From assembly GCF_900161835.1 (NCBI RefSeq), contig NZ_LT897836.1, forward strand, positions 1 through 64,000: 64,000 nt of DNA, written 5' to 3'. Origin of the DNA: Sodalis endosymbiont of Henestaris halophilus. GTDB lineage: Bacteria; Pseudomonadota; Gammaproteobacteria; Enterobacterales; Enterobacteriaceae. A program made the position numbers and the translations under genes. Under the pieces are notes generated by a model. The model was not told the DNA's origin, searched no databases, and saw only the letters and a program-made list of their open reading frames with translations. Shown here piece by piece: positions 1 to 64,000 of the stretch. Every line of letters starts with the position of its first letter. Within the stretch, counting starts at the first letter, position 1.

Positions 1-655
1 AGGTTGAAAAGTACGTTTCATAGCTATTTACACCTAAACTTTCATAATTACTTAAATAAAACATTTAGCCACTCAACATAAAAGAACGACCACCTCAATA
101 ATCTGTTTATAACAAAGAAGAGATTGTAATATAGTAGAGTGTTCAATTGATATTGCTGATTCCCACTTAAATAAATATAGTTATACGGTAATCCCTATTA
201 TACAAATCCAACAGAACAATAGGTAGGACTTATGAATATGAGAATTATACGAATTTCGAATTAAAACGCAACTACAGAACAAGCCATATTATATTCTTGA
301 CAAAATTACATGTCCGCGATCCCCATCAAAAAAATCAAAATATGAATCTTGATAGATTCTCATCAAGCTAAATTTTTATTTAGATAGTACATAATGAAAT
401 ACAAGGTACACATCCAAGTGTCACAGTTATCCCTGTGTATAAAAAGGATGAAAACTGTGTAGGAAGAAGAGGATCTAAGACGCGGTTTGAGTTATGATCT
501 ACATTCCGTAATGTCTAATTCCCGATAAGATCCTAGGCGGGAAAACCGTTTAAGCTGGTTCGGCGGTTACATCACCGTAACCTATGTCAATTAAAAATTG
601 ATCCTAAATCATATAGTTTTATTTTTTTATTAATTTTGTTCGATTGGAGTCCGCC
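1..655. other. dnaA upstream region, no gene
   Basis: This AT-rich stretch precedes dnaA. No open frame resembling rpmH, the usual divergent neighbour of dnaA in Enterobacterales, is visible, so rpmH is either just outside the window or elsewhere. The part from about 420 to 600 is less AT-rich than the rest and holds a DnaA-box-like site and a short hairpin (GGTTAC/GTAACC, 565-582), so it is the likely dnaA promoter and leader. No convincing -35/-10 pair was found. It is not clear whether position 1 is a real junction or an arbitrary contig start. Confidence 0.5.
434..442 (-). promoter_or_regulatory. DnaA-box-like site upstream of dnaA
   Basis: The minus strand reads TTATACACA, which fits the DnaA-box consensus TTATNCACA. 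It sits about 215 bp upstream of the dnaA start, inside the short hairpin CACAG/CTGTG. In E. coli a DnaA box in the dnaA promoter mediates autorepression, and the same role is inferred here. A single 9-mer in AT-rich DNA could occur by chance. Confidence 0.4.
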
Positions 656-2041
656 GTGTCGCTTTCGATTTGGCAGCAATGTCTTACCCGTCTACAGGAT
701 GAGCTACCTGCGACAGAATTCTGTATGTGGATCCGCCCCCTACAGGCGGAACTGAGTGATAATACTCTAGCTCTTTACGCCCCTAATCGGTTTGTGATGG
801 ATTGGGTGCGTGATAAGTATCTACAGAATATAAATGGACTGTTAAATGATTTCTGCGGCATTGATGCGCCGTTATTGCGTTTTGAGGTAGGCAGCAAACC
901 GCAGCAAATTGCGGTCATTCAGCCGGCGAGCTATCACGTCAGCGACGCACTGTCACAAACAGTGACCTGCCGGCCACGACCTAGTTGGGATAACGCTCCG
1001 CTACCGCCGGTACTATCTTATTGCTCTAATATAAATCCTAAACACAACTTCAACAATTTCGTTGAAGGTAAATCAAACCAGTTGGCGCGCGCTGCGGCAC
1101 GTCAGGTTGCCGATAATCCAGGCGGCGCCTATAATCCACTATTTCTTTATGGCGTCACCGGGCTAGGCAAGACTCATCTACTACATGCGGTGGGCAATGG
1201 TATCATTGCGAGTAAGGCTAGTGCTAAAGTCGTATATATGCATTCTGAGCGTTTTGTTCAGGACATGGTCAAGGCATTACAAAATAATGCGATTGAAGAA
1301 TTCAAACGCTATTATCGGTCGGTAGATGCACTGCTTATCGATGACATTCAGTTTTTCGCTAATAAAGAGCGTTCGCAAGAGGAGTTTTTTCATACATTCA
1401 ATGCACTGTTGGAAGGCAATCAGCAAATTATTTTAACTTCTGATCGTTATCCCAAAGAAATAAATGGTGTCGAAGACCGGTTAAAATCTCGCTTTGGTTG
1501 GGGGCTGACGGTGGCGATTGAGCCACCAGAGCTTGAGACACGTGTAGCAATTTTAATGAAAAAAGCCGATGAAAACGCGATGCTCCTACCCGGAGAAGTA
1601 GCTTTTTTTATAGCCAAACGTTTACGCTCTAACGTACGAGAACTTGAAGGAGCATTAAATCGCGTTATTGCCAATGCCAACCTAACCAGTCGAACGATTA
1701 CCATTGATTTTGTGCGAGAAGCATTGCGGGATCTTTTATCAATACAAGACAAGCTAGTCACCATTGATAATATCCAAAAAACCGTGGCGGAATACTATAA
1801 AATCAAGGTAGCTGATTTACTCGCAAAGCGACGTTCCCGATCAGTAGCCAGACCACGACAAATGGCAATGGCATTATCTAAAGAATTAACCAACCACAGC
1901 TTAACCGAAATCGGCGACGCGTTCGGTGGACGCGATCATACTACGGCATTGCACGCCTGCCGAAAAATAGAGCAACTACGTGAAGAAGTTTATGACATTA
2001 AAGAAGATTTCTCTAATTTAATCAGAATATTATCTTTATGA
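656..2041 (+). CDS. dnaA: chromosomal replication initiator DnaA
   Basis: DnaA is the AAA+ ATPase that opens the replication origin. The N-terminal domain I ([20 protein letters not shown]) is intact. A short variable linker follows, then the AAA+ domain with Walker A GVTGLGKT at about residues 166-173 and Walker B LLIDD near 227. The C-terminal box-binding signature [15 protein letters not shown] lies near 424-438. The chosen start is GTG at 656, six bases after GGAG, which gives an N-terminus MSLSIWQQC like E. coli; a TTG twelve bases upstream is in frame but less likely. At 461 aa it is close to the E. coli 467 aa, the difference lying in the linker. The Walker A second residue is Val where E. 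coli has Gly, and the C-terminal signature has Ala where E. coli has Val; the GxxxxGKT pattern still holds. The stop overlaps an in-frame ATG of dnaN, suggesting coupling. Confidence 0.97.
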
Positions 2042-2043
2042 CT

Positions 2044-3147
2044 ATGACATTTAGCGTTGAACGTGAGCATCTGCTCAAACCCCTGCAACAGGTCAGTAGC
2101 CCACTGGGAGGAAGACGACCGACTTTACCTATTCTTGGTCACCTGCTATTGCAGGTGAGGAAAGATGACTTATTGTTAACCGGCACTGATTTAGAAATAG
2201 AAATGGTCGCGCGGGTTGAACTGATCGCTGCTCATGAGCAGGGGGCTACTACAGTTCCAGCACGCAAGTTTTTTGATATTTGTCGCAATTTACCAACAGG
2301 AGCAGAAATTTCCATAACGTTAGAAGATAAAAAAATGCTGATTCGCTCCGGACGCATCCGCTATTCACTTTACACGTTACCCGCATCCGATTTTCCTAAT
2401 TTAGATAATTGGCAAAGTCAGGTAGAATTCACCTTATCGCAATCGATTTTAAAACGATTAATTGAATCTACTCAATTCTCTATGGCACATCAAGATGTGC
2501 GTTACTACCTCAACGGTATGCTATTTGAAACCAATAATAAAGAACTGCGCACAGTGGCCACTGATGGGCATCGTCTAGCTGTTTGTACCATGTCTCTTAG
2601 CGAAGCATTGCCATCTCATTCCGTAATTGTACCGCGCAAAAGCGTGATCGAGCTCGAACACATGCTATGCGTAGGAGAAAATACTGTCAAAATACAAATA
2701 GGAAGCAACAATATTCGGGCCATAATCGGTGATTATATTTTTACTTCTAAATTAGTTGACGGCCATTTCCCTGAATATCGCCGTGTATTTCCTAAAAATC
2801 CAAATAAAAAGCTTGAGGCGGACTGTAATATGCTCAAACAGGCCTTTGCTCGAGCCGCAATTATCTCCAATGAAAAATTTCGTGGCGCGCGTCTTCACCT
2901 CAGTACTAACCAGTTAAAAATCCATGCTAATAATACAGAACAGGAAGAGGCTGAAGAAATTCTTAACGTCAAATATCAGGGCAGTGAGATGGAAATAAGT
3001 TTTAACATCAACTACATACTCGACGTGCTAAACACTTTAAAATGCAAGGAAGTACGGTTGCTGCTGACTGATGGAATGTCTAGCGTGCAGATTGAAGACA
3101 GCTCCAATCAAACAGCTACCTATGTCGTTATGCCAATGCGTCTGTAA
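2044..3147 (+). CDS. dnaN: DNA polymerase III beta sliding clamp
   Basis: The ring-shaped clamp tethers DNA polymerase III to the template. The protein aligns end to end with E. coli DnaN, from MTFSVEREHLLKPLQQV at the start to YVVMPMRL at the end, which belongs to the protein-binding pocket. At 367 aa it is one longer than E. coli; the extra residue is an Arg in GGRRPTLP. By homology the start is ATG 2044, but an in-frame ATG at 2038 overlaps the dnaA stop, and there is no clear ribosome binding site, so translation is probably coupled to dnaA. In related genomes recF follows; here it is absent. Confidence 0.97.
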   Translation: MTFSVEREHLLKPLQQVSSPLGGRRPTLPILGHLLLQVRKDDLLLTGTDLEIEMVARVELIAAHEQGATTVPARKFFDICRNLPTGAEISITLEDKKMLIRSGRIRYSLYTLPASDFPNLDNWQSQVEFTLSQSILKRLIESTQFSMAHQDVRYYLNGMLFETNNKELRTVATDGHRLAVCTMSLSEALPSHSVIVPRKSVIELEHMLCVGENTVKIQIGSNNIRAIIGDYIFTSKLVDGHFPEYRRVFPKNPNKKLEADCNMLKQAFARAAIISNEKFRGARLHLSTNQLKIHANNTEQEEAEEILNVKYQGSEMEISFNINYILDVLNTLKCKEVRLLLTDGMSSVQIEDSSNQTATYVVMPMRL

Positions 3148-6205
<3,058 letters not shown>

Positions 6206-9200
6206 TAACTAATAAAACTTAGCTTACACTTAGGAAGTGATACAGTTTTTGCTTCAATTTTAAATTCTTAAATAAGATTACTCTTTATTCCACTGTCTCG
6301 CGACTCTCATCATTATCGTTCATATTGAACTATTTTGGCATTAGAAAACCATGTACTACTATATCCTTATGCTACTAAGCACAAAAAAGAAAAATTTATG
6401 CATTACTGATAACTACTAAACAATACAACAACCTAAATAGTCAACTAGTCGTGTTTTCTTAAAAATGCTTCATATTAAAAGCATGATCTTTAAATAGATC
6501 CATTCTTTCGCATGTTAGCGAACTTTTATCTTGAATTTTCCGCAGGTCATTCCGATAGATAATTTCGCAAGAATCTTACAAGCCTTTCATCGATATAAAA
6601 TATTTTACTACTTATTAAATAGTACATGAGTATCATATCACAAAATTATTGAAGTGTCTGGGATTAGTTCGTGATGAACTGAGTACCATTAGCGATTAAA
6701 CTAATAATCTGGAGATAATTAAAATAACAATGCCAACGCTCAGATAAGTAATGCAATCCATGAAATCAACGTTACTAGTCGATTTGATATTTATAACAAT
6801 CTTAGAGGATAAACTATAAGATGAATATCAAGATAATCAGTTAGTTACAAAATTAACTTGGATATGCAGTCAAACGCTAAATGCGATACGGTAATACATA
6901 AATTATTGACGAAACGATAAATATCATAATCAACCATATATAAATCGTGATAAGCTTAACAAAGAAGATATCCACTTTTACAAAGCAGTGCTCTATACCA
7001 TACATAATTCCGTTATAAACCGGTTATGGTGGTTATAATATTTTTAATGCGGTGGATATTATTTATAAATATTATCTGCCCCACTAAACTAAAACGCTCC
7101 GAACACGCTGTAAAAACATTAAGATTTGTATGATACTATTCGCTATCAGCAGGATAACTAGGCGACGGATAAATCGTTGTCTACCATGATCGCGAGCTCA
7201 ATATAATGATTGCATGTATCATATAATTAATACTAAATTACTATAATTATGGATTGTTTAATAAACATGTCTCGTTTTACTTACACGGCTAAATTGCTGC
7301 TAGCACTCATTCGTCAATTAGCGAACGTCACAATGTTGATATGAAGATGATGCCGTATTAATTAGATATTTCGGCAACTAATCTTGTATTAAAAGTAAAA
7401 TAACCTAACAATGATCATAACCAAGTATAAATAGGCAACAGCAATACCACGAGAATATCTGTGCTATATTGTTTTGTCTCATAAGACAAAACCGCATCGT
7501 AAGTAAACGCAAGCGTATTAACATATCTTAACCTTGTAATATCAGCATTATTCTTGATATTAGTATACTCATCAATAAATAACTGCAAAGAGATACGCAT
7601 AGAAGAAACCACGCTACTAAACACCACGTTTTACTCATCTAGCCAGCCTATATTTTAATTTCTAGCGCTAACCATAAATAAATATATATACAAAATAATG
7701 ATGTCGTAATTGACGATTTTCGTACTATTATAAACTAGCAATTTAAAAGATTATAAGTAGTAGCTAATAGCTGTGTTAATTTTAATAAAACAGCAGCTAG
7801 CTTTGGCGTTTCACCAAAGCATAGAGCGGCAATTTAACACAAGTAATATTTTGTTTTTTTTAATTAAAAACATGACGTTCATCCTGCCGAGCAAATTTTC
7901 TTTATCACTATCAGAAGATACTTATCTGATCATCTTATAGCGGTAATAAAACAGGCGAACATACAGCGTGATTGGCGCCTACAGGCTGATAAACGAAACC
8001 TTACCTGCCTTAAACCACGACAATCTTCTTACTGATTTACCATTATTAACAAGCGCTAAATTATAAATAAACTCTAAATTTATGGCCGCGATGACTGTTT
8101 TAATTTGATATAAAAAGATCGTTAATGATTTATAACGAGAAATTATTGCTTATAACTACAATACGCAACATTAACCTCTATGAAGTTGTACCCCATCTAT
8201 TAGTGTTGCTTACTGTTAGCAGTAAGTTGGTAAAATTTCCACTAATGCGCCGGATTAGGAACAAAGCATTGTCAATGCTCCGTAGCAGTTATCAGTAATA
8301 AAGCCATCATTGGTATCAGTCGCAGCAGTGCTAAACTTTATTTACGTGAATTCTTTCAACTATTGCAGTAATGTATTATTTTAGTAAAGGGAGAAAACAC
8401 ATACTATAAAATTAACTAAATTAACTACCTATCAACTACTAATATCATGGATATTTTAATAATATAGATACGAATAAAAAGATTGTCCACGGACACTAGT
8501 TTGGCTATGAAAAGACGCATGAGGAGCATGAAATGTGATGCATGAATTGGAAAAATATGTTTCTAATAAATGAAAGCTCTGGATTAATGATATTTACAAA
8601 GCCTAATACCTAACTCCATCTTATCAGATATAATTCTATTTTATCAGCAATATAATCGGTATCAACTATTCAATGTTAGCTATTAGTATGGCCTATAAGA
8701 TATTTAAAAAGTTGGGTAGGCAAGTGATTTTAAGCATGATGTGAACATCATGCAACAGCGTATCAGAAGTATATAGCTTGTCAGCAGATCCACACTGTTA
8801 ATCTGGATTGCTCAACGGCATAAAGAAACTAATTAAGATTAATTTAACTACGTTAAAACTAAAAAAACTGCAAAAAATCTAGCCGTCAAATAATTTATTT
8901 TAAGTTAATGCGGCGTTAGCCTGTGGCAGCCTACGTATAATTACGCTCTAGAACTTAATATTCATTATCCCTAGATTTACACAACTAAAGTAATACTTTG
9001 ATAACTAAAGTACTAATAAAATTAGTACATTATTTATTGAGAAGTTAATAATACGGAGACAGAGAAATCTTATTTCTTGTTAACAGCAAAACATTCATAC
9101 TCCCTAGTCACCGACAAACGAATATTATCGAATGTGTCTGCAAACTAGCACAGGCAAAATATTTTAACTATTGTAAAAATTTAATCTGTCGCACAGCAAG

Positions 9201-12200
9201 GACGCGATCACTTATTAAGCATATGAAATCACCTCTATAGCGGTGAAAGCTCATGCCATGATTACTATGTTACCCTTGATGAAATAGTGGTAACTGTTGC
9301 GCTCGCGTTTTCTTACATGTGTTACCTATTAACTGAGTGTTTAATACGTAAAACAGTAATGCAGGAGCAAAAGTAAAAAATATAAGCATTCATTTCATTA
9401 AAATTTATTCATGAATGAAGATTACCACTACACTATCAATAATTCCAAGTAAACGTAAAATTAAAATAAATATAAATCAGGAACTAATTAAAGAAGGAAT
9501 GATTAATTGCAGTAAATAACTCTGAATCGCATAACAAAATATAGCCCTATTTTGTATATAGATGATTGCGTGATATTTAGGACTAAATAAATCATAAAAT
9601 CATTGTCAATTAACTACAAATAGGGATACTCACTGATATTTGACAGTTACCGGTGTTGATTAGTACTGTATTAATCTACTACAACACAGTTGTATAAGCA
9701 ACAACAAATGATGTTTTAGCACAAGCGTTAGTATGAAAATCTTGCGGTATTATCCTGATGAATAAGCTGCGATACATACTAGATAAAGTTTACGCCACAA
9801 TACTGCAATTCAGATCAAATAGTTATATCAGAAGCTATGTATAAAGGTAATACTTGATCGTTTATAACAAATAGACTATGAACTAGTTAGGCAATATTGT
9901 AATTATAACTTAATACAATAATATTGATATTGAATAAATAAAACACTAATTTGACACCGTGTTTCTTAGAGAGTGCAATTGTATTTAAGTTTTGTCTGTT
10001 CACTAATCAACAACGTTCATTCCGAGCATAATACGCAGTGTTCGATAGGTTGCTAGATCGCTAGTTACCTATTGCCGGTGTAAAGAAAGTAAAATAATGA
10101 CTTCTTATTGGCTTGTGCTGGAAAATGTGTATCTATTAGTTGTGAGCAATGGTCGTCCCCACGCGACCTAAAGCAAAAATATACACAAACAGACATTGTG
10201 ATAAGTAATCATACTAGATTTTGCGACGCAGCACTAAATAATTTTTTACAGAATAAACAAATTGTTATCCGGATAAGTTTGCAGACAAGAAACTATTCTG
10301 CTCGAAAAACAATAGCACTTATTATTACCGCACACTGCCGCAACGTCATTTAACAAAAATGACGCATTAAATTGCATTAGTACCTATATATTTATTAATT
10401 CTTTTCTAAATACAGAAAACAATGGTATTAACGAACCTTAAGAGATCAATCATAAAGTACCAGCAGTGATTTGTGATGGACATAAAAGTTATACTGACCA
10501 TCAACAAATATCAATGTTCTTAAGTTACAATATTCTAATGGGTTTACGTGGTATTTTATATCAACTTGCCAACATTAGATTACGGGTTGAGGCAACTTAA
10601 CGCCTAATGAAGGCGTTGGAGCTAGCTGATTATACTCAAACATGAAGACCTTCTGGAAGTTACGCAAACTAAGCCAAGTGAGACACCAAAACAAAGTGCT
10701 CAACCTGCGAAGGAAACATATACTAATTGCTCACCGCTATTTTAAAATAATCTGATTTATAGATATGCCGGTTTTATTTGATTATGGAAGGTAAAACAAA
10801 GCGGAGAAGCAATTGAATGGTCTTTGCTACTACTGTTCCCATGCATATTTAATAACACAATATCGAATTAGAACGTCTTACAAAAATGTTATATGTCGCC
10901 GTGTGATATAACTCTTTGAGTAGCTCTGAATTAGCCTGATCAATGTTAAATATCAGATAATGTTTTGCATATTCTCGATGAGTGTATTGTGCCTCTCGAA
11001 AAGGCAATGCCCGACCTTAATAAATAATACGGCAGAATGGCTAGCTACCGAGCAAGCACGATTATCCTAAAGATAATCTTTCTTACAAATCACGTCAAAA
11101 TAGACAGAGAAAAGGATATGCAGCTAGATTTATTATGCTAAAATTCTACTTGTAGCTACCGCACGTTTACTCTTCTGCTAACATGAGTAATATTCTTTTT
11201 CTTACTAAGAATCTGATTCTCCACATGTCCTCTTTACTCTTACTGTTACAAAACATAAATTTTCCTGGCGTAGATAAAACGGCTGAACACCTGCAGGAGA
11301 GATTATGTGATTATCAATTTTATCATTAGTAAATAATATAACACACAAGTGTTAGACAGAGGCACTAGCTTCGGCAAGACTTACGAAGAAATGAAAGTGC
11401 ACCAGAGACCAAATAACGTAATTAATTTGATAGCTACATTGTTGACAAAAGATTACCTAATTATCATACACCTATGCCGTTTGAAAGAACTAATAGTTAT
11501 CTTTGCATGTAAAAGTACAATATATTTAGTGACCGCCAAATAGAACTTTTTTCATAAAAAACAGCATTCATATTAGCAGGACATATAACGAAGATTTACT
11601 CTGTTTAATAAACACATGTCAGGAACAATAACGAAAGACACGAAAATAAGCACAAGATATACAACTACCTATTTATTAAAAATAAAAATCTTCATCAATA
11701 ATTATCAAGAAGTCATCTTCGCAATCAATAACTATCTTATGAACGCTAAAGTTAATAAGGGCATATAAACTATCAAAATACGAAAATATACTTCTTGTTA
11801 ATAAATCATAGGTAACCGTGATTATGCTGTATATATTGACTAATCCTTATAATCATGCTTAAAATTACCCTTACTTCTTACAGCGGACATTGCATTACTT
11901 CTATAGTAATTAGTTAATTTAAATAGACATTGAGCAATGAATAATAAATTGACATACATTAGGCGGTGTAGCCTTACATTGCTGAGGATTCCGAAAATTT
12001 TTTATTTCTAACCAACATTAACTAACAAAAGCAAGAGGCAGTAACCTTTATACTACAAGAATTCAACCATCTAATTATAGTAACTTTTAACCCCTAACAA
12101 TACTATTTTAACCACGCAGGTTGCGAATTACATTCTCGGTATAACAATGTTATTTCAAACGATAATTTTACCTAAGCATTGATATGCTAGGTCTTTTTTG

Positions 12201-12789
12201 CACAACGAACAACACTGCAGCATAATAACTGTCATACAAGACATTAATAGTGACGAAATTCTATTAAGTTTGCCATGCTTATATAATTGCTGACGCTGAT
12301 AACCTTTACTATCACGATACTACTTAACTTACATTATGAGCTTATTGCCGAAGCTTACAAGGGATCTTATAGTCAATTTTTCGGACGTGAGTTATCTTAT
12401 TATTAATAAGATAAGAAGTTCTTTTATCATTTAATTAATTATAGCTATGTTAACCAAGTATTTATCTCTACAAAATCTATATAACGCTAATAATGTTCTA
12501 TAAACTATACCCATTGCTATAAAGAACTATTGATGATCGCAAGAGTGGTAATCACCGTACAATGTTGCGTAAAGGTAATTAAATTTTACCCCCAAGCTGG
12601 TGAAACTTATGCTCATTCGCTAAATTGACTATTAACTGCCTATGATGCGCAAATATGCGTGTATGTCTACACACGATCAAGAGGCGGACAACAGATACAC
12701 AACAGTACCTACTTAGAGACTGCACTAATGGCAAAAAAGATGTTATCTCTAGTCTTTGACTAGATAAACCAACGCGCAAACTTACCGCT
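6206..12789. other. gene desert between gyrB and lysR relic
   Basis: More than 6.5 kb with no credible gene. The longest frames (81 aa at 10108-10353, 70 aa at 7415-7627) resemble nothing known to me and have no ribosome binding site. Composition is strongly AT-rich compared with the genes. No tRNA-like cloverleaf was noticed. Perfect hairpins are scattered through it: 7800-7820, 8209-8226, 8734-8753, 9010-9028, 10344-10364, 10599-10617, 11060-11078 and 12392-12414. The segment 12579-12789 is richer in GC and adjoins the lysR relic, so it probably belonged to a more recently lost gene that I cannot identify. In E. coli gyrB and lysA are far apart, so a rearrangement breakpoint lies somewhere in this desert. 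Confidence 0.7.
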
Positions 12790-13750
12790 CACTGACAACT
12801 CTTCTGCATTACGCGAGAAAACTGCTCAGGGGTACTTCGGTGGCACAGTTTGGAAAAACTGCTAACTTCACCTCCATAACGTATGGTTAGGATAGGCGGG
12901 ATGTAACGATATAGCTGAGGAATCAAGCTCACAGTTAATTTAGACCACGATACTGAAGAAACAGATGAGGATATCACCGGCCACATAATTTAGTACCGCT
13001 AAAGGAATTAATGATCGCAATCCCAAACCATAGGCACTCACGATGGAGCAAACCGTAGTAGAACCCATGTTATCTCCCCACTATACTTCCTCATCTTTAC
13101 ACCCCTAACTTCTGAAATACCTACTAAAAGTAAATGTTAGTAACTGTTAGTAGCTGAAAGACTAGAATGCAGTAAAGCATGAAAATACTCCGGCATTTAA
13201 TATAAATTTGGCACCTAGCAGGTGATTGGGCGTTAACAAGCAAATTTCATTAAGAGTCATAAAAGTTTCGTGATAATTCTATCGGGTGTTTCGTCACACA
13301 AAATAAATTTTTGCTGCACGGAAAGCAATTCCTATAACAGCAGCGACTCATAAATAATATTCAGACTAATTTCTGCATAAGCTGCTAAGAAAACTAAGAA
13401 CAACTTTAACAAAGGTAACTAGAAAATGGTAAAAACAAAACACTGCGTCTAACTACATTCCCGAATGGCGCACGAACTGCTAAGGATCTACTCATGCTAC
13501 AATTAAGAGCGCCCTGTACTGTATTTAATATCCGCAATCCCTGCCCCCTGGACCTGAACCTGGGTCGATTTTTAGGCAGCTTTTAATTCTTTTAAACAGC
13601 GTCGTAACGCTACCACAACTATTCCAGCCGTCAGTTTTCATGGCTCATAGTAGGCTCGAAAAGTATGAATAAGTATTGCAGCCTCAGTCAGATTCTCTAT
13701 ATTCATAACCGCGTGAAGATACCAATCTGTTTTGAGTTTAATGCCATCAT
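12790..13750 (-). pseudogene. lysR: lysR pseudogene, divergent from lysA
   Basis: Conceptual translation of the minus strand recovers LysR peptides in the right order but different frames. From ATG 13750 it reads ALNSKQIGIFTRL, then in another frame VMNIENLTEAAILIHT, matching the E. coli N-terminal helix-turn-helix region AVNLRHIEIF...VMTAGSLTEAAHLLHT as I remember it. Near 13065-12960 it reads STTVCSIVSAYGLGL and IPLAVLNYVAG, then TVSLIPQLYR, matching the C-terminal effector domain. Stops and frameshifts break it, but its span of about 960 bp equals the usual lysR length. In E. coli LysR activates lysA in response to diaminopimelate. The divergent position, 149 bp from the lysA start, is the conserved arrangement. 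The left edge is approximate. Confidence 0.8.
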
Positions 13751-13899
13751 GATTTATTTTATCTTAAGGAGAATTATCCTTGAACAACCATACAGAAACG
13801 CAAAAGATATTTTGTTAATAAGCGCTATTACATTACAAAAAAATATCCTGAGTCAACGCCATCGTTGCCAAGACCGAAATATCACTCAAGAGGAAAACC

Positions 13900-15168
13900 A
13901 TGTCGCACAACCTTTACTCTACAGAACGAGCCCTAAATGCTGCTAACTTATTACCGTTGCATCAGCAGTATGGCGGGCCTGTCTGGGTTTACGAAGCGGA
14001 AATCATCAGCGCGCGCATTGCGCAATTATGCCGTTTCGATACGATCCGTTTTGCTCAAAAAGCCTGTTCCAATATTCATCTGCTGCGCATGATGCGCCGC
14101 CAAGGAGTTAAAGTAGATTCTGTATCGCTCGGGGAAATTGAAAGATCGCTACTAGCCGGTTTTGAACCGGGCACTACTAGTAATAAAATTATTTTTACCG
14201 CTGATTTGTTGGATGAACCGACACTCAAAAGGGTTATTGAGCTAGGTATACCTGTCAATGCCGGCTCGGCTGATATGTTAGCGCAACTTGGTGCTCGCGC
14301 ACCGGGACACGACGTGTGGTTGCGGATCAATCCCGGTTTTGGCCATGGCCATAGCAAAAAAACCAATACCGGAGGGGAAAATAGCAAACACGGTATTTGG
14401 CATGAAGACTTACCACAAGCTGTAAAGCTTATTCGTAACTACAACCTGCATCTTATTGGAATGCATATGCATATAGGATCGGGTGTAGATTATTTTCATC
14501 TTGCGCAAGTTTGCGATGCAATGGTGCAACAAGTCATCACCAGCGGACTAGACATTTCGATTATTTCGGCTGGCGGAGGATTATCAATACCCTACCGTTG
14601 GGGAGAGGAAGCAATTGATACCGATCATTACTTTAAAATGTGGGATGCTGCACGGCAGCGAGTTAGTGAACACCTCGGCCATCCAGTGACACTTGAAACT
14701 GAACCTGGGCGGTTTTTAATAGCGGAAGCGGGAGTACTGGTAACTCAAGTCAGAGCGGTAAAAAAGATGGGTAGTCGTCATTTCGTACTGGTCGACGCTG
14801 GATTTAACGATTTAATGCGCCCAGCTATGTACGGTAGCTACCACGCTATCTCGCTTCTACCAGCAGACGGCTGCGATCCCAGCACGCAACCGCTGCTCGA
14901 TACCGTGGTGGGAGGGCCATTATGCGAATCAGGCGATATTTTTACCCAAACTGCTAACGGTGTTATCTCGCCGCGTCGTTTGCCGCTAACTAAGGTAGGA
15001 GACTATCTGGTTTTTCATGATACCGGCGCTTATGGCGCTTCTATGTCCTCGAACTACAATAGCCGACCATTGCTGCCAGAAATATTATTTGAGAGAGGCA
15101 AAGCGCGACAAATTCGCTGTCGTCAATCGCTTCAAGACCTGTTTGACCTAGAAATAAAATCGACCTAA
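13900..15168 (+). CDS. lysA: diaminopimelate decarboxylase
   Basis: LysA is the PLP enzyme that converts meso-diaminopimelate to L-lysine, the last step of the pathway. The PLP-binding Lys is at residue 54 in FAQKACSN. Other family signatures are KVDSVSLGE, HMHIGSGVD, ISAGGGLS (phosphate-binding glycines), EPGRFL and GPLCESGD, with the C-terminal DTGAYGASMSSNYNSR. At 422 aa it matches the family (E. coli 420). ATG 13900 follows AAGAGGA by five bases. It keeps a GC-richer, E. coli-like composition while the DNA on both sides has decayed. Its divergent activator lysR is a pseudogene, so expression is probably constitutive. With dapD in the same window it suggests that lysine supply, likely to host or co-symbiont, is under selection (inference). 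Confidence 0.97.
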   Translation: MSHNLYSTERALNAANLLPLHQQYGGPVWVYEAEIISARIAQLCRFDTIRFAQKACSNIHLLRMMRRQGVKVDSVSLGEIERSLLAGFEPGTTSNKIIFTADLLDEPTLKRVIELGIPVNAGSADMLAQLGARAPGHDVWLRINPGFGHGHSKKTNTGGENSKHGIWHEDLPQAVKLIRNYNLHLIGMHMHIGSGVDYFHLAQVCDAMVQQVITSGLDISIISAGGGLSIPYRWGEEAIDTDHYFKMWDAARQRVSEHLGHPVTLETEPGRFLIAEAGVLVTQVRAVKKMGSRHFVLVDAGFNDLMRPAMYGSYHAISLLPADGCDPSTQPLLDTVVGGPLCESGDIFTQTANGVISPRRLPLTKVGDYLVFHDTGAYGASMSSNYNSRPLLPEILFERGKARQIRCRQSLQDLFDLEIKST

Positions 15169-16153
15169 AAATGTACTGTATTTATTAAATGCCCCGAGAC
15201 ATCGCGATAACTCTGGTATGTCATAACACGTCACGAGATATTTAGTATAAATAGATTACATTACCAGGACCACATCACTGCTAACTAACATTCATTAGTT
15301 GCACGAATTTTCTCATTGTTACTAATTATTAGTGCGGTTCATGGTAATAGATTACATGTTATTTTTAATGCTTAGCTAACCACCAGTTCATGAGAATTGG
15401 TAATCTAAGTCTAATAAGAGATGACTAAACGACGAGACGCTGAAGGAAATTATCGCCATAAGGATTGCCCGCTTTTACTGCCATATTAATGTTATTAATA
15501 ACACACAATACATCGCTGACCTACTCTTTTATCGATATACAAGAAGCGACCAGATAAATGACACCGTGTAAACATACCTCAAGATAAATACGGATATCCT
15601 ACTAAACTCAATATGATTGATACAATATTATCATCAGCAAGTTCATTAAACTCAATAATATGCTGGACTAATAGTCATTAGATTACGAGTAAAATACTGA
15701 TGTTTAATTAATTTTCATAATTATTATTAGATAATATAATTACTGCTTAAAACAATAATTACACTATACTTTTATTAATTTTTTTGATAGAAGACATTTC
15801 TATCATAAATCGATTAACAGTCTTATGCTAATAAAAGATTAAATTATGTATCCTTTTACTTAAATTACGTTTTAAATATTAATATCGTAAACTATCATAC
15901 GGTAGCTAAGGAACACGGAAAATAGTAAAATTTTAAAACGTTATGTAATAAAACAATAAATATTAAATGTCTTGATGTTTTACTACATAGGTCACTTTAT
16001 ATATTAAAAAGTAGCTGTACAAATAATTCTACTTAAACAAAACAATATAATAGTATAAATTAATTTAATACTATTGCACAATCATTAAAATACCCAACTT
16101 GGCTGCCATGGGCAATAACTTTATAAAAATACAAAATAATTAGGCAGTTAAAT

Positions 16154-16173
16154 GCTTTCAAGATATTGAAAGC
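16154..16173. repeat. perfect hairpin, 8-bp stem
   Basis: GCTTTCAA, loop GATA, TTGAAAGC. One of two 8-bp tetraloop hairpins within 100 bases in the lysA-mutH desert. No T-run follows. Confidence 0.6.
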
Positions 16174-16233
16174 CAATAATTAACTAATTAGTCAACTAAT
16201 ATTAAACGCGACGTGTTGTTAAGAAAAGAGCTG

Positions 16234-16253
16234 GATATTGCTTCAGCAATATC
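16234..16253. repeat. perfect hairpin, 8-bp stem
   Basis: GATATTGC, loop TTCA, GCAATATC. Sequence unrelated to the neighbouring hairpin at 16154-16173, so they are not copies of one repeat. Confidence 0.6.
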
Positions 16254-16765
16254 GGTGATGCAGCAAACTATTTTATCCCCATTTAAATACCTTCCTTAAT
16301 ATTACGATGCAATTCTAGTATATCTCTTCATAAATACAGCAGAAATGTAATAGTCAATTGCAGAAAGAGTTTATAAGAACTTAGTTGTCAGGACTGACAG
16401 AAGTTTCGTAAAACTAATTCAAGTAACTTACTGCTTATTTTATAATAACTTGTTAGTATTAGCAAATAATACTACATTATCTTTGCTGTAGCTGTATATT
16501 TCCTCTTACCATAAACGTAAGAATTATCCCCAGTTTTATTACTGCAAATTAATAAGTTAAAAGATGCATATGACATAGAAACTTATAAAATACACAATAT
16601 ATCACAAATATCCTCGCCTTAATAACCATGTTATCAATTAAAGACAATTAATACATATATTATGGCATATAGCATTACAATAGCCGCATTAAAATATTAA
16701 TTAACAGCTGCAAGTGAAAAGCTTTTAATGAAATATAGCCTGATATGAAAAAATTGCTGATATAG

Positions 16766-16787
16766 TGCCTGATACTTTTATCAGGCA
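16766..16787. repeat. perfect hairpin, 9-bp stem
   Basis: TGCCTGATA, loop CTTT, TATCAGGCA. A partial extra copy of one arm (GCCTGATA) lies about 35 bases upstream. It resembles a terminator stem but lacks the T-run. Confidence 0.6.
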
Positions 16788-17346
16788 TGTGACTAACGAT
16801 ACTAAATAATTCTGAAGGCAACAAAAGGCGGTAGCGTTACGTGAGATAAGCTAGGTATCAAAAGCAAGTTCTGTACAATTAGTAAGTTTGTAGTTAAGGA
16901 GGTAAAAATTGTATTATTATAAGGCAATAAAGGTAGCCGGTCAGCAAAATTAAAAACGAGATGACAAACATATTCGCGATAACATAATAAAATACAAATA
17001 AAAAATCACAATGATCAGCTAAATGACAAAAAGTTTATCTAACATATTTTTGATTACATGCATAAAAACATTTAATCAGAGTGATAAGATAGTTACTCTT
17101 TATTTTTAAAATAAATACGCATGCATGAAGTCGCAAAAGCATAGAGAGCTAAATAGCAACGACTTTGATAGAAGATCTTTTGTTATATCAAAAATATGGT
17201 GGAATATTGAAATATCGTTATGCTATCCGTAACGTTGACGTGCGTTAATCCTAACCTAACATAAATATGTTGATTTATTAGCTAAATAACGTTATTATTT
17301 ACTCAAATCTACAGTATAAATCACCGCACGCTAACGCCGCGAGAAA

Positions 17347-17371
17347 TGGTCCTTATCAAGGATAAGGACCA
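17347..17371. repeat. perfect hairpin, 11-bp stem
   Basis: TGGTCCTTATC, loop AAG, GATAAGGACCA. The GC-richest long hairpin in the desert between lysA and mutH. No T-run follows. It could be the relic of a lost gene's terminator or a locally generated palindrome. Confidence 0.7.
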
Positions 17372-18939
17372 GATGAATATGCTTCATATATCCCTTTCCG
17401 GCAATAAGGCAAAAAATACGGGTATATGCGTGATAAGATAAGAAAAATAACGATAGATACCGTCAGACGCTTAAGATAAGCACGTATTCAGTAACTAAGC
17501 TTGACTTTTCGTAATAAAATATAACACGACAGATGCGATAAAATAAAAGTTACGATAAATTATGAAGTTATTTATATTATCTCTTAAATGTGGTCATCAA
17601 TATTGCACTTTTCAATATGCTTTAATATGCAAGGAAACTATCTTTTCGGCGAAGCCGCATAGAAGTATATTAACGAATCTAATCTAGCATAACATAATAT
17701 ATCATCAATTGATCCGCTTATAATTTATAGGATCAGAGCCGTTGGCTTAAATAAATACGAACTATTTCATTATAGGAACAATGCACATAATTGCGTTACT
17801 TAATAAGTACACTCACTACGTGGTAAAATATTACCAATAATTCTCACTGTTGGTTAACATAAAATCAATATACTACATACCAGATAATCAATCATAACCA
17901 CCACCGAATAGTCAACAGTAGTATAACACCTTTTAGCTACATCTAAAGGTATTATTACTCAATAAATGCCGACTATAGTGATATTTTGCTATGCTTTAAT
18001 TCACCATCTTTTATCGCACGTTCAACGAATAAGTTACTATAACAGGAAATAGCGGTAAAATTACGGCATTATCCCAAGCATGGCATTATCGTTTACTTCC
18101 CATCAACTTTATCTAACTTACCAAAAGAAATTAATTTTACGTTTAATTTATTTAATTGAAAACATTTCCAAAATACTTAAACTCAATGCTGACGTCTACG
18201 CTTTAGGGAGTGCTCTCACGAGAGCAAAGAAAATCTTGCACCTTTATATTCATCTAAAGAATAGATAAAACAACACGTTGCCAATTAGTCGACGTAGATA
18301 TAGTAGGTATGATCTAGTAAAATACTATTGATTAATATCATGTCCATCATAAAGAAAATTGATATAACATAAAATTTTATCCGTTACATTATGATATAAT
18401 AAATAATTATAACTCATCAATACCTATAAGTTTCCAAGAAGCCGTAGAATACTAAGCTAGTGCTCTGGCTTTATTGTTAGGATGTTAGTGTAATTATTTA
18501 TTAACTACATTTTACTTAGTATATTTATAACCTAGTTTTAGTTAATTACTTATTACGAGCAAAACGAAATAAATTAAATTTCAAACTAACTTGATCAAGT
18601 GCTTATTGTTAATATGAACACATTTGATGTCTAAATGTAATAATTTAATTATTAAAAACTTTAACTAATATAATCCATGCTACTATTATGTTTTAATGTT
18701 TAATAAATATTGTTTACCATACTTAAATAAAACGTTGCTTCACTATTAAAATGATCAAATGAAATCCTACTAAGAGATTATAGCTTTCTGGTAGACTTTA
18801 AATCAGCTTAAATATTATTAATATAGTTGTTATCTGTAACATATAATATTTATTGTGTTAGCTTCATAGTTTTAAAAGATAAATGTAATTAAATTTATCT
18901 TTCTTGTATTATATTAATGTTACCTGTCGTCTTGACAGA

Positions 18940-18960
18940 CTTCTGATAGATTATCAGAAG
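18940..18960. repeat. perfect hairpin, 9-bp stem
   Basis: CTTCTGATA, loop GAT, TATCAGAAG. A 5-bp hairpin (CTGTC/GACAG) ends two bases before it, giving a tandem stem-loop arrangement. Confidence 0.6.
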
Positions 18961-19000
18961 ATATTTTAATAATTCTCTACCGTTACATCAAAAATTCATG

Positions 19001-19020
19001 CTTACTAAGATCTTAGTAAG
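19001..19020. repeat. perfect 20-nt palindrome
   Basis: Two complementary 10-nt arms, CTTACTAAGA and TCTTAGTAAG, with no spacer. It lies 40 bases after the hairpin at 18940-18960. Confidence 0.65.
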
Positions 19021-19736
19021 AAAATAGTAATAGCTTTATTAGAAGTATATCAAATTTCTGCTAACCAGATCTCTTAAATCTTAGCCTTAATTTTAATAGC
19101 ATGACTTAGAAAATAAAGCTAGAAGTCAGAAGCCAAGTACTATATGTCTCTCTAAGTGCATATTTGAAAGACACGGTTAAACTGTGCGCACAACAACAGT
19201 ATATTAAGCCTGTTGGCTTTAATTCTCTTTTAACTCTCTATGCCATATTCGACTAAATATGACTTTTACAACCGCGCTAAAAACCCAATAAAGCCTAATA
19301 AACAAAGTAAAATATCTTGTAAAGCAAGAACATAAAGTATTATTTTTATCATTAGCCCCAATAAAGAAAGCGTATAGTTTTAATTACGCAGCCGTTATAA
19401 TCTGTATTATCCTAATTCTGCTGCTTGCACATATATACAATCTATACAACAATAGCACACTGCAATTAATTACTTTAATTGAACTGTTATACTCATTTCA
19501 TATTTTTATAGGTCAACCTAATTAGCAAAGTGTTTACCGTTATATTTAGTACTCAATACAGATAATTAAGCTTAGCCTACAATTATAATACGGCAAACAT
19601 ATCCATAAACATAAGCCGTTCAGTTATCAATTACTAAGCAATCACTTCCTTCTTAGAACGGCAAAATAAAACATTACTAAAATTGCAATTAATACTAAAA
19701 TAGTAAAACTTAATGCTATAAACGAAATCGTAGTAG

Positions 19737-19760
19737 ATACTTTATTTTAAAATAAAGTAT
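19737..19760. repeat. perfect 24-nt palindrome
   Basis: The arms are ATACTTTATTTT and its exact reverse complement, with no spacer. It is the longest uninterrupted palindrome noticed in the window. The arm composition is AT-rich, so part of its length may reflect local composition. Confidence 0.7.
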
Positions 19761-22219
19761 TACATCCTGAAAATTAAAACACTATTATTAAATAACTTAC
19801 TAAAGAATTTTTGATAATCAATAAACTTATAGAGCAACACTCAGTTGTATCGCCGTACCTGATATTGATGTTTACAGCAGTATCTATTTCGAAATAGCAT
19901 TAACGGATCTATCAACATTATGATCAGCGCATAATAAAACACAGTCTAGTGAAAGAAATTTCTAATTCTAGCGTCGGATTCGCAAATCAAGATGATCTAG
20001 TGGTTAGCTTGCAAGGGGATCAAAAGAACTAGCAATATCGACATCACGCCCAACTAGTTGCTAACTGTTAAAAGCGCTTTATATGTCCATGGAGCTGGCG
20101 GTTAGGACTTATATTGTGATTTGTAGTGTGCATAAATCAAGAAACCCTTTCTTTAATCCGAAAATATCTATAAATGATGTGTTTCTATCAAATAATAACG
20201 CATTATATTACATAGTAACCACTGCCATACTTTCCCTATGAAAGTAGCCTTCAAGAATGCCAAAGGCATAATGAATGCCGCGGTGGAATAGGTTGCCACA
20301 CATAACCCTTACCACTGAGAAACTTTTATTATAAAGTTATTATGGTAACTACAACATCATCAGCCCTTGTTGGTATCACTAAATTTTAACAATAAACGAA
20401 TCAAAACAACTAGTTCATAAAAAGTTATAGAAAATTAATAGCATTAATTAGCAATACAAATAAAGTTTTAACAAAAGGATATCAAAATTGTACTTTAATT
20501 ACTCGATAGTATTCACATAAAGAAGCAGATAGGTATAAAATGCATACTGTCAGAGTCCGCCAGTATTAATACATTAAATCTCGTCTATAGCAATTTGCTA
20601 TACTCGATAATTATTGCCTGAGTATACTAGGGCGCTATAGCAGATAAAATATAGATTACGTGTATTAACCTAATAAGTGCTGATAAAATATTTATCACTC
20701 ATAGTTTTACACCATGATAATGCGTGGTAACTAGTTATTTTTTTTGACAACTACATATACCCCACATAACCTTAAGGGGAAGTTAACACGTCTATATTGC
20801 AGAAAATGTTTCTGGAATAAATTTGCATGTTCAAGACTTTCGGTGTTCCCAGCAGTGGCTGACCGATAGTTTTTTGTTAACATAATAGATAATTTAATAT
20901 GCCAAAGCAGTTGATGTTGAGCAGTTAGTAAGAAACAAATATAAATAAAATAATAAGGATTTAAGAATCGCAGATTGTTTTTAGTATCTGGTAGATATTT
21001 TAGTAATTTAACTTTTACTATTTTAGGGCTTCTGAATTATTACAACGCACATGACTAAGCACTCTGTACTGAATTAAAACACTTTAATACTAACTAAGAC
21101 ATTTTAACTAACTACCTATGTGATTCTCCTGTAGTTCATGAGTTGTAGGCCTGGAAGATACATGGCACACATTTAATAAATTTATTAAGTAAATTTAAAC
21201 TAATACTATTAATAAAAGTTAGATATAGTTGATAATGAGCTTGCGTTTTGCTATCTTGTCAACTCAACATTATGATACTTAAGATGAACATGCGAACTAC
21301 CTTAATAAACATGGTAATAAAATAAAAACATCAAAGGTAGTACTTTATTAATTAATAAATATAAAGACGTGATTGCACTGTTTTCATAATTATAACTAAT
21401 TTAGTTTCTAAAGCAACAAAATAAGATAATAAGAGAGTTACAAAACGCGATAGATCTGTAATTAGATAATTTGCAATACATAGTTGCTGTTGATATTTTA
21501 TTGTACTGGTATTTTATTAAGTATGGTAAAATATATTGAAAACTAGTAAAGTTATATATTCTAGAATTACTATTAATTAATTTATTAAAATATTTATGAT
21601 CGATCTTACTTAATAGCTAGTACAATCACTAAGAAGCACGACGCCTAATCATACTGTTATTAACAGACTACATCTTTAATTATTATCAATATACAAATTT
21701 ATAAATATCATTAAAGATATGGTCAAAAAAAATTGCTTCACGACCAAGACGCAATGCAAATTATCACAATCTTTTGCTTTTACGGCGTTAAGTGGTATTT
21801 AAACATAAGGATTGACATGCCATGACACAGTTGTTTATTGTTTAATAAATTTAATATTTCTACCGCTAATAAGAAATATGACAAAATACATAGAATTTCT
21901 TTAGGCACACATCGATAATCGCGCTTTCCAAAATTTAAGTGTCTTGCTAACCAAAATCAAAAACATTAAAGATCGTATTTTGACTGATGAATGCCTATCG
22001 ATAGGCTAATCTATCATTCAGACGACGAAAATATTATTATCATTGCTATGATGATCGAATCCAGATTGCAAGTAATATCAAACATTATAATCTGGGCACC
22101 CATGTCAGCTATGCATCTGGATTAATAAGTTAATCAAAAATTATACGCATTAATATAAAAGAAACGCAAACAATAACCGTACGTAATTTTAATTCTGATA
22201 ACAAAAGTAAACACGATCA

Positions 22220-22903
22220 TTATAGAAAATAACGTGCCAATATTTGAGATGTGAAGTTTTTTTTTAGGTAAAAACCGCTCGGTGACGTTAAGATCTTCTG
22301 TCCAAACTCATCGATAGCAGCAGTCATTGCCTGACTGTTAGCGGCCTTTGGCCGTAGCTGTAGTACTTCACCATAGCGAGCAGTGATGTGTGTGACCTTG
22401 CCTAACACAATAAGGTCCATTAACTCTTCCCAATCCCGGCGCAGCTGCAACTCTTCCTCCATATCCGGGCTCCACAAGAATGGCGCGCCTATTCGGCGGT
22501 GTTTTAGGGGGATCGTCCGTTGTCCCTCAACGGGGATCCAAAGCACCCTTGTAAGTTTATGACGTACATAGCTAGTTTTCCAAGTGACCCCGATATTGCC
22601 GGTCAACGTCGCCATGCAGACAAAGGTAGTTTCCAATGGTCGTCCTCCGTTATTTACTGGAATAGTTTTCAGCTCTACGCCGATTGCAGCAAAATCCTGT
22701 TCTGGCTTATTGCCAAAGCTAACCCCTAAATAACGCTCTAACATTACACCAATCCACCCTTTATCACGCTTAAGATCGGCAGGAATACTCAGACTAAACT
22801 GGGCAGACAACTCGCCAAGAGTATAACCAGCTAGCGCATTAGCTCGGCACAGTAGTACCCTTTCATCAACTGGCGGGTGGGCAAATGGAATTAGGTTACT
22901 CAT
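22220..22903 (-). CDS. mutH: DNA mismatch repair endonuclease MutH
   Basis: MutH nicks the unmethylated strand at hemimethylated GATC sites after activation by MutL, so it depends on Dam methylation. The catalytic residues Asp70, Glu77 and Lys79 are in place within [53 protein letters not shown] and the C-terminal [10 protein letters not shown] also match the family. At 227 aa it equals the normal length (E. coli 229). ATG 22903 follows AGGA with eight bases between. It is divergent from rppH, as in E. coli. Whether MutS, MutL and Dam also survive cannot be seen here. Retention of this strand-discrimination enzyme is unusual in strongly reduced symbionts. Confidence 0.96.
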
Positions 22904-23584
22904 TTATTAGTCCTGAACTTAATAAAGACAAAAAATTAGACGGCACCCCATCCAGCTGAACAAGCTGGGTTTCATAGCAAAATAATAACATTATGTTAAT
23001 AGCTTTTAAAAAAGCTTCACGAGAATTTTTTTTTAAAAGCTTCATGATCAAAGTAAAATTTGATCAACGTGGTACGCTCACTTCAGGCAACATTAATTAA
23101 ATTATTAACTAGGTTATCAGCATAATATGACGCTAACTTAGTGAATTACAATTAATATTTATATATAGACTTATCTGAGGATGTTTTAACCTATTTATTA
23201 ATTAATGTGCGATATCCATCGTTTTTTATCAAAACCACTGATAATTGTTTGTTATCTATGGTAAATGATGAGATATATTCTCTAAATAGGCAACGCATAA
23301 TTCTTGATAAGCATAAGAGTTTTAGATCTAATGATCTGCTTTTATATTTTGTTTTGTTTGAGTGAGCTTTTTGCAAAAAATTGCCGATCTCATCTATAGT
23401 TATACACAAACCACCTATAAGACAGTATATAAAGTAAAGATTGGGCGTCGCGGTCTTATTTATAATTTGACATAATGAAGCGTCGCGAAGAGTGTTCTTT
23501 ACCAGAATTAGTGAAAATCAGTAGTATATTTTGTATAGAGCGAATATGTAAAATATCTTAGATTGAAGTGTTCGAGGTAATTTA
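22904..23584. other. mutH-rppH divergent intergenic region
   Basis: AT-rich spacer holding the two divergent promoters, which I could not place confidently. It contains a hairpin just upstream of mutH (CCAGCT/AGCTGG, 22952-22968). A near-repeat of AAAAGCTTCA lies at about 23009 and 23035. A perfect 8-bp hairpin TGATCAAA/TTTGATCA is at 23045-23066. A 72-aa minus-strand frame (23191-23409) has no recognisable motif and is probably chance. Confidence 0.5.
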
Positions 23585-24154
23585 GTGATCGATGATAATG
23601 GCTACCGCCAGAATGTTGGTATTGTAATATGTAATTACAACGAACAAGTGCTGTGGGCTAAAAGATATAGGCAGCATTCCTGGCAATTTCCTCAAGGGGG
23701 CATACATGCTAGCGAAACCGCAGAACAAGCCATGTACCGGGAGCTACACGAGGAGATCGGTCTGCGCTGCAAAGATGTACGCATCCTAGCTTCGACGCGT
23801 AACTGGATACGTTATAAGCTTCCCAATCAGATGATACGCTGGGATACCAAGCCGGTATGTATTGGTCAGAAGCAAAAATGGTTTCTATTGAAGCTTATAT
23901 GTGCGGATACCGATATTAATACACACAGCAAGGGTATTCCTGAATTTGATGGTTGGAGATGGGTCAGTTTTTGGTATCCGGTACGTCAAATCGTTTCTTT
24001 TAAACGGCACGTCTATCGTCGGGTTATGAAGGAGTTTTCTAGCGTAGTCATGCTTCTTCATGAAACTGCAGCAGCAGAGTTTCAAGCCGACACACAGAAG
24101 AAAAAAAGGCTAAATAAAGCAGATTATACTCATAAGTATACTAGTAATCGTTAA
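23585..24154 (+). CDS. rppH: RNA pyrophosphohydrolase RppH
   Basis: RppH is a Nudix hydrolase that removes pyrophosphate from the 5' end of primary transcripts and so triggers RNase E-dependent mRNA decay. The Nudix box at residues 38-60 fits GX5EX7REUXEEXGU fully, with Glu53, Glu56 and Glu57 in place. Arg8 and the motifs [17 protein letters not shown] and [15 protein letters not shown] are conserved. The start is GTG 23585, six bases after GAGG. It is 189 aa against 176 in E. coli; the extra length is a Lys-rich C-terminal tail. In relatives ptsP follows immediately; here only a relic does. Confidence 0.95.
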
Positions 24155-25831
24155 GAAGATAATAATAACATTAAGTTTTTGAATTAACTTAACATACTAG
24201 TTAATAAAACCTGCCAGCAGTAAAGATCAAAGTCGGTTCAGTTTATTTAGCCCATAACAATTAACGCTGTTTGTTACCTGATAGTAAAGTTATATTCAAA
24301 TAAAACTCTAGCACGAACGATCATGCTGGCATTTAATCAAGAGATTATTGGCTTATTTTAACGACTGTATAAGTTGATTAACTTAACGAACGCTCACACT
24401 TACACAGTGTACAATAAATTTTAGCTCCTTAATTAGCGCGTTGACAATTACAACTCTAAGATCTTAAGCATTCTGCTAATAAATTAGCAGAACCACTAAA
24501 AATTCTACAAGAGTGATTAATAAGTTATCGTTTCGGGGAAAGATAGTCAAGAACGTGACTAACCAGCATTTAACCGTGGTTGCAACTACACATCCTCATT
24601 TCAGCTAGTACAACAAATATGCGCCCGTATTCGCGCCCTGTTTGCCGCACAGTAATGACTATCGTTTTAGGGACTAGGTTGGGAAAACAGCAAGCATTCT
24701 TCACCAAGTTTTTTAGCAAAAAGCTTTTTTGTTGCTAAATAGCGACCTCGAACACAAGCAGCTGATCCCTGGCGCTTAACTCATGTAGTGCCCAATTCAC
24801 AGTTTCAGCATTATTTTACTGCCAGCTAGACAAGATATTATGTAGGATAGTTTAAGTTGTTACGACCATAGACATCTCTATGATGCGTGGCAAAAACACG
24901 ATATATTAGCGAAAAATAACGAACGCGGGAAAATAAATAGTTCAATAAGTGATTTGAACATTTGGCTAGGAAATGCGCGCTGCTTAGCGAAAGCTATTTC
25001 GAAAAAAACAACGACTGCGTTTTAGCTTGATGATATTCCTCGTAATATAATTTAATAACTCGCGTAATTCATATTACTAATTGATAAATTACACGACAAT
25101 AATTTTCACACTGCTATCTTAGTACATGTCAGAAAGAACCTGATCATAATAGGAAGTAGACATCTAATAGCTGTTACTTAATTAAACGTTTACTAATTAG
25201 TATCTACAAATGCTACCGCGGTAAACTGTTAAGAAATAAGGAGTGGTGTTAGTGCAAAAACACTAGTTATTTATCAACTAAGAACGCAAGCTCACCTAAA
25301 TAATAAAAATGATGTAAAGAAGCAAGCGTCATTAAAAATGACGAATGTATTTATGTGATTTTGCATGTGATTTTGAGCATGAACATAAGCACCTCTTCGA
25401 GAATAAAAAAAATTTACTTTACGTTGCAATCTCCTATTCCTCGAAGGAGAAATAAACACATCTCCAGCGACCGCAATAGAGGTCAAAGAAGTGTTATTTT
25501 GACGATAAGAGGCATCAGGCTGCGCCTAGACATTAGAGCAGAATATAAAACAATATAGTATTTATGCCACCGATGTTGGTGAGACAGTCGTTTTCTGTCA
25601 TTCGGTACGAACTACCTGACACAACTATTTGTTATCGTTAAAACACATTAATGACTTGGTAACAGCGATGTATTATAACCATGGCATCCTTGCCTATATT
25701 GCCGTTATTGCAGAAAATCATCACCTAAACGAATTAAGTGCATGGCTAGTGCTTGTTTTCATCTTTGCGGAAAATAACCGGCAATCTGATAAGTGCGTTA
25801 CTGCTGCAAACATAGGTGATTAAACTCTACG
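24155..25831 (+). pseudogene. ptsP: ptsP relic (PTS-Ntr enzyme I)
   Basis: The order rppH-ptsP-lgt-thyA is conserved in enterobacteria, and here about 2 kb without a gene replaces ptsP. Plus-strand fragments recall PtsP: ARIRALFAA (24605-24652, compare TRIRALPAA just after the GAF domain), RGIRLRLD (25508-25531, compare RGIRITLD) and INDLVTAMYYNHGILAYIAVIAE (compare the NDLTQYI and HPAMLRALAMIA segments). They are in the right order but separated by stops, and the spacing suggests internal deletions. An 11-nt direct repeat, ATGTGATTTTG, occurs at 25353-25363 and 25365-25375. Remaining regulation through the nitrogen PTS is therefore unlikely. Boundaries are approximate and the identity rests on short matches plus synteny. 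Confidence 0.6.
24471..24492. repeat. near-perfect 22-nt palindrome in ptsP relic
   Basis: TTCTGCTAAT, spacer AA, ATTAGCAGAA: 10 perfect pairs. It lies inside decayed coding DNA where no terminator is expected, so it probably arose after the gene was lost. Confidence 0.6.
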
Positions 25832-26211
25832 TATTAACGGACGTATCCTTACGGAAGGGGATATAAAGAAGATTACGAATATTCTTTTGCGCAATGTAAA
25901 ACTACATACGACGCAAAGCCGAGCAGCGCAAATCGCGGATCATTAGTTTAATATTGATGCACTAGTAGCATCAAAGTCTCACATTTAGTATCTGCAATCA
26001 TGATGCAGCTCAGTCTAGGCGGAAGCTAAGCAAGTAATGTATATACAGACAGATAAGAATTTATATTCCCTTACTATCACTAGCTCGCAACTATGCGTTC
26101 ATATATACTAACTTCGCGCGTCGCGTGAGATGATATTTTATGAAATGTACAGCAGATGGCATGGCATTCGGCTGATAAATAATAAAAAAAGACGACATTG
26201 TGTGGCTTTAA

Positions 26212-27084
26212 ATGACGACTAATTATCTAGTTTTTCCTCAATTTAATGCAATAATTTTTCACCTGGGCCCGGTTTGCTTGCACTGGTACGGTTTAATGTA
26301 CCTGGTGGGATTTATATTTGCAATGTGGCTGGCGGTACGACGCGCACATCGCCACGGCAGCGGTTGGCATAAAGAAGAAGTAGAAAATCTTTTGTATGTT
26401 AGTTTTATCGGGCTGTTTTTAGGTGGCCGTATCGGTTATGTGCTATTTTATAATCTGCCTCTGTTTCTCGATAATCCCTCATACCTGTTTAAGGTCTGGG
26501 AGGGAGGCATGTCATTTCACGGCGGCTTAATAGGCGTTATTGTGGGGATGTTCTGGTTCGCCAATCGCACCAGACGCCATTTTTTTCAAGTTGCCGACTT
26601 TGTAGCGCCCATGGTACCATTCGGTTTAGGCGCTGGCCGGTTAGGCAATTTTATTAATGGCGAGCTGTGGGGCCGGGTTACCTTTGATACACCCTGGGCA
26701 ATGCTGTTTCCTAGATCTCAAGAAGAAGATGTAGCTCTGATTCAGATCAATCCGCAATGGCAAGGGTTGTTCGAGCACTACGGCGCATTACCTCGTCATC
26801 CGTCCCAAATATACGAAATGCTGCTTGAAGGCGTAATATTATTTATAATACTCAATTTATTTATACGTAAACCGCGGCATATCGGCAGCGTTTCTAGTTT
26901 ATTCTTAATTTGCTATGGCATTTTTCGAATTCTAGTGGAATTTTTCCGCGAGCCGGATGCCCAAATAGGCCTATTCAGCGGCATCATCAGCATGGGACAA
27001 ATTTTATCGTTGCCTATGATTCTAGCTGGCGTGATTATAATCACTTGGGCATACCGCCACCATCCCAAGCAACATATTTCTTGA
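26212..27084 (+). CDS. lgt: prolipoprotein diacylglyceryl transferase
   Basis: Lgt is the inner-membrane enzyme that attaches diacylglycerol to the lipobox Cys of prolipoproteins, the first step of lipoprotein maturation. The protein is hydrophobic with about seven membrane segments. It shows the signatures [22 protein letters not shown] (with the essential His) and the family hallmark [19 protein letters not shown], then RHPSQIYE and [13 protein letters not shown]. At 290 aa it matches E. coli (291). ATG 26212 has no strong ribosome binding site. The stop is six bases before thyA, so the two form an operon, as in E. coli. It implies that lipoproteins are still made. Confidence 0.96.
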
Positions 27085-27090
27085 AGTACT

Positions 27091-27885
27091 ATGAAACAGT
27101 ATTTAGATTTAATGCACATGGTGCGGACTCAAGGAACACCTAAAGTGGATCGTACAGGTACTGGCACTCTGTCGGTATTCGGACATCAAATGCGCTTCGA
27201 TTTGAGCCTGGGTTTTCCTTTAGTAACTACTAAACAATGCCATTTTCGGTCAATTATATATGAGTTGCTATGGTTTCTTAACGGCGACACTAACATTGCC
27301 TATTTGCAGCAAAACAACGTTTCCATATGGAACCAGTGGGCAGATGAAAACGGAAATTTAGGGCCGATGTACGGCCGACAATGGCGCGCGTGGGGAACCA
27401 GAGATGGACGGGAGGTAGATCAGTTGGCCAAAGTTGTACGCCAGATTAGCCAAGATCCAGATTCTCGCCGCATTATCGTTTCTGCTTGGAACGTCGGAGA
27501 ACTAGACAAAATGGCTCTAGCGCCATGCCATGCGCTATTTCAGTTATATGTAGCCAACGGTGCTTTATCATGTCAACTTTATCAACGTTCATGCGATATT
27601 TTCCTAGGTCTACCGTTTAATATAGCTAGCTACTCTCTGCTGATACACATGATAGCGCAACAGTGCGATTTAAAAGTCGGTGATTTCGTCTGGACCGGAG
27701 GAGATATTCATCTCTATAATAACCATGTACAACAGGCTGACCTGCAGTTGACCCGTGTTCCGCGAGAACTACCGCAATTGTTTATAAAGAATAGGCCAAC
27801 ATCGCTATTTAATTACCGTTTTCAGGATTTTGAACTAATAGGCTACGATCCACATCCGTCAATCACAGCACCTGTTGCGGTATAG
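27091..27885 (+). CDS. thyA: thymidylate synthase
   Basis: ThyA converts dUMP to dTMP with methylene-tetrahydrofolate. Its length, 264 aa, is identical to E. coli. The nucleophile Cys146 lies in APCHALFQ; dUMP-binding motifs [40 protein letters not shown] and [15 protein letters not shown] are intact, and the C-terminus API-like closing loop reads APVAV. It is co-transcribed with lgt (six-base gap). A strong hairpin follows at 27954-27973. The pilin-like genes (ppdA, ppdB, ygdB, ppdC) that lie between thyA and recC in E. coli are gone. Confidence 0.97.
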
Positions 27886-28409
27886 AATGCACATCAGCAG
27901 GAAATAAATAATAGCTTCGCATAAATATGATTCTATGGATTAATGTTGTCTATGCCACGATACAGATCGTGGCGCTGTTAAATTCATAAGTTAGGAGCAG
28001 ATGAAGGATTGCACAGCAAGCTTGGTGTATGATCTCATACTCATAACTCTGGAGAATACCATGATGACTACAAATGCAAGTTTGATAATTCCAACGAGAC
28101 AATGCAACTTCGTAACCACGACTAGAAGTTGTACGATGCCAATCGTAACGGAATATCGTTAGATCTATAGTAAGTCACAGGTCTGACGGATTTACTTTGA
28201 TTAAACGACCTGCCCACAGATTGCGAACTAGCTACCGCTATGACAATTTGACTACCAATGATCTCATCAACTTGAGCGAATCATTATGCCAAGATCTGGT
28301 AAAAAATACTTACGTGATGGCTTGAATTTCTAAAGATTGCATTATAGTTAGCACATCATTGTAATGATCCCCATCTCAGACAGAATAAAGACCGCAGAGT
28401 ACGGAGTGT
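27886..28409. other. thyA-recC intergenic region
   Basis: About 520 bases against roughly 1.8 kb of pilin-like genes in E. coli, so this locus has shrunk. No peptide of those genes is recognisable. It contains the thyA-proximal hairpin and small palindromes at 28013-28026 (GTATGA/TCATAC) and 28353-28366 (ATCATT/AATGAT). Confidence 0.5.
27954..27973 (+). terminator. hairpin downstream of thyA
   Basis: GCCACGAT, loop ACAG, ATCGTGGC: a perfect GC-rich 8-bp stem 68 bases after the thyA stop. There is no T-run, so it may act as a 3' stabilising or Rho-associated structure instead of an intrinsic terminator. Confidence 0.5.
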
Positions 28410-31400
28410 ATGTTTACTGTTTATCATTCTAATAAAATGGATACCCTTCAGACCATTGCTAATCAATTAATCGCGAGTAACCCGATACGAGATCCCTTCC
28501 AGTCAGAAATAATTCTGGTGCAAAACACTGGTATGGCACAGTGGATGCAAATGAAATTTGCAGCACACTTCGGCATTGCGGCTAATATTAAATTTCTGCA
28601 GCCGACCAGCTTTATTTGGCAAATGTTTACTCGCATGATTCCCTATATTCCTAACGAAAGCTCATTTACAAAACAGGCTATGACCTGGAGGCTGATGAAG
28701 CTACTGCCGCGCCTGTGTCTACAACAAGATTTTACGACGATAAGCGAATATCTACGGGATGATGATAAGCGTAAAAGTTTCCAATTCGCGACCCAGGTAG
28801 CGGAGCTGTTTGACAAGTATATGTTATACCGCCCTGATTGGCTAGAAAGCTGGCAGCGGGGCGAATTGATTGTCGGTATTGGCGAAGACCAGCTCTGGCA
28901 AGCCGAGTTGTGGCAGGCGTTAATGGTAGCAACGGAACAAGCAAGAAAGCCGATGTGGCATCACGCTAATTTTCAACAGTGTTTTATCAAAACCTTGACA
29001 GAAAGTCAGCATAAACCATCTGGATTGCCCGATAGACTATTTATTTGCGGCATCTCTGCGCTTACGCTTACCTTCCTGCAGACGCTTCAGGCTTTAAGTC
29101 ATCATATCGACATCTATCTGCTGCTCATAAATCCTTGCCGCTATTATTGGGGCAATATCCGTGACCGCGATTTTCTTGCGCGGCTGTTAAGCCGCCACCG
29201 ACGGCACTATCAGCAAGAAACAGAGTTATCGTTATTCTGTTGTCCGAAACAGGCCAAAGCGCTGTTAAACGAGTTCGGAGAACAACAAGTAGGCAATCCT
29301 CTGCTAAGCTCCTGGGGCAAGCAGGGTAGTGATAATCTTTACCTACTAGCGCAACTAGATGATATTACTGAAGTAGATGCTTTTGTAGAGCCAACTGGCG
29401 ATAAACTTTTGAGCCTGATTCAGCGTGATATTCTAGCACTTGAGAATCACGCAGTAATTGGAAAAAATAGTAAGATGATCAAACATAGTGGTGACAAGCG
29501 AGCTCTACAATTAAATGATCGCTCTTTAAGCCTGCATATCTGCCATAGTGAGCAGCGGGAAGTAGAAGTATTACACGACAGCCTGCTAGCAATGATGGCA
29601 GAAGACCAGACGTTGAGCCCGCGCGATATAATGGTCATGGTAGCAAATATTGAACATTATACGCCGGCTATACAGGCAGTGTTTGGCGATAACGGAAATG
29701 AACGGTATCTGCCTTTTATAATTTTTGATAGACGAACTCAGCATCTCCATCCTGTTTTGCTAGCGTTTCTTAGCTTGCTAGAATTACCACGCAGCCGTTT
29801 TACTGCCGAGCAGGTATTGCTATTGCTTGAGGTGCCGGCACTGGCAAACCGCTTTGCCATTGATGAGGAAAAACTGCAACTACTGCGCAAATGGGTTACT
29901 GAGTCAGGAATTCGATGGGGGCTAGATGACGATACACTGCGCGAACTAATGCTGCCGGCCACCGGCAAGAACACCTGGCAATTTGGCTTAAATCGCATGC
30001 TACTAGGCTATGCCATGGATAACGAAAGCGACGAATGGCAAGGTATTCTGCCTTATTGTGAATCCAGCGGTTTGATAGCTGGCCTAGTCGGCCAACTGGC
30101 TGAGCTGTTGATCCAACTACGCAAATGGCGCGACAGACTGGCCCAGTCTCACTCCCCAGAAACTTGGCTTGGCTACGCCCACGAAATGATAGAAGACTTC
30201 TTCGCGCCCGATGCGAAAGCAGAAGCAGCGTTAACGCTGCTGGAAAATCAATGGCGGCAAATTTTGGAATGTGCTTTGCAAGAAAGGTATGATCAACCCG
30301 TGCTGGTGACGATGCTACAGGACGCGTTGACCGCGCGGCTGGAGCAAACTTTGGATGTCAACCAAAGATTTCTTGCGGTCAGCATCAACTTTTGTACATT
30401 TATGCCAATGCGCTCTATTCCATTCCGAGTGGTTTGCCTTTTGGGCATGAATGATGGGGTTTATCCGCGCACGCAGCCAAAAGTAGGGTTTGACTTAATG
30501 ACACAGCAATCTCGTTGTGGCGATCGATGCCAACGTGATGATGATCGTTATATGTTTCTAGAAGCGCTATTGTCTGCACAGGAAAAGTTCTATATTAGTT
30601 TTATAGGACGTGCTATTCAGGACAATACGACACATTATCCGTCAATGCTTGTGAACGAGCTAAGCGATTATATTGCACAAAGCTTTTATCTGCCCGGCGA
30701 CGAACACGCCAATACCGAAAGTAGCAATAACCGAGTGCGCAAGCATCTATGGCAGTGGCATAGCCGCATGCCTTTCGAACCAGATAACTTTATGCCAGGC
30801 AGCGAAACTCAAAGCTTCGCTAGCGAGTGGTTACCGGCAGCCAGCGGAGAGGGCAATCCACAACCGGATTTTATAGTGCCATTGACGGCGGAGTCCTACC
30901 ACGTATTGACGCTAGATAAGCTGCTGTCTTTTTATCGTCATCCGGTTCGTGCCTGGTTTGTACAGCGCCTAAAAGTTTCCTTACACTATAGGCCTCCTGA
31001 AATATCGAGATACGAACCTTTTGTTATCGATAGTTTAAACCGCTATCAGCTAAATAACAAACTAGTAAATACCATTATTAACGGAGAAAGCACTCAGCGA
31101 TTGTTCTGCCAAGTTCTAGCGGCTGGTTTGTTGCCTTATGGCGTATTTGGCGAACTTTATTGGGCCAAGCAGTACAAGGAGATGCAGGAGCTATCTGAGA
31201 AAGTTATAATACGGCAATTGCCGAAAACTCACAGTCTTGAAATTGATTTAATGCTAGGTAATATAAAACTTTCCGGTTGTTTACTAAAAGTCCAAAATAA
31301 TGGATTACTCCGCTGGCGTCCCGGTAATCTATCGGCACAAGACGGACTACTACTGTGGTTAGAGCACCTCGCATACTGCGCTATGGGTGCCGAAGGAGAG

Positions 31401-31814
31401 AGCTGGATGATCGGTACGCACGGAGAATGGCATTTCGCGCCCCTGCCCGTTTATAGGGCAAAAGAGTTTTTACTCTCTCTGGTTTCCGGCTACTGTCGAG
31501 GTATGGTATCGCCGTTGCTGCTGCTACCAAGATCGGGAAGTGCATGGATAAGTTACTGTTACGACCCAGTAACGAAGAGCATTAACTACGAGGAGGGAAA
31601 ACAACAAAAAGCTAATGAGAAACTTATCCAAGCTTGGCAGGGAAATCAGCATATTTCAGGCGAAGGCGAGGATCCTTATCTGCAACGGTTGATTCGTCAA
31701 TTAAATAAACAACATATTAAGGCGATTACGTCAGCTGCTGAACAGTATTTACTTACACCTTTTATGTTTAATTTGGCACAGATTGGGGTAGCAAAACGCG
31801 AAAAAAAAGCCTAA
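28410..31814 (+). CDS. recC: exodeoxyribonuclease V subunit RecC
   Basis: RecC is the scaffold subunit of RecBCD; it splits the DNA strands and recognises Chi. It aligns along its whole length with E. coli RecC: MFTVYHSNKMDTL at the start, VQNTGMAQWMQ, FICGISALT, NPCRYYWG, VEVLHDSLLAMM, PATGKNTWQFGLNRMLLGYAM, FMPMRSIPFRVVCLLGMNDG, RCQRDDDRYMFLEALLSA and RGEGEDPYLQR-like ISGEGEDPYLQR near the end. At 1,134 aa it is slightly longer than E. coli (1,122). No frameshift is seen. ATG 28410 follows GGAG by only three bases. The neighbour ptrA, normally between recC and recB, has been lost. Confidence 0.97.
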   Translation: MFTVYHSNKMDTLQTIANQLIASNPIRDPFQSEIILVQNTGMAQWMQMKFAAHFGIAANIKFLQPTSFIWQMFTRMIPYIPNESSFTKQAMTWRLMKLLPRLCLQQDFTTISEYLRDDDKRKSFQFATQVAELFDKYMLYRPDWLESWQRGELIVGIGEDQLWQAELWQALMVATEQARKPMWHHANFQQCFIKTLTESQHKPSGLPDRLFICGISALTLTFLQTLQALSHHIDIYLLLINPCRYYWGNIRDRDFLARLLSRHRRHYQQETELSLFCCPKQAKALLNEFGEQQVGNPLLSSWGKQGSDNLYLLAQLDDITEVDAFVEPTGDKLLSLIQRDILALENHAVIGKNSKMIKHSGDKRALQLNDRSLSLHICHSEQREVEVLHDSLLAMMAEDQTLSPRDIMVMVANIEHYTPAIQAVFGDNGNERYLPFIIFDRRTQHLHPVLLAFLSLLELPRSRFTAEQVLLLLEVPALANRFAIDEEKLQLLRKWVTESGIRWGLDDDTLRELMLPATGKNTWQFGLNRMLLGYAMDNESDEWQGILPYCESSGLIAGLVGQLAELLIQLRKWRDRLAQSHSPETWLGYAHEMIEDFFAPDAKAEAALTLLENQWRQILECALQERYDQPVLVTMLQDALTARLEQTLDVNQRFLAVSINFCTFMPMRSIPFRVVCLLGMNDGVYPRTQPKVGFDLMTQQSRCGDRCQRDDDRYMFLEALLSAQEKFYISFIGRAIQDNTTHYPSMLVNELSDYIAQSFYLPGDEHANTESSNNRVRKHLWQWHSRMPFEPDNFMPGSETQSFASEWLPAASGEGNPQPDFIVPLTAESYHVLTLDKLLSFYRHPVRAWFVQRLKVSLHYRPPEISRYEPFVIDSLNRYQLNNKLVNTIINGESTQRLFCQVLAAGLLPYGVFGELYWAKQYKEMQELSEKVIIRQLPKTHSLEIDLMLGNIKLSGCLLKVQNNGLLRWRPGNLSAQDGLLLWLEHLAYCAMGAEGESWMIGTHGEWHFAPLPVYRAKEFLLSLVSGYCRGMVSPLLLLPRSGSAWISYCYDPVTKSINYEEGKQQKANEKLIQAWQGNQHISGEGEDPYLQRLIRQLNKQHIKAITSAAEQYLLTPFMFNLAQIGVAKREKKA

Positions 31815-34211
31815 GGCCAATTTCTTAGATAAAATATTAACACTAGTTAAACGCGTGATTGAATTTTGCATTGATTTTGCATACCGCAGTTTCATAATAA
31901 AAGCAAAAGCGAGTAGAAACAAATGACATACCTTATTACAATAATACACCCTGCTAAAAGACTAGCGGCAAAAAGATAACGGCATGACATGTTATTAGGG
32001 GGTACAGATAAAGACAGAGGTTAATTTGCTTGCGGCTGTGTTCAAATACCGATGATTGATGGGAAGTTAATAACACTCTGCACAATTACTCTGGCTAATC
32101 TACCATATAATCTCTATGATCTAAATGAAATAGTAGCACATCATACGTTAGTTCTATAGCTAAAAGAAAGGCGAACAAAAGCAGCGGCACCTGCGCATTG
32201 ATATAGATCCGGTTTTGAATCCTTGAATTCTTTATTCCCGGAGGCGTGAATGTCTAGCAACAATTTGAGCTGTAACTCAACGATAATTTGCACATTGCGC
32301 TACAACACTCATACAAGTATTATCATTTAGCTAATTTGACAGTAACGGTTATTTATAATAATGAATCTTATCTAAGGATATAACGCATATATGACATCTA
32401 TATTGAATCGCATTTTCAACCACAGAACTTCGCAGCGCCGTTCATTTCCGTGCTAGTAATCACTGCCATGTGAGTTGCAACGGTTACGTATTACCAAATA
32501 ATTTAAACAAGCAATACAATAAAATTCAAATATTATATAAGTATTGCAAATGTTATGCATCATATACACCCGTATCTGTTTTAATAATTAATTGGCATAG
32601 TAAGCTTTTTTATTATAGCCTTATCTTTTTAACAAAAATTATAAGCATGGACGGAGAAAATGGTTATCTTGTATATTTGTCGTTCTATTGATGTTACAGC
32701 ATCAAGGTATTAAAAACAACTATCTTGACTCAATAACTTATATGTCAGACCAAAATTTCTGCTTCCCAGCGATTACCATGAATTATATCAAATAACTAAT
32801 AGATTTCATGCTGTAGTTGACAGTGTAACATCTGCTGCATATCTCTTATCTGGTTGACAACTGCCATAAGGTATGCTTCTCTGCGCCAATTATCATGCAG
32901 CCGCGTAACCGCATCTGACTTATCAGACTAGACACGCTACACGATAAGATTATCTATTGTATCGTTTTGTGCTTTATATAGTCAGTAAACTACATATGGA
33001 GTTGATCACCATGCTTACGATACCTACTATCGCAATTAATATTCATATTGCTAAGATTACAACTTGCATCTCCATATTACGCATTGTTCTAAACACTCTG
33101 CGACTTTAATAGACGATCTATAGAGATGACAATGCAATATATTATTAGCATGATAAATTTTATGTTCATTAACTAACTGCAGGCGGTGAACACATTAAAT
33201 TTTTAATATTACGGCCTGTATATAGCACATATAATCAAGTTTTATATTCGTTATGCTTTATATATGCATCAAATAATTATTTTTCTACTCTCTTCACACT
33301 GGCGAAACTAAGCAATTAAACCTATGAGGGGCGGTGTTGGTTTTTTCCTACATCTACAAACCTATACATTTCAGAGGTCGCAATTTACCATCCACAAATT
33401 AGACTCAAAAGCTGTACCGTGAGCTACAAAAAAACCTGTGAATTGCACACAGTTATTATAAGAATAAACTTAACAAAAGCTCGCTCTGATGAAATTACCG
33501 TTGAAACATTACTATGAGCAACTATTAAAAAGCTGATCTACAGCACCGAGTACACCTTAATAACTGCAAGATCTATATTTTGCTAAATTGTAATCGGATA
33601 AAAGACGTAATAAATAATGACTTATAGTTATATGTTTCTGCAGATCTAGACTCTTACATCATATAGTTACATGAAATTTAATACTCAGGAAGCAATATAG
33701 ATTATTGCTGTATTTATACTGTTAATATCCGGCGGTCATCGAAATAAAATCGGGGTTTGTGTTGTACAACAATCGTAATTAATCTATATATCTTTACATC
33801 GCTATATCGATTGTTTTAATCAGGTAGTCCGGCATATGCACACTATAAACACAACTAATTGAGAGCAATATAAGCAATATTTGCTAGCATTGCTGTAGCA
33901 CAAGCTTTCTAGCCCTTAGAAGAAAAAGAGAATTTCTCTACCGGCCATTTACATCATAATAATGTGCGTTTTTATTAACGCTACCGTCTGATTGCTCATT
34001 TGAAAACATTGACCCTAACCTTGCTAAGCAACTATTATTAGCACGATATATCAATCAGTAAGTATATTAATTTAATTATCGCAATTTTTTGGCAGCAATG
34101 CAACTGTAACAATTATTTTGATTACCTTCTAACGGATAGAATCTGTTTTTTTATGAATCAACTCTGTGAAACATATGTTACCGATACAATAAAAGGAAAT
34201 TGATTGCATTA
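31815..34211. other. eroded ptrA locus between recC and recB
   Basis: About 2.4 kb without a gene where E. coli has ptrA (protease III, about 2.9 kb). The zinc-protease motif HxxEH with its neighbours was not recognised in any plus-strand frame, so decay is advanced. The 66-73 aa frames here look like chance. Small inverted repeats occur at 33869-33890 and near 33928. The last 20 bases contain AAGGA, the probable recB ribosome binding site. Confidence 0.55.
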
Positions 34212-37200
34212 ATGACTACCGAACAACTTAACCTTCTTACATTACCGCTGCATGGTAGTCGTCTTATCGAAGCGGCAGCAGGAACGGGAAAAACCTATAC
34301 TTTGGCAATGCTTTATCTACGACTTATGCTTGGGTTAGGTGGCGAGTCCGCGTATTCACGACCATTGAATGTACAAGAAATATTGGTGGTAACCTTTACG
34401 AAGGCAACCGCTAAGGAACTGCGCGGCCGTATCCGTAACAATATACGTCAACTGAGGATGGCCTGCCTGGAAGGCAATAGCGCGGATCCACTGATGGCGG
34501 CACTAATCGCGCAACTTAGAGATTTACGATGGGCCGCATCGCATCTTCTAGCAGCCGAGCGGCAGATAGATGAAGCGGCGATTTATACTATCCATGGTTT
34601 CTGCCAGCACATACTTAATTACAACACTGTTGAGTCAGGAATGCTATTTAATCAAACATTGCTAGAAAATGAATCATCCTTGAACCAGCAATTTATCGCT
34701 GATTTTTGGCGCCGCCATTGCTATCCGTTGCCAATAGACGTTGCACGAATCGTACTACAGTACTGGGAAGGACCTGAAAAATTGTTGGAGGAATTGCTAC
34801 CTTATCTCCAGGGTGAACCACCGATGATACTTAATCCACCAGATATAACCGAGTCTATCTTGGCTCGTCATGAGCGCATAATAGCTAGCATTAATGACCT
34901 TAAGAGACAATGGCGCGCGGCATCATCAACGCTAAAAACGATACTCTACGAGTATAAACTAGACCGGCGCGTTTATAGCAATAAAAATATACTAACCTGG
35001 CTTGCAAAAACCGATCGCTGGGCGAATGAAAACACCATAAATTATCAAGTACCAGATGAATTAATGCGGTTCACAAGCTCAGTGTTAAAAGAAAAAACCA
35101 TAGGCAACGAACCACCACAACATGAACTATTTGTCAAGATAGAGGCCTTTTATCAACAGAGACTATCGCTGCGCGAACTTATTTTCAGTATGGCATTGGT
35201 GGAAATGCGTCAAGATCTAGAAAAGGAAAAAAAAAGCAAGGCGGAAATGGGATTCAACGATTTGCTAAGTAGCCTGGAAAAAGCGCTAGTCAATAGTGGT
35301 GAAAACCTGTCAGAATCGGTGCGTATACGCTATCCAGTAGTTATGATCGATGAGTTTCAGGATACCGACCCACAGCAATATCGCATTTTTCGCCGGATTT
35401 ACAGCGGTCAATCAGACTGCGGTCTAATATTGATAGGTGACCCTAAACAAGCCATTTACGCGTTTCGCAACGCGGATATTTTTACTTATCTGCTAGCCCG
35501 AAGTGAAGTTAATTGTCACTATACCCTTGATACCAACTGGCGTTCCACACCAGGAATGATCAATGCAGTAAATCACATATTTCAAAGCTTGCCAGAGCCA
35601 TTTATTTTTAGCGATATTCCTTTTGTACCGGCAATAGCCGCCGAGGGTAACGTCAATTTCCGACTAGTTGTTAATAATCAACCTCAATCAGCAATGCACA
35701 TATGGCTACAACCTGGTGCCGGCGTAGGAGTAAGAGAGTACCAAAAATGCATGGCTCGTCAGTGTGCTACTACCATTCGTGACTGGCTTTATGCAGCGCA
35801 GGAAGGAAAAGCGTGGCTAGAAAAGCACCAAGGGCGTCAAACACTGCAAGCGTCAGATATCACGGTACTGGTGCACAACCGCAAAGAAGCAGCTCTGGTA
35901 CGTGATGCACTGGCGACACTTATGATCCCATCCGTATATCTTTCTAACAAAGATAGCGTTTTTAAGACGATAGAGGCACGAGAACTACAATGGATTTTGC
36001 AAGCAGTGTTAATGCCGGAACAAGATATTACACTGCGACGCGCACTGGCTACCTCACTGCTAAGCTTTAATGCAGCCACAATAAATGCGCTAAATAACGA
36101 CGATCAACGATGGGAGCAATTGATCGAAGAGTTTACCTGTTATCGCCAGCGCTGGCAAAAAAATGGAATACAACCAATGTTGCGTCAAATAATGAAAAAT
36201 TATCGCATTGCGGAAAGCTTGTTGTCAAGCCAGGGGGGGCAACGTCGGCTTACAGATGTGCTACATTTAGAAGAATTGCTGCAAGAAGCCTCGACGCAAC
36301 TGGATAACGAATTTGCACTGATTCGTTGGCTAGAAATTCAAGTACAATCCCCTAATCCACAAATTAATAATCAACAAGTGCGGCTAGAAAGCGATCACCA
36401 CCTAGTACAAATCATTACGGTGCATAAATCCAAAGGTTTAGAATTTCCACTAGTGTTCCTGCCGTTCGCGGCCAATTTCCACACGCAAAAGCGACCACTA
36501 TTTCACGATCGTATTACGTACAGTGCCTGGCTAGATCTCAACGCGGCACCAGAGAGTTTACGGCTGGCAGAAGAGGAGAGGCTATCGGAAGATTTACGTC
36601 TGTTGTACGTAGCACTAACGCGATCTATCTACCATTGCAGTATCGGTATCGCACCACTATGCTGCAGCAACCGTAAAAAAAATGGTGCCAGCAATCTTCA
36701 TTTAAGTGCATTAGGTTACCTTATTCAGCAAGGGCTGGATAGTTATGCTTATGACCTGCGAGAGAAGCTAGCGGCGCTAGCTTCTCGTTCCAGCGGTGAT
36801 ATTGTACTGTACGAAGATTTGCTCGCTACCCCAGCAAAAACTATTATGCCAATACCTGCACGAACACCCACATTGAGCGTCCGAAAATGTCCTTCGCTAC
36901 CCCGAGATACATGGCGAATCACCAGTTATTCTGATCTGCAAAAACACGACAGCTCGGAGGTGATAGAGTTGCAGCTATGGTTAGACGGAGATGCAGCAAG
37001 GGATTGTAAGTCTAAGGAAATTCTACCGCTGACACAGCATAACTTTCCGAGAGGCACGTCAACCGGAAGGTTTTTGCATAGCCTGCTTGAAACTTTAAAT
37101 TTTAACAAGTCATTAGACCCACAGTCGCTCAACAAAAAATTAACACAACAAGGCATCGATACTGTTTGGCTACCAATAATAACGCAATGGATAGAAAACA

Positions 37201-37736
37201 TTCTTGCTATGCCGCTGGATAACAGATCGATTTCTCTAGCAAACATTGCGCCCGACAGCCGCCATACTGAACTATCTTTTTATCTGCTTATACACTCTTT
37301 AGTACAAGCGCGTGATATTGATATACTCTGCAAGCGCTATGATCCGCTTTCAGCACGTTGCCCATCGTTAGATTTTCCGCAGTTTACGGGAATATTGAAA
37401 GGATTTATTGATCTAGTTTTTCGCTGGCAGGGCCGGTATTACATTCTGGACTATAAATCTAACTGGCTAGGGGAAAATGATTCAGCCTATACCTTATCGG
37501 CGATGGAACAGGCCATAATTACCCATCGTTATGACTTGCAGTACCAACTTTATACTTTAGCGCTGCATCGTTTTTTGCGACACCGCATAATAGATTATAA
37601 TTACCAGCGCGATTTCGGCGAGGTATATTATGTGTTTCTACGCGGCATTAACTCGTCAATGCCAAGAAACGGTATTTTTCATTGTCGACCGGATATCGAC
37701 TTAATTGATGGACTTGATAAATTATTTACCGGCTAA
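34212..37736 (+). CDS. recB: exodeoxyribonuclease V subunit RecB
   Basis: RecB carries the slow 3'-5' helicase motor and the nuclease of RecBCD. Helicase motifs are intact: Walker A AAAGTGKTYTLA near residue 24, VVTFTKATAKELRGRI, IDEFQDTDPQQYRIFR, LIGDPKQAIYAFRNADIF, LDTNWRST, ITVHKSKGLEFPLVFLP and EDLRLLYVALTRS. The C-terminal nuclease domain keeps GILKGFIDLVF and YYILDYKSNWLG (metal-binding Asp residues and Lys) and the HRYDLQYQLYTLALHR segment. At 1,174 aa it matches E. coli (1,180). ATG 34212 is the chosen start; an in-frame TTG at 34200 is possible but stands only two bases after AAGGA. recD follows after 16 bases. Confidence 0.97.
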   Translation: MTTEQLNLLTLPLHGSRLIEAAAGTGKTYTLAMLYLRLMLGLGGESAYSRPLNVQEILVVTFTKATAKELRGRIRNNIRQLRMACLEGNSADPLMAALIAQLRDLRWAASHLLAAERQIDEAAIYTIHGFCQHILNYNTVESGMLFNQTLLENESSLNQQFIADFWRRHCYPLPIDVARIVLQYWEGPEKLLEELLPYLQGEPPMILNPPDITESILARHERIIASINDLKRQWRAASSTLKTILYEYKLDRRVYSNKNILTWLAKTDRWANENTINYQVPDELMRFTSSVLKEKTIGNEPPQHELFVKIEAFYQQRLSLRELIFSMALVEMRQDLEKEKKSKAEMGFNDLLSSLEKALVNSGENLSESVRIRYPVVMIDEFQDTDPQQYRIFRRIYSGQSDCGLILIGDPKQAIYAFRNADIFTYLLARSEVNCHYTLDTNWRSTPGMINAVNHIFQSLPEPFIFSDIPFVPAIAAEGNVNFRLVVNNQPQSAMHIWLQPGAGVGVREYQKCMARQCATTIRDWLYAAQEGKAWLEKHQGRQTLQASDITVLVHNRKEAALVRDALATLMIPSVYLSNKDSVFKTIEARELQWILQAVLMPEQDITLRRALATSLLSFNAATINALNNDDQRWEQLIEEFTCYRQRWQKNGIQPMLRQIMKNYRIAESLLSSQGGQRRLTDVLHLEELLQEASTQLDNEFALIRWLEIQVQSPNPQINNQQVRLESDHHLVQIITVHKSKGLEFPLVFLPFAANFHTQKRPLFHDRITYSAWLDLNAAPESLRLAEEERLSEDLRLLYVALTRSIYHCSIGIAPLCCSNRKKNGASNLHLSALGYLIQQGLDSYAYDLREKLAALASRSSGDIVLYEDLLATPAKTIMPIPARTPTLSVRKCPSLPRDTWRITSYSDLQKHDSSEVIELQLWLDGDAARDCKSKEILPLTQHNFPRGTSTGRFLHSLLETLNFNKSLDPQSLNKKLTQQGIDTVWLPIITQWIENILAMPLDNRSISLANIAPDSRHTELSFYLLIHSLVQARDIDILCKRYDPLSARCPSLDFPQFTGILKGFIDLVFRWQGRYYILDYKSNWLGENDSAYTLSAMEQAIITHRYDLQYQLYTLALHRFLRHRIIDYNYQRDFGEVYYVFLRGINSSMPRNGIFHCRPDIDLIDGLDKLFTG

Positions 37737-37752
37737 CGTAGGTAGCTCGTAT

Positions 37753-39600
37753 ATGGAAAAAATTCTTGCCGAAGCGCAACAGTTACATTTATTTCGACCA
37801 CTGGACGTCCAATTCGCCCGAATGCTAGCTACATCAGCCGACCCTACACTAATGTTGGCTAGCGCCTGCCTTAGCGCTAATGCCAGTTCAGGACATGTTT
37901 GCCTACCCCTAGAACGATTAATGCCTGCGCAACTATTTAACGGCCGTATGCCGTTACTAGCGCAGCAGGCTTGGTTGCGGGCCGGTAGACCTTCTCTTGA
38001 AGAATGGCAAAAGATACTGCTAAATTCCAAGGCAGTTAGCTCCGGTTCGCATCCAACGCCACTAGTACTAGATAAGCAGAGATTATATTTACAACGCATG
38101 TGGCGCTATGAATGCAAAGTGGCACAGTTTTTCAAACGTCGACCGCCACCTGCAGAATATAACGGAACTAACATCGCCTCGGTCCTTACACGTTATTTCC
38201 CTAGCGACGGCACAGTAATCAATTGGCAAAAAATCGCGGCAGCAGTCGCGATAACACGCCCAGTCGCACTGATATCTGGAGGTCCTGGCACTGGTAAAAC
38301 CACAACTGTAGCCAAGATGATGGCTGCTTTTCTGCAGTTGAACAACAACAAACGCTTACGCATGATTATGGCTGCCCCTACGGGTAAAGCAGCATCGCGC
38401 CTGAGCGAATCTCTTGGCTTGGCCTTAAAGCGACTGGGGCTAAATGAACAACAGAAACAACTGCTGCCGCTTGAGGCAATAACGCTGCACCATTTGCTCG
38501 GAGCGCAGCCCAATAGCCAAAAGATGATTTATCATCAAGACAATCAGCTACAAGTAGATATTTTGATTATTGATGAAGCGTCAATGATTGATTTGACGAT
38601 GATGGCTAATTTGATTGCAGCGCTACCGCCGCAAGCGCGAGTGATATTTTTGGGGGATCGTTTTCAGTTATCCTCGGTGGAGGCAGGAGCAGTATTGAGC
38701 GATATCTGCCAGTTCGCAGAGAGTGGATACAGCTCCGAGCGACGCGCGGAGCTGTCGCGTCTAACGGGCTTTACGCTATCGGAAGATGATACAGGATGCT
38801 GCGGTTATGGAGTCGCCGATAGTTTATGCCTGCTCCGTAATAACTACCGCTTTGATGAAAGTTCCGGTATTAACCGACTAGCAAATATTATACACACTGG
38901 CGATTACAAGGGTGCGATAAAGTTGCTTAAAGCCGGCATCGAGAGGGATATCAACTACAAGCAGTTACGTGATGCAGAGGAATATCTGCGTATGCTAAAC
39001 GACTGCATTGACGGCTATAAAGACTATTTGCAGCAAGTGCACAAACACGATGCACCGGACAAAATTCTTGAATCCTTTAACCGATTCCGACTGTTGTGTG
39101 CGCTGCGAGAAGGACCATTCGGGATCGCTGGCCTTAACGAACGTATTAAGTGGGCTTTAAGCAACTCGGGGCTGATCGCTCTCGATAATACCGCACACTG
39201 GTACGCAGGGCGTCCGGTAATGATATTACGCAACGCACCGGAACTAGATCTGTATAACGGTGATATCGGTATCTTTCTTTGGGACAGTCAACAGACGCTA
39301 CGCGTGCATTTCTCCCTACCAGTAGGTGGTGTTAAAACTATATCGTTGAGACGATTACCTGAGCATGAAACGGCGTTCGCGATGACGGTACATAAATCTC
39401 AGGGATCGGAATTCCATCACACAGCCTTAGTGTTACCCAATAAAATATTACCAGTATTAACGAGAGAGCTGTTCTATACTGCTGTGACACGTGCACGCTC
39501 ACGTTTATCTATATACGCTACAGAGAAGGTATTGCAGCACATTATTAAAACTAAAACCCTGCGAAGCAGTGGCCTTATCGAACGACTTGCCACCGATTAA
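37753..39600 (+). CDS. recD: exodeoxyribonuclease V subunit RecD
   Basis: RecD is the fast 5'-3' helicase motor of RecBCD. Walker A SGGPGTGKTTTVAKMM lies near residues 175-190. Walker B is IIDEASMIDLTMM. Later motifs are VIFLGDRFQLSSVEAGAVL and AMTVHKSQGSEFHHTALVLP, with the C-terminal FYTAVTRARSRLSIYA. At 615 aa it is near E. coli (608). ATG 37753 was chosen because it gives an E. coli-like N-terminus (MEKILAEAQQLHLFRPLDVQFA) and follows TAGGTAG; the open frame extends upstream into recB. Phe replaces the Asp of the E. coli GDRDQL motif. A terminator follows at 39717. Confidence 0.96.
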   Translation: MEKILAEAQQLHLFRPLDVQFARMLATSADPTLMLASACLSANASSGHVCLPLERLMPAQLFNGRMPLLAQQAWLRAGRPSLEEWQKILLNSKAVSSGSHPTPLVLDKQRLYLQRMWRYECKVAQFFKRRPPPAEYNGTNIASVLTRYFPSDGTVINWQKIAAAVAITRPVALISGGPGTGKTTTVAKMMAAFLQLNNNKRLRMIMAAPTGKAASRLSESLGLALKRLGLNEQQKQLLPLEAITLHHLLGAQPNSQKMIYHQDNQLQVDILIIDEASMIDLTMMANLIAALPPQARVIFLGDRFQLSSVEAGAVLSDICQFAESGYSSERRAELSRLTGFTLSEDDTGCCGYGVADSLCLLRNNYRFDESSGINRLANIIHTGDYKGAIKLLKAGIERDINYKQLRDAEEYLRMLNDCIDGYKDYLQQVHKHDAPDKILESFNRFRLLCALREGPFGIAGLNERIKWALSNSGLIALDNTAHWYAGRPVMILRNAPELDLYNGDIGIFLWDSQQTLRVHFSLPVGGVKTISLRRLPEHETAFAMTVHKSQGSEFHHTALVLPNKILPVLTRELFYTAVTRARSRLSIYATEKVLQHIIKTKTLRSSGLIERLATD

Positions 39601-39716
39601 AACGCACTATCGCTGCTATTCTAAGTTTAATGACATGCTACGGCTAGGATTAATAGCATCCATACCATAGAGTTTACACTATTTATCTAAATTAGTTTTT
39701 TGCATGGCTGCTCAAC

Positions 39717-39748
39717 ATTCTGTCCTCCTTCTTGGACAGAATATTTTT
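39717..39748 (+). terminator. Rho-independent terminator after recD
   Basis: ATTCTGTCC, 8-nt loop, GGACAGAAT, then ATTTTT. It lies 117 bases after the recD stop and is a canonical intrinsic terminator for the recB-recD unit. Confidence 0.8.
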
Positions 39749-41113
39749 ATCTAATTCTTATTGTGTTAAATCTCTCTGCGTAATACCAGCAGATCCTGAT
39801 GTCATTGTGGCATCCCCTGTGTAGAATAATGTTTTTATAAGTAAATTTATTTAGGTAAGAATCATGATGTTGCTTAACTTGGACATCCCCTCTGTCTTTT
39901 ATCTTCCCTAAAGCTAATTATATTAAACTTTTATCTCGGTATTGATCTCACAGGATCATGCTTTATTGTTATTTCATAACCAATACAAAATAAGACCAAG
40001 CCAATATTTAAGGCTTGTTATAATATTTTCCTTAGTTGTATGATAACCATCATTGCTTTAGAAAACAAAATTAAGTAGCCTCTTAGGCTTGTCTGAAGCG
40101 CTTACCAAAGTGATGGGAATTACTTTATGGCTATTGCTATAGATAATTTCCGGTTACAAAAGGTAATAATCATCACTAAAGTAAAAAAACCGCTAAAAGC
40201 GATTTCATAATAAAAGATTTCCATCAGTATCATATTAGAACGATATTAGAAGATGTATGGCACGCATCAATGTATTTTATCGCTTAATATTAGGCGTGCT
40301 CGTCGCAGCAGAACTTAAGTTATTAATTTCTGTATTATCTCGTACAGCAAGGCAAATACAGAAATGGTAGAAGTAGAAATTATTATTCCGGCAGTAAAAT
40401 GGGATGTATCGCTATTTATATAATAAATGTGGTGCTATTATTTATGCTGCTGCAATGCCAAGTATCGTTATAACCGACTAACAACACACAAAGCATGATA
40501 GTTATTGATCGGAAACAATATAAATATGATTTATAAATACGATTTTGCCGACAGTGGTGTTTGATACAAAACACACCTCTATACCCTGTGTTTATATACA
40601 TTAAACGGTAATTTAATCCCTGCCTATACCATAAAAGATAAAATGCAGTAGGTGTTTAGCGGATAATCCGATATTACTGAAGCCTAATTGGGAAAACTAA
40701 TTCACGTTCGTGAGATAATAACATGGTTATAGTACGATAACTATCGTATTATCTTTGTTTTTATAGAACAAAATGGTTGCCAGCTTAAGGCTTAAATTGG
40801 TCCGGATAAAAATTTAATTCGAATACTCACATTCGAAATAAGATTAATAAACAAAAAGGAAAACTAGTCTGAGTGAAAATTGCTTTTATAAAAAGCAGTG
40901 ATAATCATAGTTGCTGATTTACGCTTTAAATATTTGCTTTAAACTTATCAAAAATTGCTAAATATGCAAAAATTATTATATCTAGTAATAATCTCATTAT
41001 TCAGTAGAATGACAACAAATAGATATAATCTAATCTAAATTTTATTTGAAAAATTCAAGCATAAATTATAATCGTGTAATATTATACGTTAATCTAGACA
41101 AAACTATGATAAC

Positions 41114-41350
41114 CTTCTCTATTGCTAGAGAAGCAAGTGTACATTACATGAGGCTTTAATTAATTGACTTTGAGCAAACATGGGTAGAAAATAAACTACT
41201 TCACAGTAGTATAACTGCTACGTACTAGCAAGTAGTACGTAACAGTTATATGCTAGTTAACTTTCTTATCATTGACTATTAATACTCTTACTGGTAATTG
41301 AAAAGTTGGTACATTACTAGTAGTAATGTAATAAAATTACATACTTAGAT
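41114..41350 (-). other. cluster of hairpins 3' of initiator tRNA
   Basis: Hairpins lie in quick succession: 41114-41133 (8 bp, CTTCTCTA/TAGAGAAG), 41195-41210 (6 bp), 41210-41250 (8 pairs, one C-A mismatch, 9 more pairs, 5-nt loop), 41310-41330 (9 bp, TACATTACT/AGTAATGTA) and 41341-41356 (7 bp, directly after the encoded CCA). The 17-pair stem is far beyond what this composition would give by chance. On the minus strand the first one met after the tRNA is followed by ATTTTATT, so it may terminate or define the tRNA 3' end. The role of the others is unknown. Confidence 0.6.
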
Positions 41351-41355
41351 AAGTA

Positions 41356-41432
<77 letters not shown>

Positions 41433-41442
41433 CTTATGGATT

Positions 41443-41470
41443 ATTATATAACTATAGCGGCTTTAGTCAA
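41443..41470 (-). promoter_or_regulatory. promoter of the initiator tRNA gene
   Basis: On the minus strand TTGACT (41470-41465), 16-base spacer, TATAAT (41448-41443), ending 10 bases before the mature tRNA 5' end. It is a near-consensus sigma-70 promoter in the right place and orientation. Confidence 0.85.
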
Positions 41471-43265
41471 CTTATTTTTTGTAAATTTCTTCCCAATTTA
41501 TAGAGTAGTATTTGTTTAATATAAACTCACTAAATTATACTCATAAATAAATACACATAAAAAGATATTAACACCTTAAATTATTATATTTCTGCTAGAT
41601 TTCTACATTGAAATTAATAGCGTGAAATATTATAAATACAGAGTAAAAATTTGGCATTCCCATTATTATTACTATTTTCCGTGTATAAATTCCATCTATG
41701 AATTGCAGATGAGCAGTATAAATAAATGACGAAAACGCGATAAAGCCTTTATAGTAAATACTGACTAAATCCTGTCACTATTACTTCCGCCATTACTGGC
41801 TCCTGTAACTTACACCTGAAAAGGACTTCAAGTAACATAATAAACATGAACGATACAACCATACTCTAATAGCCTATTCACCAGGATGATTATGCCGTTA
41901 ACTAATACTAACCCTAGATGCATAAGCAAAGAGACGAAGACATAGCGATACTTTACTATTGCTACCGATCCTGCGGATAAAATATATTTAAACAAATCAA
42001 AGATTATTTTACATTGCGGCCTATTTTGAAAATAAAATTGTATGATTTACTAAATCAGCTTTATAAAAGATACTTAGTTATAATTTTTCAAAAATGCAAT
42101 TTTTTTGCCTATAATCATGAATAGTCAATCCCCAAAAATATTTATGTTCAAACAATGCCTTCCACTTAATACCTTATAGGTGTTTCACGTAATGGAATGT
42201 TGCTGAAATTTCTTCACTAAAACTATGAACAAGTTATGCGTTACGCAGGACGCCATCAATCATCAGATTGACTTGTAGGAGGATTTTTCTGGGTTAATAT
42301 TCTTTAGGCGCCATAATTGCTTGCTAGCAAAGACTACAAAAAGTAAAACCATTATTTTGATATGCAGATATTTTTTTTGTACTTGCGTAAGAGTTTGTGC
42401 AAGCTACAATTGAGCGGGGCTAAAAACGCGCTTACGAGTTAGATTGATGCCGATCTTAACTTATTCAGAAGTTGTGATATTGCTATTCCCATGTTTGAAC
42501 GCATTTTGACCCGGTATTGATATTTTGTAATCCAGGTCAGTAATAAATTGCTAGAAAATAACTGATAACTTAATAGTGGGTCACTTAATTAAAAGTGGTA
42601 GTTTTTTACATAGCAGCGGTAATTAATCAGCAAAGCCAGTAAATAGTTGTATATCGAATAAGTATTTATAATTTGTGCGACAGCTATATTGCTCATCATC
42701 TACTACAAACAACGTTGTATTTAACATACCATATACTCTTGCATGATCATTGCAGAGAGAATTTCTTTACAATCTGATATTTAAATTTGAGCTAGCTCAT
42801 TATACGCACAAGGGATCTATTTTAGTTACATAGCCATGATCATAGGCGGCCGCAATTCATTATCGGTGCGTGATGGCTCACTCTGCTTAATATTATCATA
42901 GAGCAAAAGGAAAGTAAGGTCAGTGCTAATAACATACACGTTAGATCAGATTGTTGGTAAGCAAACATGTATTTTCTATAGTGTGTAATTAGAACTTCAG
43001 CAGAAGTAAACACAATCGACGATTTGCTTCAATGGAACTTAGGCACGCAGTCTAACGCTACTGCTAGATGACAGCAGATTTTCTATTGATAATTATCAAA
43101 AGTAGTACAGCACAATTAAAAATTAGTACACTATACTTAATAGTGAAGTGCTAATTTTAACTACCCCTTCAGTAGATTTTATTCAGGACAATCGAAACAC
43201 CGTAGCGTTCATCTCTTATAACGTACTGAAACTATCTACCACATTAAATGCTATAACGCCAGCCG

Positions 43266-43284
43266 TCACTTATTTAATAAGTGA
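43266..43284. repeat. perfect 19-nt palindrome
   Basis: TCACTTATT, central T, AATAAGTGA: nine pairs. The AT-rich arms are unrelated to other hairpins here. Confidence 0.6.
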
Positions 43285-43491
43285 TTTCATCAGTAATATC
43301 ATTAACTAATTAATTTGAAATTAAAATAAAGCTAATTTTCGACCAATATTAAATTTCTTAACATGAAAATAACACCATAAATATTAGCTAATGACCTATT
43401 GTTAACTAGATATAAACTTCTTTTTTGAACTAAAAAGCAATGTAGTCAAATTTGCTAATAATTTTTATTACAATAAATAATTACAGATTCA

Positions 43492-43507
43492 AAAAGCTAT
43501 AGCTTTT
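43492..43507. repeat. perfect 16-nt palindrome
   Basis: AAAAGCTA followed directly by TAGCTTTT. Confidence 0.55.
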
Positions 43508-45007
43508 CTTATAAAAATAACTTACTCAACTATTCTAGTTAATCGATACACTCAAATTTTTATATCTAGTCACATAGCTGTGACAACCTTGTGATGTTTA
43601 TTGCAATTTTACGACTTATAGCACTGATGGACTAATAAGTCCAATACTCAAGCGAGAGTAATTCAACGCAGTTTGATAACAAAACATATACCGTTATCGA
43701 AATCTACTAAATTAATGATAAAATCATTAGCTATACCGTAATTTATATCCACAAAGTCAAGATGAAGCATTTATTGGTTATCCAGAATGGCTATGAATAA
43801 AAGAACTAGCGATATCATAACTAACATTTGAACGGGAGAAATTCTTAAATTATCTAGTAAGCGTGCGAAACTTATTATTCGCAGGTAAATTAAAAAATTT
43901 ACTCTATAATTGACCTAGTCATAATATATACTGGTTATTAACGTGCGGAATCAAATGTTTTATTGATTAGTAGACTTCTTTCTCGTAAGTATTGTTTTAT
44001 AGAGCCTAATAAAGCCACATACACTAAGCGGTACATACTGATAGGCATAAAAATGTAGGCTATGCGCAATAATTCAAAATAACAAACCTAAGAGGGTTAA
44101 TTTTAGGAAAAACAGACTTAGAAATGGTTCTAAACAGCTCTTTACTTTTCAAAACTATAAAAACAGAAGAAGGTGCCAAAAGCATTAGTAACCTCATCGC
44201 ATTACCAAAATAGAATTTGCTATAATCCGCTTATCAAAACGGTTGCTATAGCGTTATCACCTCCACTGCTGATACAAAAAAAATTTTTTACCCGTCTTGT
44301 GTAGTTAGCAGACGTTTTAACCTAACCGATGCTTGTAGGTAGAGCTGTTTGTTTAACTTTGTAACACCGCCAAACCATAGTTGCATTTCAGCTTGGGACG
44401 TTATTTCCCTAACAATCGTTCAAACGGATAATGAAACAAAGCATACTTATATGATCTTTAATCATAATTTTGCAACGTATTGTGAGATCAATACCTGCAA
44501 CGCTAGCCTGGAATTTTGTGACTGTACACCCCTGTTAACCCAGGAATATAAATCAACTGTTCCCCCTAGTATGCTAATGGGTATAAATTCACAACTAAAT
44601 CCCACGCGAATGACTGGCATGTCAAACTCCTGTAAATATTTGTTACTAACGTACGCATGCGCTTATCTTGCGATAATTGCTGGTGGGATAGAGTTTTTTT
44701 TTATTTTTATACTGCTAGTTGCAATAAAACTGACAAGCTGTGTAGCTAGTGCGATAATAGTTAATAGAACAAATAGTTCCCTAAAAGGGGGAAAACATAT
44801 AGCACTCTGCCGCAGGCATAAGATTGATCTGGTTAAAAGATCAACTATCAATAACAATTACATCATTAAAACAAAGTTTTATCCTCCTAATTTTACTTTA
44901 TATAAATGAGAAACACCCCATCGCAGCGATAAAACCGACTTTTTTACAACATCGATCAAAGTTACATCCCAATTTTATTGCAAAAAAGATAGGAACTACC
45001 AGGCAAT

Positions 45008-45040
45008 TTCATCAGCTTTAGGATGATGAAGACCTAAAGC
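45008..45040. other. two overlapping, mutually exclusive hairpins
   Basis: TTCATCA (45008-45014) can pair with TGATGAA (45024-45030). GCTTTAGG (45015-45022) can pair with CCTAAAGC (45033-45040). The stems interlock, so only one can form at a time, or both as a pseudoknot. It resembles a regulatory switch, but no gene follows, so it may be chance or a relic. Confidence 0.4.
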
Positions 45041-46042
45041 AATACATCTACATAACCACACATAATCTCAGCTTCATCATGCAGAGTTGATAAAATCCGT
45101 GTCTCTGGATAAAGAGCGAATGACATTTTTCCTTAAAGTTGCCCGCGATGATGCCAGAGAAAGCCCCTCCCGACGTCTAACGTCAAGCATTATGACGGCT
45201 GATCACGATGCAAATTAAGGTTAACTATATTTTAATAACAAAGTTTAAACGAATACTGAAAATCATAAGTGATGCGCAACGACCAATTGAAGCCATAAAC
45301 ATGGTCGCTACCTCGTTGTTTTTTCTAAAATCCTGATATTACTTTTCATATGACTGGCACTTCTGCGAAATCATTAACAATGATATAATAATGGTATTAA
45401 TAGCTTCGGCACCAAGAGTGCTGACAATAAATTCGTTCAGCGCTCAGAAATAATTAGCGCTTTTTTGGTCTAATAAGACCTAGTGGCAACATCTGATAAA
45501 ATGGCACTCTTTAATAATGCTATTGTGTATCTCCAAAGGCTTAGCCTCCCTCTTCATAAGGAGCTACGTCGCACTCATCCAATTAGCGAATGTGCCAATG
45601 TTCAATTTACGTAATCCTAAACTGATTACAGGCAGCGCTAGCGTAGCTATATTCGCTTACGTTAATAGAATGCAAGCCCCCGCAGAAATTTATATTAGGC
45701 GCCTCATCTCGTGTAAGGCATAAAATGAAAAACACCAGATTTGTGATCTGATAAATATGTGTGATAAATTAAAATGTTAATGCTTAACTACACTTATAGT
45801 ATAGTTGTTAATAAACAAGATATCCTGCAATACTGCAAACAAAGTTAGCCTGCAATAAACGGATGATATGGTCATAGATAAATGCTTCCATCGTCTGGTT
45901 AATTAATTCAAACTTTGTGTTACGTGCGTGGCGTAACACATTGATATCAAAATTCTGATAGCGCTCAACCGGTTTTATTTTACTATTATTCTGGATCCCA
46001 TAATTAAGCACAATCAGTGCACAGTTGCAAAATAATTGATAA

Positions 46043-46068
46043 AGGATACGCTGCTAGCGGCGTATCCT
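46043..46068. repeat. perfect hairpin, 9-bp GC-containing stem
   Basis: AGGATACGC, loop TGCTAGCG, GCGTATCCT. The loop itself contains the palindrome GCTAGC. No T-run follows. Confidence 0.65.
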
Positions 46069-47171
46069 ACGCATATATACATGCAATAATAGATCCATAA
46101 AGCCTAACGAGTTAATATACTTAATCAAGATAGCTCTCTATAATAATTACATTCTAACTGAATATAAGCAACCGTGGTATGTAATACTGCACGGTAGGTC
46201 CAGTGAGTCTGATTAAAACTAATTAGATACATTTTAGAACTTTTTAATTCAATAAGATTAAAGATCCTCGCTGTAGGTTGTTTAGATTAATTTTGCTAAT
46301 TGCAACTTGCAGCGGGTTTCGTATCTTTGAATAAAGATAATGCATACAAAATTGATAAATATCAACCAGTAAGAAATAAATAGCAATTTAGAAGGTCATG
46401 CGGTATTAACTAAAGCAACCTAGACTCAGAGCACTAGCGAGCAAGGATTAATTTCCCCATCATCAGAGATTGTAAAAGCGTAATATTGGTCCATAGTACA
46501 TCATGGTGGTTACTTTAGAACTGTACTGTTACGCTTTAAATTAATTTAATGCATATCACTGCAACATGATAAAAAATAAGAACTCAATCGTTACTCTAGC
46601 ATGGGTAAATTGTACAAGAGCTATGTAGTATACTGGCAATAAATGACAGCTAAGTTACCTAACAAGAAGACAAAAGGCTATCCCCGGCAAGCATATTGCC
46701 TTTAAAGTACCAGTAATGCAATTTACTGCTATAACCGCACGGTGGCACAGGATTATACTTTGGCGAAAGTTGAACTGACACTGACTTTGCAACCAAAATA
46801 GTCAGAGTAAATCTACTAACTACAATGTTAATATAGTTAGTAACTATATGGGTAATATAAGCCTAACTGATGTAGGCATAGAGCAAATTTAATTTACTCC
46901 GATTACAGTTAGATTTTAAAAGACATTTTGCTGATGCGAAAGCTTCATCGGTCATACGATGCATTAGCAGGTAGAGGGGTAAACTGTATGAAGTTATTAG
47001 TAAGAGAGTGATCATAGGTAATGCAACAAAACCATCTTGAAGTTACAACTATCGCCGTAAAACCACATTTTGTTTATAAACAAATTATAATGCGTTTAAA
47101 ATTTAATTAACGATATAATATAAAAGCAATATGCTAATTAATTAATTACTTTACTTATTTTACGCTTTATA

Positions 47172-47190
47172 AAAAGTTATAATAACTTTT
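47172..47190. repeat. perfect 19-nt palindrome
   Basis: AAAAGTTAT, central A, ATAACTTTT. More small hairpins follow at 47202-47217, 47325-47339 and 47344-47358, so this kilobase is locally dense in stem-loops. Confidence 0.55.
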
Positions 47191-47526
47191 ATTGAGAACA
47201 AAAGGTTAAGCAACCTTAACAATCATATTAGTAAAGTAAATACCGACTCCTTAATAAGATTGTACCGCATGAATAGTGCGAAGAATTTAACGCAAAACTG
47301 GCGAGACAAAATTGATAAAAAACATGCCTTTCAAAGGCAAACGTTGCTCAAAGAGCAATATTATCGACACAGATTATTGTAATCTAATTTAGTACTAAGC
47401 TAATAAGCAATATAGACATATACAGTAAGCATAAATATAGCAATATTGATATAAAACAACGTTATGCCATTTTTTTAGCGATAAACAGCTTTGGAGAGAA
47501 AGAACAAATACTGATAGTATGCATAT

Positions 47527-47641
47527 CTATCTATCTGATTGGTAGTTGCATAACTTCCCGCAGATCAGGAAGTTTGTTTTGTTCTCTGAAATTGATCACT
47601 TTTAGAGATCAACCTCGCTTAACATTGCACGAGGATTTTTT
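47527..47641 (+). ncRNA. candidate small RNA with terminator
   Basis: Three consecutive stem-loops: AACTTCC/GGAAGTT (47552-47574) followed by a G/T-rich run, TTGATC/GATCAA (47592-47612), and CCTCG/CGAGG followed by ATTTTTT (47613-47641), a Rho-independent terminator shape. A possible promoter TTGGAG, 18 bases, TAGTAT (47491-47520) would start an RNA of about 115 nt. By synteny gcvB lies in this direction from metZWV in E. coli, and the G/T-rich segment faintly recalls its target-binding region, but the sequence does not match GcvB. It could equally be the relic of a gene's terminator. Confidence 0.3.
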
Positions 47642-48510
47642 ATCATTGCTTTCGGAGTTAAAAGCAGCGCTTATGTATTGCTTTACATAAAGTTTAATCT
47701 TTTTTATATAATATAAACTACCTACATCGTAGGTGAATAACACGATGTACATCAATAATTTTGACTACGGATGAACTCCTAGTTCATGCCATACTTTTAC
47801 CAATTGACGTAATCGAATACGATTAGCAACAGAACTGCTGATTTTTAATCATTAATTAAAAACTATAACTAGCAACAACTGACATTTGAATTATGCTGGT
47901 TCTTTAACATTATTAAATTACATATTGCTGCATAAGCAAAAGTTGAGTTTGCTAGGTTCAAGACTAATATAAGGTCTTTCATTCAAAGCAGCAAGTGTAT
48001 GATAGTTGCACACAATGGTGTTAATAAGTGTATTTATTAATATAGTACACGGTGTAACTAACTGTTAACTAATAAAATAAAGTATTTTATACTAGATCAT
48101 AGTCGTCAGATAAGTGACTCAATGGGAAAATGATATCATGGAAGCCATGAATTGACGTATATCTAACAAGATAATTTTCTGATTATTATCTCTACAACAG
48201 ATAAGAGGACGACACTGCTGCATAATTTTATGTTGTGTTTACTCTAACAAGTAAAAAAAAGATAAGCTGCAGTATCAAGTCAGTGCTATGCTAATATTGC
48301 CTTCACGTGAGGTTAAAGCAGTAGAGCACAAGGGGCGCTGACGAAAATTTTCTTTTAGAATTTGATGTGGCGTATGGCTGATTCAGCGTCGAAAAGGCTG
48401 ATTTATTGCTGAATGGTAAAGCGGAGTACTTAACCATCATAAGAGCCGCAGGCAATATAATTTATTAGCGATATTACACGCTAAACATTTTGAATAAATA
48501 TAAAAACTCT

Positions 48511-48543
48511 GAACTATGCGGCGCATTGCCGCAAGTTCTTTTT
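48511..48543. terminator. bidirectional terminator downstream of dapD
   Basis: GAACT, bulged A, TGCGGC, loop GCATT, GCCGCA, AGTTC: eleven pairs with one bulge. On the plus strand TTTTT follows directly; on the minus strand a GTTTTTA run follows after a few bases. It lies 310 bases beyond the dapD stop and is the best terminator for dapD. The high GC in such an AT-rich surrounding suggests it is still under selection. Confidence 0.75.
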
Positions 48544-48853
48544 GGGACGGAATACTGTTATCAAGGCTTTTGTTCCTAGGGTATGTTTTAAAACATGACT
48601 ATATAAAGTTTCTGTGCTGATGCCTCGACTTAACAAACCGTATTATTGTTTCATAGGTCATTTTAGATACTTCTTCGCTGTCGAAATTTTATTGAATACC
48701 CAGCTTCTAAATTGGATAAGTTGTCTAATGTTTTAATATTTGCATCGCAGTCCGATCGTGCAGATGAATTTTATTTCACTCATCATTCACATGTAATTTA
48801 TGTAATCTCATAACACTTTTGATGAGTAAGATCACGTCCGCTGTCAATAATAT

Positions 48854-49678
48854 TTAATTAATAATACGTAATAACTCATTAACACTTACCTTACCGCGGG
48901 TTTTAAAGTCAACTTTTTTTACAATCACCGCGCAATAGAGACTATAACTTCTGTCTTTGGAGGGTAAATTTCCAGACACCACCACCGAGCCGGCCGGCAC
49001 ACGGCCGTAACTTACTTCACCAGTTGCGCGATCAAAAATCTTGGTGCTTTGGCCAATAAAAACTCCCATGGAAATAACTGAGTTTTCTTCTACGATCACA
49101 CCTTCAACAATTTCAGAACGGGCCCCAATAAAACAGTTATCCTCAATGATAGTTGGGTTGGCCTGCAAAGGTTCTAGAATACCGCCGATACCTACGCCGC
49201 CAGATAAATGTACATTTTTACCAATTTGCGCACAAGAGCCAACTGTGGCCCAAGTATCTACCATGGTGCCTTCATCAACATAGGCACCTATATTGACATA
49301 AGAGGGCATTAGTACCGTATTGTGGGCAATATAGGCTCCATAACGCACGATGGCCGGCGGCACTACACGTACCCCCTCGCGTTGAAAGCGATCGCTATCC
49401 CATCTGGCAAACTTTACTGGTATTTTATCGAAGAAACGCGTTTCTCCGCCCTCGATTAGCGTATTGTTGGTAATACAAAACGAGAGTAGTACTGCTTTTT
49501 TTAGCCATTGATGGGTAAACCACTCGCCATTGATTTTTTCCGCTATGCGCAGTGCACCACTGTCAAGCAGCGCCATTACTTGGTTAATCGCGTCGCGGGT
49601 AATATCATCAACAGTTTCTGGTTTGATAGCGGCGCGTTGTTCAAAAGCGGTATAAATAACCTGCTGTAATGACTTCAT
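48854..49678 (-). CDS. dapD: tetrahydrodipicolinate N-succinyltransferase
   Basis: DapD transfers succinyl from succinyl-CoA to tetrahydrodipicolinate, opening the succinylase branch to diaminopimelate and lysine. It is a left-handed beta-helix enzyme; hexapeptide repeats run through [52 protein letters not shown] and [14 protein letters not shown]. The length, 274 aa, equals E. coli. ATG 49678 follows AGGA with nine bases between and a strong promoter lies upstream. In E. coli glnD and map sit upstream on the same strand; here glnD is gone. With lysA it supports retained synthesis of diaminopimelate for peptidoglycan and of lysine. Confidence 0.97.
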
Positions 49679-50964
49679 TTTATAGTATCCTTATCTATCA
49701 GCTTAATAAAATTTATAACGTTATAAATATCAAATTTTATAGTTTGGCTTTAGCTTCGCTGTCAAGCAAACGCCTTCATTTTTTTATATTGTTGTTCCTG
49801 AGTACATTACAGGCTGAGCAATGTCTAAATTGATAAATAACTCTCTAAAGGTAACCAGTAATTTAGGCTAATAAAGCTCCGTTAGCTAAAAATTATTACA
49901 CCATCTTAAGGTGACGACAGAAATATTACCTAGGCTTTTATATTCAAATACCGTAGTATGGATAGAGGTATTGCACATAGCAAAAAATAGTCAGACAGCC
50001 GCACGCTGCCATCCCAGATAAATCCCGATGACAATATTTTATTATTATCCCGTTTCAGTTAATAAAAAATTGCACGGTATATGTACACAAAATTGTGGTA
50101 ATACATCGCAACTGTCATTGCGATAACTAATTTAATAATACTAAAATAGTTCTGATTACAAATGGAAAAATTTTGGTTCCAACGCGGGTGGTATACAAAC
50201 TAATAAGTACCAATGGTTCGTAGCAGTCGGATAACACCATTAACTAAAATGCCAGGTTAGCTGAGATGGAAGCAATAAAGTTGGTTAAAGTCACATCATT
50301 TAAAAAAAACAAGAAATATTTAACACGAAACTTACTTCATACTGCCTGTAAAGCAGTATTCGTTCATTCTTATCATATTCAAACAGGCTAAAAAGCCTAA
50401 CAACGGTTTTGCCGCATCCTAAACCTAAAAACATAAATCAAGAGATAAGTACATACCGACTGTACTCATGGTCGGTAGTAAAAAAAATATTTACGCAATA
50501 CGCTTATTTTTAGTTACACTACGAAATGTTACTCATAGCGTAATATTCCAACTCTGTTAGAGAAAATGTAGCTAATGCAGATAACTTTCACGTTTTATTT
50601 CTGGCAGTAACTATATACTAGCAATATATAGAATGCGCATTAACAAATTCATCATAAATACTACAATAGCTCGTAAGAGAGATACTCGGTATACATTACC
50701 CCGTGGGATCTACCAGTAGGTCAAATAATTTCGCTAACTTTCTCGCATGAAGAACAGAAGATGATTCGTTAATGTAAATCAGTTAGCCTTTCTTTTATAG
50801 ACAGGCGTTTTTGAGTGTTATAGTTAGATGAACTGAGAAAAAAAGGGGTTGAAATTGTATGTAGTACAAAGCCAATAGTATAACATATTTAAATTCTAGT
50901 CTTTTATAAAGTTAAAGTAGTATTCCATGAAACAAACGAAATATATTTAACCATGTATACGGCA
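49679..50964. other. dapD upstream region; eroded glnD locus
   Basis: E. coli has glnD (about 2.7 kb, uridylyltransferase of nitrogen control) between map and dapD. Only 1.29 kb remains here, and no GlnD motif was recognised. Next to dapD lies its promoter. Hairpins occur at 50105-50124 (ATCGCAA/TTGCGAT), 50339-50359 (ATACTGC/GCAGTAT) and 50454-50477 (TACCGAC/GTCGGTA). Confidence 0.55.
49736..49765 (-). promoter_or_regulatory. dapD promoter
   Basis: On the minus strand TTGACA (49765-49760), 18-base spacer, TATAAA (49741-49736), about 58 bases upstream of the dapD ATG. It is a near-consensus sigma-70 promoter. Confidence 0.75.
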
Positions 50965-51762
50965 TTATCCTACGTGGTGGTGAATCACCGTCGATAATGT
51001 TTCATCCGTGCGCAGCGTCATGATTTCACAGCCATATTCGGTTACTAAAACCGTATGCTCATACTGTGCTGACAAGCTATGATCCTTGGTTTTTACCGTC
51101 CATCCGTCTTTCATAATACGTATACGGTAGTCCCCAGCGTTAACCATGGGTTCAATAGTAAAAACCATGCCTGTCCGCAACACAACGCCGCCGTCGTCGG
51201 CATCATAATTTAACACCTGCGGCTCTTCATGAAAGCCTACTCCGATGCCATGGCCACAATATTCACGTACTACGGAAAAACCTTCCGCTTCGACGAACTG
51301 TTGAATCGCCTTACCGAGAAGACGCAAGCGAATACCAGGCCTGATCATGCTGATAGCCAAATAAAGACTTGCTTTGGTCACCCGACAGAGACGTTTACCA
51401 AGAATAGATGGTTTACCGACAAAAAACATCTTTGATGTATCACCATGAAAACCGTCTTTGACAACAGCGACGTCAATATTGAGAATATCACCATCTTTAA
51501 GCTTTTTATCATCGCTCGGAATACCGTGGCATACTACCTCGTTTACCGAAATGCATACCGATTTCGGAAAACCTCGATAGCCAAGTGCCGCGGAAAAGGC
51601 ATGCTGTTTTTCAGTGATGTGATGGTGGCACAAACGATCTAATTCTCCAGTGCTTACGCCAGTTTTAATATAATACTTAATGACTTCTAGCACCTCGGCG
51701 GCCAGCCGACCGACAACGCGCATTTTAGCGATATCATTTGAGGTTTTAATAAAAATGGCCAT
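50965..51762 (-). CDS. map: methionine aminopeptidase
   Basis: Map removes the N-terminal Met from nascent proteins. All metal ligands are at E. coli positions: Asp97 (NIDV), Asp108 (HGDTS), His171 (GHGIG), Glu204 (IEPM) and Glu235 (YEHT). His79 and His178 are also present. The start is ATG 51762, giving MAIFIKTSNDIAKMR; an ATG six codons upstream is less likely. At 265 aa it matches E. coli (264). Val replaces the Arg of GHGIGRGFHEEP. It is divergent from rpsB, the standard arrangement. Confidence 0.96.
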   Translation of the reverse strand: MAIFIKTSNDIAKMRVVGRLAAEVLEVIKYYIKTGVSTGELDRLCHHHITEKQHAFSAALGYRGFPKSVCISVNEVVCHGIPSDDKKLKDGDILNIDVAVVKDGFHGDTSKMFFVGKPSILGKRLCRVTKASLYLAISMIRPGIRLRLLGKAIQQFVEAEGFSVVREYCGHGIGVGFHEEPQVLNYDADDGGVVLRTGMVFTIEPMVNAGDYRIRIMKDGWTVKTKDHSLSAQYEHTVLVTEYGCEIMTLRTDETLSTVIHHHVG

Positions 51763-51960
51763 ATAAAGATCCATTAACAAACACTAAAGTTGGGAATAAT
51801 ATTAAGATGAATTAAAGAATTATACTAATAGTATTAGTACGTCTAAAAACTGTTCAATTATCACCTCCCCAACAGTATTCGCAAAATATTTTGTGGAGTT
51901 CTCGCTTAGTTTATGGTATAAAAGCGCTGGTGGTAGACATTAGTTTTTTAAGCTGCGCAC
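51763..51960. other. map-rpsB divergent promoter region
   Basis: Short AT-rich spacer that must hold the rpsB and map promoters. A TATAAA at about 51918 is a possible rpsB -10, but no good -35 stands at the right distance. Confidence 0.4.
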
Positions 51961-52097
51961 CGTTTGTCGTAACAAAATTTAATTCTGTTATTACACACAC
52001 GTATCGTCACATGCAACGGGGTGCTTTAACCGTCAGGTAGGAGTTAGTCGTATGGGATACGTGGAAGCATAACCCCAAATTTACTTAGAGGTTTATC
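51961..52097 (+). promoter_or_regulatory. rpsB leader, probable S2 autoregulatory RNA
   Basis: The 5' untranslated region of rpsB is GC-richer than the surrounding spacer. It contains CGGGGTGC (52017-52024) complementary to GCATAACCCC (52067-52076) and the stretch GGGATACGTGGAAGCATAA, which resembles the conserved enterobacterial S2-binding leader (also known as the t44/tff RNA) as I remember it. In E. coli S2 represses rpsB-tsf through this structure. Retention in a genome that is losing regulators is notable. Confidence 0.65.
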
Positions 52098-52823
52098 ATG
52101 GCAACTATTTCCATGCGTGACATGCTCCAAGCGGGTGTTCATTTTGGTCATCAAACCCGTTACTGGAACCCTAAAATGAAGCCTTTTATTTACGGTACCC
52201 GTAATAAAGTTCACATTATTAACCTGGAACAAACGGTATTTATGTTCAACGAAGCTCTAGCTGAGTTGCACAAAATTGCCTCGCGTAAAGGCAAAATTTT
52301 ATTTGTCGGCACCAAACGCGCCGCAAACGAAGCGATAAAAGAAGCGGCTAAAAGCTGCAATCAATTCTTCGTCAATCATCGATGGCTAGGTGGTATGTTG
52401 ACCAACTGGAAAACAGTTCGTCAGTCTATCAAGCGTTTAAAAGACCTGGAAACACAGTCTCAGGATGGTACTTTCGAAAAACTAACCAAAAAAGAAGCAC
52501 TATTGCGTACTCGTGAATTAAACAAACTAGAAAAAAGCCTTGGCGGTATCAAGGATATGGGTGGTCTACCAGACGCTCTATTTGTTGTCGATGCTCAACA
52601 CGAATATATTTCTATCAAAGAAGCAAAAAAATTGGGCATTCCGGTTTTCGCTATCGTTGATACTAACTCCGAACCTAACGGCGTAGACTTTATTATTCCG
52701 GGTAATGATGATGCCACACGCGCAATTAATCTGTACCTAACCACCGTTGCGACCACCTTGCGAGAAAGTTTTTCTCAAAATATAGCACAGCAGATTGAAG
52801 AAAGCTTTGTAGCGGCGGAATAA
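52098..52823 (+). CDS. rpsB: 30S ribosomal protein S2
   Basis: Ribosomal protein S2 of the small subunit. It is 241 aa, the same as E. coli, and aligns throughout: [85 protein letters not shown] and [21 protein letters not shown] 52098 follows AGAGG by seven bases. It is expressed from a structured leader and followed by an attenuator-like stem before tsf. It is first in the rpsB-tsf-pyrH-frr block. Confidence 0.98.
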
Positions 52824-52878
52824 TAAAGCATACATTCAGAAAAGATTTTACTAATTAAGTTTTAAATGTGTTGGTTAG

Positions 52879-52904
52879 AGAGTCTGTGTTTCAGGCTCTT
52901 TTCA
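52879..52904 (+). terminator. attenuator-like stem between rpsB and tsf
   Basis: AGAGTCTG, loop TGTTT, CAGGCTCT, then TTTCATTTATTT. It has one G-T pair. It lies in the rpsB-tsf gap and probably lowers read-through into tsf, as known for E. coli. Confidence 0.6.
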
Positions 52905-52942
52905 TTTATTTCTCACACGGAATAACTAGGAACATATATATA

Positions 52943-53824
52943 ATGGCATATATTAACGCCGATCTGGTTAAAGAACTGCGTGAACGTACAGGCGCAGGCA
53001 TTATGGAATGCAAAAAATCCCTTATTGAAACGCGAGGCGATATAGAACTGGCTATCGACAATATGCGCAAGTCAGGCCAGGCAAAAGCTGCCAAGAAAAC
53101 TGGGCGCGTATCAGCTGAAGGCATTATTCTGACAAAAATAGCACAAGATAAAAAATACGGCGTTATAATTGAACTAAATTGCGAAACTGATTTCGTTGCT
53201 AAAAACGACATCTTCAAAGCTTTTGGCGATGAGGTTATCATAGCAGCACTAAATGAACACATCTCTGATATTAAAGAGTTAAAAGCTAAATTTGAAGAAA
53301 AACGCATCGAGCTGATCGCTAAAATTGGTGAAAACATTAATATTAACCGCCTGGGGGTATTAAAAGGTGACATGCTCGGATCATATCTGCACGGCACTCG
53401 CATTGGCGTTATAGTTTTAGCTTACGGAATGGAAGTAGAATTAGTGAAACACATCGCGATGCACATCGCCGCCAGAAAACCGGAATATGTCAACGCGGAT
53501 GATATACCAGCCGATGTCGTAGCTCGTGAGCATCGAATCCAAATGGATATTGCCATGCAGTCCGGCAAGCCACGTAAAATAGTAGAAAAAATAGTTGAAG
53601 GCCGTATACGCAAATTCACTAATGAGATTTCCTTGACTGGCCAGGACTTCGTAATGGATCCGAATAAAACCGTTGGTCAGCTGTTGGGCGAACACGGTGC
53701 CAAAGTTAATAACTTTATTCGTTTTGAAGTGGGTGAAAAGCATTCAAAAGTTAAAGCGAATTTCGCCGCCGACTTGACCGTGATGGATACAAGTAAAAAG
53801 CTTGAGTATAAAAAACAGACTTAA
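52943..53824 (+). CDS. tsf: elongation factor Ts
   Basis: EF-Ts is the nucleotide exchange factor that regenerates EF-Tu-GTP. The N-terminal UBA-like domain reads [19 protein letters not shown], and the core has [11 protein letters not shown], the EF-Tu contact motif (TDFVAK). [15 protein letters not shown] and [19 protein letters not shown] are also typical. At 293 aa it is close to E. coli (283); the C-terminus is slightly longer. The start is ATG 52943 ([12 protein letters not shown]), since the 25 upstream codons of the open frame cross the attenuator stem. Confidence 0.97.
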
Positions 53825-53841
53825 TTAAAATTAAATTATTA

Positions 53842-53868
53842 GGAACCGCCTGAAGGCGGTTCCGTTTT
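53842..53868 (+). terminator. Rho-independent terminator after tsf
   Basis: GGAACCGCC, loop TGAA, GGCGGTTCC, then GTTTT. A perfect 9-bp GC-rich stem 17 bases after the tsf stop. Confidence 0.9.
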
Positions 53869-53967
53869 AATAAACTAACACAATGTCAAACAAAGTGTAC
53901 AGTACTCAAAACTAGGCGCGGGACTAGGTTAAAATCACACATAAAATTACTCTTAAGGACAGATCGA

Positions 53968-54693
53968 ATGGCAAACAATGCAAAACCTATTTACCAGCGT
54001 ATTCTGCTCAAATTAAGCGGTGAAGCCCTGCAAGGTGCCGAAAATTTCGGTATTGACGCCAATATGCTCGATCGCATAGTCCGAGAAGTAAAAGAATTAA
54101 TAAAGCTAGGTATACAAATAGGTATTGTAATAGGAGGTGGCAATTTGTTCCGCGGCGCATGTCTGGCGCGGGCTACCATGAACCGCGTGGCAGGAGATCA
54201 TATAGGTATGTTAGCAACCGCTATGAATGGTCTGGCGCTACGCGACGCATTGCATCGCGCATACGTTAACGCCCGTTTGATGTCAGCTATTCCTCTGAAT
54301 GGCGTTTGTGACAACTATAGCTGGACCAAAGCCATCAGCTTGCTACGCAATAATCACGTGGTGATTTTCGCCGCCGGCACCGGCAATCCCTTCTTTACCA
54401 CTGATTCCGCCGCCTGTCTGCGCGGTATTGAAATCGAAGCCGATGCCGTGCTAAAAGCAACAAAAGTAGATGGCATATTTTCCGACGATCCAGTTCAACA
54501 TCCTGATGCTATATTTTATGATAAGTTGAGCTATCATGATGTGCTGGAGCAAGAATTGAAAATTATGGATCTAGCCTCTTTTATTTTGGCACGGGATCAC
54601 AATCTGCCAATATGTGTGTTTAATATAAACAAGATTGGTGCTCTGCGACGGGTTGTAATGGGTGATCAAGAAGGAACCTTGATTACTAAGTAA
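53968..54693 (+). CDS. pyrH: UMP kinase
   Basis: PyrH phosphorylates UMP to UDP, feeding all pyrimidine nucleotide synthesis. It belongs to the amino-acid kinase fold: KLSGEALQG at the N-terminus, [56 protein letters not shown] and [13 protein letters not shown]. Its length of 241 aa is identical to E. coli. ATG 53968 follows AAGGA. It sits after the tsf terminator and so probably has its own promoter. frr follows after 77 bases. Confidence 0.97.
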
Positions 54694-54770
54694 TGCACAT
54701 AATAGATAACTAACTTGGCCACTAACGGCCATTATCCTCTTAGATAACTAAAGTCGTAAGGGTTCGTCAC

Positions 54771-55328
54771 GTGATTAATGAAATAAGTAAAGATGCCGAG
54801 ATGCGCATGGCAAAATGCATCGACGCGTTTAAAACCCATATCAGCAAAGTCCGCACGGGACGCGCTTCTCCTAGCTTACTTGATAATATTCAGATCGAAT
54901 ATTACGGCACTATGACGCCGCTTCGCCAGTTAGCCAATATTGTCGCCGAAAATCCACGCACTTTGGCCATCACCGTTTTTGACCGTGCTCTGGTAATAAC
55001 AGTGGAAAAAGCCATTATGGCCTCAGATCTAGGACTTAATCCCCATTCCGCCGGAGTAGTTATTCGCGTGCCACTGCCACCTCTGACAGAAGAACGCCGA
55101 CGCGATCTAATAAAAACAGTGCGCGCCGCGGCAGAGCAAAGTAGGGTATCTGTGCGCAATGTGCGTCGCTATGCTAACGATAAAGTAAAAGCATTGCTGA
55201 AAGACAAAACCATCGGTGATGATGAAGACCAACATTCGCAAGATATAATTCAAAAATTGACTAATGCCTCGATTAACCAGATAGATATTGCCTTGGCAGA
55301 AAAAGAAGCGGAATTAATGGAAATTTAA
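54771..55328 (+). CDS. frr: ribosome recycling factor
   Basis: RRF splits post-termination ribosomes together with EF-G. It is 185 aa, identical in length to E. coli. Conserved segments are [38 protein letters not shown] and [15 protein letters not shown]. The start codon is GTG at 54771, eight bases after AAGGG; E. coli frr also uses GTG. In the NVRRYANDK segment Tyr stands where E. coli has Asp, next to the conserved Arg that contacts rRNA. It lies in the usual place between pyrH and dxr. Confidence 0.97.
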
Positions 55329-55485
55329 TCCAACTGAGAATGAAAAACTCTAGGAGGAGTCGAACATCTCCATAGTAGGATACTTGTCGCTATATCTATT
55401 TGTTTGAAGCATCATAGGCAAAACGGATACATCGTTTTAAACTGAATATTGCCTTTATAATTTAAATGCGATAAGAAGTAATTTC

Positions 55486-56682
55486 ATGCGGCATTTAACG
55501 ATTCTCGGTAGTACCGGCTCCATGGGTACTAATACGTTAGCGGTGATAAAGCATAATCCAGATCAATTCACCGTACGTGCACTGGTAGCCAATAAAAACG
55601 TGACACGAATGACCGAGCAGTGCCTAATTTTTAGTCCTGATTACGCCTGCATGTCGAACGTCGCCGCGGCTCGCGTGCTCAAAGATAATCTTGCCAAAGC
55701 GGGATCTACGACCGCTGTGCTCGCAGGCGCTCATGCGGCTTGCGAGCTCGCGGCAATCGATGAAATAGACACGGTGATGGCCACTATTGTGGGAGTTGCT
55801 GGGCTGGCATCGACGCTAGCAGCGCTAAGAGCCGGCAAGCGAGTATTGTTGGCCAATAAAGAATCGCTGGTAACTTGCGGCCGATTATTCATGAACGAGG
55901 CACACCGCTATCGCGCCCGATTACTACCGGTAGACAGTGAACACAACGCAATTTTTCAAAGTTTACCTGAGCCACTTCAGAACGGGTTAGGTTACGAGTC
56001 TCTAACAAAACATGGTGTATCAAGCATTATTTTAACCGGCTCAGGCGGGCCATTTCGCAAGACAGAGCTGGCCGCGCTGGCAATGATGACACCGGAGCAG
56101 GCTTGCTCTCATCCACATTGGTCAATGGGGCGCAAAATATCAGTGGATTCTGCTACTATGATGAACAAAGGATTAGAGTATATCGAAGCGCGCTGGTTGT
56201 TCAATGCCACAGCCGAACAAATCGAAATACTGTTGCATCCCCAGTCTATAATTCACTCAATGGTGCGCTATGCTGACGGAAGCGTGCTCGCACAATTAGG
56301 ATCGCCAGACATGCGCACACCGATCGCGCACGCGATGGCTTATCCAGAACGGGTGCCGTCTGGTGTTAAACCGCTAGATTTTTTACGACTAGGTACTCTT
56401 AGTTTCGAGCAGCCGGACAAAAACCGTTACCCTTGCCTACAGCTGGCAATCGACGCTAGTCAGCGTGGCCAAGCCGCGACGACTACACTTAATGCAGCCA
56501 ATGAAATCGCAGTAGCGGCGTTTTTAAGCGGCAATATCCGCTTTACCGATATTGCCGCTGTAAACAGACGGGTGCTAGAACAGGGCGACTCGCCTGAACC
56601 AAATAGCGTGGAAGAAGTATTATACATTGACAGCCAAGCGAGAAAAATGGCACTCCAAAGCATCCGGTATTACCGGCAGTGA
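55486..56682 (+). CDS. dxr: 1-deoxy-D-xylulose 5-phosphate reductoisomerase
   Basis: Dxr catalyses the committed step of the MEP pathway to isoprenoids. Its length of 398 aa is identical to E. coli. It has the NADPH-binding GSTGSMG near residue 8, [12 protein letters not shown], metal ligands Asp150 and Glu152 in [11 protein letters not shown], and [21 protein letters not shown] with the third metal-binding Glu. The substrate loop [16 protein letters not shown] is intact. Its product feeds the undecaprenyl carrier made by uppS, next downstream. The 157-base gap from frr may hold a promoter. Confidence 0.97.
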
Positions 56683-56711
56683 CGCAAAGAACAAGAGATG
56701 CGAAGGTTTAT

Positions 56712-56740
56712 TTGTTCGATAAATGAAAAAATACTATAAT
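56712..56740 (+). promoter_or_regulatory. probable promoter of the uppS-cdsA-rseP block
   Basis: TTGTTC (56712-56717), 17-base spacer, TATAAT (56735-56740), in the 200-base gap between dxr and uppS. Perfect -10 and optimal spacing in the expected orientation. Confidence 0.6.
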
Positions 56741-56883
56741 CTACGACATTTATTCCATTGAGAAAGGTCGATCAGATTAATCAACTATAAGACGAATATG
56801 TGCACGGCCTTTTTGTACATTAGAGTACCCCTTCATTTTAATAAGACTTAGTATTCGTGGTATTTTTAACAATGAGGAAATAC

Positions 56884-57654
56884 GTGAGCCTAATGTCGTC
56901 GGAAAATCAGCAACAGCGAAAACAGTTTCCGCCCTCCTCACCACGCCATGTAGCTATTATTATGGATGGAAATGGCCGCTGGGCAAAAAAACGAGGGCAA
57001 TTAAATATCTTTGGACACCAGGCGGGCATTAAATCGGTATACCGTGCAGTAAGTTTTGCCGTCAACCATCATTTTGACGCGTTGACGCTGTATGCTTTCA
57101 GCAGCGAAAACTGGAATCGCCCCAGCCAAGAAGTGTCCGCACTCATGAAGCTGTTCGTACGAGTGATAGGCAGCGAAGTGAAAAGTTTACACAAGCATAA
57201 TATCCGGCTACGTATTATAGGAGATACTTCGCGCTTTGGCATACGGTTACAGGAGCTCATTCACCTCTCAGAGGCGTTGACCTGCAATAACGACGGATTA
57301 ACTTTAAATATTGCCGCGAATTATGGTGGCCGTTGGGATATTATCCATGGGGTCAGAAAACTTGCCGCCCGGGTGCAAGAGGGTATAATGCATCCCGATC
57401 AAATAGATGAAGACGCATTATGCCAGGTAATTTGCATGAACGAACTGGCCCCAGTTGATCTAGTGATCCGCACCGGAGGTGAACATCGCATTAGTAATTT
57501 CTTATTGTGGCAAATTGCCTATGCAGAGCTATTTTTCACCGACGTATTATGGCCAGATTTCGACGATACTATTTTTGAAAGTGCGCTCAATGCTTTTTCT
57601 CAACGCGAACGGCGTTTTGGTGGAATTACACCTTATGATGCCAACGAATTATAA
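56884..57654 (+). CDS. uppS: undecaprenyl diphosphate synthase
   Basis: UppS (IspU) builds the C55 lipid carrier for peptidoglycan and other envelope polymers from farnesyl diphosphate and isopentenyl diphosphate. The catalytic Asp28 lies in AIIMDGNGRWAKK. ALTLYAFSSENWNRP, LTLNIAANYGGRWDI and DLVIRTGGEHRISNFLLWQIAYAE are intact (the Arg/Gly-rich diphosphate site). GTG 56884, five bases after GAGGA, gives 256 aa against 253 in E. coli; an upstream GTG at 56857 and ATG 56893 are alternatives. The stop overlaps the AAGGAG of cdsA, so the two are translationally linked. Confidence 0.96.
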   Translation: MSLMSSENQQQRKQFPPSSPRHVAIIMDGNGRWAKKRGQLNIFGHQAGIKSVYRAVSFAVNHHFDALTLYAFSSENWNRPSQEVSALMKLFVRVIGSEVKSLHKHNIRLRIIGDTSRFGIRLQELIHLSEALTCNNDGLTLNIAANYGGRWDIIHGVRKLAARVQEGIMHPDQIDEDALCQVICMNELAPVDLVIRTGGEHRISNFLLWQIAYAELFFTDVLWPDFDDTIFESALNAFSQRERRFGGITPYDANEL

Positions 57655-57663
57655 GGAGTAATT

Positions 57664-58521
57664 TTGCTGAAACATCGATTGATTACTGCCGGTATACTGA
57701 TACTCATTGTGATCGTTACACTATTTTTGTTGAGGCTAATTGGATTTTCTCTAGTTAACCTCGCAGTGTGTATGTTGAGCGCCTGGGAATGGGGGAGGCT
57801 TGCGGGAATAACTTGCAAGAAGCAACGCATCTATCTTGCCATAATTTGCGGCCTACTGTTAGTTCTGATGATGCTAACTGTCCCGGCATATATACCATTA
57901 ATAACTGCCTGGCAGGTGAAATATACTTTATGGGTCTCACTAGCCTGGTGGCTGACAGCGCTACTGCTAGTATCATACTATCCACGCTCTGCCACACTGT
58001 GGCGCAAATCACGGCATATGCGACTAGCGTTTGGTATTTTGACCATATTTCCTTTTTTTTGGGGCATGCTAACGCTACGTCAGTACCATTATGAGATTAA
58101 CTACTTTACTGGTGCATGGTGGCTATTTTATGTCATGGTACTAGTTTGCAGTGTGGATTCCGGCTCCTATATGTTTGGGCGTGCCTTAGGCCGTCACAAA
58201 CTCGCACCAAAAGTATCTCCTAATAAGACCTGGGAGGGTATAATAGGCGGTATAGTTACTTCAACAGTGATAGCCTGGTTTTTCAACAAATACGCGCCCC
58301 TTGAAGCCACACCGATTACTCTGATAATTTGCTCAAGTGGTGCAGTGCTGGCGTCAATAATAGGAGATTTAACAGAAAGCATGTTTAAACGGGAGGCAGG
58401 CATTAAGGATAGCAGCCATTTAATACCCGGCCATGGCGGAATTTTAGATCGCATAGATAGTTTGACTGCCGCAGTGCCGGTATTCGCCTGTTTGATGCTG
58501 CTGGTATTTTACGTTATCTAA
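57664..58521 (+). CDS. cdsA: phosphatidate cytidylyltransferase
   Basis: CdsA makes CDP-diacylglycerol, the precursor of all phospholipids, in the inner membrane. About eight hydrophobic segments are visible. The family signature near the C-terminus reads [20 protein letters not shown] followed by GILDRIDSL; one extra Gly is present in GHGGILDR compared with E. coli. Length is 285 aa, as in E. coli. The start is TTG at 57664, five bases after AAGGAG. Retention shows the symbiont makes its own membrane lipids. Confidence 0.96.
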
Positions 58522-58540
58522 GTCGGGACTAAAAGCTATT

Positions 58541-59896
58541 ATGATGTACTTTTTATGGAGTCTTGCTACGTTCATTGTTGCGCTGGGCTTATTGATCACA
58601 GTGCACGAGTGTGGCCATTTTTTGGTAGCCCGCTGCTGCGGAGTAACAGTAGAACGTTTTTCCATCGGTTTTGGACATGCACTATGGCGCTGGCGTTATA
58701 AACGTGGCACAGAATATGTGATAGCCACCATTCCCCTGGGGGGGTATATCAAAATGCTGGATGAACGAGTAAACACCGTCGCTCCAGAACGCCGTTGCGA
58801 GGCTTACAATCATAAGACCGTCGAACAACGCGCAGCTATTATTGCGGCCGGGCCATTATTCAACTTTCTGTTCGCTATTTTTGCCTATTGGTTAGTATTT
58901 TTGATTGGTGTACCAATCAACAGGCCGGTAATTGGCGAAGTCGCCCCTAATTCCATCGCGGCACAGGCTAAACTGTATCCCGGCATGGAACTTCAATCAG
59001 TTGACGGTATCGAAACTCCTGACTGGGATTCAATTCGTATGCAACTTATAAATAAAATCGGAGATCACGAAACTACCTTTGGCGTTGCACCATTCGGCTC
59101 CGCGCAAAGAACGCAAAAAAAATTAGATTTGCGATGCTGGCATTGTGAGCCAAACAAGCAAGACGCTATCATCGCATTGGGAATTCTTCCCCTTGGTCCG
59201 CGCATAGAGCCGGTACTTACTGAAGTTCAACCGGATTCGGCCGCAATGAAAGCTGGTTTGCAAGCCGGAGACAAGATCGTTAAAGTCGATGGCCAGCCAG
59301 TTGAATCTTGGCAGTTTTTTGTTACCGAAGTCCGCAATCATCCTGATCAGCCACTGCTGGTAGGCATTGAAAGGCTTGGCAGCGCCCTCGATATAATCCT
59401 GCGGCCCGCCAGCAAACCAGTAGGGAAGGGGCAAATAGAAGGTTTTGCAGGCATCGTGCCAAAAATCATACCATTGCCGTCGGAATACAAAACCGTGCGG
59501 CAATACGGTCCACTCTCAGCTCTGTCCCAGGCCAGCAAAAAAACCTGGCAGTTAATGAAGATTACGGGCAATATGTTAAGCAAATTGATAACCGGAAATA
59601 TTAAGCTAAAAAATTTAAGCGGTCCTATTTCTATAGCACAAGGGGCAGGGATGACAGCGAAATGCGGTTTAATTTATTACCTGATGTTTCTAGCCTTAAT
59701 AAGCGTCAACTTAGGAATTATTAATTTGTTCCCGTTACCAGTGTTGGATGGTGGCCATTTGCTTTTTCTAGTGATAGAAAAGCTTAAGGGAGAGCCAGTA
59801 TCTGAACGAATACAGTATGTTAGTGACCATGTTGGTTCTATTTTAATAGTTCTGCTGATGGGGTTAGCCCTTTTCAATGATTTCTGCAAGTTATGA
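58541..59896 (+). CDS. rseP: RseP site-2 intramembrane protease
   Basis: RseP is the inner-membrane zinc metalloprotease that cleaves the anti-sigma factor RseA and leftover signal peptides. The HExxH motif is at residues 22-26 (HECGH) in the first membrane helix. The third zinc ligand is in the C-terminal [14 protein letters not shown]. Two PDZ domains lie between, with [20 protein letters not shown] and [20 protein letters not shown]. At 451 aa it matches E. coli (450). ATG 58541 or the adjacent ATG 58544 may be used. Whether RseA and sigma E survive is not visible here. bamA starts 37 bases later. Confidence 0.96.
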
Positions 59897-59933
59897 TATC
59901 CTGAAATTATTTTCGGAAGAAAACATAACTACA

Positions 59934-62360
59934 ATGATGATAAAAAAGTTGATCGTAGCGGCGATGCTTATTAGCAGTGCTACCGTATACGGTGCAGACG
60001 AGTTTGTCGTGAAGGACATTCATTTAGAAGGACTTCAACGGGTCGCCGTCAGCACAGCATTACTCAGCATACCGATCCGTATCGGCGAGAAGGCAAACGA
60101 TAAAGATATTAGCAATACTATCCGCGCTCTATTCGCTACTGGATACTTTGAGGATGTACAGGTGTTACGTGATAAAGATTCACTGGTCGTACAAGTTAAG
60201 GAACACCCAATCATTGCAAACATTACTTTCTCTGGTAATAGAGCGATAAGAGATGAGATCCTAAAGCAACTCCTTGAGGATCAAGGCGTACGAAACGGCG
60301 AACTCCTTGATCATACTGCGATTTTTAATATCAAAAAAATAATCCAGGAATTGTACAATAGTATTGGCAAATATAACGCCACTGTCAAAGCGGTAGTCAC
60401 GTCACTGACGCGCAATTGCGTCGATCTAAAACTGGTATTTACCGAAGGTTTTTCAGCCAAAATTCAACAAATCAATATTGTTGGTAACCATGCTTTCACT
60501 ATCAATGAACTAATTTCACGCTTCCAGTTACGAGATCAAGTGCCATGGTGGCATATGATTGCCAATCGTAAATACCAAAAACACAAGCTAAAAAAAGATC
60601 TTGAAACCTTGCATAATTTTTATCTCGATCGCGGTTATGCCCGCTTTAATATCGATTCCACGCAGATTAGCTTAACACCAGATAAAACAGGTATTTACAT
60701 CACTATAAACATTACTGAAGGTACACAATACAAAATATCTGGTACGGTGGTCAACGGAAATATGGCCGGTTACTCAGCCGAAATAGAACAGTTGGCAAAA
60801 TTACAGCCAGGAAAAATGTATAACGGCGCTAAAGTCACCAAGATGGAGAACGATATCACGCAATTGCTGGGTCGTTACGGCTATGCCTACCCACGAGTGA
60901 TGACACAGAAGGAAATCAATGACGCTGATAATACAGTTAAATTGCATGTTAGAGTTGACGTGGGCAAACGATTTTACGTACGTAAAATCTGCTTTGGAGG
61001 CAACTATATAACCAAGGATTCAGTGCTGCGTCGTGAAATGCGCCAGATGGAAAGCGCCTGGCTTGGCAGGAATTTAGTCGAGAAAGGTAAAGAACGCCTC
61101 AATCGTCTAGGATACTTTAAAACTGTGGATACCAAAACGCAACTCGTGCCCGGGTCACTAGATCAGGTAGATGTGGTATATAAAGTAGAGGAGCGCAATA
61201 CCGGAAATATAAATGTCGGTGTCGGCTGCGGGACAGAGAGCGGCGTTACTTTCCAGTTCGGCATACAGCAGGATAATTGGTTAGGAACCGGTAACTTCGT
61301 AGGCTTTAACGGCACCAAAAACTACCACCAAACCTATATAGAACTATCAATGATTGATCCCTACCTCACAATAGATGGCGTTAGTCTAGGTGGAAAGATT
61401 TTCTATAATGACTTTAACGCTGATGATGCTAATTTATCGGACTATGACCTGCGCAGCTACGGCGTAGGCACTACACTCAGTTTCCCAACTAGCGAAAACA
61501 ATTCGCTAAATTTTAGCCTGGACTATGTGCATAATGATCTGACTAATATGAAGCCTCAGGTGACAATGTGGCGTTATTTGAACAGCGTCGGCATCAATCC
61601 AAAAGTGGTTACCACAAAAAAGGCAAACAGCGATGCCTATTTAAGCGACGATGACTTGTTTTTCTCTATTGGTTGGAGCTACAACAATCTAAACAGCCGA
61701 TATTTCCCCACCGCAGGTTCACGCGCTATCCTAACCGGCAAAGTGACGATACCCGGTTCTGATAACGAATATTACAAAATTACATTCGACTTTAGCCACT
61801 ACATTCCGCTTAGCAAAAGCGGCAACTGGGTATTAAAGTACCGCGGGCGCGCGGGCTACGCCAATGGTATGGACAGCAAGAATGTACCGTTCTACGACAA
61901 TTTCTATGCCGGCGGTTCTAATACCGTGCGCGGTTTTAGTGCCAATACCATTGGTCCAAAAGCAGCGTATTATAAGTGCAATCATAGCAATACTCATTAT
62001 AAGGATTGTTTAGTAGATAACTCTAGCGATGCCGTGGGCGGCAACGCGATGGCCATTGCCAGCGCCGAGCTTATAGTGCCAACGCCATTCTTAAGCGAAA
62101 AATATTCTAATTCAGTACGCACCTTACTATTTGTCGACGCTGGTACAGTGTGGGACACCGCCTGGCAAAACACCAACATAACACGTGCTGCTGGTATTTT
62201 AGACTACAGAGATCCTAGTAATATTCGTATTTCTAGCGGTATCGCCATGCAATGGATGTCGCCGCTCGGGCCGATGATGTTCTCTTACGCGCCACAAGTC
62301 AAAAAATACGATAGAGATAAGTCAGAGCAGTTTCAGTTTAATATTGGAAAAACATGGTAA
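59934..62360 (+). CDS. bamA: outer membrane assembly factor BamA
   Basis: BamA is the essential core of the machine that inserts beta-barrel proteins into the outer membrane. A signal peptide ([20 protein letters not shown]) is cleaved before [10 protein letters not shown]. Five POTRA domains follow to about residue 420, then the 16-strand barrel. The barrel hallmark VRGF is in [17 protein letters not shown], and the protein ends FQFNIGKTW with the C-terminal aromatic. At 808 aa it is near E. coli (810). ATG 59934 (or 59937) was chosen because the upstream frame overlaps rseP. The POTRA domains are well conserved; barrel strands and loops are more diverged and include substitutions of usual residues (for example Cys in the first strand, VGCGTESG), as expected without phage or immune pressure. 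Confidence 0.97.
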
Positions 62361-62468
62361 TATTACATGGAGTAATGTGCAGGAAAAGAACAAGTAGACA
62401 AAGACACTGACGTATGATCAAGATATTGCGTAACAGTAAAAATATAATGAGTTGGTAAGGAGTTGATA

Positions 62469-62963
62469 GTGAAAAAGTGGTTATATGCCGCAGGTTTGGG
62501 TTTAACTCTTACCACCGCCTTCGCTCAAGCTGCCGATAAAATCGCTGTAGTTAACGTTTCCAACGTTTTCCAGAACTCTCCGCAGCTTGCCGCAATTATT
62601 CAACAACTTGAATATGAATTCAAGGATCGCGCAAACGAACTTCAATCTATGGAACGTGATCTACAGGCTAAGATACAACTCCTGCAGCGGGATGGCTCCA
62701 CCATGAAAGCCAGCGAACTCAGCTCACTAGAGAAACTAGTTATGGATCAGCGCAATATCTTCTCTAACAAAGCTCAAGCATTCGAGCAGGACAACCGGCG
62801 CCGCAATAATGAAGAACGTAAAAAAATTCTGAGCCGTATTCAGGACGCAGTGAAAATTGTGGCTAATGAGAAAGGCTATGACATAGTTATCGACTCTACT
62901 ACCGTAGCTTACGCTAACAGCACTAAAGACATCACTGATGACGTTATGAAACAGGTTAAATAA
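62469..62963 (+). CDS. skp: periplasmic chaperone Skp
   Basis: Skp is the trimeric periplasmic chaperone that carries unfolded outer-membrane proteins to the BAM complex. A signal peptide ([20 protein letters not shown]) is cleaved before ADKIAVVNV. The middle is a long coiled coil rich in Glu, Lys, Gln and Arg, and the C-terminus DDVMKQVK matches E. coli. GTG 62469, six bases after AAGGAG, gives 164 aa (E. coli 161); a TTG two codons upstream is less likely. It lies between bamA and lpxD as in all relatives; the lpxD start is three bases past its stop. Confidence 0.96.
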
Positions 62964-62966
62964 GTC

Positions 62967-63989
62967 ATGTATTCAATTCGACTGACTGATTTAGCACAAC
63001 AGTTGGATGCACAATTGTACGGTGATGGAGAAATTATCATCAACGGCATTGCCTCCATAGACAACGCGCAATCTGGTCAGATTACATTTCTTGCTGATAG
63101 CCGTTTTCGTGAAAAACTATCTTCCTGTCAGGCGTCGGCGGTAGTTCTAACCAAAGACAGCTTGCATTTTTGCATAAGCGCTTCGCTGGTAGTTAGTAAT
63201 CCTTACCTAACTTACGCTCGCATGGCGCAGCTAATGAACACTACACCAAAGCCTGCCGAGAATATTAACACTGGAGCAATCATTGCTTCGGACGCAACTC
63301 TGGGACAAAGAGTGGCGGTAGGTGCAAATACTGTTGTGGAATCCAAAGTTGTGCTGGAGAATGATGTAATAATCGGACCAGGCTGTTTTATCGGCAAAAA
63401 CACCCATATTGGCGCAGGAACGTGCTTATGGGCAAATGTTACCGTCTATCATGACATTGTCATCGGTGATCGTTGCCTAATCCACTCTGGAACCGTCATT
63501 GGTGCCGATGGTTTTGGCTATGTCAAAGACCGTAGCAACTGGATTAAAATACCACAACTAGGACGCGTCATCATTGGCGATCAAGTTGAAATAGGCGCTT
63601 GCACAACCATCGATCGCGGCGCGCTGGACGATACCACTATCGGCAATGGCGTGATTATTGACAATCAGTGTCAAATTGCACATAACGTGGTTATTGGTGA
63701 CAATACAGCAGTCGCAAGCGGCGTCATCATGGCTGGCAGCCTGACCATAGGCCGCTACTGTATGATTGGCGGAGCCAGCGTCATTAATGGCCATATAACC
63801 ATTTGTGATAAAGTCACTGTGACCGGTATGAGCATGGTTATGCGTGCAATAACTGCACCAGGAATATACTCATCCGGGATCCCGTTGCAGCCGAATAAAG
63901 AATGGCGTAAAACCGCCGCGTTAGTCATGCATATTAAGGATATGAACAAGCGGATGAAAGCCCTTGAGCAAAAATTAAAAAAAAACTAG
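62967..63989 (+). CDS. lpxD: UDP-3-O-acyl-glucosamine N-acyltransferase
   Basis: LpxD adds the N-linked hydroxyacyl chain in lipid A synthesis, the third step. The N-terminal uridine-binding domain is followed by a left-handed beta-helix of hexapeptide repeats ([50 protein letters not shown]). The catalytic His239 lies in [23 protein letters not shown] near the C-terminus is also conserved. It is 340 aa against 341 in E. coli. It overlaps translationally with skp (three-base gap). The window ends 11 bases after the stop, before the expected fabZ. Confidence 0.97.
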
Positions 63990-64000
63990 TCGCTTTTACT

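Follow-up and report, generated by a model that had tools for sequence, protein, structure and literature searches.

The hairpins behind the initiator tRNA gene of the Sodalis endosymbiont of Henestaris halophilus are probably unselected palindromes in a decaying spacer that remained once argA, amiC and a second tRNA-fMet gene had disappeared, with arms that probably arose by short-range template switching. The main hairpin (41210-41250, minus strand) is beyond chance, is without a match found in relatives, and is part of a genome-wide population that lies off the ends of open reading frames (ORFs) and is in excess at short loops only. It is most likely one of many such hairpins in its own genome (G000), and functional readings of it were unsupported. 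Positions refer to the window, which is the first 64 kb of a single contig of 1,622,395 bases.

The tRNA-fMet gene (anticodon CAT, 41356-41432, minus strand) was located with ARAGORN and Rfam and was assigned to the metZ type from flank alignment and gene order. Both tools gave a single tRNA in the stretch, where tRNA was the sole Rfam family above threshold (six weaker matches were all below their cut-offs). The gene was said in the preliminary description to have a near-consensus promoter, and a promoter-like site TTGACT-16-TATAAT with 11 of 12 consensus matches is present (41443-41470, minus strand), at the same place, by eye, as in the two nearest relatives: Candidatus Sodalis sp. SoCistrobi (L105) and Candidatus Sodalis endolongispinus (L115), whose RecD proteins are 72-73% identical to that of the window.

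Five stem-loops had been reported between the 3' end of the tRNA gene and position 41114, and all five were recovered on the minus strand. In the direction of tRNA transcription, they are as follows: a 7-bp stem with a 4-nt loop (41340-41357, -4.4 kcal/mol), which sits on the tRNA 3' end and uses its last CA; a 9-bp stem with a 3-nt loop (41310-41330, -7.0 kcal/mol); the main hairpin; a 5-bp stem (41196-41209, -4.2 kcal/mol), followed by the T-rich tract TTTATTTTC (41187-41195) and absent from the terminator-scan output; and an 8-bp stem with a 4-nt loop (41114-41133, -10.3 kcal/mol). The 5-bp stem was matched by 13 of 200 shuffles, and six perfect pairs can be drawn at 41195-41210. The main hairpin, which spans +106 to +146 from the tRNA, has exactly the 8 pairs, one mismatch, 9 pairs and 5-nt loop described earlier. 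Because the mismatch becomes U.G in RNA made in the tRNA direction, the helix there has 18 unbroken pairs (17 Watson-Crick plus one U.G; -23.9 kcal/mol, 0 of 200 shuffles as good). It had been singled out as the strongest non-coding structure, and it does rank first among the hairpins of the 64 kb (runner-up: 13 pairs). A larger imperfect stem encloses it (41178-41278, minus strand, -33.2 kcal/mol, z -5.1).

Hairpins were counted in a 464-kb sample (the window and 20 further 20-kb stretches) and in dinucleotide-preserving shuffles. Hairpins with at least 13, 15 and 17 pairs numbered 28, 9 and 5, against 2.2, 0.2 and 0 in the shuffles. As no hairpin of at least 17 pairs occurred in five shuffles of the 464 kb, the main stem is not a product of chance, and a fortuitous match in AT-rich DNA is already refuted for it and can be given practically no weight. 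The small stems singly could be chance, since 440 of 1154 gene-free windows held at least one perfect stem of at least 7 pairs. As for the cluster, among 1154 other gene-free windows of 243 nt, 7 held five or more perfect stems of at least 6 pairs and 1 had as many pairs in total; with stems of at least 7 pairs, the same two measures gave 15 and 6 of 1154. The 64-kb window itself offers 124 gene-free windows of this length, so the cluster is unusual, not extreme.

The locus is a decayed metZ-type region, of which recD and one tRNA-fMet gene are left, and in which argA, amiC and the second tRNA are not recognisable. In the relative L034, the gene order is recD, argA, amiC, two tRNA-fMet genes, mltA. 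In the window, recD (37705-39600, plus strand), the nearest intact gene downstream of the tRNA, and one tRNA-fMet gene keep this relative orientation, and the genes between them are lost. The names dapD, dxr, recB, recC, recD, argA, amiC and mltA were tested by NCBIfam. The promoter side of the tRNA gene could be aligned to that of the first of the two fMet genes in L105 and of the single one in L115 (303 nt, 67%). Further tRNA-fMet genes at such a position had been claimed for E. coli, and the claim holds for Sodalis-type relatives: paired genes were seen in L032, L034 and L035 (three of the ten RecD-bearing loci scanned) and also in L105. Where the relatives carry argA, amiC, the second tRNA-fMet gene and a terminator, the window has gene-free DNA without recognisable remains (39601-41339). 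No likeness to argA or amiC was found there by blastn or tblastx, and remains of the second tRNA, argA or amiC were sought by blastn, tblastx and shuffle-tested alignments with no success. Every blastn or tblastx match in 39601-48853 is confined to 41251-41644, which comprises the tRNA and its flank; one of them, a tblastx segment against L103, extends from the tRNA to 41251. With argA, amiC and the second tRNA lost, the hairpins occupy the space of the lost genes.

Relatives carry a second tRNA at this very place, and the hairpins could be taken for what remains of it. This reading was already disfavoured by ARAGORN and Rfam, which see one tRNA only, and 180 of 500 shuffles aligned to the tRNA as well as the 3' flank did; we consider it extremely improbable. 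Across the approximately 9 kb between recD and dapD (39601-48853), the tRNA gene alone could be named, and the longest ORF (44349-44909) gave no NCBIfam match at 1e-5.

In the sampled genome, the long hairpins keep clear of long open frames and of ORF ends. None of 17 hairpins with at least 14 pairs lay inside open frames of at least 150 codons, though such frames cover 36% of the sample. For the placement census, an ORF was a frame of at least 120 codons, short genes being uncounted. On this definition, none of 26 non-ORF hairpins with at least 13 pairs lay within 200 nt of an ORF end (random expectation about 7% for each end). At a threshold of 11 pairs, 3 of 91 were within 100 nt of an ORF 3' end (random 4%) and 79 of 91 were more than 500 nt from any ORF end (random 72%). 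In the large-genome relative G011, 19 of 26 were within 100 nt of an ORF 3' end (random 21%) and 2 of 26 more than 500 nt away (random 22%); the non-coding hairpins of G011 look like terminators, and those of G000 do not. Hairpins of at least 11 pairs within 100 nt of an ORF 3' end made up 5 of 11 in G060, 3 of 42 in G062 and 3 of 19 in G067. A T tail on either side was seen in 5, 2 and 2 of the own-genome hairpins with at least 13, 15 and 17 pairs, respectively. The two longest sampled hairpins have 24 and 23 pairs. They lie at 8455-8514 and 13744-13801 of the sampled stretch L137 (genome position 1406000 + offset); the 23-pair hairpin is followed by a T run and stands 64 nt 5' of a tRNA-Pro gene (13604-13680, minus strand).

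A higher hairpin rate in symbionts was considered and is not clear: hairpins with at least 13 pairs number 60 per Mb in G000, the same as in the large-genome G011 (60), with 30 in G060, 90 in G062 and 85 in G067. According to a published survey, endosymbionts account for 28 of the 200 bacteria with the highest inverted-repeat content (PMC10434271). The genome studied here is likewise reduced, AT-rich and full of inverted repeats; the survey reports repeats to be abundant near genes and RNAs, whereas the long ones here are not at ORF ends, with two near tRNAs.

Inverted 9-mers outside ORFs were counted at loops of 3-6, 7-12, 13-20, 21-40 and 41-60 nt, giving 75, 37, 27, 39 and 36 in the real sequence against 9.5, 10.2, 9.8, 40.8 and 38.0 in shuffles; a mirror-repeat control gave 15, 15, 20, 37 and 33. 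The genome-wide excess of inverted repeats is thus limited to short loops (up to 20 nt), as is predicted by fold-back copying. A short-loop excess was also present in G060 (7 vs 0.2) and G011 (12 vs 0.2) at loops of 3-6 nt, and there it can be explained by terminators, at least for G011. In the own genome, direct repeats in the same five spacing classes numbered 46, 48, 41, 66 and 40. Their frequency at short spacing (46 at 3-6 nt, against 15 mirror repeats) indicates that fold-back copying is not the sole local process and that slippage or duplication is also at work. In G062 (L160-L169), too, short direct repeats outside ORFs are numerous: 105 kb held 136 of them at spacing 21-40, compared with 66 in 294 kb of the own genome.

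Hairpins inside genes could be compared with relatives. A perfect 11-bp hairpin in recB (36762-36786) forms all 11 of its 11 pairs here, compared with 3-5 in six gap-free relatives (two further relatives had gaps and one gave no row). At this hairpin, a serine codon is AGC in L029 and L030 and TCT here, as copying of one arm would give. The recD hairpin has 11 of 12 pairs here against 3-9 in nine relatives, and two dxr hairpins have 13 of 14 and 9 of 10 against 6-10 and 3-7, each in 13 relatives. Since these hairpins had been chosen for their pairing here, the comparison was also run in reverse: nine hairpins with at least 10 pairs, taken from the recB and recD genes of five relatives, have 3-9 pairs here. 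Taken both ways, the comparison indicates that hairpins come and go in these lineages, with no demonstrated higher rate here.

Of the three options put forward in the preliminary description, mutational palindromes fit best, given the beyond-chance hairpins, the short-loop excess, the placement off ORF ends and the turnover in genes. In the proposed mechanism, a stalled nascent strand would fold back and copy itself, by which long arms would be made and perfected, and the palindromes would persist because little here is under selection. Published work describes template switching at quasipalindromes in E. coli lacZ reporters (PMC7202029, PMC6357072) and proposes it as a source of perfect RNA stems (PMC8794818). 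The main hairpin resembles such products in being a near-perfect inverted repeat with a short loop, beyond chance, in a genome whose inverted-repeat excess is restricted to short loops and which has lineage-specific hairpins in recB, recD and dxr. It differs from the E. coli quasipalindromes in that no relative aligns across it, so that there is no before/after pair at this locus; we infer the template-switch event at this very site, and likewise the lack of function. Several observations pull the other way. The U.G at the mismatch in tRNA-direction RNA slightly favours selection on that RNA (by our estimate, an even chance otherwise). Hairpins are not avoided near tRNA genes: 2 of 26 with at least 13 pairs, one of them the main hairpin, lie within 150 nt of one of eight sampled tRNA genes, where 0.24 would be expected, and this counts against a neutral origin. 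So does the position of the main hairpin near the expected place of the relatives' terminator (about +94 expected by arithmetic if only the second tRNA were lost, +106 found). The long stems behind other tRNA-fMet genes (given below), a hairpin density equal to that of G011, the short-loop excess in G011 and G060, and the frequent direct repeats weigh on the same side.

A structured RNA made together with the tRNA, one of the options raised previously, gained no support and is very unlikely. The 256-nt stretch does fold well on the tRNA strand (z -3.2, 0 of 200 shuffles as good; opposite strand: z -2.75, 3 of 200), and the larger nested stem adds to this case. Such folding is, however, ordinary for gene-free DNA: 20 of 480 other gene-free 256-nt windows matched the fold z of the target (-3.6 in the same run), 25 of 480 reached z -3.2, 54 of 480 reached its free energy, and the mean z was -0.82. 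With about 4% of gene-free windows folding as strongly, a strong lone hairpin beside an RNA gene says little about function when the symbiont genome around it is decaying, and we advise caution in such cases. The Rfam matches besides the tRNA were all sub-threshold, and no second copy of the hairpin was found in the own genome; a repeat family was also rejected, the best other genome match (E 0.016) being, by eye, not a copy of the hairpin. Nor did any listed match in relatives reach the stem. The genus contains one genome, and the search was taken to the family (392 genomes including this one, 316 with a match at 1e-28): in the 391 other genomes, none of the matches listed passed query position 340, the main stem being at 401-441. 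In 59 relatives searched at E 0.001, the matches listed ended by position 106, and in nine Sodalis-type genomes by position 90, with the stem at 191-231 in both. Since all these matches have the tRNA as their anchor, they could miss a diverged stem on its own. The compensatory changes for which the preliminary description proposed to look were not seen, as none of the listed matches reaches 41210-41250. None of the papers listed in the literature searches dealt with this locus.

The main open rival, which we regard as a minority possibility, is that the tRNA transcript has its end, weakened or remodelled, at the main hairpin. More fully, and again only tentatively, the hairpin with the small stem and T-rich tract would be a weak or remodelled terminator, or a 3'-end stabiliser of the tRNA-fMet transcript, that replaces or descends from the metZ-type terminator. 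A strong promoter-like site is nearby, the minus-strand RNA has its 18 continuous pairs (a stable stem-loop of the kind that an intrinsic terminator needs), the position roughly agrees with that expected, and the 5-bp stem and TTTATTTTC come after the hairpin. Behind the same tRNA, L105 and L115 have an 18-bp, one-mismatch, U-tailed terminator of unrelated sequence. The two structures are alike in their place and in their long stem of about 18 pairs; the window hairpin differs in having no U tail (CTACTGTGAA comes next on the tRNA strand, in place of a U-rich tract), no detectable sequence similarity, and a distance of +106 to +146 from the tRNA, compared with +29/30 to +80/81 from the last tRNA in L105/L115. 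In other genomes, a long stem after tRNA-fMet is no rarity: with G.U allowed, a stem of at least 15 pairs occurred in at least 9 of 52 other 3' flanks (250 nt each, after removal of duplicates), against 72 of 2238 gene-free strand-windows of the own genome. A second long hairpin of the own genome also lies near a tRNA, the tRNA-Pro, though on its 5' side. Against the rival, the 3' flanks of the seven other sampled tRNA genes hold at most a 12-pair hairpin.

Against an intrinsic terminator, and against the earlier suggestion of a series of them, a consensus scan gave no terminator-like site on either strand, in addition to the lack of a U tail and the unlikeness to the two nearest relatives. 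The 3' flank is no closer to those relatives than shuffles are: 311 of 500 scored as well for L105 and 99 of 500 for L115, while the upstream control gave 0 of 500 for both (for L109, 185 of 500 against 10 of 500 upstream; for L111, 24 of 500). The local alignment of the 3' arm with L115 is tempting as a relic of the ancestral terminator, and on the shuffle count this candidate was rejected. As the genome encodes Rho, the transcript need not end at an intrinsic terminator; a weak or Rho-assisted transcript end may still lie at the hairpin. Neutral palindromes, probably formed by template switching, remain our preferred reading, and the hairpin population, rather than a single hairpin, could serve studies of fold-back mutation under weak selection.

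Repair genes were searched for in five genomes. Neither SbcD nor SbcC turned up in G000, G062 or G067; both were found in G011, and in part in G060. For exonuclease VII, the search detected no large subunit in G000 or G067 and a broken one in G062. All five genomes have exonuclease I and Rho. Full-length recB, recC and recD are present in the own genome, and a published study proposes that RecBCD limits quasipalindrome mutations (PMC6357072). A contribution of SbcCD and exonuclease VII loss to the hairpins is possible; hairpin density does not follow nuclease loss, and the link is therefore suggestive only. A broader proposal, that reduced symbionts without SbcCD and exonuclease VII accumulate fold-back palindromes in gene-free DNA and so record template switching almost free of selection, with the tRNA-fMet hairpins as one such record, strikes us as unlikely. 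Further along the window, a t44 RNA was detected with Rfam (51976-52073, 66 bits); it directly precedes a putative rpsB, the ORF at 52098.
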